Assembly: GCA_963931925.1 (NCBI GenBank)
Contig: OZ007580.1
Span: 6,902,947-6,966,946 of the forward strand
Origin: Onchidella celtica
Lineage: Eukaryota; Mollusca; Gastropoda; Systellommatophora; Onchidiidae
Length of the DNA stretch: 64,000 bases
Direction of reading: 5' to 3'
The notes beneath the pieces are model-generated. The model worked only from the letters and a program-made list of their open reading frames with translations, made no database searches and was not told the origin of the DNA. Position 1 is the stretch's first letter. Each line of letters opens with the position of its first letter. Below, piece by piece: positions 1-64,000 of the stretch. The translations under genes and the position numbers were made by a program.

Positions 1-207
1 TGATAGTTTTTGTGCTTTATCAATAGAGCAGGCACAAGGAAATTTCTTTTAGTTTTCCATTATATATTACATGTCTAAATCTAATACACATACTTTCTTT
101 GTTTGATTCAAGCAAAATGAACTCAACTGTCTCGGCTGTAATGCAGCCCGCCAGACAATGCCGGTGTAGCAGGCCAGATTATACCCCCGCCAGACTATAC
201 CCGGGGT

Positions 208-263
208 TAAACTGGCCTAGCCCAGAATATCCCCCGGGGTATATTCTGGGCTAGGCCAGTTTA
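208..263. repeat. Left-end hairpin of the foldback element
   Basis: A 56-base near-perfect palindrome. It starts TAAACTGGCCTAGCCCAG and ends with the complement CTGGGCTAGGCCAGTTTA, around a CCCCCGGGG centre. It lies inside the terminal arm, so the arm end can fold on itself as well as on the opposite arm. Confidence 0.8.
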
Positions 264-730
264 TACCCCGGGGTTTACTTTGGGCTAGGCCAGACTATAC
301 CCCCCCAGTCCAGATTATACCCCCTACTTTTTTTTAAAAACAAGTCAAGACCGTAGTTTATTTCAACTTTAGTTTGAATTGTTCATTATCACTGTCATCA
401 TATATCATATTGAAGCATACATTTTTGACTCTTGTAAATTATGATACATTTAAAAGGACATAAACATGCTTAAAAAGCATTGATTTACAAAAGGATTGAA
501 AATCCATTGAAACTTTAACACTAATTTTACTTGTGTCAGTTGGTATTATTATTGTTCTGGTTTTTTTATAATTACTTGACCATGAGTTAAACATGTATTG
601 TATTTTTTTTGTTTGGCACCACTAACATATACTTAGTGGCAAGGTATGAACTAATTATAAGACTCATAAGTGTAAAGTTATCTGAATCTTATTATAATTT
701 TTGAAAATAAGAAATGTGCTTGATATGTCG

Positions 731-1190
731 GGGGACAAGGTGGTCTAGAGGCAAGGTGCTCGCCTCTCATGCCAAGGGTCCCGGGTTCTAAACCCGGCCG
801 GTGCAGGCATGTTGGAAGTTTGGGATTTTTCTCATATTTTCATGTCCCTGATCCTATTGAGGGGTAGGATCGAGTACCTAGTCTTCTCGGATAAGGACGA
901 AAAAATTCGGAGGGCCCGTGTGCACGTTGCGCACGTTAAAGATACCTTGGCAGTTGGAAATCGTAAAGAGCAGGCCGAACAGGCCGCTGCCCGGGCAAAA
1001 TTAAATAAAAATTCATCCCTACCACCCACTCCCCCTCATCCCCCCACCACCAAAAAAAAAAAAAAAAAAACGCCGACCGGCGCTGCACTGTGGCGACGAC
1101 GTGCCTGCTCCAGTTGTAACTGGGGTGCAATGGCACAAAGGCAAAATTTCCCAAATGGGATTAAAGAGTTATACAAATACAAATACAAAT
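731..1190 (+). mobile_element. tRNA-derived SINE, copy 1
   Basis: The head has a pol III A box (TGGTCTAGAGG, 741-751) and a B box (GGTTCTAAACC, 784-794). The body is shared with the copy at 52902-53304 (minus strand): the stretches around TCCCTGATCC, CTTCTCGGATAAGGA and GATACCTTGGCAGTTGG match. The tail ends in a short ACAAAT repeat after an A-rich tract at 1053-1070. It interrupts the left arm of the foldback element and has no partner in the right arm, so it arrived later. Confidence 0.8.
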
Positions 1191-3315
1191 AGATCTATAT
1201 ACAAAGTTACACTGATGCAGAGAGAAAGGCCAGAAAAGAATACATAGAGAAAAAAACAACAACAACATTTTAACAGCTGAACTGGCAGATGGTGCAATTC
1301 CATCATCCAGCAAACATTAAATATTTCACACAAAACTAAATACATACTAAAATTGTTTCACATAATGAATTTAACCTGTCCATATCCACTTGAAACGTTA
1401 CAGAAAGCTAACCAGTAATATACAATAATAACAATAAGAACACCAAATCATCTTATTTACTCTTGAAAATAAAGAGAATATAATCAATATCAGAATCACC
1501 ATCATCTTGGAATAATACAAAGATAAGAGGGAATATAAAAATGACCTACACATCATTCTAGAATCTATAAGCAGCAATAATATATGTAATATATGTGCAA
1601 GTACATGTAAAAAATAATGTGTTAAATCTTTTCAACTATTCAAGTAGAACTGGACTGAAAGCTTTAGCGAAGTAGCTTTGATAGTCATGTAAAATGACAG
1701 ATTAAATCCACTGAGACAACAGTGCATTGCAGAAAGTAATTATAGTATGTTATGGCAAAAATTCGATGGATCATGTTGCATGAACATGTCTTGTTAGTAA
1801 TTCTTTGATAGCGTATTTGTAGAAATGTATACATTTTATGTAGCTCATGGTTTAAGGCACTGGATTAGTGTCACGCACGTTCGTTGGCATGTTGTAGTTG
1901 TTTTTGTAGTTGATTGCCATTGAGTAAAATTTGCACGGTACTGTTTGTTTGGCACTGACATACACATCCCAACGGATGAAATAATTAACGGACTCATAAA
2001 AATGAAGTCATTTTAAATATTTTTTTGAGTACAAATACACAGTTGTTAAATCCCTTGGCAAGGGACGTGTTAAGCTTAGGAAGGTAAAGACGGACAAGGT
2101 CTTTTCTTTTTTTTTTAAAATTTCATTTCACTCGCGAGTGACATTTCCTTACTCACTATAAGTTATAACACATAAGTTCAGTCTTTCAAATACCTTGCAA
2201 ACTAATCCAGTGTCTTAAACCGTAATGTACATGAAATGTATATCTTTCTACAAATAACCTATCAAAGAATGATACTCACTGACAAGAAATACTGTTAATG
2301 TAACATGATCCATCGAATTTTGCCTCAACATGCTATAGATCTAATTACCTTTTATAATGCACTACTTTTGTCTCAGTGGACTTCCTCTGTCGGCCTACAC
2401 AACTGTCAAGGCTATTTAGTATTTCACTAAAGCTTTCTGTCCAGTTCTACTTGAATATTTGAAAAGATTTAACACGTTTTTTATATATAGTTGATACACA
2501 TACATTGCTGCTTATAAATTTTAGAATGATTTGTAGGCATACGCTGCCATTTTTACACTCCCTCTCATATCTTTGCAATTTCCAAGATGATGATGATGAT
2601 TCTGATATTGATATTTCTCTATATTTTCAAGAGTAAATAACATGATTTCGTGTTCTTATTATCATTATTACTGGTTAGCATTCTGTAACGTTTCAAGTGG
2701 ATCTGGACAGGTGGAGTTCATCAGACGCAAACATTAAGTGCCTATTTAGTTTTATATCTGCTGGATGATGGAATTGCACTTTCTGTCAGTTGGATTATCA
2801 TTATTATTTTTTTCTGTGTTTTCTTTTCTGGCCTTTTCTCCCTACATCATTGTAACAAAAAATACAATGCATGTTTTACTCATGGCCAACTAACTATCAA
2901 AATAATAATAATAATAATAATATCCTCAACACTCACGAGTGCAATTAATGCTGAAGTCTAATCATGTCAGTTTGAATGGATACTCAACTCTTTTGTATAT
3001 CAATGCATTTTAAGGCATGTTTGTTCCTTCTAAAATGTATCATGATTTACAGGAGTCGAGAATGTAGGCCTATGTATGTACACCAAAGTAAACTAAGGCT
3101 GAAATAAACTGTTACTATTATTTTCTCTAAATTGCATTATGACTTGTTGGTGTCAAGAATGTGTTCATGTATGTCTTAATATGATATCTGGTGACAGTGA
3201 TGAAGAACAGACTGAAATAAACTGTGGTCTTGACTTGTTTTTAAAGAAAAAGCAGGGGGTATAATCTGGACTGGGGGGGGTATAGTCTGGCCTAGCCCAA
3301 AGTAACCCCGGGGTA

Positions 3316-3371
3316 TAAACTGGCCCAGCCCAGAATATACCCCGGGGGATATTCTGGGCTAGGCCAGTTTA
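3316..3371. repeat. Right-end hairpin of the foldback element
   Basis: The counterpart of the left-end palindrome, with one difference in the arm (GGCCCAGCCC instead of GGCCTAGCCC) and a centre of CCCCGGGGG. Its conservation at both termini suggests a functional end structure. Confidence 0.8.
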
Positions 3372-3425
3372 ACCCCGGGTATATTCTGGGCGGGGGGTAT
3401 ATTTTGGCCTGTTACACCGGCTTGT

Positions 3426-4231
3426 GGATGAAAAGTGAAGAGCTGTGTACTTATAAATCAGATACTAAGAGAACGGATGTCCCGAATTTTGACCGTGAAC
3501 AGTGCAAAGTGGCCGTTATTGTGCCGAAGCGCAGTTAAACCCTAACTCAAACTTCAAATCCTTAAGATAAGATATGGGTTACATAGCCGAAAACCTGCTG
3601 ACAGAGTCACAAATGGCTTGTAATAATTTTGTACTCGGTTAAATTTATTATGTATAACTATATAATATGACCTACCGGCATTGCCAGAATAAACAATCAT
3701 GTGATTCCCCCCCCCCCCCCCTATATATTACGGTACTATATATTACGAAACAAACATGCAGATATACAGATGTTACATAGCAATAAACATTGTTATTTTT
3801 TTTTAAATACATGCTTGAAGTAAACAACTTTTAATTATAGCCATCATCTTCCTTATCTCAATTGCCACCTTCCTGCCAAATTTAAGGCCCGAAGAGCGTA
3901 TAGTTTGGTCAGTTAGTCATGCCAAAGGTTGCAAGTTACTGAAATATATAATAGATGTTATTCCCGATGTCTTTGTCAACAAAAGACATCATTTCCACTA
4001 CACTTAATCACCCTGTATACCCTTTATTATTAATTTTTAACTATTCAGCTGAGAACTGGTCACTGCTAGAGTGCACATTTGAGGGTCATTCATTCCCACT
4101 GCATTTTTTTGCAAGCTTGCATCTACACCCTGTTTTAACATCAGCAAATTATCTAAAGAATCGACTGTTTCTGTTTTGTTTACTTTTCCGTAGGTTTAGG
4201 AGATCAGAACAGACCTGCTCTACCAGTTAGT
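3426..4231. other. Upstream flank of the reductase gene
   Basis: No coding exon seen. It holds the first copy of a dispersed module (3506-3552) and a C tract at 3709-3721. The 5' UTR and promoter of the gene starting at 4232 should lie here, but I see no clear TATA or initiator. Confidence 0.4.
3506..3552 (+). repeat. Dispersed ~47-bp module, copy 1
   Basis: Shares the core GTGG(C/T)(C/T)GTTATT.TGCC followed by TAAA and AACTCAAA with segments at 21136-21183 and 54121-54174, all on the plus strand. It looks like the conserved end of an interspersed repeat, family unknown. Confidence 0.5.
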
Positions 4232-4366
4232 ATGAAGCTTCTCATCGTAGGCGCCACAGGTCCTACGGGTCAACATTTAGTCAGTGAGGCATTGGCCAAA
4301 GGTCATGGGGTCGTTGCTGTTGTCAGGAATCCAGAAAAGCTGACTATCCAGAATGACAAACTCACG
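4232..4366 (+). CDS. Reductase-like gene, exon 1 of 4
   Basis: Encodes residues 1-45 from MKLLIVGATGPTG to the donor CTCACG|GTAAAT. This is the dinucleotide-binding beta-alpha-beta unit, ending in phase 0. Confidence 0.88.
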
Positions 4367-7300
4367 GTAAATAAACATGGAAAGAATGAGAAATTGGGGG
4401 GGGGGGGGGCTAACCCCTCCCCCCCTTTTTGTCTTTAAGAAGATACTTAAATTCTTGTAGATTTGCCAGAAATTTAATGTGGGTAGTATTTAAAAATATA
4501 TACTGATGTGTATTTCCACCATTCTTTATTTCATGAGAAAAAATATTTAAGATATATATTGCTATAAGATAATAATTAAATAGTTCTTCACTTTTCATAA
4601 GAAACATTCTGCTAGAGATTTATTGTAATGGAGATGTTAATTAAACAGTTAAAAAAAACAAAAAAAAAAACTACTAATATTTTGCTTTTGTAATATTATA
4701 AGTATCGTATGAAAGAAGGTACTTGGGAATGAGACAGTGAAAGGGTTAGAAGCAGAAAAAAGTTACGTCAGGAGAGCACTGGAGTATTTTCTTTTATCTT
4801 TGCCAGAGGTACAAACAAAAACAAGTTCACAAGGAAGTATGAAGGAAAGATTATTGCAATTATCATAATGAAGTCATTTTACCATAAAATATCATATTCC
4901 CAAAACAAGGATAGGCCTACTGTAATTATTGTGCCCTTGAATACTATTTATTCTGTTATCTCCCCTTAGTAAATGTTGTCACAAGTAAAATTATGCAGTT
5001 GTGTGCCCCTGGAGTGTTCATTAATTTTGTGGATGCTCAGCTTCACACCAATTAGCGTGTGACGGTACTTTGCATCTCTTGATTCTCTAAAACTACTGGT
5101 TACGATTAGTCCACCTTTGGCACAACACAGTAAGAAGTGTTTTCATCCATTTCGGTATGGCACAGGTCTTTGCAAAGAGCAGAAAACATTTCATCAGAAG
5201 TGTATTAAATTAGTCTAGATGACTTTGTTGTGCACGCATTAAAGTTGTAACTCATAAAGTGGCTTTGGATTTGGCACAGCTAGGACAACTCCTAGTACAT
5301 TGTCACAAATCCCAGACTGGGAGATGTAATAAGTTATGACAGGACAACAATCACGAACAAACAAGTTAACACTTAACAGAACAATCCATCAGACTCACAC
5401 ATTTATTAAACATAATTATACAGATAATAGCGCAATTACATCCATTATATTATTGAACTCAACTGCCGTACAACGGCCTTATTCTCACACACACTCTCCC
5501 TCGGATCCACAATCCGGTAGTTACTCCTAAAGGCACTTCGGCCTCAGCCTCTCCCCTCAGGGTCTTAATAGCACATTAATAATTTACTGGCACCGCAGTC
5601 TCTCAATATCACCTTCCTATTGTCATACACCTTAGCATTCCCCTAGCACCTCAGCAGGGCAATAACACATTATCATTTCAATAGACATTATCATTTCAAT
5701 AGTACATTCTCATTTCAATAGTACATTCGCCCCTCAACATGGCACTAGTGTATTATCACATTCACGCTCATATCTACGTCCCTGTCCGTGGCCTGACTGC
5801 CACGACTGTATGTGCCTCTACTGTCCTGCACTGACAGCCTCACTTCTGGCCTATGTGTGGCCTCCGGCCCTATGCTGGCCTATCCTCTGTGCTCATCGAG
5901 GTGGCTCTGCGGCCCGTCCTCGACACCAGTCATCACTGGCAAGACTCTCTCACTAGTCTTCTCGACTGCTCCCCTTATGTCCGCCCGATGGGCTCTTATT
6001 CACAGGTCTGTTCCGTAGGACCTTCTAACTTGCAGTGATAGTAATACAGCGCTTTCGCCTCATTCAGACCCTCCCACTACTCACAACAGCACGCTTAACT
6101 TACTTGTCTACTGTGAGCCCTTCTTACTCTACACCCGCTCTGTAGCAATCCCCTTAATTGCACTCACTCCACTCGTGACATACATTTATAGCACCATATT
6201 TTATGACGATAAAAATAAAACTCATAAAGTGGCTTTGGATTTGGCACAGCTAGGACAACTCCTAGTACATTTATAGCACCATATTTTATGACGATAAAAA
6301 TAAGGAAGAGGATGGGGCAACAACAAAAATTCAGACAAGATATACCATAATGATTGCAAATGACATGAGCAGGTAGGTAGAGGTAGGTAGGTAGGTAGGT
6401 ATGTATGTGTGTGTGTGTGTGTGTGTGTGTTTTCTTTTCTTTTTTTCTTTTTGATGACATTTAAAGAAATTGCTATAATATGTACTTTAATATTGTGCCA
6501 AAGCACACAGAATTTAGGGAAGGTAATCCCCATTTAATCTTTTTCAACAAACAAAATGGGGGAAAAAGAAGGGAGCAGAGAAACAGAGAGTATATGATTA
6601 GAACATAAAATACATCTGCATGTACTTTATATCAGTACATTGTATTATTTAATTTGAATTCTATTTGATTTAAAATCTGAATTTGTTACAGGTTGTCAAA
6701 GGCAACATATTAGAGGCCTCTGAGCTGATAGAGCCCATGAGAGGATGTGATGCAGTGATTTCAGCTGTTGGTGGTCGTGGTGGTTTGTTCACTCCATGTG
6801 ACGTTTACACCATAAATGGAGAAGCTGTAGTCAAGGCTATGCGGGAAACAGGAGTCACGAGATTTGTGACTGTGACAGCTTGGGGCACAAAAGGTGATAT
6901 ATGTAGGCCTACAAGATATAAACAGATTACATGTATAATAGCACGATCATTGTCTCACACTGTCCTTGTGTTCCTCTGTTTTTTTTTCCCCTTCAGATTA
7001 GATGTATCAGATTTGTAAGTCCTGTTTTTGAATAGGGGCTGACAGGGCATCAAGAGAACAAATGCATGCACAATATTTAATACACATATAAGTACAATCT
7101 GTAATAGTAAATTTTTGTCCAGTAACTGATTTTGACGGTCTGGTTTACATATTTGAGCCTACAGTGAAGACAATTGTGAAATGAAAGTGACTTGCGTGTG
7201 TGTATTTGTGTGTGTTTTCTTTTCTTTTTTTCTGACATTTAAAGACATTATTATAGGACGGCACACAGAATTTAGGGAAGGTAACTAGTTTCTGTCTGAT

Positions 7301-10300
7301 TCACTGGAATATATGGCATTGAAGCTTATCAATTTTTTTTAGTGTTGTAGCTGAAATACCACAGATATACCACCCACAATCACTTTCAAGGAACCCAGAG
7401 TAATAGATATTGCAGTAATATTAATAACTGCTGGGATTCTCACACCCTCAAGGACTTCTGCCTTAACAAAGGGGCAGTAAGATGCCAGCTTATGAGCTTG
7501 AGTTTTAATTTGGATTTTATGGTGCATTAGCACGATAATGGCCATTTTGTGCCTATCATTATCTATTTGGATACTTTATTTATGTTTGGTATTCAGAGCT
7601 TCATCAATGTAAATGTCACAAATAGAATTGAATAGTTACATACATGTATAAGTTTTATTACATTGGTAAAATTCTCAAAAGTTGTTTTGTACAGAGCTGA
7701 AAAGAGTTATGTAAATGTGTTTAAAAATTTTAAAATTTAAATCAAGTTGTAGATCTTAGCCTTTTTCAGAAAGGACAAGGTGCACAGTGATTCTACATCA
7801 GGAAAGAATTCATTCATGGATGCACAGGCATAGTGACTGTGTTTGAGTTTTTGAGTTTGCTTTTACAGCATGTCAGCACAGTATTAGCCTCTTTTATTTT
7901 TCATTCTTCAAACCAAATACATGTAGTTAATGGGACAGGCACGTGACCTTTCATGTGGTACAGTAGACCTCAAGTATAATGGCCTCGGATTGAACGGGAC
8001 CTTGCGTACAACGGCATAAATTAAAATCCTCATTTCGTACACTCTTCTCATAAGTAAAAGAAACTTGTTTACAATGGGGGCACATAAAGCACACCTCTGA
8101 TACAACGGCATTTTTCATCCTGATGTCATGCAATACATTGAGCAAAATGTTGCGCGGCAGAGAGATCTATCAGGAGATGGGCAGAGAGGGAATGCATGGT
8201 GTGTGTGTGTGTGTGATAGTGTTATGACCGATTGCCAGTCCTTTGTGTTGGCACACATGTGTGTAAACCTAAAAGTATGGGAGTGGTCATTCTGCGCGCT
8301 TCTCGTGAGTAGATCTATGCCTGACCAAGATAGTGGTCACTTGCTGTGCTACCTATCGAGCGAACGCATCACCATTCACATTTTGAGAAAGAGAAGCTGC
8401 ACTACGATATAATGATGACAACAAGGAAGAGAAACTGAAAATGCATTTCTCTTGAAATGAAGGCAAAATTAATTGAAGAGATGGACAGGGGTGTGAAAAA
8501 CAAAGCTCAAATCTGTAGGGACAGTGAAATTTATTTGCTTCCAGAACAAACCCTATTTATTTATATGAGTGCTTTCTCTTTGGCCTTGCCTATAGCAGGA
8601 CCTCGCTTAGAAGGGCAGTTTTGCAGTGGAGCACACGGTGACTGAAGTGACTGACTTTTACATCTTACATTTCTGTTTCAGATGATCCTTCTCTTCCATT
8701 TATTTGGAGATGGGTATTAAAACCTACATATCTGAGGAACGTTCTGAAAAACATGGAACTATTTGAAGACTTCCTGATAAAAGACTGCAGTGACATTAAC
8801 TACACTGTTGTACGACCACCAAAATTGGAATTTACACCTTCCATAGGTAACAATGGGCACTAGGTTTGATGTTCTACATCTCTTTTCGGGTCAAATATCA
8901 AAGTCGAATGTTTCATCTTAAAAGGTGTAGAGAGTCCTGTGTTATTGTAACATGGATTTTCATACACAGTGTATCACCGGTACATCAATCTTGTTGCTTC
9001 AGACTTTAGTTTTCAATCTTGCAGTCTTGCAATTATATTAATTCTTGTCTGAAGTTCTGTTGTTGTTTTTGATGAGACTGCTCTAAATGATTAGTGTAAT
9101 GGAGTGAGAAGTGGAGGCCTTTTTTTGTACCATGGCTTTACCTTTCTGTCATGCAAATCTATTAGTATTATTAACCCTCACTTATAATCAAGGCAAGTTA
9201 TCATTAACCCTCACCCTGCGAGGGGCGGCAATTGTCGGTATTTACTCGCAAGCGCTCACGCCGCACGGGCGGCAAAAGTCGGGAAGGTCAAGCTGATTGC
9301 ACCACGCGCAAGCCATATTTTCACGCATCAGGTCACTGACCTTTTTGAGACGTAACCACCGTGTTATTGTTCACTGTATCTCTTCTAAATCAAACGCATT
9401 GTGACATGGACATGTTAACCAGTGAACCACTGGTCAGAATCACAAAGACTAAGCTTTCAAAGGCTCTCCCCACACTTTCAAAAGATGTAACATCGACATG
9501 CGAACTGTTGCTCAACAAATTTGCAATATTATCTCATTTTGTCACAAGCTGACCACCATCTGGAGTTGTCTGTATCTAAGAACCAATCAGAAACAAGCTC
9601 TGAAATAATCTTTGGCCCAAATGCCCACATTGGTTTATTAGTATGTGTCAATCAGGATGAAACCATTTGTGTAGGGCTTGGGAGGGCGTGGCTAGTTATC
9701 ATGCTTCGTTCTCACGAAAACTACAGCTGTCAGTTTGAAATCATAAGTCAGATCATTGGTTAGAGACTGACAGACTAAGGTTTTGCTGCTTAATTCATTC
9801 TCAAGTGTGATAAGGCATAGCAGCGAATGTTTTCCTACCGATCAATAAAAAACGAACCACGTGGACAGCGTTTGTGGTCATCGCATAGCGGCACGGGTCA
9901 GTGACCCCAGATAAGATTCACCGTGAGTAAAGTCACTGACCTTGCAGCGGGCTTTACGGGTAGCGCGCGGGGTATGGGTTAAATTGCATTCTAAAATAAT
10001 TGAGAGAGTCATGGCATCAAGGAGACCTTGGAAAAAGTTCATCCTTTGAGTATCAAATAATGTAATTTTTAGTTGTTTTTTTTTTTACTCTTCTCAGCAC
10101 TGCGAGAAATGTTTTGGCCCCAACCCACCGACCTGAATATCAAACTCTATGGTGCTTTGCCAGAGCTGCAGAAAACCGGAGATTTTCTTAAAAGAACAAA
10201 TCTGCAGATTTAGATTGGTGAATGAAAGAAGAAGAAGAAGAATTTGATTTTTTTTTACTGATGGTTATAATGTAAGTTTTTTAAGTCTAGCTCTAAAGGG

Positions 10301-10533
10301 TTACTCTGTCAACAGTTTTGTTCAAGTTATGATATTTGTTAAAGAAGTAGCCTATTTGTATTATGAATTTTTATGTCTGGTCCACAGGTGAAAAAATGGT
10401 GGTTACTGAAGGTCAGTGTGTGCCAGGAGCACAGAAAACTGCTGTAAGTCGTCAAGATGTGGCAAAGTTTATGTTGGAGTGTCTTGAAACTCAAGAATAT
10501 GACAGAAAGATGGTGGCAATAACTGTTACTTAG
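4232..10533 (+). CDS. NAD(P)-binding flavin reductase / biliverdin reductase B-like protein, complete gene
   Basis: Four exons (4232-4366, 6692-6893, 8682-8846, 10388-10533) join in frame to 215 codons plus TAG. All introns are GT-AG with phases 0, 1 and 1. The N-terminus has the Rossmann glycine motif GATGPTG at residues 7-13 after a hydrophobic strand, typical of atypical short-chain dehydrogenases. A later segment, GCDAVISAVGG, matches the fourth strand region, and the C-terminal VSRQDVAKFMLECLE resembles the family's final helix. Human BLVRB is 206 residues, so the length fits. The expected role is cytosolic NADPH-dependent reduction of flavins or related substrates; substrate specificity is inference. 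The start is the only ATG giving the Rossmann strand directly at the N-terminus. The introns hold a solo LTR, a transposase fossil and a MITE. Confidence 0.85.
5251..6303 (+). repeat. 83-bp tandem duplication, first copy split by a solo LTR
   Basis: Copy 1 is 5251-5300 plus 6186-6218, interrupted by the LTR and its TACAT duplication. Copy 2 is 6221-6303 and uninterrupted. At 6266-6280 copy 2 reads CCTAGTACATTTATAGC straight through, so it preserves the empty site. Confidence 0.85.
5301..6180 (-). mobile_element. Solo LTR of the Gmr1-like retrotransposon family
   Basis: 880 bases beginning TGTCAC and ending GTGACA, flanked by the 5-bp duplication TACAT (5296-5300 and 6181-6185). The sequence is nearly identical to the LTRs at 57438 and 63293, but lacks a ~319-bp internal segment they carry and has an extra copy of a short TTTCAATAGTACATT-type repeat near 5690-5735. 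No internal retroelement sequence is present, as expected after LTR-LTR recombination. The minus orientation is inferred from the coding strand of the full element. Confidence 0.92.
6378..6430. repeat. GTAG/GT microsatellite
   Basis: A run of TAGG-type tetranucleotides passing into (GT)n, in intron 1 of the reductase-like gene. Confidence 0.85.
6692..6893 (+). CDS. Reductase-like gene, exon 2 of 4
   Basis: The acceptor TTACAG precedes GTTGTCAAAGG and the donor is ACAAAAG|GTGATA. It encodes residues 46-112, including EAVVKAMRETGVTRFVTVTAWG, the central strand and helix of the fold (shown here as two joined motifs). A ~90-bp intronic repeat flanks this exon on both sides. Confidence 0.85.
7961..8575 (+). 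pseudogene. Pogo/Tigger-like element remnant with fossil transposase N-terminus
   Basis: At 7959 a TA is followed by CAGTAGACCTCAAGTATAAT, a pogo-type terminal sequence. At 8412-8560 one frame reads MMTTRKRN, a stop (TGA, 8436), then KCISLEMKAKLIEEM and DRGVKNKAQICRDSEI. This resembles the CENP-B/pogo helix-turn-helix N-terminus (pattern K.K.LSLE.K..LI.E...G.....ICR...I). The frame decays after about residue 50, and no DDE catalytic domain or matching right TIR follows. It is a broken 5' part of an autonomous-type element in intron 2 of the reductase-like gene. Confidence 0.55.
8682..8846 (+). CDS. Reductase-like gene, exon 3 of 4
   Basis: The acceptor TGTTTCAG precedes ATGATCC and the donor is CCATAG|GTAAC. 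It encodes about residues 113-167, including the segment LPFIWRWVLKPTYLRNVLK and the conserved-type strand YTVVRPPKL, equivalent to YVAVMPP in BLVRB. Confidence 0.85.
9204..9982 (+). mobile_element. piggyBac-like MITE, copy 1
   Basis: Flanked by TTAA (9204-9207, 9979-9982). The left end CCCTCACCCTGCG partly mirrors the right end. The body is very close to the copy at 23753-24493 over its whole length and related to those at 13873 and 37732. No transposase frame. Lies in intron 3 of the reductase-like gene. Confidence 0.8.
10388..10533 (+). CDS. Reductase-like gene, exon 4 of 4
   Basis: The acceptor TCCACAG precedes GTGAAAAAATGG and the stop TAG is at 10531-10533. It encodes residues 168-215, with the C-terminal helix VSRQDVAKFMLECLET. 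Confidence 0.85.
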
Positions 10534-11126
10534 TTCGACCAGATTAATACCTTACTATTAGCATCATAATTTGAGTTTGTCATGAAGTTCAGAAATGCTG
10601 AAATGTCAAGTTATTATTTCTTATGAATTTGTTTTGATGTGTCTGTTACAGTGTTAGTGAATACCCTCTTTGCATACCACCTAATTGCATTAACATGGTT
10701 ATTTTGTGCTGATAAATCTTGGATGAAGACAAAACTAAACTTGGCCCAGTGAATGGAGAAACTCGAAGTAATTTTTTTTTGTAATAAGATTTGTATCATG
10801 GGTACTTCGTCTTCTAAAATGATGGCACAGAATAGGTTCAACTATTATATAAGACTTAGCTAGTTAAGATCTCTTGAACATGTGTCTCTAAGCATTTTTT
10901 GAGAAATATTGAAATAAGGTCATGTTTGTTGTAAATTCTATTTCATAACTTGATGAGTATGTGTGTTTACACTTTAACATTTTTGCAAAGTGGCAGGCGA
11001 AAGTAGAAAATGAAGTTTTGCCTTTTGGTCACTGGTGCAAGTTGAATGTTCAGAAGGTGCATTACTGCATAATTAAGAATTATATCCAGCACCTGTTCAC
11101 TCTTTTCTTATTTGGGCCTTTTGAAA
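10534..11126. other. 3' flank of the reductase-like gene
   Basis: Presumed 3' UTR and intergenic DNA. No canonical AATAAA close to the stop codon and no other gene recognised. Confidence 0.35.
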
Positions 11127-11128
11127 TA

Positions 11129-12046
11129 CAGTGGACCATCATGTTTAACGACACTGCTAATAACGAGACCTTTGCCAATAGTGAGAACATTTTAAATCCG
11201 CGTTTTTTTGACTATATGAGCTATATATTAAAATACTCGAATAACGGCAATCGATAATTAAAGCACCTGATTTAGTGAGAGAATTAATTTTGAGTGCATA
11301 CGCCAAATGGTAGAGGCGGCTGCCAGAACAACATGTTGAGAGTCAGTCCAGCCAGACAATAACAGCAGGCATTGTTCTTTGTTTGTTACTACATGCCCGC
11401 CTTGCGAGTTGTGGCCCCATTTGGCCATCTCTTGCTGAGGCCTAGCATGCTTTCTCTCCCAACTGATCTGGACCATGTTCTGTGATAGCCCACTACACTA
11501 TTGTGGGGCAGGCCATGAAGGCTACAATTGTGTAGCTTCATCAGACACGTGCACTCTCTGGTTATGTGATGTGTGATAATTATTACATGTAGTATGGTCT
11601 TTGATCGTAATTAATTGCTGTGCGGCGTATGCTCTGTCTACACGTGGCCAGTCTTTTTCCATATTTTGAATGATACAGCATGGAAACCACCAGAAACAAA
11701 TGTACTTGTTTGCCTCTAACTTTTGCATCTGACTCTCTCTTAATCTGATCGAAACATGGCTACTGTCAGCACAAAAAGACAAAAACAACAACAAAAAAAA
11801 TAAAAAAGACAACAGCACTGATATCTCGAGATATGCCGTCAGTTTGATACAATGTATGCCGATGCACAGGATATGCCAACAAGGGAGGTAACCATTAAAA
11901 TGCCTCACTATTTTTCATGGTTACCTCCTTTGTTAGCATGTCCTGCACATAGTGGGGTATTTTAATCTCTAACCTTGCTTTTCGTACTCTGGAATAGCGA
12001 GACCTCGGGTATGACGAGACATTTTTGGTGGAACCAAGTTCCACTG
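11129..12046. mobile_element. Pogo-like non-autonomous element A
   Basis: Flanked by TA (11127-11128, 12047-12048). The ends read CAGTGGACC and TTCCACTG, followed inside by CGAGACC-type blocks on both sides (AACGAGACC near 11160, AGCGAGACCTCGG near 11997). This layout is typical of pogo/Tigger-type MITEs. The terminal repeat is short and degenerate, so the ends are less certain than for element B. No transposase frame. Confidence 0.55.
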
Positions 12047-12191
12047 TACATGTATTTAATGTTTTCTGCTTGTCCTGTAGTTGATAAGAATGTTCACAGC
12101 AAATGTGTGATAGTGAGAGTGACAATCTCCTGAATGCATTTGAAATTGTACAGCCCAGCATTGCTATCAGTGGTGTATAAATTATGAAATA

Positions 12192-13460
12192 CAGTCGACA
12201 TTGCTTAAGATGATGTCCAGGAGACATAAAATTTAACATCTTACTATCCGTTAAATCATCTTAAGCATTATTAGGTTATCTACCTTAGATAAACTATGTT
12301 GATAAATGATGGAAGCAGTATTGTTATGTAGGTGACCTTTGGTTGTTTTTTTCTAAGGCGGGGGTATTTTTTGGGTGTAGGCCAACATGTATTAGGGTGT
12401 GTGAGGGGATATTGTTTTAAAAAAAAAAATATTCACCCAAAGCGATGGTGTCTGAACATATCTAAGGAAAATGTTCTGTTTCCATTATAACCAAAGGGCA
12501 AAAATTAGCACACAATATTACCTGTCAGTCGACTTAACATTATGTTGTTGTATGACTGTCAGCATGCAAGATACGCCAATCAAACAAACATAGCTTGCAT
12601 TTTCCAGTATTATTTATATAAATGTGAATATCATACAAGACCCTCCCGCTGGTCACACTCGCATCATGTAGTGCTGAGCCTAAACTAACACAATAAACAT
12701 CGCCCGTCTGCGGTGACCGAGTGAGCATGGTATTTGACACCTTCGTGGACTTGCTGGCGCCGACTGTCTTTGCTCCGTGTCCCGTGAAAACGATTGAATC
12801 TCTATTGTGTAGTTAAAAAAAAAAAAAGTTCAAAAATTGTGGCCACGCTTGTTACGGTACATCCACGTGGGTAAACCTTTGCCTTTTCTCTCTATCGTAA
12901 CCTCCGTTTTCAATGCCCGACCTGAGTAAAATCAGTGGCCCTATGAATTTTACAATATCTGATGCATCATTTACTATTATAATGCATTATTGATCCACCT
13001 GATGAATAACACATGGCAACATATTTGAGATTGCATGAGTGCGAGGGATCGGTGATGCCAGCAGAATAAAATTTGTAAAATCCTACACTCATGGACAAAG
13101 CGACCACATCCAGTCGTACGCATGGCGCCTTGGGCGCACGCTGGGTACATAACATAACAGGTGTAAACAAGGCGAGGCAGACAAAGAGCAATGGCAGGTA
13201 CGAGCTGTAGCGAAACGACGAATACGAAAGATGATGGCGTGTATTTTTACCATGACACGGTTAGGAAAATCATACTAAGGATTTTGTTTTCCTCTTTGGG
13301 ACTTCAAAATGAGATCACGCAAAGAGTAAAAACCGATAAAAAGATGTCATACTATGTGTTTTTTTCCCACGGAAATGAGGCATTGGGGAAGGGATAAAAG
13401 AAAAACATCATACAAAAAGAAGATCATTTTAAGCGACTTCATTTTAAGTGGAGTCGACTG
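12192..13460. mobile_element. Pogo-like non-autonomous element B, copy 1
   Basis: Flanked by TA, with ends CAGTCGAC and GTCGACTG; adjacent inner blocks GCTTAAGATGA and GCGACTTCATTTTAAG sit at opposite ends. It is related along its length, in reverse orientation, to 33122-34344; for example, the block at 13000-13200 pairs with 33360-33560. No intact transposase. Confidence 0.8.
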
Positions 13461-13872
13461 TACATGCATTCAAACCAAGATAAAATAATGTTTACAATGA
13501 CATCCCAAATGCCACATAAAAAAAATGATCTATGATTTATTTAATAAATTTTATTATGGCATCAAATCTATGCATTTGGATTAGTTATTCTTTGATCTGC
13601 CAAAGAAGGAATCACTGTATCTGAGAATTTTGCAAATTTGTCATGAATTTCTAATTCACTGCCACATTTTTACCACCTTTTTTAAAATACTTTTATATGG
13701 CCTGGAGAGTAGGATTCACTCATACTGCCTTTCATCAATACTTTTCCAAATTTTGTGTTGTCAGTTGTTGAAATATGAGCCATTTTTAGAAAAAATTGTT
13801 CACATTTGATTTGCAGTGCATACATACATGGAAATAATATATCCAATTCATGACACCTGGAATTGTATTACA

Positions 13873-14357
13873 TTAACCATCACGCTGCACGAGGCTTCAA
13901 AATACAGCATTGATTTCCCAGGTGTTCACTCTCCGCGGGTGTGCAAATACGGCAAAATCAAACTGACCGCGCAGTGCAGAAGCTGTGTTTTCACGTATCA
14001 GGACACTGTCCTCTTTGAGATGCAACTACAGTCTTATTGCTCACTCACTGTATCTCTTCTAAATCAAAGGCACTGTGTCAAGGACATGTTAACCAGTGAA
14101 CCAGTTTGCTCTCACAAAAATTACAGCTGTCAGTTTGGTATCATAAGTCAGATAATTGGTTAGAGACTTACAGACAAAGGTTTTGCTGGTTAATTCCTTA
14201 TCAAGCATGATAAGGCTTAGCAGCGAATGTTTTCATACCGATCAATTTGATACAAACCGAACCACGTGGACAGCGGTAGTGTGGTCATCACACATTGGCA
14301 AGGGTCAGTGTGACCCAGATAAGATTCCCCGTGAGTAAAGTCACTGACCAGACAGCT
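13873..14357 (+). mobile_element. piggyBac-like MITE, copy 2 (shorter)
   Basis: Begins TTAACCATCACGCTGC and shares internal blocks with the copies at 9204, 23753 and 37732 (for example around AACCACGTGGACAGC). It lacks a ~200-bp middle segment and the right terminal repeat; homology stops near GTCACTGACC. Confidence 0.7.
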
Positions 14358-16350
14358 AGAATTAGAAAGGATTTATTTATTTATGAAATAGAATTGATGT
14401 AAAACATACATGTTAGCATTTGCACATCTTTTAGACATGCTTTACAGAAAATATGAACCTGTCCAACCAATTCGAATTAGTGCAAAGTTAAAGAGATGGT
14501 TTATATAACAATCAAGGACTACTATATGAAGTAGTCCTTGATAACAACATATTTTTATGAATTACCATTTTAACAATCCTGGAGTGAATTATTGCACATT
14601 TTACTCTAAAACTCATAAAATTTCACTAATCAATGCACATTTCAAAGTTTGAGTGACATACACATGTATTAGAAAGAAACAGATTGATCTGCAACCACCC
14701 TGTGAAAATGAAAATACCTCTTGGGTGGCAGATACCAGAGAAAATGGAAACTTTATTAGTAGCACCTGAATGTTGCATTCATTCAGAGGCTGCTTGCGAA
14801 GATCTTTGAGATTTTGCATCAATACATTGTGCCGTAAAGGAAGCATCGGATGTACTGGTAAATCAATGCAACCTTGTCTATTTTAAGGTTTTACTTGTAA
14901 TACATCAATAAGTACATACATCTATTAATCAAATTCATTTGAATCAGTTACAATTTACAGCTTTCAAAATTATTCCGTATCACTTGACACACATTTTAAT
15001 GCACTGTAAATTAAATATGATATACATGTATATCATCATAATTTGTGAAATTTGAATTTTAGTCTTTTTTTTTTCTTTTTTTTTCAAATATACGCCCAGT
15101 GACTCAGAGATCTGAATGGATAATTGTTCAATTAAGGATAATGTTAATGAACTGATTTTAACCAAAGATCAGAGGAAATTCATTGATAGCAGATGGTTTT
15201 TATGTATAGTATAATTACCTGAAGAGTAATGTATGTGTCACACAGTGCCAAAACTGTTTTTACAACTTCCTGTGTGCACATTTTGTAGTAAAAATTTGGA
15301 AAGACAATTTTTCTTGCATGTGTGAGAAAAGTAAATGCACAACTATATTGTGAGGTTATATTACATGTATATATAGTAATTACTGCAAAATCTGTAAGCA
15401 GTTTGTCTCTGAACACATCTCTTACATGTTGTTCATTTTGGGGATAGTGGAGTAAATAGATTTACACTGGTGCAGCCTGTTTGGATGTTTGATCATTAGA
15501 CTAAGAGACCTTTGCATTTGATGTACTGGATGTACTGATCAAACACCAATAATTTAAATTGCTGCCTATGGACCCGGGATCATATAATAAAAAAATGTAC
15601 AGCATTCACTTGAACTTTTATTGTTTTTCTTTTTTCTTTTTCTTTTTTTAAAAATGTATAATCAGATTGTTAAGGTAAATGCCTTATGGGAGTCTCACAG
15701 ATCAGAGTTGTAATGTGATGAAGGGGTCCCCATAGCAAGCCTGGGTTTTGAATTCTCCAGTGTCTAAGACAAAACAGTTTTCCTTTTTTTTTTTTTTGTT
15801 TTCTCTTTCTTTTTTTTTCCCTGATAGCATTTTTAGATTTCTTGACCATTTGCAGTGAGTGGGAAACAGGTAGGGTGTACCTATTTATACTTCCCAGTCA
15901 TCTTCTCTGGAGCGTTACCAACAACAACAAAAAAAAAGTGAAAGGAAAAGAGTGTGCGGAGGAGGGGGGGGGGGGGTAAACGAGCCTAATTTGCCTGTAG
16001 CTGTAGGGAGGGGCGAAGGATCTCTTTGTTGGGCATCAGCAGTGCAAACCTGAGATTGAGAAATAGGAGACTGGAGTTTTCGTGTTTAAAACTTATTTAC
16101 ATTTCTCCACTGGTCCACAGTAACAATTTAACATAAACGGCCATAACAGAGAATACTTTTACTGATAAACGGGGATAATCTCTGGTCAACTGGAAGAAAA
16201 TGAACAAGGAGGCACATTATAAGTATCCTGTACCTTTCAACAACAACAAAAAAAGGCAAATCCTTTCTCCACACGAACTGTTTAGACAGAAATGTACAAT
16301 ATTAGTATTACATGTATTTTTACGTATTCCCGTGCTCATGGTCAAATTGC
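14358..16350. other. Intergenic region without recognised genes
   Basis: AT-rich with several pyrimidine tracts (15065-15085, 15625-15650, 15783-15822) and a G tract at 15963-15976. A 13-bp perfect inverted repeat sits at 14511-14542. No exon with conserved protein content was recognised. Confidence 0.4.
14511..14542. repeat. Perfect 13-bp hairpin
   Basis: Arms ATCAAGGACTACT and AGTAGTCCTTGAT around a 6-base loop ATATGA. No T-rich tail or gene context, so the role is unknown. Confidence 0.7.
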
Positions 16351-16356
16351 ATCTAT

Positions 16357-16422
<66 letters not shown>

Positions 16423-16427
16423 GTCTG

Positions 16428-16471
<44 letters not shown>

Positions 16472-16546
16472 CCTATCTATCTATCTATCTACCTACCTAC
16501 CTACCTACCTATACCTACCTACCTACCTATCTATCTATCTATCTTA
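16351..16546 (+). repeat. (CTAT)n/(CTAC)n microsatellite
   Basis: About 195 bases of tetranucleotide repeats, CTAT with CTGT and CTAC interruptions. It produces long artificial open frames in three phases. Confidence 0.95.
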
Positions 16547-19143
16547 AAACCTACCCACCTGTATGTCGAGAGAGAAGACTTTAAACAGGCCTAACTACAT
16601 ATATACTACATGTAGGCCCTACTACTAGTGAGAACCTGATTAAAAGTAGGCAATGTGGATACCCAGTGGTGTGCACATTTTGTGTGAAAAATGTTTAATT
16701 GATCGGCAGGTAGTTGCTTTTATATTATGTCCAATGTCATTCACGTCATCCACAGTGAGAGTTTCTTTGTTTCGTCCTTGTTAATTTAACTGCAATATCA
16801 GTCTGGCTGCGAAGAACCGTTATTATAATTGTATTCATTGGCCCAGTATCCACATTTTGCCCGTTGTCCGTATCTTATGTTCCCCATTCCGTTTTTTTTT
16901 TCTTTTTTCGCTTTTGTTAATTTCAGCAGATTCTCAGTTGACTAGTCTTTGTCTTCTTCAGAACTGACGTTAAACTGGTGGCTAATAGGCCGAAGATATA
17001 CTAAGACCGGTTTGAAGGCAGCTAACTGAAGGATGAAGATCGGGCATGCCTCAATTAGGCCTACAAATAAAATAGTGAGATGACGGGCAGAGTGATTATA
17101 CTCGCTCCAACTTGCAGCCGCCTGTTCGGAGACAGCCGGATTGAAGTGCAGCATGCGGCATTCTGTCCGTCAAGTCGGATGGCCCGGTAACCGGATATGG
17201 CAAAAGTTTCAGGCGGGACGTGAAATGGCAAAATCTAAAGTCTCAAAATGTAACTTGAATCGTGTTTTTGATGCCAAATTTGAATTCAGCGCATTCGAAA
17301 TATCCCGTGGTGCGAAGACTTTGCGATTTTCGGCTTTTTTAAAAAATAAAAAAAGTAATTGCTTTTTTAATTGTTAAAGTTAGGGTCGCTAATGTAGGTC
17401 ATTGTGTCACTGAGGTGTGCCGATGCCTAGAAGTAAAAAGGAAAACTCACCTCAAAGTTACGACAAGGTGTTATCGGTTCTCGAGAGTTGGTTGTTTGTT
17501 TCAACAAATCTTCTGAGCAATTATGAGTAAATTGTCAAATATTGATGGTTCCATTCGAAAATACTCTTTAAATTTCTGGGTATCTTGCCGCAAATGGGGC
17601 ATTAGATGGTGAAATTCGCTACACACGTTCCGTAATTTGTTTAAGGGATGAATCGACATTGATCACTGTCTATTGCGCCTTCTTTTCCGCAAATAAACTG
17701 ATAGTGCTAACCTATGCCACTAATACGTTATTGCTCGCTGAATCATATGAAGGCGACAATTTGACGGACGCACTATAATCACCTTTTTCATCCTTCAGCT
17801 GCCTTCATTTATTCGGCTGCAGCTGGACGGAGCCAGTATATTTTCGGCCTAATTTAGTTGTCCAAGTGTATTCGCATATATCTTATTATTTCCGTTTATA
17901 TAATAGGCCACGATTTATACGCATGCACAGTGGCACTGTACCAGCTAGCCTTCAGACGCAGAAGACAGGCAAGCAAAATGATGAAACCCCGTGGTACAAA
18001 AGTACGAAGCATGTTAAAAAAAAAAAGTATAGTCATGGCTTCGGTGAGAAGCCCAAAATGACTTTTCGTCCATTCCTCCTCTCTTTCCTTTCCTTTAATC
18101 TTTCTTTTTTTTTTTTCCTTTTATTTTCCCACGGAGATGACAATTACTGATTAAATGACCAACCAAGGAAATTAAAAAAAAAAAGTAAATTGCATTATGT
18201 TGACCTGTGGTCCCACGTGAGTAACCTAATTCTTCACGGGTTTACGCAACAAAACCACCGAAAGCCTATTCTTTAAGTAATTTACAGCATTCCACATTAA
18301 AAAAAAAAAAGTAAAAATTGAACAAACGATATAATAATTAACAACACGAAGAAAGAAATTGTAATCTCTTATTAAATCCCACCCACCACCCCCCATTCCT
18401 ACCACAGCTGAGCGATTTTTCTTCAGGCAGTTACATGTAACAATCTAACGAGCGGCATTATCGACAGAACGTCACCATCTTGGACCTTGAGGACGAGGCA
18501 AAACATAATACAATGTATGCAAAAAACTATTTGACTTAATCTAAACCCCGCACAGATCAGCGTATTTTGTCGGCCCATTTTGTCACATCGCATTTTTTTG
18601 GGTCTGTTTTGTCTGTTTACTGTGCTATTATTATTTTACTGTAATTGTTCAAATGCAATAAAATGATTATATAATTAGGCCTATTTTCACTTTCGCTGCT
18701 GGTTCTTCATAATCTTATGAGTAGTTACCAGAGATAATTATTCTTTCACAAAGTGTAAGATATCTCTGGTAGATTACCGGTTTACACCGTTTGCCCATTT
18801 GGATTTGAAATATAAAACGCACTTCTTTCGCACTTCACGAAGCAATGAAAACAGTCATGACTAAATCATAAGAAATAATTCTGGAAATTTGCGTTGCTTA
18901 GATTAAGACCTAATTCTCGAAACTCTCTGGATAGATAGTAGCAAGAATACAGACTCAGGCAACACTATAATTTGGAATGGCAGCACCTGACCAGAATTGA
19001 CGGTGTTGACCTGGCATCACCGGCTTGATGAACACAACATCTTGTCGACCAGATAGGCTTAATAAGTTGGGACGTTGGAATCGCTTTGTTATTAATCTGT
19101 TCGTCAGTGCCGTTCGGAATCTGTTTGGGTTTCCTCTAGAATA
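16547..19143. other. Upstream region of COPS6
   Basis: No coding exon recognised. It contains A/T tracts and an 11-bp inverted repeat (TACCAGAGATA at 18726-18736, its complement at 18761-18771). The COPS6 promoter and 5' UTR should lie just left of 19144; no TATA box is evident. Confidence 0.4.
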
Positions 19144-19300
19144 ATGGCAACTCAAATGGAAGTTGATCCACCTAGTGCAGGTGTAATGGCGTCGCCCGGG
19201 ACAACTGGCAGTGTTACAGTCGCCCTTCACCCGCTAGTCATAATGAATATTTCTGAGCACTGGACAAGAGTAAAAGCACAGGAAGGAAAGCCCATACAAG
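19144..19300 (+). CDS. COPS6: COPS6 exon 1
   Basis: Residues 1-52, from [10 protein letters not shown] to QEGKPIQ; donor ATACAAG|GTGCGA. The ATG at 19144 gives the MEVD and TGSV features seen in other CSN6 N-termini. Confidence 0.93.
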
Positions 19301-22300
19301 GTGCGAAGGAACATGGAAGTGGAGAAAAAAACAAAAAAAAAACAAACAAAACAACAACAGGAAAACTGTATGGTGCCATGCAGAGTAAACGGCCCCATAT
19401 TAATAGGCCTACCCAAAAATACAAACGGAACATTTTAGTATTGCCAGTAGTCTGAGAAGACCTCTAGTCTAGATCTAGATCTCTAGATGATAGATCTAGA
19501 TCTAGATCTAGACTCTTGGCTGAAATGCATTACTGGAATACTGGTTCGCTTAGATTTACCATTAAATTAAATATTTGCATAGGCCCTACTGACCAATGTG
19601 AGAAATTTTGAATCTCAATTAGATCTAGATCTAGACTCTATAGGGAGGACTTCCGAATGCGTTCCATAGCTTTTATATATATAACGTTATTGAACTTTAC
19701 TCACCGTTATGCATTGTTTGAGACTTTATGACCAATGATTACTTCATATTCACAATAACATTTGTAACACACGTGCCAAGAAAAAGAGTACAATCCCAGA
19801 AAAAAGTTTGAAGTGAGACAAAATCCGCAAACAGGTGCCATTTTGAAACTTGCTGGGGAGGGGTCACGGTAACAGAATTTACCAAAAGCGCGACTGGCGA
19901 AGGTTTGCTGGAACAAAACTTGATATGGTGTTTGACAGGAATTTAAACTCACAAACACATGGAATGATCAGATGGACCTGGGGGTGTGAGGGTCTAGTCA
20001 GTTTGTATCAATGGGCGGCAGTCAGATTGACTAATCAGACAAAAAGGGGCTGGGGTAGCCATTGGCGATCGACGTACACTCATGTGGCCCTGTATTAGCT
20101 CAGATCATGCAATCTCCCAGCAGCTGAAATAGGATTGTTTTGCTGCTAAGCCGATTCATAATTTTTAAAAACTGTGCAAATTAACAAGGTCGGTAACTTC
20201 CCTAATTTAGGTCAAGGGTGCAGTGTGTGAGTATTAGTAAATGACTACCGTCAAGCTGTTAACTGACCTGCGTGGCGAAAGGGTTTAGACGTGTGATGCA
20301 GGAGTGAAAGGGTGTGGGTGTGGATCTGAGTATTGTCATGATTTATAATAATTATGTATGTGTTCACTTTCAGATGATTCTAATGCAGGGAAATCAAGAT
20401 GAGATGGAAGTAAGATAGAGAGGGGAGAGAAATAGAGAAAGCGAAGCATGCCATGAATAATTCTTTGTTTTTCTTTGAAACCCCCCAAAAATACCTAGAC
20501 CCTTTTTTTTTCAAACCCCTCAAAATGAACCCTCTTTCGCATCATGTATGGAACACATTCGGAAGTCCTTCCCAATTATAGGACCAGTTTGAGTTTTTAT
20601 GTTATGCAGGAGTGTAAAATTTTTTAAATTTATTTGACCAGCATTGGTGGTCTACTTTGCTCTTGAATGTGTGTTTGTTGCCACTATGCTATTTATCATG
20701 TGGCGTGAAAGTTGTCTCTCAGTTTTACACAAATATCAGCAGTGTGATTTTTATAATATTAAAACCCACAATATAATCAATTGTTTTTGCTTCTTTTCCT
20801 TAGTGTTGGGAGCTCTCATCGGCATGCAAAAGGGAAGGAACCTGGAAGTGATGAATTCTATTGAATTGATGTTCGACTTTGTTGGTGGAGACATTATTAT
20901 AGACATGGACTATTACAATTTAAAAGAAGGACAATGTAAGTCCTTTGTGTCATTGTTAAAGTTATACTTACTAAGCCACTCATTCATTTACTTAAAAAAT
21001 TGTTTAAGGTTTCTGATGTTACTTTCAATTTGTCGTTTCCAGTCCTACATCAGTTCCGCTCATGAAACTTTTAAAATTGATAATGCCCCTGAATACAAAA
21101 CACAAATAAAGTACCCAAATAGGCCGCGACAGATGGAAAGTGGCTGTTATTATGCCCATGCACCGTAAATCTGAAACTCAAACGTAGTGTGTTCTTTTGG
21201 TCTAAGGTTTGAATTATTATTTTACTTTGGCAGTAATAAAAATCTTTGAAAAGTTTACTACTGAGATCTGTAGTGAAACATTTCTGAGCAGTACTGTTTC
21301 TCAGCAAGAATTGTAAAAAGTGATTTTTGCATTTGATCCATGTTACTTTTATTTAACTTTAATCCCTTCACTGCCAGTGCGCTGTGAACATTCACCATAT
21401 GTCCTAAAATCTTTAATGAGAGTGTGCTGTTCAGCATATAGTGGAGAAAATACATAGCAGCGGAGGGATTAATATAGCAGGTGGGAAAGGCAGTACATTA
21501 CAAATGACGAATAACTCGCTTGTAGTATATTACTTGTCACAAAACAAAGGTGGTTTGAAATAACCAGATGCATTAAAACGACAACAAAAAATTTTGTTTT
21601 CTTCAGTTTTTCATTTTTGTTTTGATTTGATTTCAGATAAGCAAGTTTTCAGTGAGATGGACTTTCTAGGATGGTACTCCACTGGGGATGGTCCTACAGA
21701 ATCAGACATCAAAATCCACAAACAGGTTTGTGCTTTAAATACCAGTGATTGTCAAGGTAAAGAGAATCAGAATGTCAAACTCAAAGACCAAATTATTGAT
21801 TACACAAGTAACTCACATTGGGTAAGTTTATATGGGATGCTTTTGCAAAGTTGATTGTTAAAACAATGTGTTATTTAGGTGTAATCTTGTAAAATTTTGC
21901 AGATACCAAAAGAAGATATTTCATCCAAGGTGTTTATTCTGTCTGTTACTGTTGGTTTTAGTTTTAACCTGGTATAACCAGTTCCATATTTGAAGAGTGC
22001 TTTTCCGAAACTGGGTACATCCAATTTTGCAAAAAATGAGTTATCACGATTTTCAGATAGTCATTCAAACTCAGTGTAAGACGGGATGTAATTGTTCAGT
22101 TTACTTTTCCGATCCAGCAGTCTTCTGGGCTTGTGCCCTTCGACTTGTTGCCATGACATAAAATTTGTAGGTTTGGTTGAGTTGGTTTGTTCCACAGTAT
22201 AGAGTGTTTTCAAAGTCTGGGTTGGTTGGTAGCAGTGTAGTTCGTAAATCACGAAGTGATGGGCAGTCAAAAAGGAGGTGCGATACAGTTTCGTAGTTGT

Positions 22301-25300
22301 TCAGTTTAAAACTTGCTATGTCCCTTCTTTATAGATGTGTCAAAAGTTTAGGACTGGACTGAACTTCCCAAAGTGGGCAAATCTCTGGTGGAGAATGCAA
22401 CAATAGCTTCCTCAAAGCCCAGAAAAACGGGCATGATTCCGATTTTCCTGTTAGCAAGGCCGATATTTGATTTTTTGTTCTACCTGTAATTGGCACTTTT
22501 GTTTTCTGTTTTCGTTCTTCCGGATTCTAGTTTTCAATTATAACTTTTACAAAATGCGCCGGATTGGAATATTACGATCATTTTATGAATAAACTGGAAG
22601 TTAGTTCTACTTTCTTATCGCTTGTTTTGCACCATTCAGGGATTTGATCACTTGCTGCACACATTGTTTTCATTCTTTTACATAGAAGATTTCTTTTGTT
22701 GCTGCCTTTTACTTCCGTTGGCCTCATGGGGGTATCCTCACTGCCTGGAGCGATGTTTCACGACACTAACACGGAATTTGGTGGTGGTGATGGTGCTAAA
22801 AAGCTTTGCTAGCTCTAGATTGAGATTTAACTATTTTCCTAGAACAAATAAATTTTTGATTCTATCACCAAGGGCTATGGGGGCAAATGGCATGACTCTG
22901 AAGAAGCTCAAATGGCAAAAGACTAAGTCTAGATCGCCAAGCCCAGATCCAATCTAGTCTCGATCAAAAGGAAATTGACACAAACGGGGATTTGGCAGCA
23001 ACTTCTTTTTTAATTTTAAGAAACTCGGGCAAGACAGTTATGCATTGTGCTTGTTTTGTTTTGGTTAACTACTCGTCATCAGTCCCTCTGTAAGACCATA
23101 AGTGTAATGAATCTATATCAAGTACAGCCTTTCTGTAACTGTGTAAGTGTGTCAGATTATTTCTTCTTATTGTCTTTCCCTTAATAGAAAATAGATCTAC
23201 TGTATAATTTTGATTTAATTATCAATATCAAGCTTAATTACACTATTGATATATATATCTTAATTATCATTTTTTTCTCTATGGCTTCTGGGCATACCGC
23301 ACAATTTCCTTCTATTTTGTCACTGGCTGTTTACATCCCTGATCTATGGATTAAGTCTAATTTATTCAGCAACGATTGAGACGGAAGGAGGAATCAATTC
23401 TAACCATACCCAGATCTAGATTTCTTAAATCCAAGCCATGAACATGGAAAACGTTAACGTTGCATGTTCACAAATTGCCAAATTAAAACATGAGATTAGG
23501 AGAGGGAAAACACTCATCAGCACAGAATAGACATAAATTATGCAGGGCATTTGTGCATTTTGGCACACAAATGTCAAGGCAGCTCTTATCTGACATAATT
23601 CTAGGAAAAACACTGCTTAAGGGCAAAGATAAGTTAGCCACAGTGCTTTTCTGGAGAGGGTTCTTTTTCAGTTTTGGCCAAGATCAGGTCAGAGAGCGGT
23701 TAAGAAGATATGGTTGAAATGAACTGTGAATAGTTTAAGTTTTTAACCCTCACCCTGTGTGGGGCGGCAATTGTTGGTATCCACTCACAAGCGCTCACGC
23801 CGCACGGGCGGTTTTAGTCGGCAAGCCGTATTTTCACGCATCGGGTCACTGACCTTTTTTTTTGAGATGTAACCACTGACTTATTGTTCACTGTATCTCT
23901 TCTAAATCAAACGCATTGTGACATGGACATGTTAACCAGTGAACCACTGGTCAGAATCACAAAGACCAAGCTTTCAAAGGCTCTCCCCACACTATCAAAA
24001 GATGTAACATTGACATGCGAACTGTTGCTCAATAAATTTGCAATATTATCTCATTTTGTCACAAGCTGACCACCATCTGGAGTTTTCTGTATCTAAGAAC
24101 CAATCAGAAACAAGCTCTGAAATAATCTTTGGCCCAAATGCCCACATTGGTTTATTAGTATGTGTCAATCAGGATGAAACCATTTGTGTAGGGCTTGGGA
24201 GGGTGTGGCTAGTTATCATGCTTCGTTCTCACGAAAAGTACAGCTGTCAGTTTGGTATCATAAATCAGATCATTGGTTAGAGACTGGCAGACTAAGGTTT
24301 TGCTGCTTAATTCATTATCAAGTGTGGTAAGGCATAGCTGTGAATGTTTTCCTACCGATCAATAAAAACCGAACCACGTGGACAGCATGTGTGGTCAATG
24401 ACAAGGGTCAGTGACCCCAGATAAGATTCTCTGTGAGTAAGGTCACTGACCGGACAGCGGGCTTTAAGCCGTCGCGCACAGGGTGAGAGTTAAGATGATT
24501 TTCAGCTTAATCCTTTGTGACCAATAAAAAAAACATGAAAATGTAAGTTTAGAACTGGTACGATTTAATTTTAATTTTTTTTTCCCCACATTCAGATTTG
24601 GGGGCCTGATTCAGGTTTTTGTTTTTGTAGGGTGGAATCTCTGCACTTGCTGCTGTGTTAGTTGTGTTACCTTTGTGATAAATAGTAATCATAGTGGTTG
24701 AAATGTTAATGTGTGGTCGTCTCCAAAGAGAAGGCAGAAGCATCAGTATACATCTGCTGCTATTACATGGGTGAAAGTTGTCCAGATTATTCTGAATTTC
24801 CGGCTTTCATTCCTGCAAAAAATATCATCTCCGGTTTTAAAAAAATTTCCTGTGGCCACTGTGACTCTGCCATATATAACACATGCACTGTTATTGAGAC
24901 ATATACTATCAAGGCTTGCACCTGATCTCCAAGCACACCACACTGCCTACACAAGGTATCATGCTAGTACGAGAGACACTGCTAGTGGCACTATGTGACT
25001 ATAAGCCTATGCTGACAGGGTAAATGATGCAGGCTTTGAGTGAAGAACAGGCCTGTTGGATGACCATGGTTTATACTGTATAATATACAATACTAAAGCA
25101 GGCCTCCCTAACTCACACTTTTATGGTTCAGACTGGGTCAGTGGGCATCTGAAGATTACCTGGTGACATCATTATTACTATTTACAGCTTTTCCTGTACT
25201 GTTTTTCCTTTCAACGCTATACAAAACTTGGATATACTGGCCAGCCAGTTGTATTACTATTATCGTGGGAAAATGTGTATTTTTCATGATGGGAGCATTT

Positions 25301-28300
25301 GTTTTGTGACTTTTATTGGAAAGACTGGATAGGACACTTGCATTATAATCATTAACGAAATAAGAAGAAGAAAAAGAAAGTAGAAAGATTCAGAGGAGAA
25401 CACACACACATGTATTATGGACAATAATGGTTAATTGCAGCCTGAAGTACCGTAGAAAAAGAGACTGAAAAAAAAAAAAAGAACCACTGACCTGAGGTAA
25501 ATGTTTTATGGCCAGCCTATACTTGACTGACAATTTCAGTTTCAGGAATGGACCCTTTGGAAATTTTGGTTTTCAGGTTTCTGAACCTTCAGTTGCTTTC
25601 ACCCATGCTATTAATATTACTATACACGTGTAATATATTACCATATTGAAACCGTGAAAGGGCTCAGTACGTATGTTGCTGTCTGGGTCAGCCTAAACTT
25701 GTTAAGTCCAGTGGACGTAACAAGTTGTGGGAAAATGTTGGTCAAAATACTATGCAAGAACAAGTTAAAGATTTCTTTCAATACTTTGATAAATTAGCTT
25801 TGGTATCCTTTATCTTTATACTTAAAAGAGAATTCAATGCTGCTTTAATTTAGATGTTATTAAAAAAAAGTGCAAATATCACAAAATGACTCAAACGGAC
25901 TTACCCAGTTTTGGAAACAGTGAAACATTTCATTTGTGAAACAGTGTTAATGTTTTGTGAGACAACATTATGAATTGCACAGGTAATTGTGGTTGCATGA
26001 GAGGATGACATGGATGAAAATGAAATACTAGCCTTATGAATGCCCCAGTCTTATGTTTATGCAAATGACTGATTTGCAATTTGGAAACCTGAAATGTTTT
26101 ATCATTTTCATTTTCAGTTCTTTTCCATCAATGAAAGCCCAGTTTTTCTTCAGTTGAACCCCCAGGCAAGAACCTCAGATGTAAGTAATGCAATCTCATT
26201 TCTACCCTTAATTTCTTATTTTCATTCTCTTCCAAGTGGAGCTTGCTTCATGTGCAAATTAATTTTTTGCTCTTGTATTTGAGAACATTTTGACTCCATG
26301 AGAATAATGAGAGACACATCTGGTTTAGGGAAAAATGGAGGAGGCAGTAAGAGAGACAGAGACTTTCCTCTAGGTTCGTAGATTTGCTTTATAATCCAAG
26401 ACTGTTTTGTCTTACCTTCATAATTCCTGTGTGATTTTGTTCATCATAATGGAGTAATCTGTCACATGCATACAGTATTTCCTTGATGTCTCTGATCAGT
26501 GGTAAATCACAAACTTCACCTCAGAAATTTATTCATGTTAATTGCCCTTCCATGCTTTTATCAATAAAAGTTTGAACACATTCTCAAATGCAGTATCTGT
26601 ATCGTTTTGTTTTCATCTTCACAGCTGCCAATTTCCATGTTTGAGTCTGTGATTGATTTGATTAAAGGAGAGGTAAGTGTTTAGGTTTTTCTTACATCAG
26701 ATACAGTGCAATCCTAATATTATATCAACATCAGTGGGACAGTCTGAATTGTGTCGAGTAAAGAGAAAGTTGAAATAGCAGATTAGTGGTGGAAGAGAAA
26801 AAAGAAGGAGGGGGGATCAAACATCAACATTATGGGAAAAGTGTCCAATAATAATAACGCAATTTTGCCTCTTTTGCTTCTAATTATCGGCATACTCTTA
26901 CCCATTCCTCCAATATCATTGTTGTGTAGAGCAGTTGCATGGCAACCATTTGCCGATATCAGTGAGATGCGCAGTGTTTTGCTACTTCTTTTTAACATCG
27001 ACCTGTTTCTTCAGAAGAAGCGATGATACTGATACACATACAGTAAGGCAGTTAACCAAGAAATCTAGGTCAAGGCCTAGTATCAACCACGCATGAATGT
27101 TTTATGAAAAAAAAAAATACCCACAATCTGTAGTACTCTGTACTTTTACTGCTGTGCTCTCATGCATGGCACTCCATACTGACATTACTGAAACCAAGGG
27201 TCATCCCCTGTGTCCACACACCCCCTCCCCGCCAGCACCGCAAAAAGAAATAAAAAGGTCTTGTATATGAGGGGTTGCGTGGGCATTTTCGGAACCACAG
27301 TAGTAGATCTAGTGCACCTGTGCCCTGGTCGGGGAGAAATGTGTCAATTTAAGAAGTAAAAGTGGAACAACACGTCAAGTTACGGGGAAAGTATTTAGTA
27401 GCATTAAAGAAGGAACAGGTTGGGACTTAAAAATTGTGTTGAGTTACCCAGAATGTCGACAAAAGCCATGTCGAGATAAGTTGGTTGGACTGTATATCAG
27501 ACACTGTTGACACTTTTCATAACAAATGTAGTCAGTGACAATAAAAATAACTTAAATGGTAGGTCATTAACTTACTGTGTAATAATCTTCCTTAAACCGC
27601 CCGTGCAGATGCGGGGCCCTCTTGCAGAAGAGGGACAGCAAAGAATACATCTGACGTGATACTGCGTGTCGTAAGAGGCGACTAAAGGTGCAAAGGTCCT
27701 GGTCTCCCGAGAAGAGCCAGTTGGCGGTGGGCCAACTACCCACCCTGTAAAAATAAACCAGTTACAGAAACACAAGCAAATACTTTAAGTCAGTCTTTTA
27801 TCTTGGGAGAAGGGGGAGCATCTGCACCTGTAGATTCAATGAAGGACAATGGACAAAGCCGAAAGGACTCCACTGGCCCGACTGCTCCCTCATCAAACAA
27901 GTCACTCCGGATTGCGTCGTGGAATGTCCGCTCCATGTATGAAGCAGGAAAGAGTGCCCAGGTTACAATGGAGATGAGGCGATACAGACTGCACATACTT
28001 GGAGTTAGCAAGACCCGCTGGATACAGTCCGGACTGAAACAACTTAATTCTGGGGAAAAGATTTTGTATTCTGGAAGGGAGGACAAAAAGCATACAGAAG
28101 GAGTAGCGATCATCTTGAGCAAGCACGCCCAGAGGTCACTGAGGGGATGGGAACCCTACGGAAGGAGAATTATATTGGCATCATTTACTACAAAGAACAA
28201 GAACATCAACATGAACATTGTGCAGATATACGCCCCAACAAACGAAGCAACCGATGAGGACAAGGACGATTTCTACAACCAGCTTCAGGAAATAGTTGAC

Positions 28301-31300
28301 ACATTGCCAAGAAAAGATGTGAACATTATAATGGGAGACGCCAATGCCAAGATAGGACAGGACAATACAGGGTATGAAGACATTATGGGGCGCAATGGTT
28401 TGGGACAAATGAATGATAATGGAGAGCGGTTTGCAAGTTTCTGCGTATTTAACAGCTATGTGATTGGAGGTTCAGTATTCCCACACAAGAGGATCCATAA
28501 GGCCACTTGGATTTCACCGGATGGAGTAACTGAAAACCAGATTGACCACTTTTGCATCACCCGACGATTCAGACGCTCACTGGAGGATGTCATAGTACAG
28601 AGAGGAGCTGATGTTGGATCTGACCATCACATGCTGCTGGCAAGACTCAAACTCCGCCTCAAGAAACAAGGTACCAGAGCAGGAACAAAGAGGAGAAAGT
28701 TTCAAGTGAGCCTTCTGGATGGAGACAAGAAGGAAGAGTTCCAGCTGACACTGAGGAATAGATTCAAACCCCTTGTTGACCTCGAAGAGACAGTAGATTT
28801 GGAGACTCACTGGACTAAGGTAAAAGGAGTATTTACATTGACATGTCAGGATGTTCTTGGGGAAAAGAAAGTGGAACACAAGGAATGGATCAGTCAAAAA
28901 TCACTGGACTTGATAAGGATAAGAAGAGACCTAAAAGAACAGGTAAATGCAAGTCGTACAAGAAGCTCAAGAGTTGGTAACCAGGAAGAGTACCGAGCAT
29001 CAGCTAAAGAGGTCAAAAAATCAATTAAAAAAGACAAAGAGGAGTTCATAGGAATGTTAGCAGAGAAAGCAGAGAAGGCAGCAACAGGAGGACACATGAG
29101 GATCCTCTACCAGACTACAAAGACTCTTGCTGGAAAATATGGAAAACCTGAAGTTCCTGTCAAGGATTACAACAGGAAGGCTATTTTTGGAAAGGAAGCT
29201 CAGGCAAAAAGATGGATAGAACATTTTAACAGCCTCTTGAACAGACCTCCACCAAGCAACCCACCCGACATTCTACCCGCAAGAAATGATTTACCGATCA
29301 GTTGCGACCCTCCGACTAAAGCAGAGATTAATGATGCCATAAAGCAGTTAAACCGAGGCAAGGCAGCTGGACCAGACCAGATCCCACCAGAGGCGCTGAA
29401 GGCAGATGCTGCTGGGGCTGCAGAGGGTCTGCACTCACTATTCTCGAGGATTTGGATCGGAGGCAAGTTTCCAAAGGACTGGAAGGAAGGACACCTCGTG
29501 AAGCTTCCAAAAAAAGGGGACCTCAGCAATTGTAGTAACTACAGAGGAATCACACTTCTCTCCATCCCAGGAAAGGTTTTCAATCGCATTATTCTCAAGC
29601 GAATACAGAATGCAACAGACCCAAAACTTCGTGAGGAGCAAGCTGGTTTCAGGAGTAATCGATCAACCACCGACCAGATCGCCACGCTGAGAATCATAGT
29701 AGAGCAGTCGCTAGAGTGGAACTCCGAACTGATAGTGAACTTCCTTGACTACGAGAAGGCCTTTGATAGCATCGATAGAGAAACACTGTGGAGAATATTG
29801 AGACATTATGGAATCCCAGAGAAGATGGTGAATCTTATCAAGAGCATGTACGAGGGGACAAGTTGCAGAGTCGTACACGATGGTGAGCTTACTGACAGCT
29901 TTGATATCAAGACTGGTGTTAGGCAGGGTTGTTTGCTGTCCCCATTTCTGTTTATTCTGGTGATTGATTGGCTTATGAAAGAAACCACCAGTGGAGGAAG
30001 AAATGGCATACAATGGACCCCATGGACACAGTTGGACGATCTAGATTTTGCAGATGACTTGGCACTATTGTCGCACACGCACGACCAGATGCAAGCAAAG
30101 ACTACAGCTCTAAACAAAATTTCAGAATCTATTGGATTGAGGATACATCCTGCGAAGTCGAAGGTCCTAAAAATTGTTGCACCCCCAAGCGAACAAGTCA
30201 GAGTAGGAGATCAACCACTGGAAGATGTAGAGTCCTTCTGCTATCTTGGTAGTATCATTGACAATAAGGGAGGAACAGAGGCAGAAGTCAAAGCACGAAT
30301 TGGAAAGGCACAGGCAGCTTTCACGTCCTTAAGCAAGATTTGGAGAACCAAGGATATATCTCTAAAAACAAAGCTGAGGATATTCAACTCGAACGTGAAG
30401 TCAGTCCTGTTGTATGGATGTGAGACTTGGAATGCGTCCCAGGCCTGCATAAAGAGAATCCAAGTTTTCACCAACAGATGTTTGAGGAAGCTACTTAAGA
30501 TCAGATGGACAGACAAGGTCAGCAATGAAATTGTATGGAAAAGAACAAGACAGAGCCCAGTCAGAGAGGAAATTGGTAGGAGGCGATGGAGATGGATCGG
30601 CCACACTCTCAGGAGGCCAGGAAACAGCATCACGAAGAAGGTATTGGATTGGAATCCCCAGGGCAAGAGATCAAGAGGAAGGCCGCGCGGAACGTGGAGA
30701 AGAGCCAGAGAAAATGATGTGCAACGAAGGGGAAAGACTTGGAATAATGTAAAGAGGCTGGCCCATGATAGAGAGGGATGGAAAGTGTTTGTTGGTGGCC
30801 TATACCCTGATCCAGGGTGAGAAAGGCAATGATGATGATGATGACCCAGAATGTCGACAAAAGCCATGTCGAGATAAGTTGGTTGGACTGTATATCAGAC
30901 ACTGTTGATTTGATTAGAGGGTGTTAATTTCAGTATATATATTGAGAAATTTCAGTAAAATAAGTTAGGGTTTTTTTTCATTGATTCCAGTTTCAGTGAT
31001 AAATGAAGAGAAAGAGGTGCTTAGAACTTTTAAAGTTGTCATTAATATCAGTTTCAGCTGGGTGTCTGCTCCTCATTTTAAACAAGGTCATGCTGATTAT
31101 CATAATTTTAGAACAGTAGGCTTATGTGTTGTTCTTGTTGTTACTTGGTCAGGACTCTAGAGAAATATATGTAGATGTTCAAGTCTTTATAATTTACAAA
31201 TTCTCAGTGAATGGGGAATGTATGTGTGTGTTTTTTTCTTTGTTTTGTTAAAGGTATTTCACCAGTAGTTTCATGAACATTACAAACGTTTTTGTACCTC

Positions 31301-34300
31301 CTCCCGTTTCAGGCTACAGTATTGTTTGTGGACATTCCATATACTTTAGCTACAGAGGAAGCAGAAAGAATCGGGGTTGACCATGTTGCACGGCTGTCAA
31401 CAGCAGATACTGGTGATTCCTCTACAGGTTTGTGCATTTACTTACTTTAATAATACTGGATATTGAGGCAAATGCAGTTTGGGGATTGAAATGTATTTTT
31501 TTTAAAATGTTGAATTTAGTGCTGAAGTCAGAAAGAAAAACAATAGTAGGAGAAGTTGATAAGACACAAGGTTAAAGACTATTAATACTGTGACTCTTTT
31601 CTTTCCACTTCAAAGAATATGTATGGTTGTGTACTAAGCCTTTAGAAAGCTAGCAATTATTATATGATGACAGTAAATTCATTAGTGCTGCCTATTTGCA
31701 ATTTGGCATTTGGACCCATTTGACTCTTGTCCAGGATAGTGATACCTACACGACAAAAAGTGGAAGCATCAATAACATGCTACAAAATGTGATTAAATCT
31801 CTCCCAACAACCTCAGTCGTCATTTACGCAGATCTAAAACGTTCTGTTAGATCTAAAACATTTTGGATCATATGTATAGTAGTTAGTTTTACTGCAAAGT
31901 TTGTGAGGTATGGCCCGATCATTGATTCCTATATACTGATCAGTGCAGCTTGTGTTTCCATGCACCATTGCAAATAATATAACCCTATCATAACTATTAG
32001 TTAATATGTTTTGTTGAATTGTCTTTTCAAATAAGTACATTATGTGTTGTGTGTTTAAGTCCTCTGGCTTGAGAAGTGTGGGTTCATCGCGGCATAACCT
32101 AGAAAAGGATTGAACACTTGTTTCTTTTCCTTTTTTTTTCCAGCTGAACACCTAGTTGCACAACATAGCTCTATTAAAATGCTGCATAATCGCATCAAGA
32201 TCATCTTGGCATATATTCGAGCTGCTCAAAAGGGTAAGCACAGAGATTCATATTTTAAATCTCATTATTTAGAAATTGATGTGGGTAATCCATTCATATC
32301 ATCCACATCAGTTTTTCTGTAAATTATCAAATGTTGTATACTAAGCTATGCATTGTACAGTGACTGCATTGTATAAATTGAGTACAGTTGTATGTATCAT
32401 TGAGTAGATGAAAGTAATGAGAAAACTCTGAATCATTGTGCCTAATAGTTACATATAATTTGTGACATAATTACATTAGTATGATGAAGAAATCAGATGT
32501 TGTGTCCATGAACTTAATGCTGACACCTTTAGAGGACATGAATTGTGAAGAATGATAGAATCTTAACTTTGGCCTGGTCAGACAAGTAATTATTTGGCCT
32601 TGATATACCATGTTATGTATTATGTTTAGGCCTTAAGTCATTTGATTTAGAGACAGGGTGATTGGAAATATTGAGAAGAGTAAATGATATGAACATTGCA
32701 GAACAGGAAATTCTTAATTTCTGATGAGCTGTTTGAACAGAGAGGTCTATAAATACTTGCTTTATAATTATAACAGGTGAAGTTGCAAAAAATCATGACA
32801 TTCTGAGAGAGGCCTACAGTTTGTGTTATAGGTTGCCAGTTCTGAGTTCTCAAAGGTTTAAGGAAGATTATTACACAGTAAGTTAATGACCTACCATTTA
32901 AGTTATTTTTATTGTCACTGACTACATTTGTTATGAAAAGAATTAGCAATATCTTGGTACAGTCCAGTCCACTTATCTCGACATTCTGGGTAACTCAACA
33001 CAATTTTTAAGTCCCAACCCATTCCTTCTTTAATGCTACTAAATACTTTCCCCGTAACTCGACATGTCGTTCCATTTTTTCCACATAAATCGACACATTT
33101 CTCCCCGACCAAAGCACAATACAGTCGACTCCACTTAAAATGAAGTCGCTTAATGTGATCTTCTTTTTGAATGATGTATTTCTTTTATCCCTTCCCCAAT
33201 GCCTCATTTCCGTGGGAAAAAAACGCTTAGTATGACATCTTTCTATCCGTTTTTACTCATTGCATGATCTCATTTTGAAGTCCCAAAGAGGAAAAAAAAT
33301 GCCTAGTACGATTTTCCTAAACCGTGTCATGATCAAAATACATGCCGTCATCTTTCGTATTCGTCGTTTCGCAACAGCTCATACTGCCATTGTTCTGTTT
33401 GCCTCGCCATGCTGACACCTGTTATGTCACCTACCCAGCATGCGCCCGAGGCGCCATACGTACGACTGGATGTGGTCGCTTTGACCATGAGTGTAGGATT
33501 TTACAAATTTTTTTCTGCTGGCATCACTGATCCCTCGCATTCAAGCAAGCTCAAATATGTTGCCATGTTTTATTCATCAGGTGGATCCATAATGCAGTGT
33601 AATAGTTAATGATACATCAGATGTCGTAAGATTCACAAGGCCACTGATTTTACTCAGGTCAGGCATTGAGAGCGGAGGTTACGATAGGGAGAAAGAGCAA
33701 AGGGTTACCCACGTGGAGCTACCGTAACACGCGTTTACTTTTTAAAAAAACAACTATGCAATAGAGATTCAATCGTTTTCACGGGACACGGAGCAAAGAC
33801 AGTCGGCGCTAGCAAATCCACGAAGGTGTCAGATACGATGCTCACTCGGTCACCACAGATGGGCGATGTTTATTGTGTTAGTTTAGGCTCAGCGCTACAT
33901 TATGCGAGTGTGGCCAAAGGGAGGGTCTTGTATGATATTCACATTTAAATAATGTAGGAAAATGCAAGCTATGATTGTTTGGTTGGTGTATCTTGCATGC
34001 TGACAGTCATCTAACAACATAATATTAAGTTAACTGACAGGTAATACTGTGTGCTAATTTTTGCCCTTTGGTTCAGACACCATCGCTTTGGGTGAATATT
34101 TTTTTTAAAAACAATATCCCCTAAACACACCCTAATACAGGTAGGCCTACACACAAACAATACCCCCCCCCCCCCCCCCCAGAAAAAAACAACCATAGGT
34201 CACCTACATAACAATACTGCTTCCATCCTTTGTCAACATAGTTTATTTAAGATAGATAATTCAATAAATGCTTAAGATGATTTAGCGGATAGTATGATGT

Positions 34301-35846
34301 TAAATTTTATGTTCCCTGGACATCATCTTAAGCAATTTCCACTGTAACTTGAATAAGTGCATTAGATCTACTACTGTCTCCCCGCGTATAAGACCCCTTT
34401 ATTTCTTTTTGTGGTGCTGACAGGAAGGGGCAGGAGGGGGGGTGTATGGACACAGATGATGACTCTTGGCTTCAGTAACAGGAGTGTGGAGTGCCATGCG
34501 CAAGCGCACGGCAGTAAAAGTACAGAGTACTATAGACTGAGTAAATTTTTTTTTTACAAAACCTTCGTGTGCCGTTGATACTAGGCCTTGACCTATATCT
34601 CTTGGTTAACTGCCGCACTGTGTATGTATCGGTGTCATCACTTCTTCTGAAGAAACAGTCAGGTCGAGGTTAAAAAGAAATAGTAAAACACTGCGCATTT
34701 GATGTATAGCAACAGCATTTCGCTGATGTCGGCAAATTTTTGCCACACAACAATGATATTGGAGGAACGGGTGACAGTATGCCGATAATTAAAAGAAAAA
34801 GGGACATAATTGCATTATTTATTGGACACTTTTCCCATAATGGTGATGTTTGATCTGCCTTCCTTTTTTTCTTCTCTTCCACCACTGTTCTGCTATTTCG
34901 ACTTTCTCTTATTCAACACAAGTCAAGCGGTCCCACTGATGTCGAGATATTTGGATTGCACTGTATATGGCTGTCGTAAGCTTATCTGTTTGTAACTTGC
35001 CAACTCATTATTGGAATTGATTATTACATTAATAGTTCATAATTCTTAAATTTAATGAAAAACAACAACATAAAGATTGCCACATTTGTTTATAGACTAT
35101 TTTAACTGACTTTGCGGAAATATAATAAATAGTCCAGATGTAAGTTTATACCAACCCAAGAATTCATTATCAGTAGTTACCGCAGAAGTTAAATTACATG
35201 TGAAAACTTTTTTCCCTGTCAGCAATGCAACGATGTCTGTCTGATGGCCTATTTAGGAGCAATGACAAAGGGATGCAACACAATGAATCAGGTAAATTCA
35301 GTTTGCTTTGTCTTATGAAATATGAGCATCATGAGAGATCGTGTAACCTGTTGTAGTTGTTGAGATTTATTACAATTTTATTCTTTTCACAGATGCAGGT
35401 GACAAGAAAAACTAGTAACACTTATAATCTAGAAATTTTTGCTGCAGACACCATGATTTTATATTTGGGATATTATATTTAGCTTTGTTCATAATTGTAG
35501 CCATTCATTTACAGTCTTTGTGGTTATTGCTACCCTTGATAATGTGTAAAGTACACATTTTTAAAACTTGTTTTTCATGTCCTGAATTATGTTGTTTTTT
35601 TTTTTTTTTGCCAAGCATTTTTCTGTCTTAAACTATTTAGAATACATATGAAATATAAATAAATTTATTGGCGTTGATGCTATATAATATCTGATTGTCA
35701 TTTTCATTTTGAACAGAGGCACTAGTGTAATCTCAGCATCTGAATGCATTATAAATGTTTTTTTTCTTTCTCCTCAGTTTTTGAACAAGTTCAATGTGCT
35801 ATATGACAAAGGAATGGGACGAAGGATGAGAGGGCTTTTCTTCTGA
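19144..35846 (+). CDS. COPS6: COP9 signalosome complex subunit 6 (CSN6), complete gene
   Basis: Ten exons (19144-19300, 20804-20935, 21637-21725, 26118-26180, 26625-26672, 31313-31427, 32144-32233, 32777-32877, 35223-35291, 35778-35846) join in frame to 310 codons; human CSN6 is about 327. The order is a short acidic N-terminus with MEVD, an MPN domain from about residue 24 ([14 protein letters not shown], then [18 protein letters not shown]), and a C-terminal helical region ending [20 protein letters not shown]. As in other CSN6 proteins the JAMM zinc ligands are absent, so it is a structural MPN-minus partner of CSN5 in the cullin-deneddylating COP9 signalosome. Introns 1, 3, 5 and 8 carry transposons; intron 5 carries an intact LINE. 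Splice sites are all canonical. Confidence 0.95.
19457..19640. repeat. AGATCT-rich simple repeats
   Basis: Two clusters of overlapping TCTAGATC units (19467-19512 and 19620-19636) in COPS6 intron 1. Confidence 0.7.
19643..20573. mobile_element. TIR element in COPS6 intron 1, superfamily unknown
   Basis: The left end reads GGGAGGACTTCCGAATGCGT and the right end is its near-complement (ending GGAAGTCCTTCCC), about 26 bases with two or three differences. No transposase frame. A target duplication is not clear; TATA occurs near both ends. Confidence 0.65.
20804..20935 (+). CDS. COPS6: COPS6 exon 2
   Basis: Residues 53-96: [19 protein letters not shown] then a less conserved stretch and YYNLKEGQ. 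Acceptor TTCCTTAG, donor CAAT|GTAAGT. Confidence 0.94.
21136..21183 (+). repeat. Dispersed ~47-bp module, copy 2
   Basis: GTGGCTGTTATTATGCCCAT followed by CACCGTAAA and AACTCAAAC; related to the modules at 3506 and 54121. Lies in COPS6 intron 2. Confidence 0.5.
21637..21725 (+). CDS. COPS6: COPS6 exon 3
   Basis: Residues 97-126, including [19 protein letters not shown] and ending IHKQ. Acceptor GATTTCAG, donor AAACAG|GTTTGT. Confidence 0.94.
21726..23752. other. COPS6 intron 3, left part
   Basis: No exon and no clearly delimited transposon recognised. AT-rich with scattered short repeats. Confidence 0.4.
23753..24493 (+). mobile_element. piggyBac-like MITE, copy 3 (best preserved ends)
   Basis: Flanked by TTAA. 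The terminal repeats are CCCTCACCCTGTGTG and, at the right, CGCACAGGGTGAGAG. TTAA duplication and CCCT...AGGG-type termini are the piggyBac signature. Nearly identical to copy 1 over the shared body. No transposase. Confidence 0.88.
24494..26117. other. COPS6 intron 3, right part
   Basis: No additional exon or clear element recognised. Contains short A-rich and AC-rich tracts. Confidence 0.4.
26118..26180 (+). CDS. COPS6: COPS6 exon 4
   Basis: 21 codons, [20 protein letters not shown] plus D, the same length as the corresponding human segment. Acceptor TTTTCAG, donor TCAGAT|GTAAGT. Confidence 0.93.
26625..26672 (+). CDS. COPS6: COPS6 exon 5
   Basis: 16 codons, [16 protein letters not shown]. 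Acceptor CTTCACAG, donor GGAGAG|GTAAGTG. Confidence 0.93.
26704..27492 (-). mobile_element. Pogo-like non-autonomous element C, left copy
   Basis: Flanked by TA, ends CAGTGCAATCC and GGTTGGACTG. It aligns in inverted orientation with the outer element at 32960-34963, minus the nested insertion there: 26770-27080 pairs with 34590-34880, and 27330-27470 pairs with 32975-33110. Lies in COPS6 intron 5. Confidence 0.78.
27446..27510 (+). repeat. LINE 1 target-site duplication, left
   Basis: 65 bases identical to 30844-30908. It covers the right end of pogo-like element C and 18 bases beyond it. Confidence 0.88.
27513..27598 (-). repeat. COPS6: Templated filler: inverted copy of the COPS6 exon 8 donor region
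   Basis: 86 bases, by eye without a mismatch, reverse complementary to 32855-32940. The source holds the last 23 coding bases of exon 8, the GTAAGT donor and 61 further intron bases. It sits exactly between the left target duplication and the LINE 5' end and is absent at the LINE 3' side. Confidence 0.85.
27599..30843 (+). mobile_element. LINE 1, RTE-like non-LTR retrotransposon, full ORF
   Basis: A short 5' UTR (27599-27838), a single ORF and a (GAT)n 3' tail (30829-30843), flanked by 65-bp direct repeats (27446-27510 and 30844-30908). Length (~3.2 kb), single ORF, very short 3' UTR and simple-repeat tail are RTE-clade traits; clade assignment is by recall, not by a tree. Confidence 0.85.
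27839..30820 (+). CDS. LINE 1 ORF: apurinic endonuclease plus reverse transcriptase
   Basis: An uninterrupted frame of about 993 codons from the first ATG (27839); the frame is open from at least 27803. The N-terminal ~250 residues form an exonuclease-endonuclease-phosphatase domain: [39 protein letters not shown], and SDHHML at the end. After a basic linker, reverse transcriptase follows with [43 protein letters not shown] and the catalytic [10 protein letters not shown]. The C-terminal region has [13 protein letters not shown] and GRPRGTWRR. The endonuclease resembles CFDP2-type proteins derived from RTE elements. The enzyme nicks target DNA and copies its own RNA there. No stop or frameshift is seen, so it may be recent or active. 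Confidence 0.92.
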   Translation: MKDNGQSRKDSTGPTAPSSNKSLRIASWNVRSMYEAGKSAQVTMEMRRYRLHILGVSKTRWIQSGLKQLNSGEKILYSGREDKKHTEGVAIILSKHAQRSLRGWEPYGRRIILASFTTKNKNINMNIVQIYAPTNEATDEDKDDFYNQLQEIVDTLPRKDVNIIMGDANAKIGQDNTGYEDIMGRNGLGQMNDNGERFASFCVFNSYVIGGSVFPHKRIHKATWISPDGVTENQIDHFCITRRFRRSLEDVIVQRGADVGSDHHMLLARLKLRLKKQGTRAGTKRRKFQVSLLDGDKKEEFQLTLRNRFKPLVDLEETVDLETHWTKVKGVFTLTCQDVLGEKKVEHKEWISQKSLDLIRIRRDLKEQVNASRTRSSRVGNQEEYRASAKEVKKSIKKDKEEFIGMLAEKAEKAATGGHMRILYQTTKTLAGKYGKPEVPVKDYNRKAIFGKEAQAKRWIEHFNSLLNRPPPSNPPDILPARNDLPISCDPPTKAEINDAIKQLNRGKAAGPDQIPPEALKADAAGAAEGLHSLFSRIWIGGKFPKDWKEGHLVKLPKKGDLSNCSNYRGITLLSIPGKVFNRIILKRIQNATDPKLREEQAGFRSNRSTTDQIATLRIIVEQSLEWNSELIVNFLDYEKAFDSIDRETLWRILRHYGIPEKMVNLIKSMYEGTSCRVVHDGELTDSFDIKTGVRQGCLLSPFLFILVIDWLMKETTSGGRNGIQWTPWTQLDDLDFADDLALLSHTHDQMQAKTTALNKISESIGLRIHPAKSKVLKIVAPPSEQVRVGDQPLEDVESFCYLGSIIDNKGGTEAEVKARIGKAQAAFTSLSKIWRTKDISLKTKLRIFNSNVKSVLLYGCETWNASQACIKRIQVFTNRCLRKLLKIRWTDKVSNEIVWKRTRQSPVREEIGRRRWRWIGHTLRRPGNSITKKVLDWNPQGKRSRGRPRGTWRRARENDVQRRGKTWNNVKRLAHDREGWKVFVGGLYPDPG
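30844..30908 (+). repeat. LINE 1 target-site duplication, right
   Basis: Identical to 27446-27510 and immediately follows the (GAT)n tail. Confidence 0.88.
30909..31312. other. COPS6 intron 5, right remainder
   Basis: Ordinary intron sequence to the acceptor at 31312; no feature recognised. Confidence 0.4.
31313..31427 (+). CDS. COPS6: COPS6 exon 6
   Basis: Residues 164-201, with the family hallmark [19 protein letters not shown]. Acceptor CGTTTCAG, donor TCTACAG|GTTTGT. Confidence 0.95.
32144..32233 (+). CDS. COPS6: COPS6 exon 7
   Basis: Residues 202-231, including [19 protein letters not shown]. Acceptor TTCCAG, donor AAAAGG|GTAAGC. Confidence 0.95.
32777..32877 (+). CDS. COPS6: COPS6 exon 8
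   Basis: Residues 232-265, including [20 protein letters not shown]. Donor TTACACA|GTAAGT. The last 23 bases of this exon plus 63 bases of intron recur inverted at 27513-27598. Confidence 0.95.
32960..34963 (+). mobile_element. Pogo-like element C, right copy, carrying a nested element B
   Basis: Flanked by TA, ends CAGTCCAGTCC and GGATTGCACTG, with ATCTCGACA and TGTCGAGAT just inside. Without the insertion at 33122-34344 it is about 780 bases, matching the left copy (789 bases) in inverted orientation. Lies in COPS6 intron 8. Confidence 0.8.
33122..34344. mobile_element. Pogo-like element B, copy 2, nested
   Basis: TA-flanked (33120-33121, 34345-34346), ends CAGTCGACTCC and TTTCCACTG. Inverted relative to the copy at 12192-13460 and clearly related throughout. 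Contains a C tract at 34164-34180. Confidence 0.82.
35223..35291 (+). CDS. COPS6: COPS6 exon 9
   Basis: 23 codons with [17 protein letters not shown] then CNTMNQ. Acceptor CTGTCAG, donor AATCAG|GTAAAT. Confidence 0.95.
35778..35846 (+). CDS. COPS6: COPS6 exon 10
   Basis: Final 22 codons, [19 protein letters not shown] then LFF and TGA at 35844-35846. Acceptor CTCCTCAG. Confidence 0.95.
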   Translation, partial: FLNKFNVLYDKGMGRRMRGLFF

Positions 35847-37020
35847 GAATGTCGGATATTTGCCTGTTATATTATTTTGTTGTACATTGAAACTCTAAAT
35901 GTGTAAATTATTTTTCTATTATCTCATGTGCACTGTTAGTGGTTGATTGAAGGTGAAAGAGTGATATCTGAAGTTCTTTGAGAACAGCAGTTTCTTTATA
36001 ACTTAGAGATATTATGAAGAGAGAGTGTTGAACGTAAGGGTTAAGAAGAAACAATATAGCGGTAACATTACTTCATCATGGATTTTCAGCATGATATTAT
36101 GTAGTGGGGAACCTTTAACCCCATGACCCCGAGCGCGACCTGTGTGTCGCGGAGCCTATATACTGAGTGCACTGGGTGTTGATGTTAAAGCACACCTACA
36201 GTGCAATCCTAATAGCTAAACATGTCCTGCATGATGTCTATGTAAATGGCCTTATGAAGAGGGTTATAGGTTTTGGCTCAGAAGCCCAGGTGCAGGGTCA
36301 TGTAAGGTTCAGGGGGTCAGGGTTCATAGGGTTAGGTCTGATAGGGATTGAAATGATGGGCAAAGGAGATAGAACATGATAACACAATCATAAAACTTGT
36401 TCTCATTTTTGAATATATGGAAGAAAAAAAACAACAATTTATTTTGTCTTCAACATTACAACAGCCACTGAGAAGTCAATTTTGAGAGATGGTGGTGGGA
36501 TGTAAACATTCAAGTGTTTAGTTTTGCAAAACATAAACATAGTTAGATCAAGTTCATTTTCTGTACATTCAAATTTTATGTTACAGTACATACTTCATAT
36601 TCTAAGTTGTTGAATCATGTACATCTCATTTTCCAAAGTAATACAGATAGATTTACAAACTAACCAACACCAGTTAGGCCTGGCACAGGTTGCAGATTAG
36701 ACCTCGAAACTACAGTGTGCTTGGTTATATAATTTTTGTAGTCAAATATGTCAGTGCTGAAGACAAAACATAACATGTGACAGGTTTGTCTTTTTTTTTT
36801 TCTTAAGTTGCCTTGGAAGTTACCATCTTTGCTATAATATATTAATACATATGGAGAAGATGTGAGTGAAAGATGCACTCTGGAAAATATGTAATTCTGA
36901 GAGCCTGATGTCAAAACATAAAGCATATATTGTATAGAGAGGTATTGTTGAATGAATGTGTACCAAGCTTAACATGTTGACATGATGAAGTCAAGGAATG
37001 AATAATAAAATAAATTATAT
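35847..37020 (+). other. COPS6: COPS6 3' UTR and flank
   Basis: Follows the COPS6 stop. The first clear AATAAA signals are overlapping ones at 37004-37014, so a 3' UTR of up to ~1.1 kb is possible; this is inference. It includes a TTAA-anchored MITE end at 36115. Confidence 0.4.
36115..36345. mobile_element. Possible piggyBac-type MITE remnant
   Basis: TTAACCCCATGACCCCGAGC at the left resembles the end at 56988 (TTAA then CCTCTTTGACCCC). A degenerate GGGGTCAGGG...AGGGTTAGG block near 36310-36340 may be the right end. No second intact TTAA. Confidence 0.35.
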
Positions 37021-37667
37021 CAAATCTATTTTGTTGTATCTCAGACACAATTTTTGATTTGTGCACCAAACTGATTGATTTTTCCATAAAGTCATGTGCA
37101 TCTTACCATACACAGTGAAACAAAGTTTCTGCTGAGGCCACGAGGCAGTTCTGGAGTATTTTAAAAACCTGTTGTGGAAAGTCCTCTTCCAAATCATATT
37201 ATTTTCAGTGGACTCTTCATTTTGAATCTTAACCTATTTAAAAATTAAATGTATAAATTTGCACTGTGATGGCAACAAGATATTTTGCTTGGGTCATCAA
37301 CACAACTATGGCAATTATTTGTTTGGTGAATTAAATATCCAAAATTAAAGAAGCTGAATCGTACTTGTATAAATAGCAATCCAGCCACATGTTGGTACAA
37401 AGCTGTAATGACCTTTGCCAGATGACTAATGCAGAAAGAATTTACTACCTGGAAAAGTACTGGTATGGTTGAAATTTTCAAGTATATATAATACTAGGAG
37501 CAGTTCGAGTTTTTATTTATGCTGCTGTGGAGCTAGCGAGTTTGTTGACCAGTGATGGCAGTTGTATTCAGTATACAGTCCAACTTACATTTAATGTGCC
37601 AAAGGGGGAGTGCCAGAACATTCCTGCCTTACAGTGTTGGCTCATGGCAAACCTGTGCAGTCATGTT

Positions 37668-37693
37668 GTGCCCCCCCCCCCCCCCCCCCCCCC
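37668..37693. repeat. Poly-C tract
   Basis: About 25 consecutive C bases. Similar long C or G tracts occur at 15963, 34164, 38199, 40470, 41409 and 53003. Confidence 0.9.
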
Positions 37694-37731
37694 ACAAACA
37701 ATAACGGTGATCTGCTCTTGTGTAAACAGCT

Positions 37732-38462
37732 TTAACCCTCATGCTGCGCCAGGTGTTGAAATACAGCATCGACTTTCCAGGTGTTCATTCTGCATGGGCG
37801 TATCAATACGGCAAGGCCAAGCTGACCATGCAGCGTGATAGCTGTATTTTTCATGTATCAAGTCACTGACCTCTGAGACGTAACTACTGTCTTATTGCTC
37901 ACTGTCTCTTCTAAATCAAAGGCATTGTGACAAGGACATGTTTAACCAGTGAACCACTGGTCGGAATCACAAAGAATAAACTTTCAAAGGCTTTCCCCAC
38001 ACTATCAAAAGGTGTAACATTGACAGATGAACTGTTGCTCAACAAAATTGCAATATTATCTCATTTTCTCACCCGATAGATCTAGACTTGTCTGTTTCTA
38101 AGAACCAATCAGAAACAAGCTCTGAAATGATCTTTGCCCCGAATGCACACGTTGGTTCATTAGTATGTGCCAATCTGGATGAAACCATTTGTTTAAGGGG
38201 GGGGGGGGGTGGTTATGCTTCGCTCTCACAAAAATTACAGTTGTCAGTTTGGTACATGTATCACAAGTCAGATCGTTGATTAGAGACTTACAGACAAAGG
38301 TTTTGCTGGTTAATTCATTATCAAGTGCGATAACCACATGGACAGCAGTAGTGTGGTCATTGCACATCAGCAAGGGTCGGTGTGACCCAGATAAGATTCC
38401 CCATGAGAACGGTCACTGACCGGACCGTGGGCTTTACGGGTAGCATGCAAGGTGTCGGTTAA
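37732..38462 (+). mobile_element. piggyBac-like MITE, copy 4
   Basis: TTAA at both ends (37732-37735, 38459-38462), left end CCCTCATGCTGCGC. More diverged than copies 1 and 3, with a G tract at 38199-38209. No transposase. Confidence 0.8.
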
Positions 38463-38686
38463 TAGGAACAGTGTACATCTGGCATTGTGACCCAACTACT
38501 AATTCTGACCAATCTTCAGAAAACTTGATTGAAATCCTGTTTTGACATAGTGATGAAAAAAACATTTTCAACTTATAGACTTTGGTCAGTTTCATCCACT
38601 CAAATACATGTATCTTAGTTGTCTGCCCCAAGAAAAGCAAATTAAAGTCTTTACAAACGTAAAGAAACAAACCCAACACTCTTAGT

Positions 38687-39643
38687 ATGTAGTCCAAACT
38701 GATTTTTACTTTTTATCACAACTCACCAGTTATTGTCTAATCTGATGGAGCTTGCTTTTCTAAGAATTTTGATACCAAATTTGTCATTCTGGCTTAGGGT
38801 TTGAAAGTTATGGCATTTTCAAAAGTGAAAAAACGCCTCGAATTTGCTACCTTTTGCAGATTGCACAATAGTCCAACTTTGACCGCCCATAAAATGACTT
38901 TATTGAGTCACAGCATTAAAAATTATCTGTTTCCAAGTCAAGGGGGTGTACATTACGCTCAATTTTTTTCGATTGGTACAAATATAGTACAAGCATTTCA
39001 TTTTACTTTTCTTAATCATCAAACTTCAATTTTGTGTGAACTCTTACAAGGGAGACAAAATAATGTTTTTATTTTTTTTAAAATTGAAAATTAGGTCAAC
39101 CGCGTCGCCATTGACTTAGCACTGAGTGTTAGAAAAAGGTGATGAAATTAAGCATTGGGTGGGTCTATAAAAACAGTCGGCGCTTTGCGCCGAAACATGC
39201 CATAAGTCTAATTTTGGTACACCCTGCAAATACAAAGGCTGAGGTTCATTTGCGTATAATTTTGATCCTGATCTATTAAAGTTTCTGCCAGTTTCTCGAT
39301 CAACAAACTTTTCAACAAATGATTTTTAAAGGAATTTCAACTTAAAACAGGATGAAAAATACATTGAATTAAACCTCATTTATCTGGCTTTCTGTGTAAG
39401 TTATTTTCAAACACGTGCGCTACATCAGCGCGATGCTCTGCGGTCCTTTGTTATGAGGGGGTCAAATTGGTATGTGCGGCTCAGGGCGAAAACGGCAAGA
39501 CTGTGTCTTGTTCAAGCCATAAAAACACATTAAACAATACAAAAGATAACATACTTTGACAGAGGAAGACTTGAACTTTATTTTGATGTAGGATTATGCC
39601 AAAATGGGATTTCGCCCCTTCAGCGGGGCAGTTTGGACTACCT
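38687..39643. mobile_element. TIR element with 9-bp target duplication (Mutator-like length)
   Basis: Terminal repeats ATGTAGTCCAAACTG and CAGTTTGGACTACCT (14 of 15 complementary), flanked by the direct 9-mer ACTCTTAGT (38678-38686 and 39644-39652). A 9-bp duplication is usual for Mutator-like elements. 957 bases, no transposase recognised. Confidence 0.72.
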
Positions 39644-39652
39644 ACTCTTAGT

Positions 39653-41132
39653 CATGCACATGAAACAATACATTAATAATCACACTGGTTTGTACACTAG
39701 CAAATCTGACAGAATAAGTTTAATGACAGATGAACAAGTTAGCACTCTTACTACATGCATACAGTACATGTACAGTACATAGCACAGCTGACTTGGTGAC
39801 ACAACACCAAAACTATGTATAATTGCTGCAATTCAATCAAAATCCTTTCATAAGCAGAAAAAATGTATTAGCATAGAAAACAAACTTCCTCCAGCTGGTA
39901 ATAAATGTTTACCCTCTTCAATTCATGGAATTTCATATTTTAATAATTATTGGAATACTTTATACTTGCATGCTTTAGTTGCCAATATTGATTCTTTGTT
40001 TATGCTGTTCACTCTAATTATGGAAATTATTCCTAGGGTCTTCTAACACTGCAAATCATCAAAATAATAGATCTATAATGTAGTTTGTTGAATATACAGT
40101 TTAGTTTCTTCAGTTCTCCAAACTTCACTTTATTACCACACTGTTGTCTTAAAATATAAGAAAGACACTATTTTTTGCCCAGAAAATGGCAATTACGACA
40201 CAAAATTGATAAAAATATAAACATGTACACGTACTATAATCTGGACATCTGAAACACATCTTTCAATGCAATTTGAACAGCAGGTATAAAAACGTTCAAA
40301 TTCATAGAACTCAAACAAAAGGACATAACTATTGCCTACATGAGTTCCACCACATTGGCTTATGACACACAGACTAGATTCCTGAGAAAGAGATTTACTA
40401 ACAAACAAAAAGTCTGATTTAAAAAAAAAACCCAGAAAAACAAACAAACAAAAACACATCCAAAATACACCCCCCCCCCCCCCCCCCCTGATTTGCACAA
40501 ATAATGAAATTCTCTATGATCTAGTGTCTGATTATTACAGAAATTCAAAGTGCCTACAAATTTACTCTTTGTGGAGAATTTATCATGTTGGGAACCAGAA
40601 GACACTATATAGAGACTGGACTGAACAAATTTTCCACCTGATCCATCCTTTCACTGATGATGTTGTGATATTGATAGATCAGACTGAAAATTTGTCAAAA
40701 CTGAATTCCACAATGGTTAACATCACAGCCCATAGTAAAGTTACCTTCACACAAACTTCATTTTACAAGCATTTCTCAAACTGCCACTCTTCTATTCCCT
40801 GACATCACAATAACTGCAGAAACCAATTAAATTTCCATGTCTTCACATTGCTTTTGTACATTTCTCTGCATTTGAAGCCGCTGTCTCTGCACAGCAGACA
40901 TACCTGGACATGTGTTTTTCTCCCTTAATAAATAAAGGACACCAACCAACCAAGTGCACCTGAAGCCTGTGACGTGACAATTCATGAAACTGTATTACAC
41001 TGTTATTCAATCCATTTTCTCTCCTTTCAAAGACAGTTATTCTGTACACCAAAATATGTTCATTCAAACTAACCTATCCTCATATGGCACAGACAATGAC
41101 ATTTGTCCATTTGATTAATAAGCGGGTGTCTG
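39653..41132. other. Region between COPS6 and MIPEP 3' ends
   Basis: Probably includes the MIPEP 3' UTR. A minus-strand AATAAA is visible as TTTATT at 40129-40134. It contains a C tract at 40470-40488. No other exon recognised. Confidence 0.4.
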
Positions 41133-41224
41133 TCACAACCTGCCAAGTTGTTTTATGTTTTCATCCATGTCTACAATTAAGGCATCAACCAAATTCTCTA
41201 CTGTTGGTCTCTGTCCCAGTGTGT
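41133..41224 (-). CDS. MIPEP: MIPEP terminal exon
   Basis: Encodes [20 protein letters not shown] then ENIKQLGRL and TGA at 41135-41133. Acceptor TTCAACAG. Confidence 0.85.
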
Positions 41225-44200
41225 CTGTTGAATAAAATGCAAAGAAAAAAAAAAAAAAAGATCAGATGCAGGACAAAAAATTTGACTCTATCCATGTGTG
41301 ACACTGACAATTCAAAATTTAAAGTTTTCAGATAATAATAGAAACATAATGCAAATGTAACCATTTCTTACTGGTCAAACTCACATGTGCCAGCAACTAT
41401 TTAATTGTGCCCCCCCCCCCCCCCCCTTCCCCATTCCGATAGTTTTGTGTTGTAGATATTGTATGATAATCATATGATAAGATAATCTAGCTGCAGGCTG
41501 ACAAATCAGTTGATGATTTCGATATCAGCCAATGAACTGGATGTCATTGTCTAGAAATATTTCAAAGTGCTACAAATAATACATGACATGCTTAACACAA
41601 TCAAAAGTGAGGACTACTACATAATAGATTGTTTATCTTCACAAATTCAAATAAATATAGATCTATATGTATTGTCGAGAAACATACCATGCACAATCTG
41701 CAAAGGATGCTTTTCTCCTCCGTGTGCCAACATTGACTCCCTGTAGCGAGACCCCATCGCTCTATTCAGAAGAAAAATTCATGAGTAAGCCAAATGATAC
41801 ATGATGTCCCAGGAAAAAGTGTGCTCATTTACCTCCTTTATCATTCATTCAATTCTTACATTCCCCTCTTTTTTTTTTCCAGGGGGTTAATTTTCAAATT
41901 GAAAGCTTGAGTCCTTGTGCTGATTAATTCAAACAAATTTGATATTCTACTATTTCTTAGTCTCATTTACAAACAGCAAGCCTGTCTATCAAAAAACGCA
42001 AATCTAAATGCCTATCAGCTTCAGAAAATTGTGTTGAAAATGTTCGAAATATTGAGTGTGTCTTTCAACTTTTCTTTCTTAATCACAGAAGACAATAAAA
42101 GTTAATTTCAAACCCATTAAATGGGTCGGTCTTGCTCAAGGTATAGGGCATGTCTTTCAACTCTTGCTGGTCAAAAAGAAAGACTTGTTTCAAACCTGTT
42201 AAATGGGCCAGCCTTGCTCAGGGTATTTTGCATGTCTTTTTAACTTTCTCCTAGTCAAAAAGGAAGATAATTTTCAAACCTGTTAAATGGGTCAGCCTTG
42301 AAGCATGTATGCCATACTTGTGCTGCTACTGCTCGGGATACCAGATAGGCATAGTACCTTGCACCATAACCAACTAGGTGACTAAACCGCAGTTGCCAGG
42401 CCTGATAAGTTAGAGATGGAAGGACAACAAATGAATACACAGGTAACTATTCAAGATCCTAAACTTTCACACTATTATTAGCCAACCATGAGAGAATATA
42501 CATGGAACACCTGTTTTCTTTGTGACTATAAGAAAATATTCTCACACCACATGCAAGAGGTAAACTCAGCAATAAAAAGGTAATCAAAGTGTTACCAAAG
42601 CTTACTAATTCAAATGAATACACAGGTAACTATTCAAGATCCTAAACTTTCACACTATTATTAGCCAACCATGAGAGAATATACATGGAACACATGTTTT
42701 CTTTGTGACTATAAGAAAATATTCTCACACCACATGCAAGAGGTAAACTCAGCAATAAAAAGGTAATCAAAGTGTTACCAAAGCTTACTAATTTAAATCT
42801 CAAATCTCTAATGATCATCACATAAAAAACCCTCCTTCATATTATCTCTTGGATTATTTTCAACTAGGCCTACAGACAGTTTTGACTGCAATAGGATGAT
42901 GTATACAAATTCTAAAAAGATATATACAATGGAGTCCGTGTAAACCGAACTTTGGTAATTCGAATTTCTGTTAAATTGAGGTGATTTTGAAATGAGTTTT
43001 TTTTGCCTTGTTTATCTTTATTAAACATTTACACTGCTAATTAATTGTTCATGCCTTGACGTGGAGGAGTGGCTTGCGTGTCCCAGTGATCCCAGGAGCT
43101 AAGCCAGCGGAGGCCTCGTGCCCCTGATAGCTTTAAGCAAGCTGGACAGGTCATGGGGGAAGGACCAGACAAGATTGAACAGACCGGCCCTCCAGGTTCG
43201 GGGGTTGGGCGTAGGGCTAACAACCCTACCCTGAAATCCTTGTTGGGGTGACCTTACTTGGAGAAACAAAAATCGTTACGGAAACAGCAACATGGAAAAA
43301 CCAACGTTCTGGATGTGATGGACCTTCTGAGTACCTCGCGACTCGTATGAATGCAAGTAGTGAAAGCCGAAAGGAAACTGCTAGCAGGATGAAGGAGGAA
43401 CTGAACACCGCCAAAACCAAGACCAGGATTGGATACTGGAATGTTAGAACAATGTATGAATCGGGTAAGTTAGCACAAGTAACATCAGAGATGAGGCGCT
43501 ACAACCTACACATCCTGGGTGTAAGTGAGAGCAGATGGACTGGATCTGGAAGGATCAAAACATCCACTGGAGAAACCGTTCTCTACTCTGGAAGAGAGGA
43601 TGACCAACATCATGAAGGAGTAGCCATCATCCTAAAGAAAGGACTGGACAAATGCTTGTTGGAGTGGAAACCAGTCAATAGCAGGCTGATGAGGATGAGG
43701 ATGAAAGGACGACACACAAACATCACTGTCATCCAATGTTATGCACCAACCAACGAAAACGACAACACAGACAAAGACGACTTTTATGAACAACTCCAGG
43801 GGGAAATGGACATGACGCCACGGCATGATCTCATCATTGTCATGGGAGACCTCAATGCTAAGGTAGGTAAAGATGATATAAATTATGAAAGAGTAATGGG
43901 AAAACATGGAACTGGAACAAGGAATGACAATGGAGAAAGGCTTGTGGATTTTTGTGCCTTGAACAACTTAGTCATCGGAGGGACCCTTTTCACACACAGA
44001 GAAATTCACAAACTCACATGGAATTCTCCAAATGGAAGAGACAAGAACCAAATAGACCATTTGATGATCAACGGTATGTGGAGACGATCCCTTCTAGATG
44101 TGAAAGTGAAAAGAGGAGCTGACGTAGCCAGCGACCACCATCTAGTGGCAGCACTTATCAAAATTAAACTGAACAAGACCGGAATCAAGACATCAAAGCA

Positions 44201-47200
44201 AAGACACCTTAATATTCAGAAACTGAGAGATGCAAGTGTTAGAAATGCCTTCAACATACAAGTCAAGAACCGATTCCAGGCTCTACGAGAGTCTGATAAG
44301 AACAACCCTAAAGAAAGAGGAATCGATTCAGAGTGGAAAAGAGTAACTACAGTGTACACAGAGAGCAGTGTAGCCTGCCTTGGATTTAATGAGAAAGGGA
44401 AAAGCAAGGAGTGGATCCAACAAAGAACATGGGATGTGATCGAGGAGAGGAAAGTCATGAAAAAGAAACTCCTACAAGTGAAATCGGAAAGGCTGAAAGA
44501 GAGGTACCAGCATAGCTACACAGAGTTAAATAAGAAAGTGAAGAGACTAGTAAAGAAAGATAAACGAGAAGCCATGGAACAGCTAGCGGCAGATGCGGAG
44601 GAGGCAGCAGCAAGAGGAGAACAGGGTAAGCTCCACAAGATCACTAAGCGCATTTGTGGCAAGTACGGTGGAAGACCAAGTGTTCCAATCAAAGACAAGA
44701 ATGGGAAACTACTGACTACAGAACGAGAACAGGATACACGCTGGACAGAGCACTTTCAGGAATTACTAAACCGGCCACCACCTGAAGATAGAATAATAAT
44801 ACAAGATGCTGCTGAAGACCTTGACATCAACATAGATCCACCAAAGAAAGAAGAGATAGTGGCAGCAATAAAGAGCCTAAAAAACAGCAAAGCCCCAGGA
44901 AAAGACAACTTGACTGCAGAACTGTTCAAAGCAGATCCGGATCAGTCAGCCACCATCCTTCAGCCACTGTTCACAGCTATCTGGGAAGCAGAAGCAGTAC
45001 CAAAGAGCTGGAATGAAGGCAGAATAGTGAAAATACCCAAGAAAGGAGCACTCAGCGATTGCAACAACTGGCGTGGTATCACTCTCCTTTCTATACCCAG
45101 CAAAATCCTTGCCAAGATCATTGTGCAACGTATGTCAGATGCTGTGGACAAGACACTGAGAAAGGAACAGGCCGGATTCCGAAAGGGGAAAGGATGCATT
45201 GACCAGATCTTCACACTCCGAAACATCATAGAACAGTGTTCAGAATGGCAAAGGCAGCTCTATGTGAACTTCGTTGACTTCGAAAAGGCCTTCGACAGCA
45301 TCCACAGAGAGAGTATATGGCGCATTCTTCGGCACTATGGGATTCCCAGCAAGCTTGTTGAACTCATCAAAAGCTTTTACAAGAACTTCAGTTGCAGTGT
45401 CGGAAACAGTGATGCATCCTTTGAAGTGAAAACTGGTGTACGGCAAGGATGTGTGATGTCAACAATTTTGTTTAACCTCGTAATCGACTGGATTATGCGG
45501 AAAACTACAGAGGATGCACCAAGAGGCATCAGATGGACACTCTTCGACAACCTAGAGGATTTGGACTTTGCGGATGACCTTGCGCTATTGTCACATAGTC
45601 ACCAACACATGCAAGATAAGACGCAGAGACTACATAATTTTGGATGCAAAGTAGGCCTTCGGATTAGCCAGAAGAAGACAGAGATTATGACCCTAAATGT
45701 AGACACTCCAGCACCAGTGCAAGTAGATGACAAGAACCTCACCACGACGGACAAATTTAAATACCTTGGTAGCATTATCAGACCAGAGGGTGGCACAAAG
45801 GAGGACATCCAAAGTAGGCTGGGAAATGCAAGGGCTGTCTTTCAAAGTATGAGCAACATCTGGAAATCGACACAATACGGCATCAACACCAAGATCAGAC
45901 TGTACCAAAGCTGTGTCCTATCTACACTCCTGTATGGATCAGAGTGTTGGCGAATGACAGAAGGTGACCTCGCCAAGTTGTCTTCCTTCCACACCACATG
46001 TCTTCGTAGGATTCTCCGCATCTTTTGGCCAAACAAGATTTCTAATCAGGAACTACTAAGGCGATGCAAGCAAGAAGAAATAGCCAACATCATCACGAAG
46101 AGACGATGGAGATGGCTTGGACACGTGCTGCGAAAGGAAGCAAATTCTATAACCAAAACAGCACTTCAGTGGACACCGGAGGGACGGCGCAAGCGAGGCA
46201 GACCCAAGGCAACCTGGCGGAGAACAATCGAGGCAGAGATGAAATCCTTCAATCACTCATGGGGAACTCTCGCAAAGATGGCCCAGGACAGACAGGGCTG
46301 GAGATCCTTTGTTGCTGCCCTAAGCACCAGTGGGTGCAACAGGAAATAGTAGTAGTACACTGCTAATTCGAGTTCGAACTGCCCCAGTGCTGGTAATCGA
46401 ACTGATCGTGCGCACTCATCTTCAATGTAACTTCTGACTTCCAGCCTCGTGGCCATAAAAACCAATTTCTGCGAACACGCTGACACGGGACTGTTCAACA
46501 TCTCTTTACTCTTAGCAGCAAATGATGCTATGGATAGGCTGCAGAGCCTTTCTCTTACATGTCTGTCCGACCAAGCAAGAAACATGCCATGGAGGGTGGC
46601 AGTGGTATGGGTGGGGCCCCTGCACGCAGCGTGATTCTGCCCCGATGACCAATGATATCAGCCAACAACATACGTATGCATAATGGTGCTTGCATTATGA
46701 CCAGTAAATTTATCGATTGCTGACATAACCACAACAGATACAGCTAAGACACAGCATATCGTAGAACATAAATTCACACAGTAAAACCACGAGCCTCACA
46801 GTGTGTCCATCATGCTCACAAAAAAAAAGGCATTCTGCTACACACCTGGGTAATGCTCGCCAAGCCATACAGCATCACTTAACTGTATTAAGCGTAAAAA
46901 TTATGGTGAGGCTCTGGAGGAACAAAGACATCACTTACACGAGGTTCTTAACACTTCAGTACTGCAAATAGGTCACTGCAGTATTTACATATTCACCACA
47001 TTACGCTCAATGGGGCGATATATGGCATTGTTAGACTGCGTAATAGTAATTCCACACCATTGATAGCAAGGTGGGACAACGAAGTAGGTCCGTGGTCTTG
47101 CATTTGAATATCATACACGGCAGAACATCTTTATCGATTGATGATGTCACACACAATACATGCAGTCAAGATAAAGACAGGGAACAGAGTTTGCTGACCA

Positions 47201-50200
47201 GAACAGGTCTACCAGGCCTAAGCCATTCAAAATTCAATGCTGCTTTTTTGTTTTACTGCCACGGTACGGTCTCATGACTCATACAGGTTCCTATGCATTT
47301 TTTTTTGTATGTGTATATGTTGGGGACAGGGGGTTCTGGCACAGGGCAAACAGCATGATAGTGGTTATTTCTCTGCTCAGAGGTAAATCAAACTAATCCA
47401 GTTCCCGACCACTTTGAATTAGGCGGACTCCATTGTATAATAAATGGTTTAATGAAAGCAAAGATATCGAGCATATCCTATCTAAGTAAAGACAACTGTT
47501 AAGTCACTTTCGCAAACTTTTGTTTTGGTTGAGACAGTTTGCTGCTGCTCAGTTAATATGGTCTCTACTTCATTTTTTTCACAGACTTGAATATCATTGA
47601 TTATTCTTAATACTCTAATAGCAATATGACCTCATAGCAGCGATTATGACCAAAAAAAAAAAAGGTGTCATCCAGCTGCAATGATTAAATTCATTTCTGG
47701 CATTAAGTAGCCGAGACTCACGGTATCTCTGACATATTCAATGTCATAATATTTGGACTGCAGCTGTGCCAGAATGTCAGTGGTTGAGCCCTGCAGTGGG
47801 TGTGACCCATGGTAGACCTGGTCCAGCATGGAGAAGAAAACTTGCTGCTGCATGTCCTTAGGACAGAAGAATCATACAATAAAACATCTGAGCACATTTA
47901 AGATTAGTCATTAAAATGTGTCATTCACTGATAACTTGATAAAATAATACATACGGTTTTTACTCAAGTCAGAACAAAAATTTTAAGTAAGTCTGATGTA
48001 TAAGCTCCTTGTAATAAATGTAAGTGTCTTTTTCATGGTCCACTCAATTTCCAGACCATTTACTTGATATTAAAATACCCAGATAACCAAAAACTCTGTA
48101 CAGCCCCATTAAAATTATTAATACATGTAAATATATTTTACATAACATGATTTAGAAAAACAAAATAATTGATATGTAAATAAACAAAATCTCAATATTA
48201 ATTCACTGGCACTTTTTGATGTATCTCTCAGAGGATTTTAAAATAAAGTTTCCCAAGGCCTTAAACAGTTCAAATGAGAGCTACAAAAATTTTATTACAC
48301 CAGCAAATGAAAGAGCAAAATAAGGACAAGAACTGAGCGCTCAGTATTAAGTTGTTCTGTTTGGAAAGATGCTTCCCTGGGATATGAAGTTTTTCAATCC
48401 TTCACCCAGTCAAAATTCCATTCTTTAACTCATTGATGTTCTAAGGAATGTGATTCATATTCAGTAAAGTGTGAAGAAGTTGTCTGAGACATGGCTACAT
48501 CTTTGACTGGTGTTCATTCCACAGTTCAATAACGTTTAACTGACAAAAGTGTCTGAGGGATGTAAAATACACAAAGGCTGCACACACAAAAAAAAAAAGA
48601 GAACAAAACAAAGAAAATAAAAATGCAACATCAGTTGTCAACACTTACGGAGGCTGCAAACATTTTCTTTGAATCACATAAGTTCCGCACAGCATTCTTC
48701 TTCATAGGCTCTCCAGTTTTGTAATGGCGAGCAAATGTAGAAATAACCTATTTGTGAAGAGAACAAAAAAACTAAAAAACTAAAGGTGAATGTTACCTCA
48801 CCCCAATAGTCTTCCTTTCCTGCTTCTTTAAATGAAAAAATAAATTTCATAACTATTGTCTGGAACACATTTACAAATCAGCAACTAACCTGAAATTTCG
48901 CACTGAAGAATTAAACAATATATATCGCTACTGAATTGCTGGGCATCCTCAAATCCCTTCTAGGAATTAGTTGTATAAACCAGAAAGTAAGACAAATCTA
49001 TGAATGTACATGGTGAATGCTGTCAAGCTTTATGAAGAAAACAGATATAAAATTAATCAAATTGGAAATTGTAACACACTCTAGGAAACTTTCAAATACA
49101 TGACACAGATCTGATATTATTCTGGAAAATCTCGGACTTTGTTTACACCAAATAAATTCTAAAATAAAAATGACATCACAAAGAAAAAGAGGTTTTTGTT
49201 TCATGTGAGACAACTAACACATTTAATCATATATGTATATAATATACAAATTTTGTGCACCGTATCACTTTCACCGCAGCACAGCTGACTTACCCTGGGC
49301 TCTGCTGCAAAGAATTCCATCAACACAGATGGCACTTCAGCAAAGTCAGTGGAACATCTTGTACCTGCAGACAGAATCATGCTACACATTGTCCTGGGTC
49401 TTATGTGACCTGACCACCAGCATCACTTAGTGAGTGATCAGTCTTATACTAATTACCATCCTAACACCAGTAGCACTTAGTGACTGGGTCATAGACAACC
49501 CTATCATCAGGGGAACTCAGTAGTACCTGATTGGATTTTATATGACCTCATCACTATTGATAGGGGGTAGTAGGCAGATTTTGGTGGTCACTAAGTAACT
49601 GGCCGCTGGAATTCACTGATGCAGGTCTTATAGTAAACTAAATTATAGGGAAGTCATGAAATTTCAAGTCTGAAAATAAAATTTTAGCAGAATTATAGCA
49701 ATTTAAAGTTGCCACCCAGTCCTATAATGGTCACCACCACATGTGTTTATTTCAAACATTTTATAAGATTACTGTACTATGCTGGTTTTCTTTAATAAAG
49801 ACAAGCAGAAAGTATTTCCTTAAATGGTAATATCTTGCGGAGGCTGATAACAACAATAAAATCAAATTACTTTTCAGAGTATTTGAGTTTATAATCTATT
49901 TTCGACTGATTGTGGCTCTGAATTACTTTCCTGATGTCTAGCCAACTTCACCTGCATTCTCTCATACTCAAAGTCATTCACTACTAATGTCAAATGTATG
50001 GGTTGGGGGCTTTTAAACAAAATACATTGAGACACCACTCACTGTCCCCATGAAAAAATTACTCAACTAACCTTTAACATGCTGATTACTGTAGTCTAAA
50101 CTAACCTGTAACATGCTGATATCTAGTTCTGCCCAACATTGAGTGCATAGCATGGCCAAATTCATGGAAAAGATTGTCTACGTTGCCAGGACTGAGCAGT

Positions 50201-53200
50201 GTGGGAACACTGCTACTGCGAGGACCTGACAAAGACAACTGCAACACAACTACTGGATGTTGATAAGTTCCATCTTCCCTCCGACGTCCTCCTTGGATGG
50301 TAAAGTGGCAATCCTGAAAGGGAAACGATTACACTTCATAAAACCTAAGTTCTACTTCTCTTACGGAACAATATCTAAGGGCAAAGGTTACTGCACAGTA
50401 ATCAGTAATTGCAGTTTTATGAGACTGTATGTATTCTGATAAATGGTATGACAAATGTAAAGAAAGACTGGCAGAAAGCATGGGCTATCTTTCTGATTTT
50501 GCCAGATATATTCTCCACCATCAATTCTCCTATTCAGGGTAAGATGAAAAAGTTAAACAGTTTACTGTATGTGATTCAAACAGGAACCCTTCTTAATATT
50601 TATCTTCTAATTTCTCTTGATGTGTGTTAGTGTTTTCATATATGTGAGGGTCTGGCCATTGTTGTCAGGTTGAAATTTTCTCAGTAAAAAAAAAGACCGA
50701 GACATATAAATGGTGTCTTCCATAAAACTTTGAATGGCAAAATCTATATAATTATCTTCTCTTTTCAAAGCCAACAAATCTCTCATGTCATCTTAAGTGA
50801 ACTCTTTCTTTTCACAACAAATGGATAACATATGTTTTTCAAGCCCAGCATCTCAAATCCTTGATAAATGAATGTCCAAACAATCCATATATACACACCT
50901 GATTTGGTTTGCCATACCGTTCGAAGAAATCACAGTATATGTAACCCAAGACCCCCTCTGTGCGATGCACAACAGCCTGTTTCAATGACAGAAAGAGTAT
51001 TTACATGAAAATTATTACATGTATTTCTTTTTCTTGAGTGATTGGGTGCTTGATGTGTAAAATATATGAGTAAGACCATAATGTGCAAGCAGAGTGTAAT
51101 GTCTCAAACAAGACACCTGCTTACCAAAGTTATTGTTTTTGCAGTAATTGTTGTTCCCAGTTATTCCTCAAAAGAGTAAACAAATAACAATCATTAATGA
51201 TTTATATGTGCGCTGTTAAAACATCATTCCAAAAAGACACTGCCCAGCTATTTCATTGAAACAGAATGGTTCCAGATCACAAAAACACACATTTTGTTGC
51301 AAGAATGAATACCTCCTAATATTTTCATTTCAAATAGTCCTCAAGAGTCCCTTCATATCTTCACAGTTTTTATCTTGAGTAATCCTTAGGGTGTTATCAT
51401 ATGTGTAATCTAAAATTTATGCCACTAAGGCTGCATCTGTTTTAACCCCATCAGTTAAAACTTACCCTTGAACAGAATGTTTGTACAGCATCTGATTCAA
51501 ATCTATGAACAGTGCCTACACCCGTGATCTCATACACATACCAGTTTATAAATGTCATCTGTCCAAGCTTCCCCTGGCTCCATTTCAACATGATGCAATG
51601 CTACAGCAAACAAACACTGAAACAACTGGTTTAAGCCTTCCATCACACAACCCAGTGAAAAATAGGGCAGGCTATCCATATTGGGCATGGCACTCCTGGA
51701 GGAAGAAAAATGCGACACTCCCAGCTATGGCCTAAACTTATTGCATCCAGGGTCTGGAAACAGAACATAGCTGACTAAATGTTTCTAAGAGTGACTACTA
51801 TGATTTTGGATTACAGATGCTGTAGCGTCTGCGAGCTACCCCTTGCCCTTCCCCGTTGCTTGTTATACTGGTGACTGAGCATGTGTTCACTTCTTTTTTC
51901 ATTTTATTGTTGACGTTCGCCGGAGTGAACTCTGACCTTGCCCTCCCTTTCTTGTGAGTAGTTTTTTCCTCGCTCGTTTTGTTGACTCTTATCATAAGTA
52001 TTAGTATATTCCTGAACGTTCGACAAAGGTGTGGAAGAAGATGTTTACGCCAGATTTGGCCTTGAGTGATGTAACCTAGTGACGTATTGATACGTGATTG
52101 GTTAGTTTGTGTATTTCGGGCGAGGGCAGAGGTTAGATTAATTTCGGGAATTTTCTACAGAAATATCTATATATATATAGGCCCTTGTAAGTGGTAAGGT
52201 TCGGTGAGTAAGTGTGTTTCCTTTTTGTGTGGCGTAGGATATTTAGTTGTTCGCTGGTGCCTTCCTGGTATTTTATTGTTAAGATACAGTTATTAAACTT
52301 TAGTATTATTTAATCGATCGTTGGATCTCGTGTTTATTTATTCTACAGCTGTAATAGTTTCGTTTTCTAAAGGGTTGTAGTTAGATCAACTAACTCCCCC
52401 CTACTATAACATGCTAGAACAACCTCAACTGTTACAGATGCTTAAGATCTATTAAATCCACACAATATTCATACTGACAATGTACCTGAACAAAGATCTT
52501 ATCCAATCAAAATAATTTATTTTTATTCTGCCAAAAGACGTACATATGATAATAAATCTTTCAGACAGCAACAAAAAGATATGAACAGAAACACTGACCT
52601 TTTTTGTCTGCCAATAGCAGTGAGATAAGGAGGGTCCCAGGGCATGACTTCCTGCAGTCAAAGAGAACAATGTAAATCTTCCCCATTATTTCCACATCAT
52701 GACACAAATCAATCAAGTTTAGTTGTAGTGTTGGTGAGACAAGAACTCCTAAAGTCTAATCTAGGACTAACCACTACAAAAATACGCCTTGGTCATTTCA
52801 CAGTTGACATATCCAATGTCCAAATTCAAAATGCCGGCTACCAAATCACAATCACTAAAACAAACTCTCTAGCTCTTCTAACCCATCTTGCATTATTTTG
52901 TCTAAATATTTGTATTCGAATATTTCTTTGATGCCATTTGGGAAATTTCCTTAGTATCACTGCAGCCCACTTACAGTCGCCACAGTGCAGTGCTGTTTTT
53001 TTTGGGGGGGGGGGAGGTTATTCTTTTAAATTTTGCCTGGGCAGCCAGCCTTGTTAAGTATGCATAATCTTTGACTTCCAACTGCCAAGGTATCTTTGAC
53101 CTGCGCAATGTGCACACGGGCCATCTAATTTGTTTCATCCTTATCTGAGAAGACTAGGCGCTTGATCCTACCCTATCAAAGGATCAGGGACAGGAAAATA

Positions 53201-56200
53201 TGAGGAAAATCCCCAAATTTCAACATGCCTGCACCAACTGGGAATTGAACCTGGTCCCTTGTCAGGAGAGGTGAACACCTTAGTTCTAGACCAACGTGCC
53301 CCCCTAGCATTATCTTTATTATTTGCAAATAACATCCAACATGTAAGTCATATGTAAGTAATAGATTATTTGATGCAATTTCTTGAAACAAAGTATTATC
53401 AATGTTTGCAACTCCAAATCAAACGGAAAAATAATTTTCCACTGAAGGACAGATCTCACCTAGGAATAAATATGTTTACCTTCGCACCATGCTCTTGTTC
53501 ACGTTTCAATCTAAGCATAGCAGCATAGTCAAGTTTGGCTCTGGAAAAATTCAAATGAAATTTACTGTTCATAATGCTTCGGACAATATTCTGATCCTGA
53601 ATTCATAATGAATATCTTTTGTATCTTTCGCCTCTCCTTTTCATGTCTTCGTGTCCCTTTGGAAAATTTCATGCCACCCACTGATTCAATGAATGATTAT
53701 GTTTTATTAAACATTACTTTTAATGATCTACATTTTTTTAATGTAAATCTCAAATTCTCAAAGGTTTTTTACTCCACAGTGAAGATCCTCCTGAATATAT
53801 AGCATGTTGGCCACATATTAACACAATGTGTGGATTTCGCGCAAATCGAAGAAGGCAATGTGTCTGCGGATCCATGAGAGAAATATTTTCTGACAAGGAC
53901 CCCAGTGCATCTTGTCGTTTCTGAAGGAGGCCGAAATCTACAAGCTGATTTACAGATTTTTAACACATTTTCAAAATTAAGCTTACAGACAGACATACTT
54001 TACAATACAAGCTCTTCCCTGATGTTTTTAATTTCACTTTTATTTGATCTTATTTATGAATCCTAAAGCTGTCAAGTAACCCAAAGTAAGATAAGTTAAA
54101 AAACAAAAAATATGAAAGGCACAGAGTGACCATTACTGTGCCCATGCTCCGTTAAACCCAAGCTCAAAACTCAAGTTAAAGTTTTACTGCCAAACTGATA
54201 TTGTAAGTTCAAAGCATTGAAAAAAAAATCATCTACTGCATCTTACAATCAGTGAGAAAGAGATAAAAACAAAAAGACTAAAGACTCACCTAGATCTTAG
54301 CTTCTGCGATAAGAGGTCTAAAAATTCAGTTATTTTTTCTGCGGAAAATAAATGTATAAGTTAACACCCCATCCAATGGTACTCCAATGTAACAAGCTAC
54401 TCATAACAGTAAGCACTATCTTCATTATTTGCAAAAGTTTTGGGTCAAACAAGAATGTGAACATGTAACAACAAAAAATGCACAGCATTTAAAAATACAG
54501 ACGCAATAAATATTGCCTATATTATATACTATCACATTGCCTTCAATTTCAAAACTTTTGCATGCCTGCCCTTGATCTCTTAAAGATGGAACATTTTATC
54601 CCTGATTCAAAATCATTGCTATTTGTAGAAATTATTGCATGTCAAAGGTCTACAGGACAAAATCTTTCAGTAGGACTGTCAGGGTTAGGACTAGAAGTGT
54701 CGTGCTGGGTCACGGCTTGTTTATTTCATGGTCTCGTTGATTTTAGCCAGTGCAAATGTCCTTGAACTATTCTCGTGGACAGTTTGTTTTTGTAACGCTT
54801 TTTCTTAGAGATGGAAAGAAAGTGGGGCAAGATAGAATAAATGGATGGGTTAGCAGTGACGGTGCAGTTCTCGACCCCGTGATTTTGATGAATTCTAACA
54901 GGGAAGAGAAGGGGTGAGTAAAAGGGAAATAGTAAATTCGTACATAAAACGTAGAGGGTTGGAGACTTTAGTAAGGGTTTTGATATGTTAATTTGACCTT
55001 GGCTGTTACTAGTGCAAGGCCGTGACCGATTTCCAAGCAGAATCTATTAATACTACGAGCTGAGCTCGAAATGGATGCACCAATCAAATTTGGGCAGTTG
55101 GCTGGGGATTTGCAGATGGCCGCGCAGTATATAAGCGGAGCCATTCCTATGTTTCACTACTCCATGCAGAAATATCCTTCTGTGAAGGCAGTCGGCGTGA
55201 TTCAGCCAGAGAGAATCAGAAGATTGTTATAGTCATGTCTATGACCTTGATAGACATTGGAATGAGACCATATGCTTCCCACAAATTATCTACTGCTATT
55301 ATCTCCGGCTCCCTGATCTCGTATCAGGGACCAAGTGTAAGTGTTTGTCTATTGATTCAACGATGAACGTGAAGCTGACCTTAAATTTTCCAGTAGAAGT
55401 GCTACCGAAGAATGCAAGACTACAATGTATTTTAACTTGCAACTAGATCTAGCATGAATGTCTGGTATACACATTTGTAAATTGAAATTGATGTGTCTGG
55501 ATGAGGCTGGGGATTGCCAGCCCATCCTAGAGTAGATCTAGATCTAACTTAACTACGTCAGTTGTATTGACGAGTTTGATCCTTTATAAGCGGTAGGCAC
55601 AAATAACTGAGTTAACATTGTCGTCTGAGACATTAGAATATTATTTGTTAGATAGTAGGCAGACTATATCTGGAAGATAGATAAGTAATAATTAAATTGT
55701 GAATGAGTCAGAATGATATAATCTTTTAGGAATCTAGAGGAGACTTCTAGTGATATATTATTGAATTTTCATTTGATGCTGCTGATGTTGTCCTTTTAAT
55801 ATGTAAGAGCTAGACGAAATTTGTTAGGGATTTTAAAGTAAATAAATTTGTGGCCCTGCAGGTCCTTGATAAAACTTATTCGAATTGTTATTAGTATATG
55901 TGGCATGGTATGGAAGAATAATTCCTAAAAACCTCTCGATATTTTAAATGCAGTCGTAACGCCAATAATTCCATATAACCCAACTCGTAACAAGGACAGT
56001 GAACTCTTAAATTAGACACACCAATTATATTTCATACCTGGTGATTCTATCATGGTACCCTTATTTGCTCGGTGAGCGTAGGTATCAAACCCGACCAGCC
56101 TTGCTAGCTTGTACCTTGCACTAAGGAGTGACTCTAAGATTTCTGCTTGATGGGAATCAGGATAAAGAAAAATCCTAAAGGCAGCCTCTCGTACCTGAAA

Positions 56201-56906
56201 ACATCAGAAAGGCATCCAGCTTTAGTTTTATTTTCATCCAGTTTATAACAGTTGCCAGTGTTCCAAAACCTCAAAACAGCTATCAACCACTTTCCTCCCT
56301 TCCCCATGGTAAATCTATGCCTATATTTGAATTAGGCCCATCAAATGACTAGATTTATTACCAAATCATACAAGCTCTTCTTTTTCTTTCATTTTTTCCT
56401 ATTGTCTTTTTTCTTTTGTATGTAAATACAGGATTTCTTCATATACTTTTTACCACCAAAATGGACTTGCTACTAGGAATACTAAATATGCACTGAGCAT
56501 ATATCTTACTTTACTAACTGAGCTATGAGTTTATTTTCATACTTACAAAAAAAAAAAGCAAAACCTGACACTAATAATTGCAACTGCGACATGACAGGAA
56601 GCATAATGTTTACCCCAGGTCCACAATAAGAGTACCTAAGGATCATGTACAAAACCGGAAACATAGAACGCCCAAGCTTCACTTTAAGTGAAAAAACTGA
56701 AAACATGACGATTTGTCAAAACTGATCAGTTAATCGTGTAAACCATGCTGATATTGAAATAAACACAGAGAAAATGTACCTGTTCATCTAAGTTGCCAAA
56801 TTTGCTCTAATAATTCAGACAAAAAGCAATTTAACATACCAGACTGCTGTAATGGTCAGAGAATAGTCCAGTCACCATAATATTATTTTCAGCATCAACA
56901 CCAAAG
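41133..56906 (-). CDS. MIPEP: Mitochondrial intermediate peptidase (M3 metallopeptidase), 3' part of gene
   Basis: Fourteen exons on the minus strand, from 56840-56906 down to 41133-41224, join in frame to about 473 codons. They correspond to roughly the C-terminal two thirds of the ~710-residue animal enzyme; the mitochondrial targeting region and first exons lie right of the window or beyond the LTR element. Key features are [46 protein letters not shown], the zinc motif [20 protein letters not shown], and [15 protein letters not shown], which supplies the third zinc ligand. The enzyme trims octapeptides from imported precursors in the mitochondrial matrix. All catalytic residues visible are intact. 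Introns carry an intact LINE, a SINE and two solo LTRs. Convergent with COPS6. Confidence 0.93.
41688..41761 (-). CDS. MIPEP: MIPEP exon, penultimate
   Basis: Encodes [20 protein letters not shown] then QIVH; donor CATG|GTATGT. Matches the family's GERYRREMLAHGG block. Confidence 0.93.
42107..42300 (-). repeat. Tandem copies of a MIPEP exon 3' end
   Basis: Three units with periods of 82 and 84 bases, starting at CAAACC 42109, 42191 and 42275 on the plus strand. The rightmost unit contains the real exon end and donor; the other two are intronic echoes carrying the same ACCCATTTAA...GGTTTGAAA block. Confidence 0.85.
42280..42401 (-). CDS. MIPEP: MIPEP exon with repeated donor region
   Basis: Encodes [20 protein letters not shown] to the phase-2 donor AACAG|GTTTGA. 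The last ~20 coding bases and the donor are echoed twice downstream (42191 and 42109). Confidence 0.93.
42431..42797. repeat. 183-bp direct tandem duplication
   Basis: 42431-42613 and 42614-42797 are almost identical (ATGAATACACAGGTAACTAT at each start). Intronic, directly upstream of the MIPEP exon at 42280-42401. Confidence 0.9.
43043..46355 (+). mobile_element. LINE 2, RTE-like non-LTR retrotransposon, full ORF
   Basis: Flanked by the 13-bp duplication TACACTGCTAATT (43030-43042 and 46356-46368). 5' UTR to 43346, one ORF and a (TAG)n tail. It is on the strand opposite to MIPEP and is a different family from LINE 1, though the same domain plan. Confidence 0.9.
43347..46349 (+). CDS. LINE 2 ORF: apurinic endonuclease plus reverse transcriptase
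   Basis: An open frame of 1000 codons from the first ATG; it is open from at least 43248. Endonuclease motifs are [40 protein letters not shown] and SDHHLVA. Reverse transcriptase motifs are [42 protein letters not shown] and [10 protein letters not shown]. The C-terminus has [12 protein letters not shown] and GRPKATWRR. All catalytic positions visible are intact and there are no stops, so it is potentially competent. Related to LINE 1 throughout but clearly not the same family. Confidence 0.92.
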   Translation: MNASSESRKETASRMKEELNTAKTKTRIGYWNVRTMYESGKLAQVTSEMRRYNLHILGVSESRWTGSGRIKTSTGETVLYSGREDDQHHEGVAIILKKGLDKCLLEWKPVNSRLMRMRMKGRHTNITVIQCYAPTNENDNTDKDDFYEQLQGEMDMTPRHDLIIVMGDLNAKVGKDDINYERVMGKHGTGTRNDNGERLVDFCALNNLVIGGTLFTHREIHKLTWNSPNGRDKNQIDHLMINGMWRRSLLDVKVKRGADVASDHHLVAALIKIKLNKTGIKTSKQRHLNIQKLRDASVRNAFNIQVKNRFQALRESDKNNPKERGIDSEWKRVTTVYTESSVACLGFNEKGKSKEWIQQRTWDVIEERKVMKKKLLQVKSERLKERYQHSYTELNKKVKRLVKKDKREAMEQLAADAEEAAARGEQGKLHKITKRICGKYGGRPSVPIKDKNGKLLTTEREQDTRWTEHFQELLNRPPPEDRIIIQDAAEDLDINIDPPKKEEIVAAIKSLKNSKAPGKDNLTAELFKADPDQSATILQPLFTAIWEAEAVPKSWNEGRIVKIPKKGALSDCNNWRGITLLSIPSKILAKIIVQRMSDAVDKTLRKEQAGFRKGKGCIDQIFTLRNIIEQCSEWQRQLYVNFVDFEKAFDSIHRESIWRILRHYGIPSKLVELIKSFYKNFSCSVGNSDASFEVKTGVRQGCVMSTILFNLVIDWIMRKTTEDAPRGIRWTLFDNLEDLDFADDLALLSHSHQHMQDKTQRLHNFGCKVGLRISQKKTEIMTLNVDTPAPVQVDDKNLTTTDKFKYLGSIIRPEGGTKEDIQSRLGNARAVFQSMSNIWKSTQYGINTKIRLYQSCVLSTLLYGSECWRMTEGDLAKLSSFHTTCLRRILRIFWPNKISNQELLRRCKQEEIANIITKRRWRWLGHVLRKEANSITKTALQWTPEGRRKRGRPKATWRRTIEAEMKSFNHSWGTLAKMAQDRQGWRSFVAALSTSGCNRK
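47722..47856 (-). CDS. MIPEP: MIPEP exon
   Basis: 45 codons, starting [20 protein letters not shown] and ending EYVRDT. Acceptor CCTAAG, donor GATACC|GTGAGT. Confidence 0.93.
47857..48648. other. MIPEP intron, no further feature
   Basis: AT-rich intron sequence; no exon or element recognised. Confidence 0.35.
48649..48747 (-). CDS. MIPEP: MIPEP exon
   Basis: 33 codons, [20 protein letters not shown] then [13 protein letters not shown]. Acceptor CAAATAG, donor GCCTCC|GTAAGT. Confidence 0.92.
49294..49364 (-). CDS. MIPEP: MIPEP exon with third zinc ligand
   Basis: Encodes [20 protein letters not shown] then EPR. The glutamate in FAEVPS is the third zinc ligand in the M3 family. Donor CCCAGG|GTAAGT. 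Confidence 0.93.
49365..50105. other. MIPEP intron with short CACTTAGTGA repeats
   Basis: TCACTTAGTGA-like words occur at 49423 and 49477, and in reverse sense at 49588. Otherwise nothing recognised. Confidence 0.35.
50106..50313 (-). CDS. MIPEP: MIPEP exon with the zinc-binding HEFGH motif
   Basis: Encodes [13 protein letters not shown] onward to [20 protein letters not shown]. The two zinc-ligand histidines are at codons 50169-50167 and 50157-50155, with the catalytic glutamate between them. Confidence 0.96.
50899..50976 (-). CDS. MIPEP: MIPEP exon
   Basis: 26 codons, [20 protein letters not shown] then YGKPNQ; canonical acceptor AAACAG and donor CAG|GTGTGT. Confidence 0.94.
51542..51695 (-). 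CDS. MIPEP: MIPEP exon
   Basis: Encodes [20 protein letters not shown] onward to WTDDIYKL. The spacing from the previous exon's DPPY to FSLG equals that of the human protein. Donor AAACTG|GTATGT. Confidence 0.92.
51821..52436 (+). mobile_element. Solo LTR, second family
   Basis: 616 bases starting TGTAGCG and ending TGTTACA, flanked by the 5-bp duplication GATGC (51816-51820, 52437-52441). It contains a TATA-like ATATATATATAGG stretch at 52167. No internal retroelement sequence. Orientation follows the TATA box and is tentative. Confidence 0.82.
52599..52651 (-). CDS. MIPEP: MIPEP exon
   Basis: Encodes [17 protein letters not shown], the conserved MPWDPPY motif. Donor AAAAAG|GTCAGT. Confidence 0.92.
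52902..53304 (-). mobile_element. tRNA-derived SINE, copy 2
   Basis: The reverse complement carries the A box TGGTCTAGAAC and the B box GGTTCAATTCC, then the same body as the SINE at 731-1190. The tail is GAATACAAAT. The head is better preserved at the B box than in copy 1. Intronic in MIPEP, same strand as the gene. Confidence 0.82.
53480..53540 (-). CDS. MIPEP: MIPEP exon
   Basis: Encodes [20 protein letters not shown]. Acceptor TTTCCAG, donor GCGAAG|GTAAAC. Confidence 0.85.
54121..54174 (+). repeat. Dispersed ~47-bp module, copy 3
   Basis: GTGACCATTACTGTGCCCAT then GCTCCGTTAAACCC and GCTCAAAACTCAAG; related to modules at 3506 and 21136. Confidence 0.5.
54290..54338 (-). CDS. MIPEP: MIPEP exon
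   Basis: A short exon of 49 bases encoding [15 protein letters not shown]. Donor TCTAG|GTGAGT; both junctions agree in phase with its neighbours. Confidence 0.85.
54677..55992 (+). mobile_element. Solo LTR, third family, with a clear promoter
   Basis: 1316 bases starting TGTCAGGG and ending CTCGTAACA, flanked by the 5-bp duplication AGGAC (54672-54676, 55993-55997). TATATAA at 55138-55144 and AATAAA near 55850 give a normal U3-R-U5 order on the plus strand. It lies in a MIPEP intron, antisense to the gene. Confidence 0.82.
55138..55144 (+). promoter_or_regulatory. TATA box of the 1316-bp solo LTR
   Basis: TATATAA followed by GCGGAGCC; expected to start transcription ~25-30 bases downstream, antisense to MIPEP. 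Activity is inference. Confidence 0.55.
56038..56194 (-). CDS. MIPEP: MIPEP exon
   Basis: 52 codons from [16 protein letters not shown] through [16 protein letters not shown]. Strong match to the family; donor CACCAG|GTATGA. Confidence 0.92.
56840..56906 (-). CDS. MIPEP: MIPEP exon, first in window
   Basis: Encodes [20 protein letters not shown] then SL. Acceptor CTCACAG, donor GTCTG|GTATGT. Begins in phase 1, so at least one further exon lies upstream. Confidence 0.8.
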
Positions 56907-56987
56907 CTGTGAGAGGTAAATTTATGAAAAAACTTATGATATTTCAGCTATCTTTCACAAATAGCCCCAAATATGTTTCACAAACAT

Positions 56988-57437
56988 TAACCTCTTTGAC
57001 CCCATAGTGACGTACCTGGTACGTCACCAAATTGTGCAATTTTTGCCGGTGTGCCGTACCAAGTACGTCACGGAAATTGCGATACTCTGGGTTCCCCAAT
57101 ACCATGTAGACGTACCAGGTACAGCATACTAAAACTGCTCTACAAATGCTTTGTATTCAAAGCTATGGGCGAGTACGGGCGAAATTCTGAATCAACATTG
57201 AATTTTACCCATACTCGATTCCAGTTTTTGGAAATTTCTTTATTGCTAGAGCTCCATCAGAGCAAATAATCTTCGGTCAGTTGTGTTCCTCTCATCACTG
57301 TCGATTTGATCATAACTTTCTGACCTTGTATATTGCTTGAGATGAAAAAAAAACATGGCATATTTAGAAACTACATTCAATTTCCTTTCAGAAAATGTAT
57401 ACTTTTGTGGGGATAACTGTACAAATAAACTGATCAC
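56988..57437. mobile_element. piggyBac-type transposon end, interrupted by the LTR element
   Basis: TTAA followed by CCTCTTTGACCCCATAGTG, then a 10-bp palindrome GTGACGTACC/GGTACGTCAC (57007-57027) and a second GTACGTCAC block. TTAA plus a T(T/G)GACCCC end is piggyBac-like. The other end is not seen before the LTR element begins. Confidence 0.45.
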
Positions 57438-58630
57438 TGTCACAAATCCCAGACTGGGAGATGTAATAAGTTATGACAGGACAACAATCACGAACAAACA
57501 AGTTTAACACTTAACAGAACAATCCATCAGACTCACACATTTATTAAACATAATTATACAGATAATAGCGCAATTACATACATTATATTATTGAAATCAA
57601 CTGCCGTACAACGGCCTTATTCTCACACACACGCTCCCTCGGATCCACAATCCGGTAGTTACCCCTAAAGGCACTTCGGCCTCAGCCTCTCCCCTCAGGG
57701 TCTTAATAGCACATATGTTTCACAAACATTAACCTCTTAGGTGGCACCGCAGTCTCTCAATATCACCGTCCTATTGTCATACACCTTAGCATTCCCCTAG
57801 CACCTCAGCAGGGCAATAACACATTATCATTTCAATAGACATCATTTCAATAGTACATTCTCCCCTCAACATGGCAATAGTGCATTATCACATTCACGCT
57901 CATATCTACGTCCCTGTCCGTGGCCTGACTGCCACGACTTTAGGTGCCTCTACTGTCCTGCACTGACAGCCTCACTTCTGGCCTATGTGTGGCCTCCGGC
58001 CCTATGCTGGCCTATCCCCTGTGCTCATCGAGGTGGCTCTGCGGCCCGTCCTCGACACCTACAAGAATAACATTACATTGGTATAATACCCTACCATTTC
58101 TATTCACTCCACCTCTCCTTACAACCCATGAAGCGTACACACACTAGTTCACCTTTCACTCACCACACATCTTACGGTAACACACCTCCATCGGAGTACA
58201 CACTACTCACTCGCGCTACAAATCCATGAACTCACTTTCATCTATCGCTCATGGCGCACATTGCTATATCCAATATCAAGGACTTCCACATTCCTCACAT
58301 CTACTTATTTACATCATGGTAATAGACGAATATAATATAATACACCAATCATAATAATCAATCAACGTTCTACATACCAGTCATCACTGGAAAGACTCTC
58401 TCACTAGTCTTCTCGACTGCTCCCCTTATGTCCGCCCGATGGGCTCTTATTCACAGGTCCGTTCCGTAGGACCTTCTAACTTGCAGTGATAGTAATACAG
58501 CGCTTTCGCCTCATTCAGACCCTCCCACTACTCACAACAGCACGCTTAACTTACTTGTCTACGTGCGTTAATTTTACTCTACACCCGCTCTGTAGCAATC
58601 CCCTTAATTGCACTCACTCCACTCGTGACA
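57438..58630 (-). repeat. 3' LTR (1193 bp)
   Basis: TGTCAC...GTGACA. It carries a ~319-bp segment (58059-58377) absent from the solo LTR at 5301, and a 26-bp patch (57713-57738) copied from the outer flank at 56971-56996. Confidence 0.93.
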
Positions 58631-58632
58631 TC

Positions 58633-58653
58633 ATCCCCCACCCCAAAAAAATT
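58633..58653 (-). other. Polypurine tract
   Basis: On the minus strand, seven T then GGGGTGGGGGATGA lies directly before the 3' LTR start. This is the expected site for plus-strand DNA priming. Confidence 0.7.
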
Positions 58654-58980
58654 AATGCAATTAATTTCAAATCGCATCAAGATGACTGTCAACGAGTGAG
58701 CGTGAGCAATACCTAAAAAAATGACCTAGCAGTTCCTCTAGTATATAAAATACCGAAATCAGGGGAAAATATGGGGATCAATATGGCCTGCAATATGCAT
58801 ATATGTGTCACATCATGAATAGCTAACTAACCACAATATCTAATACAGAATCAAAATCCAATCAACCTATCAACCATTCTTCATATCATATTTATAATGT
58901 CAATATTTTAAAGTCGACTCATTCACACAGATCCTGTCAATGTTCCTGTCCTCTGATGTATAAGCTCCTGAAATCTTCCC

Positions 58981-59640
58981 CTAGGCTCGACTAAGGTAGT
59001 CGGCGATATGATTGCTGGTTCCTGGAATTGGTTGAATAACGAAGGTATACGGCTGCAAAGCCAATGCCCATCTAGACAAGCGTGGGCTGGACGAACGATT
59101 CTTCGACAAAAATGTCAGTGGCTTGTGGTCTGTCTGGATACAAAATTCTCGTCCCATGAGATAACGTCCTAATTTCTGGACGGACCACACAATGGCAAGA
59201 CACTCACGCTCTATCACAGAATACTTTCTTTCTCTCTGCAATAACTTCCTACTGACATAACATACAGGATGGAGACATTCGTTCTTCTCCTGTAGAAGAC
59301 AAGCGCCGACACCAGAGTCCGACGCATCCGTTCTGAGGATAAAATTAGATCGAAAATCGGGTAATATCAGAATGGGTGACGATGATAATGCTGTCACCAA
59401 ATTATCAAATGCTGTCTGACATTCAGACGTCCACTGGACCTTATCGGGTTGTCCCTTCTTAGTAAGGTCAGTAAGAGAAGATGACAAGGAGGAAAAATTT
59501 GGAATGAACTTTCTGTAATAATTTAAAATTCCCACTAAGCTTCTGACTTGTTTCTTTGTTTTTGGGATTTGCAACCCTGCTAATTTGTCAATTTTTGTTA
59601 CTATATCGTCAAAGGATGACACGACATTAGGTATGTCCTT
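58981..59640 (-). pseudogene. Retrotransposon pol fragment: RT thumb and RNase H
   Basis: The conserved part of a 239-codon frame. It starts near VLKDIPNVVSSFDD and runs through the RT thumb/connection block RSLVGILNYYRKFIPNFS. RNase H follows with all four acidic positions: TDASDSGVGA, IERECLAIVW, TDHKPLTFL and ADYLSRA. The palm and fingers of RT, including the YxDD site, are absent. The frame differs from the upstream polyprotein at the deletion junction near 59640, so this part can no longer be read from it. Confidence 0.88.
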
Positions 59641-62347
59641 CAACACTAGTATGAGAATACAGATACTCTGGTCTCTCATGAAACCTCTGCAGCATATCAA
59701 CGTGGAAAACCTTTACTGATCCATCAATGTGGATAGCGTAATCTACCTTCGAAACAATTCGCTCAATAACATAAGGACCTTTCCATGTCATCAATAACTT
59801 ATTATGGTCCGTAGGTAACAACAATAGGACCTTGTCTCCTGGCTTAAAAATTCTCAGTTTGGACCCTCTATCTTTATAGTTCTTTGCTCCTGCTGAAGCG
59901 ATACTAGACGCTTCCTCTGCTATAGTGCGCGCTGAACATAATCTTTCTCTTAAATCAACAAGGTCTATCAAAACCTTTTTAAACGGTTCCGAAACCGTGG
60001 GGATCTTTTGAAGAGGAGCCTGGGGTGTACGACCCTTATGCGTCGTCGTTTGGCACGCACTGCACGTCTTACAATATAACCGCACATCTCTGTATACTGA
60101 CGGCCAATAAAAATCTTTCAGAACTCTCTCCTTGGTTCTAGTACTTCCCATATGACCCGCTAATGGAACATCATGGGCCAGACGCAATACTGTAGCAATC
60201 AACGACCGTGGCACGACGACCTGCTTTTGAACGGAAGCAACTGTGACGTACATACGGAACAGAATGCCCCCCTGGACAAAAAAAGAAGATGACCCGTTTT
60301 TATATTTCCTTGTTTTCTCGGTTCGCGCTTCCCCAAGACATGGGTTTAATGATGGATCCTCCCTTTGTAATCTCGCCAAGCGCTCTGGCGTGATATCTAG
60401 GTTGACCGCTGGCGTTGCCAAAGGTCTAATTTTACCCTTATCACCTACCTGTCGACGTGTCTCGACCGCGGCGCAAAAGTCAATACCTTTTGATTGCGAC
60501 CATGCTTGCACGTTCTCATCGGAAGGGGAAACTACCCGTGATACATTCCCAATGATGAGCTGGGCGCCTGGAAAACAACCAACGACTGCTTCGACTTCCC
60601 CGCTAAGGAAAGGTGTATCTATCACTATTCTTGCCATGGGTAATTTCTCAATGGCCCCCGAAAATTGGATGCACGGGACAGTCTCACCTGTAAGCTGTGA
60701 ATCCCGAATGCAGTCCCTATGCACTCCCACAACGGTAGATCCTGTATCTCGTAAAACCGAGACCGGTTCGTCCCCAACAAACCCCGGATAAACCCTAAGA
60801 CCACCTCCTGTATGACATGAATTTATAACGGGGATCTTTCTCCCACAAGGTAATACACCGGAAGATAATAACTTCTCACAACTGGGACACTTAGAATACT
60901 GTCCGCCTCCGTTGTCCGATGTAACGCACGCAGCCGCATGGTGAAATTTATTTGGGGAACATGGACTGGAGCTACTGTCCACGTTCGCCGCTATCCTACC
61001 TGCAGGGCAGTTCACGCTGATGTGATCTGCTCTACCGCAGTTCCAACACTTCGCGGCCCTACACTCGCGTGAAAAGTGACCCACGCGTCCGCAAGTCCAA
61101 CACTCCGCTCCCTGTGCTGCACTAGGCCTGGGTCCCCGTGACCCATCGCGACCGGAACTAAAGTCCCTATGCCGTCGGTCATCGGCAAAGGTCACAACTC
61201 GCCCCCGGCCATTACCGCGACCTAGCCCTCCTGCTCGGTCAAACTTACCGGATCCATATGCCGGTGATTGGTGATAGCCCCTACGCTGCCCCTGGGCTTG
61301 CCCGCTATAGGCACCACGCTGACGCGACCTGTCCCTAAGTCCTGCCGGCGACCCCTCGACAACGGCGACGTACCCAGGATCTTGGACGTACGCCCTGGCG
61401 ACTGGTTTGGACGGATGTGCCGTACGGTATGCTTCCGCCAACTTAGACGCCTCCTGCACCGTCGCGGGTTCGTTTTCTTTCAGGAAGGCCACCAGATCTT
61501 TGTGGCACGACGCGTACAGCTGGTCACGGATCATTAAGTCTTTCAGTTTAGCAAAATCCGCGCCCACATGCGCCAAGTCTACCCAGTTCGCGAAATACTC
61601 CGTTAGTCTCGCGACGAAGGCAGCAAAGTCCTCCCTGGCATCTGCACGTGCTCGCCTAAACTGCTCCCGGAAATATTCCTCGGTACGCGCAAATCGGCGA
61701 AGCAGCAAAGCCTTCAGCTTATCGTAATCTTGCACGTCTTCGCGCTGTAGCTCTTTAAAGTAGGTTAACGCTCGCCCTTGCAATAGAGACGCCAGGTACG
61801 TGGCCCATAATTCCTTATTTTCCCCCCATTGCAATTGTGCGTTCAGTTCGAACCTGTAAAGGAAGGCGTCTATGTCGTCCTTCCGGTCGTCGAACGTAGG
61901 GAGCTTAATCCTTATGCCACCTTTATTGTGTACCTGCCGCTCAACTGTTTCTGTTGGCGCATTCTTTTTGATTTCCAACTCGGCGATCTTTACTTGCGCC
62001 TCTATCTCCTTTAACTTTATCTCCCTCTCCTGAGCCTGTCTCTCCTGTTGCTGATGCAACTCCTTTAACTTAAACTCCCTTTCCTGTTGCTGAGCCTCTA
62101 ACTCCTTTAACTTAAACTCTCTTTCCTCTTCCTTATCCTTAGCCTCTCTTTCCTGTTGCTTAAACTCCCTTTCCTGTTCCTTATCCTTAGCCTCTCTTTC
62201 CTTTTTCTGAGCCTCTTTTTCCTGCTCTCTATCCTTAGCACGCTCATCGCGCATTTCTGCCTGCTGTTCTTTAATCCAGCCGCGTAGCTCTTCTCCCTCC
62301 AGGCCAAGTTCCTTACCCAACTTCATTAGTTGTTGGAGTTCCGCCAT
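59627..62347 (-). CDS. Retrotransposon Gag-protease-integrase remnant polyprotein
   Basis: 906 codons from ATG at 62347. Residues 30-130 are a charged coiled coil of repeated KEREAKDKEQ and REFKLKELEA units. Residues 145-310 are a capsid with a SCAN-like C-terminal half (REQFRRARADAREDFAAF then a helical stretch to EASKLAEAY). CCHC knuckles are at 416-429 and 434-447. The protease DTGST is at 534-538. The integrase HHCC finger uses H725, H732, C759 and C762. After VLIDLVD (~797) the integrase core is deleted and the frame continues into the C-terminal KPGDKVLLLLP and WKGPYVIER (GPY/F module, ~855). Gag and protease look intact; integrase cannot be functional. Confidence 0.9.
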   Translation of the reverse strand: MAELQQLMKLGKELGLEGEELRGWIKEQQAEMRDERAKDREQEKEAQKKEREAKDKEQEREFKQQEREAKDKEEEREFKLKELEAQQQEREFKLKELHQQQERQAQEREIKLKEIEAQVKIAELEIKKNAPTETVERQVHNKGGIRIKLPTFDDRKDDIDAFLYRFELNAQLQWGENKELWATYLASLLQGRALTYFKELQREDVQDYDKLKALLLRRFARTEEYFREQFRRARADAREDFAAFVARLTEYFANWVDLAHVGADFAKLKDLMIRDQLYASCHKDLVAFLKENEPATVQEASKLAEAYRTAHPSKPVARAYVQDPGYVAVVEGSPAGLRDRSRQRGAYSGQAQGQRRGYHQSPAYGSGKFDRAGGLGRGNGRGRVVTFADDRRHRDFSSGRDGSRGPRPSAAQGAECWTCGRVGHFSRECRAAKCWNCGRADHISVNCPAGRIAANVDSSSSPCSPNKFHHAAACVTSDNGGGQYSKCPSCEKLLSSGVLPCGRKIPVINSCHTGGGLRVYPGFVGDEPVSVLRDTGSTVVGVHRDCIRDSQLTGETVPCIQFSGAIEKLPMARIVIDTPFLSGEVEAVVGCFPGAQLIIGNVSRVVSPSDENVQAWSQSKGIDFCAAVETRRQVGDKGKIRPLATPAVNLDITPERLARLQREDPSLNPCLGEARTEKTRKYKNGSSSFFVQGGILFRMYVTVASVQKQVVVPRSLIATVLRLAHDVPLAGHMGSTRTKERVLKDFYWPSVYRDVRLYCKTCSACQTTTHKGRTPQAPLQKIPTVSEPFKKVLIDLVDLRERLCSARTIAEEASSIASAGAKNYKDRGSKLRIFKPGDKVLLLLPTDHNKLLMTWKGPYVIERIVSKVDYAIHIDGSVKVFHVDMLQRFHERPEYLYSHTSVEGHT

Positions 62348-63278
62348 TTCACAGATTTATGGTTATGGTATCTATTATAAGACGACCAACCTGTCGGTAT
62401 GATCACTAACGATACGACCAGAGACCTGAGATCACACCAGATATAACAATACCTAGTTGTCTCAAATACAATTCAGAAATTTACCTTTACAGCACAACTA
62501 ATTCTATATCTATAAAATGTATAGCACTATTAATTATAAAAGAAAATAGAAACGACAAGAATGAAGAAATACAGTAGAAGGACCACAAGTACGTCAAGGA
62601 CAACGAACCAGACTAGGACAAAGCTTCTACAAAAAAAAAAAACTATAATGGAAAAAAAAATGTAACCTAACTACGTCGATTACACTACAAGGTACGAACA
62701 AGAACAGAGTCTGAAAAAAAAGAACGTATCTACAGAAAGGTAGAAGAGGGACAAGAGAAACGTCTTCCTAAAACAACGAGGAAGATAGAACGCTACAATC
62801 TAAACAAAAATACAGGTCCCTACAGAACTGTTCACTGTGATGAACGAAGTTCCAAATTTAGCCCACCTCCCGAAGAGGATAAACTACGCTCACCACAGCA
62901 AACCCGCGCCACCGCCCGTATAATCGATTACGACAAAAACAGAAAAACAGCGGAAAAAGACAGAAGAAAAGACAGCCCTCAATCCAGGGCACAAATTTTT
63001 CACTTAACTTCCACCCTTGATTTCAATTTCTCCCCTTCCTCGGAGCTCTGGCTGCTTGACCTCTACAGGCTGGCACACACACTCTGCAGAAATTTAAGTA
63101 CACATTAATACCTATTCATAAAAATACATACATCAATACATATTCATAAATATACATAAATCATATCATGAAATTCCCATTCATCCCACGAACAAGGGCA
63201 ACAGCACGAATTCCTAGCACAACAGAAAAACAACTAGATATAACGAATACCAAATGACAAAATGACCACAGGTAAACA
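62348..63278 (-). other. 5' leader of the LTR retrotransposon
   Basis: Non-coding, A-rich on the plus strand; expected to hold packaging signals. No motif recognised. Confidence 0.5.
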
Positions 63279-63291
63279 GGACGAGCCCCCA
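63279..63291 (-). other. Primer binding site (tRNA-Pro type)
   Basis: On the minus strand TGGGGGCTCGTCC lies one base after the 5' LTR end. It matches the first 13 positions of the tRNA-Pro primer site used by murine leukaemia virus. Confidence 0.8.
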
Positions 63292-63292
63292 G

Positions 63293-64000
63293 TGTCACAA
63301 ATCCCAGACTGGGAGATGTAATAAGTTATGACAGGACAACAATCACGAACAAACAAGTTTAACACTTAACAGAACAATCCATCAGACTCACACATTTATT
63401 AAACATAATTATACAGATAATAGCGCAATTACATACATTATATTATTGAAATCAACTGCCGTACAACGGCCTTATTCTCACACACACGCCCCCTCGGATC
63501 CACAATCCGGTAGTTACTCCTAAAGGCACTTCGGCCTCAGCCTCTCCCCTCAGGGTCTTAATAGCACATTAATAATTTACTGGCACCGCAGTCTCTCAAT
63601 ATCACCGTCCTATTGTCATACACCTTAGCATTCCCCTAGCACCTCAGCAGGGCAATAACACATTATCATTTCAATAGACATCATTTCAATAGTACATTCT
63701 CCCCTCAACATGGCAATAGTGCATTATCACATTCACGCTCATATCTACGTCCCTGTCCGTGGCCTGACTGCCACGACTTTAGGTGCCTCTACTGTCCTGC
63801 ACTGACAGCCTCACTTCTGGCCTATGTGTGGCCTCCGGCCCTATGCTGGCCTATCCCCTGTGCTCATCGAGGTGGCTCTGCGGCCCGTCCTCGACACCTA
63901 CAAGAATAACATTACATTGGTATAATACCCTACCATTTCTATTCACTCCACCTCTCCTTACAACCCATGAAGCGTACACACACTAGTTCACCTTTCACTC
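63293..64000 (-). repeat. 5' LTR, cut by window end
   Basis: Nearly identical to the corresponding 700 bases of the 3' LTR, but keeps the unpatched ACATTAATAATTTACTGG at 63566-63583, as in the solo LTR. Confidence 0.92.

Follow-up and report, generated by a model that had tools for sequence, protein, structure and literature searches.

A full-length LINE in a COPS6 intron of Onchidella celtica with a 65-bp target duplication and an inverted COPS6-derived filler at its 5′ junction

Introduction

In target-primed reverse transcription, the 3′ end of the top strand is expected to be single-stranded after second-strand cleavage. The second half of LINE integration is described as poorly understood (PMC6895275). 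For LINE-1, twin priming has been described, together with a proposed "dual priming" in which a second mRNA is used on the top-strand end (PMC2837659). Mammalian LINE-1 chimeras contain antisense RNA parts, which their authors read as products of twin priming (PMC13174262). For R1 and R2, top-strand cleavage off the preferred site and the addition of untemplated bases have been described (PMC2718515).

The LINE insertion presented here is comparable with these systems in that an inverted segment lies between the 5′ duplication and the LINE, in the orientation of top-strand priming. This segment is COPS6 and not LINE sequence, and the junction thus works like twin priming, yet stands outside its strict membership, which calls for an inverted segment of the LINE itself.

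Results

The insertion was found in a window of 64,000 nucleotides, meaning the whole stretch of DNA that was analysed, taken from an assembly of 1.14 Gb in 43 contigs against which the genome searches were run. The features of the insertion are the following:

27446..27510, + strand: left copy of the duplicated 65-bp target, made up of 49 nt from the end of TE X and of 16 nt belonging to unique flank
27511..27512, + strand: dinucleotide CA, matching neither target nor donor in register when the junction is compared with both
27513..27598, − strand: 86-nt filler, exact reverse complement of 32855-32940
27598..30843, + strand: full-length LINE with an open frame at 27686-30820 and an (ATG)n 3′ end
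30844..30908, + strand: right copy of the 65-bp target duplication, recognised by sequence identity to the left copy

The LINE is located in a COPS6 intron, where it has entered the terminal part of TE X, a TIR element, and is bracketed by two 65-mers (27446-27510 and 30844-30908) whose identity, claimed in the original prediction, was confirmed at 65/65 positions. From left to right, the junction consists of the 65-mer, CA, the 86-nt filler and the LINE 5′ end. The first base of the LINE, 27598, is also the last base of the filler (an overlap of 1 nt), and the extra 5′ sequence amounts to 88 nt (2 + 86, with the common base counted once). No differences were found over the 151 nt of 65-mer and filler (65 + 86), which limits the divergence since the event to less than about 2% (95% bound).

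The single open frame of the LINE (27686-30820) encodes a protein with an RVT_1 domain (profile match, 5.6e-35) and with an Exo_endo_phos match (8.3e-5) whose 22.9 bits lie just below the 24.5-bit cut-off. Other full-length copies start with CGCCCGTGCAG, and the start of the window LINE was therefore set at 27598. Genome searches with the LINE gave 1425 and 1955 first-look candidates, with 40 scored in each, and at least 39 other genomic places (40 scored) matched the query with 99-100% identity over 3214 to 3246 nt, showing that the family is young.

The family norm was established on 58 other copies, in two sets of 29, each drawn from the 39 others listed per search, the second restricted to copies absent from the first, and picked by LINE identity irrespective of the flanks. 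Fifty-five of the 58 were resolved, all with a duplication of 10-15 bp and 0-4 extra nt. Automatic flank comparison resolved 50 copies, 47 with a 10-14 bp duplication at the LINE end or at most 4 nt before it; L020 and L130 (one mismatch each) as well as L134 (an ambiguous GATA repeat) were mis-scored by the program and have about 12 bp by eye. Duplications of 11-15 bp were read by eye in L027, L096, L098, L106 and L144, and L096, L098 and L106 begin about 28 nt further inside the LINE. Outside the resolved set are L013 and L018, in which LINE similarity ends at 1963 and 1406 nt, and L024, in which a 3′ tail was looked for and none recognised.

Compared with the 55 resolved copies, the window LINE is an outlier both in duplication length (65 bp) and in extra 5′ nucleotides (88). 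The reading of the 65 bp as a target duplication stands, although not as one of ordinary length, since the family makes 10-15 bp. Two events could account for this length, namely an ordinary insertion with a duplication of about 12 bp and a later break at the 5′ junction, repaired with 53 nt from the flank of the right-hand duplication and then with 86 nt of COPS6 via a switch at TE X. The 65 bp would then be 12 + 53, in keeping with the usual duplication length of the family, but a second break would be needed precisely at the junction of a young insertion and no such repair is present in the 55 resolved of the 58 copies, so that we hold this course of events to be quite improbable.

The same copies show that the filler lies outside the element, as originally predicted, and is to be rejected as a LINE component. 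No long inverted fillers occur at the 5′ junctions of the 55 resolved among the 58 copies (0-4 extra nt). In the search of the 1.14-Gb assembly, among scored candidates, the query 27495-27598 was placed at two sites only, the LINE junction and COPS6. The uniqueness of the junction in the assembly would also be expected of an assembly or library chimera. However, an artefact of this kind should hardly stop at the true first base of the LINE and near the register of the inverted transposon, nor have a long exact duplication on the opposite side, and we consider it very unlikely.

The part of the window from which the filler derives contains, together with the two copies of TE X, the following features:

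26702..27494, + strand: left copy of TE X, the LINE target; a dispersed TIR element of about 800 bp with TA at both ends
32855..32940, + strand: filler template, the last 23 nt of a COPS6 exon, the splice donor and 63 nt of intron, from the peptide search and the position of the splice donor
32958..32991, + strand: site on the COPS6 coding strand, complementary to the 3′ end of the left 65-mer and predicted to anneal with it, at the inner end of the inverted TE X (−30.1 kcal/mol)
32958..34965, − strand: right copy of TE X, inverted, in a COPS6 intron and interrupted at about 33119-34386, where a further repeat is nested

Alignment of 27513-27598 with 32855-32940 gave an exact reverse complement over 86/86 positions, as expected from the claim of an 86-bp tract inverted from COPS6. 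Among the exact inverted repeats found in the 64-kb window, the filler ranks first in length, ahead of one of 57 nt. The donor exon (32779-32877) encodes a 33-residue peptide matching COP9 signalosome subunit 6 (E 9.4e-9). Its end at 32877 is set by the splice donor GTAAGT, so 23 nt of the filler are exonic and 63 nt intronic, which bears out the earlier statement that it spans an exon end, a splice donor and intron. Upstream of the insertion, the segment 26622..26672 (+), followed by GTAAGT, is presumably part of a COPS6 exon, and further putative COPS6 exons are at 31331, 32143, 35223 and 35778. The template is located about 2.0 kb from the junction, leaving out the LINE length, and an RNA duplex of the filler with its COPS6 complement has a computed energy of −136.7 kcal/mol (86-nt perfect match). 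A 5′ transduction from a LINE residing in the COPS6 exon was rejected, as the assembly has no LINE there and the tract was found beside no other LINE.

TE X has inverted terminal repeats, TA at both ends and many dispersed copies with constant ends, as is characteristic of TIR transposons, and is putatively Tigger/pogo-like. A genome search with TE X gave 2045 first-look candidates, 40 of which were scored. The inverted similarity around the junction extends far beyond 86 bp, covering most of 26702-27598, and this is what an old inverted duplication of COPS6, with the LINE inserted afterwards, would leave. However, the left and right TE X copies are 86.8% identical over their alignment (611/704, gaps excluded), no closer than each is to 19 other copies, chosen as the best matches of the left one (85.7-88.7% for the left copy, 86.9-89.9% for the right), while the filler is 100% identical. 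With a mutual identity no higher than that to other members, the two copies are old independent insertions, and the filler is therefore not part of an old inverted duplication. At 13% divergence, the chance of an 86/86 match is about 6e-6, and the filler must thus have been copied far later than the TE X copies. Moreover, the right-hand 65-bp copy ends short of the filler, and we regard an old duplication as extremely improbable. The core of the original prediction, namely that a young LINE inserted with duplication of its target and with an inverted filler templated by COPS6, is supported in all these parts. That prediction had overlooked that the 65-mer is mostly TE X end and that the filler template has an inverted copy of TE X only 17 bp away.

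Possible pairing partners of the 65-mer were scanned as duplexes in 120-nt windows with 40-nt steps, over both strands of the 64-kb window. After its own complements, the best partner is the end of the inverted TE X copy next to the filler template (−30.1 kcal/mol), followed by the other end of the same copy (−27.6 kcal/mol), while all values elsewhere are −24.7 or weaker. About 34 nt of imperfect transposon-end pairing adjoins the template, in the sense of a computed duplex. A gap of 17 bp separates the template from the inverted TE X, and one of 18 nt separates the filler from the left TE X. Of 12 tail bases compared in register, 8 equal the donor flank, a value reached by 0.5% of window 12-mers, with the register chosen post hoc. 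Furthermore, the direction and orientation of the filler are those demanded by extension of the top-strand end. Elsewhere in the genome, 37 of 40 scored places match the 65-mer with 89-98% over 49-63 nt, better than the COPS6 copy does, so that, had the 65-mer annealed in COPS6, proximity or a transcript, rather than the best match, would have to explain the choice of partner. A derivation of the left 65-mer from the TE X copy in COPS6 was rejected, as the 65-mer retains 15 nt absent from that copy.

The homology at the switch points is 0 nt plus CA at one end and 1 nt at the other. Microhomology-mediated end joining or template switching would show at least 2 nt at such points, and the proposal of microhomology-mediated repair made in the original prediction is therefore not supported.

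Discussion

In regard to the mechanism leading to such a junction, we consider it probable that the target end annealed to the inverted TE X end, copied 86 nt of COPS6 coding-strand sequence and was then processed by end joining. In such a scenario, once first-strand synthesis was done, the cut top strand would present a 3′ end of 65 nt, produced either by displaced cleavage or by extension of a usual end of about 12 nt by about 53 nt on the right-hand fragment. The extra 53 nt are sequence of the right-hand copy, and both routes to 65 nt yield the same product. The TE X part of this end would pair with its complement at the end of the inverted TE X copy within COPS6, bringing the 16-nt tail into approximate register with the donor flank. 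The end would then be extended away from TE X into the exon, with two wrong bases followed by 86 correct ones. Finally, the extended end would leave this template and be joined to the LINE cDNA, with an overlap of at most 1 nt, before second-strand synthesis. The overall form would be that of twin or dual priming with COPS6, and not LINE RNA, as the template.

Several points speak against this account. It describes one event only, the 16-nt tail is poorly paired, so that the polymerase would extend a mismatched end, and the opposite terminus of the inverted TE X pairs almost equally (−27.6). The partner would be the nearest copy rather than the best one, given the better matches to the 65-mer elsewhere in the genome. 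In addition, the length of 65 nt demands an extra assumption, the family norm being 10-15 bp.

Alternatively, the filler could have been copied on the first strand, the 3′ end of the LINE cDNA jumping to COPS6 DNA or to an antisense transcript and copying 86 nt toward TE X. The cDNA would then be joined to the target end, and the nearness of TE X would be incidental or would help the final joining only. An identical product is expected, and flanking DNA has been reported as a template for 5′ extra nucleotides in zebrafish LINEs (PMC4760211, PMC4245944). On the other hand, only 1 nt is common where the cDNA would anneal to COPS6, the distance of 17/18 nt from the inverted TE X would be left to chance and the 65-nt end would go unused, and for these reasons we find a first-strand origin unlikely. 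A jump of the LINE first strand onto sense pre-mRNA is excluded by orientation, in agreement with the original prediction.

That prediction had deduced from the antisense filler that the template was genomic DNA or an antisense transcript. This is valid for a first-strand jump of the LINE, but not for the top-strand priming preferred here, under which a sense pre-mRNA is also usable, since the sequence copied would be that of the COPS6 coding strand, present in the pre-mRNA as well. The orientation of the filler alone shows itself unable to separate DNA from RNA templates. Judging from the copied tract, coding-strand DNA and nascent unspliced COPS6 pre-mRNA are both possible templates, and nascent pre-mRNA would fit the unspliced tract because the LINE is itself intronic in COPS6. 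Resection of the right-hand side would strip the coding strand, a consideration that mildly favours RNA, or else invasion of an intact duplex. As a tentative and rather doubtful extension, the LINE machinery may have primed the 3′ end of the broken target on nascent pre-mRNA of the very gene it had entered, with the inverted transposon ends as a tether. If true, inverted repeats in transcribed introns would steer errors of LINE junctions and write antisense copies of exons into introns. None of the literature matches listed describes priming of a target end, via transposon ends, on the transcript of the host gene itself.

The footprint links the primer, the pairing site and the copied tract within one readable locus. 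Through the insertion, an upstream intron has also acquired 86 nt perfectly complementary to the end and splice donor of a COPS6 exon, and the inverted TE X copies flank at least three COPS6 exons, with the filler lying between them. It is predicted that the filler could hinder COPS6 splicing or favour exon circularisation. As the LINE family is young (39 other scored places at 99-100%), a genome-wide survey of its junctions is feasible.

The locus represents an unusual LINE 5′ junction, a variant of known junction chemistry observed from one event. Insertions at double-strand breaks in yeast that arise by foldback share with it an inverted templated insert whose far end is closed by end joining, but they are mostly about 5-34 bp, use microhomology beside the break and involve no retrotransposon (PMC11724301). 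Zebrafish LINEs likewise have extra 5′ bases templated by nearby sequence; there, the LINE end anneals to the genomic end, whereas the present template lies at a distance of about 2 kb, inverted and beside a transposon end (PMC4760211, PMC4245944). The antisense RNA/LINE-1 chimeras have the same antisense non-LINE 5′ part, derived in some cases from mRNAs, but they are products of mammalian L1 with 5S, tRNA and mRNA parts, and the passages considered in PMC13174262 contain no chimera copied from the unspliced transcript of the entered gene. The closest likeness is to LINE-1 twin or dual priming, with the same inverted 5′ segment inside the target duplication, primed by the top-strand end. The template there is LINE RNA, of the same or a second molecule, while here it is a host gene beside an inverted transposon, the LINE is full-length and the duplication measures 65 bp (PMC2837659).

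Inverted repeats around the COPS6 exons

At least three COPS6 exons are enclosed by inverted copies of TE X, a dispersed element of about 800 bp with terminal inverted repeats (26702-27494 and 32958-34965), together with the 86-bp perfect inverted repeat formed by the filler and its COPS6 template. Judging from the sequence layout, such flanking inverted repeats could favour COPS6 exon skipping or the formation of circular RNA as a predicted outcome. The right TE X copy is itself interrupted by a repeat of about 1.2 kb (33119-34386), most of which (33120-34346) matches 12190-13462 of the window with 86% identity in inverted orientation.

The window also carries a repeat in three direct copies (5298-5927, 57435-58161 and 63290-64000; 91-97% identity), and a second, diverged LINE-like stretch at 43426-44125, with 64-68% identity to 27909-28614.

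Other copies of the LINE family

Elsewhere in the assembly, the LINE copy L023 with L074 also appears to be located within TE X-like sequence, since its 3′ flank, compared by eye, closely resembles window positions 27306-27400. Two copies have an intact 5′ end, with LINE similarity ending at 1963 nt (L013) and 1406 nt (L018). Three others (L096, L098 and L106) start about 28 nt inward of the usual LINE 5′ end, and a second transcript start may be the source of these shorter forms.
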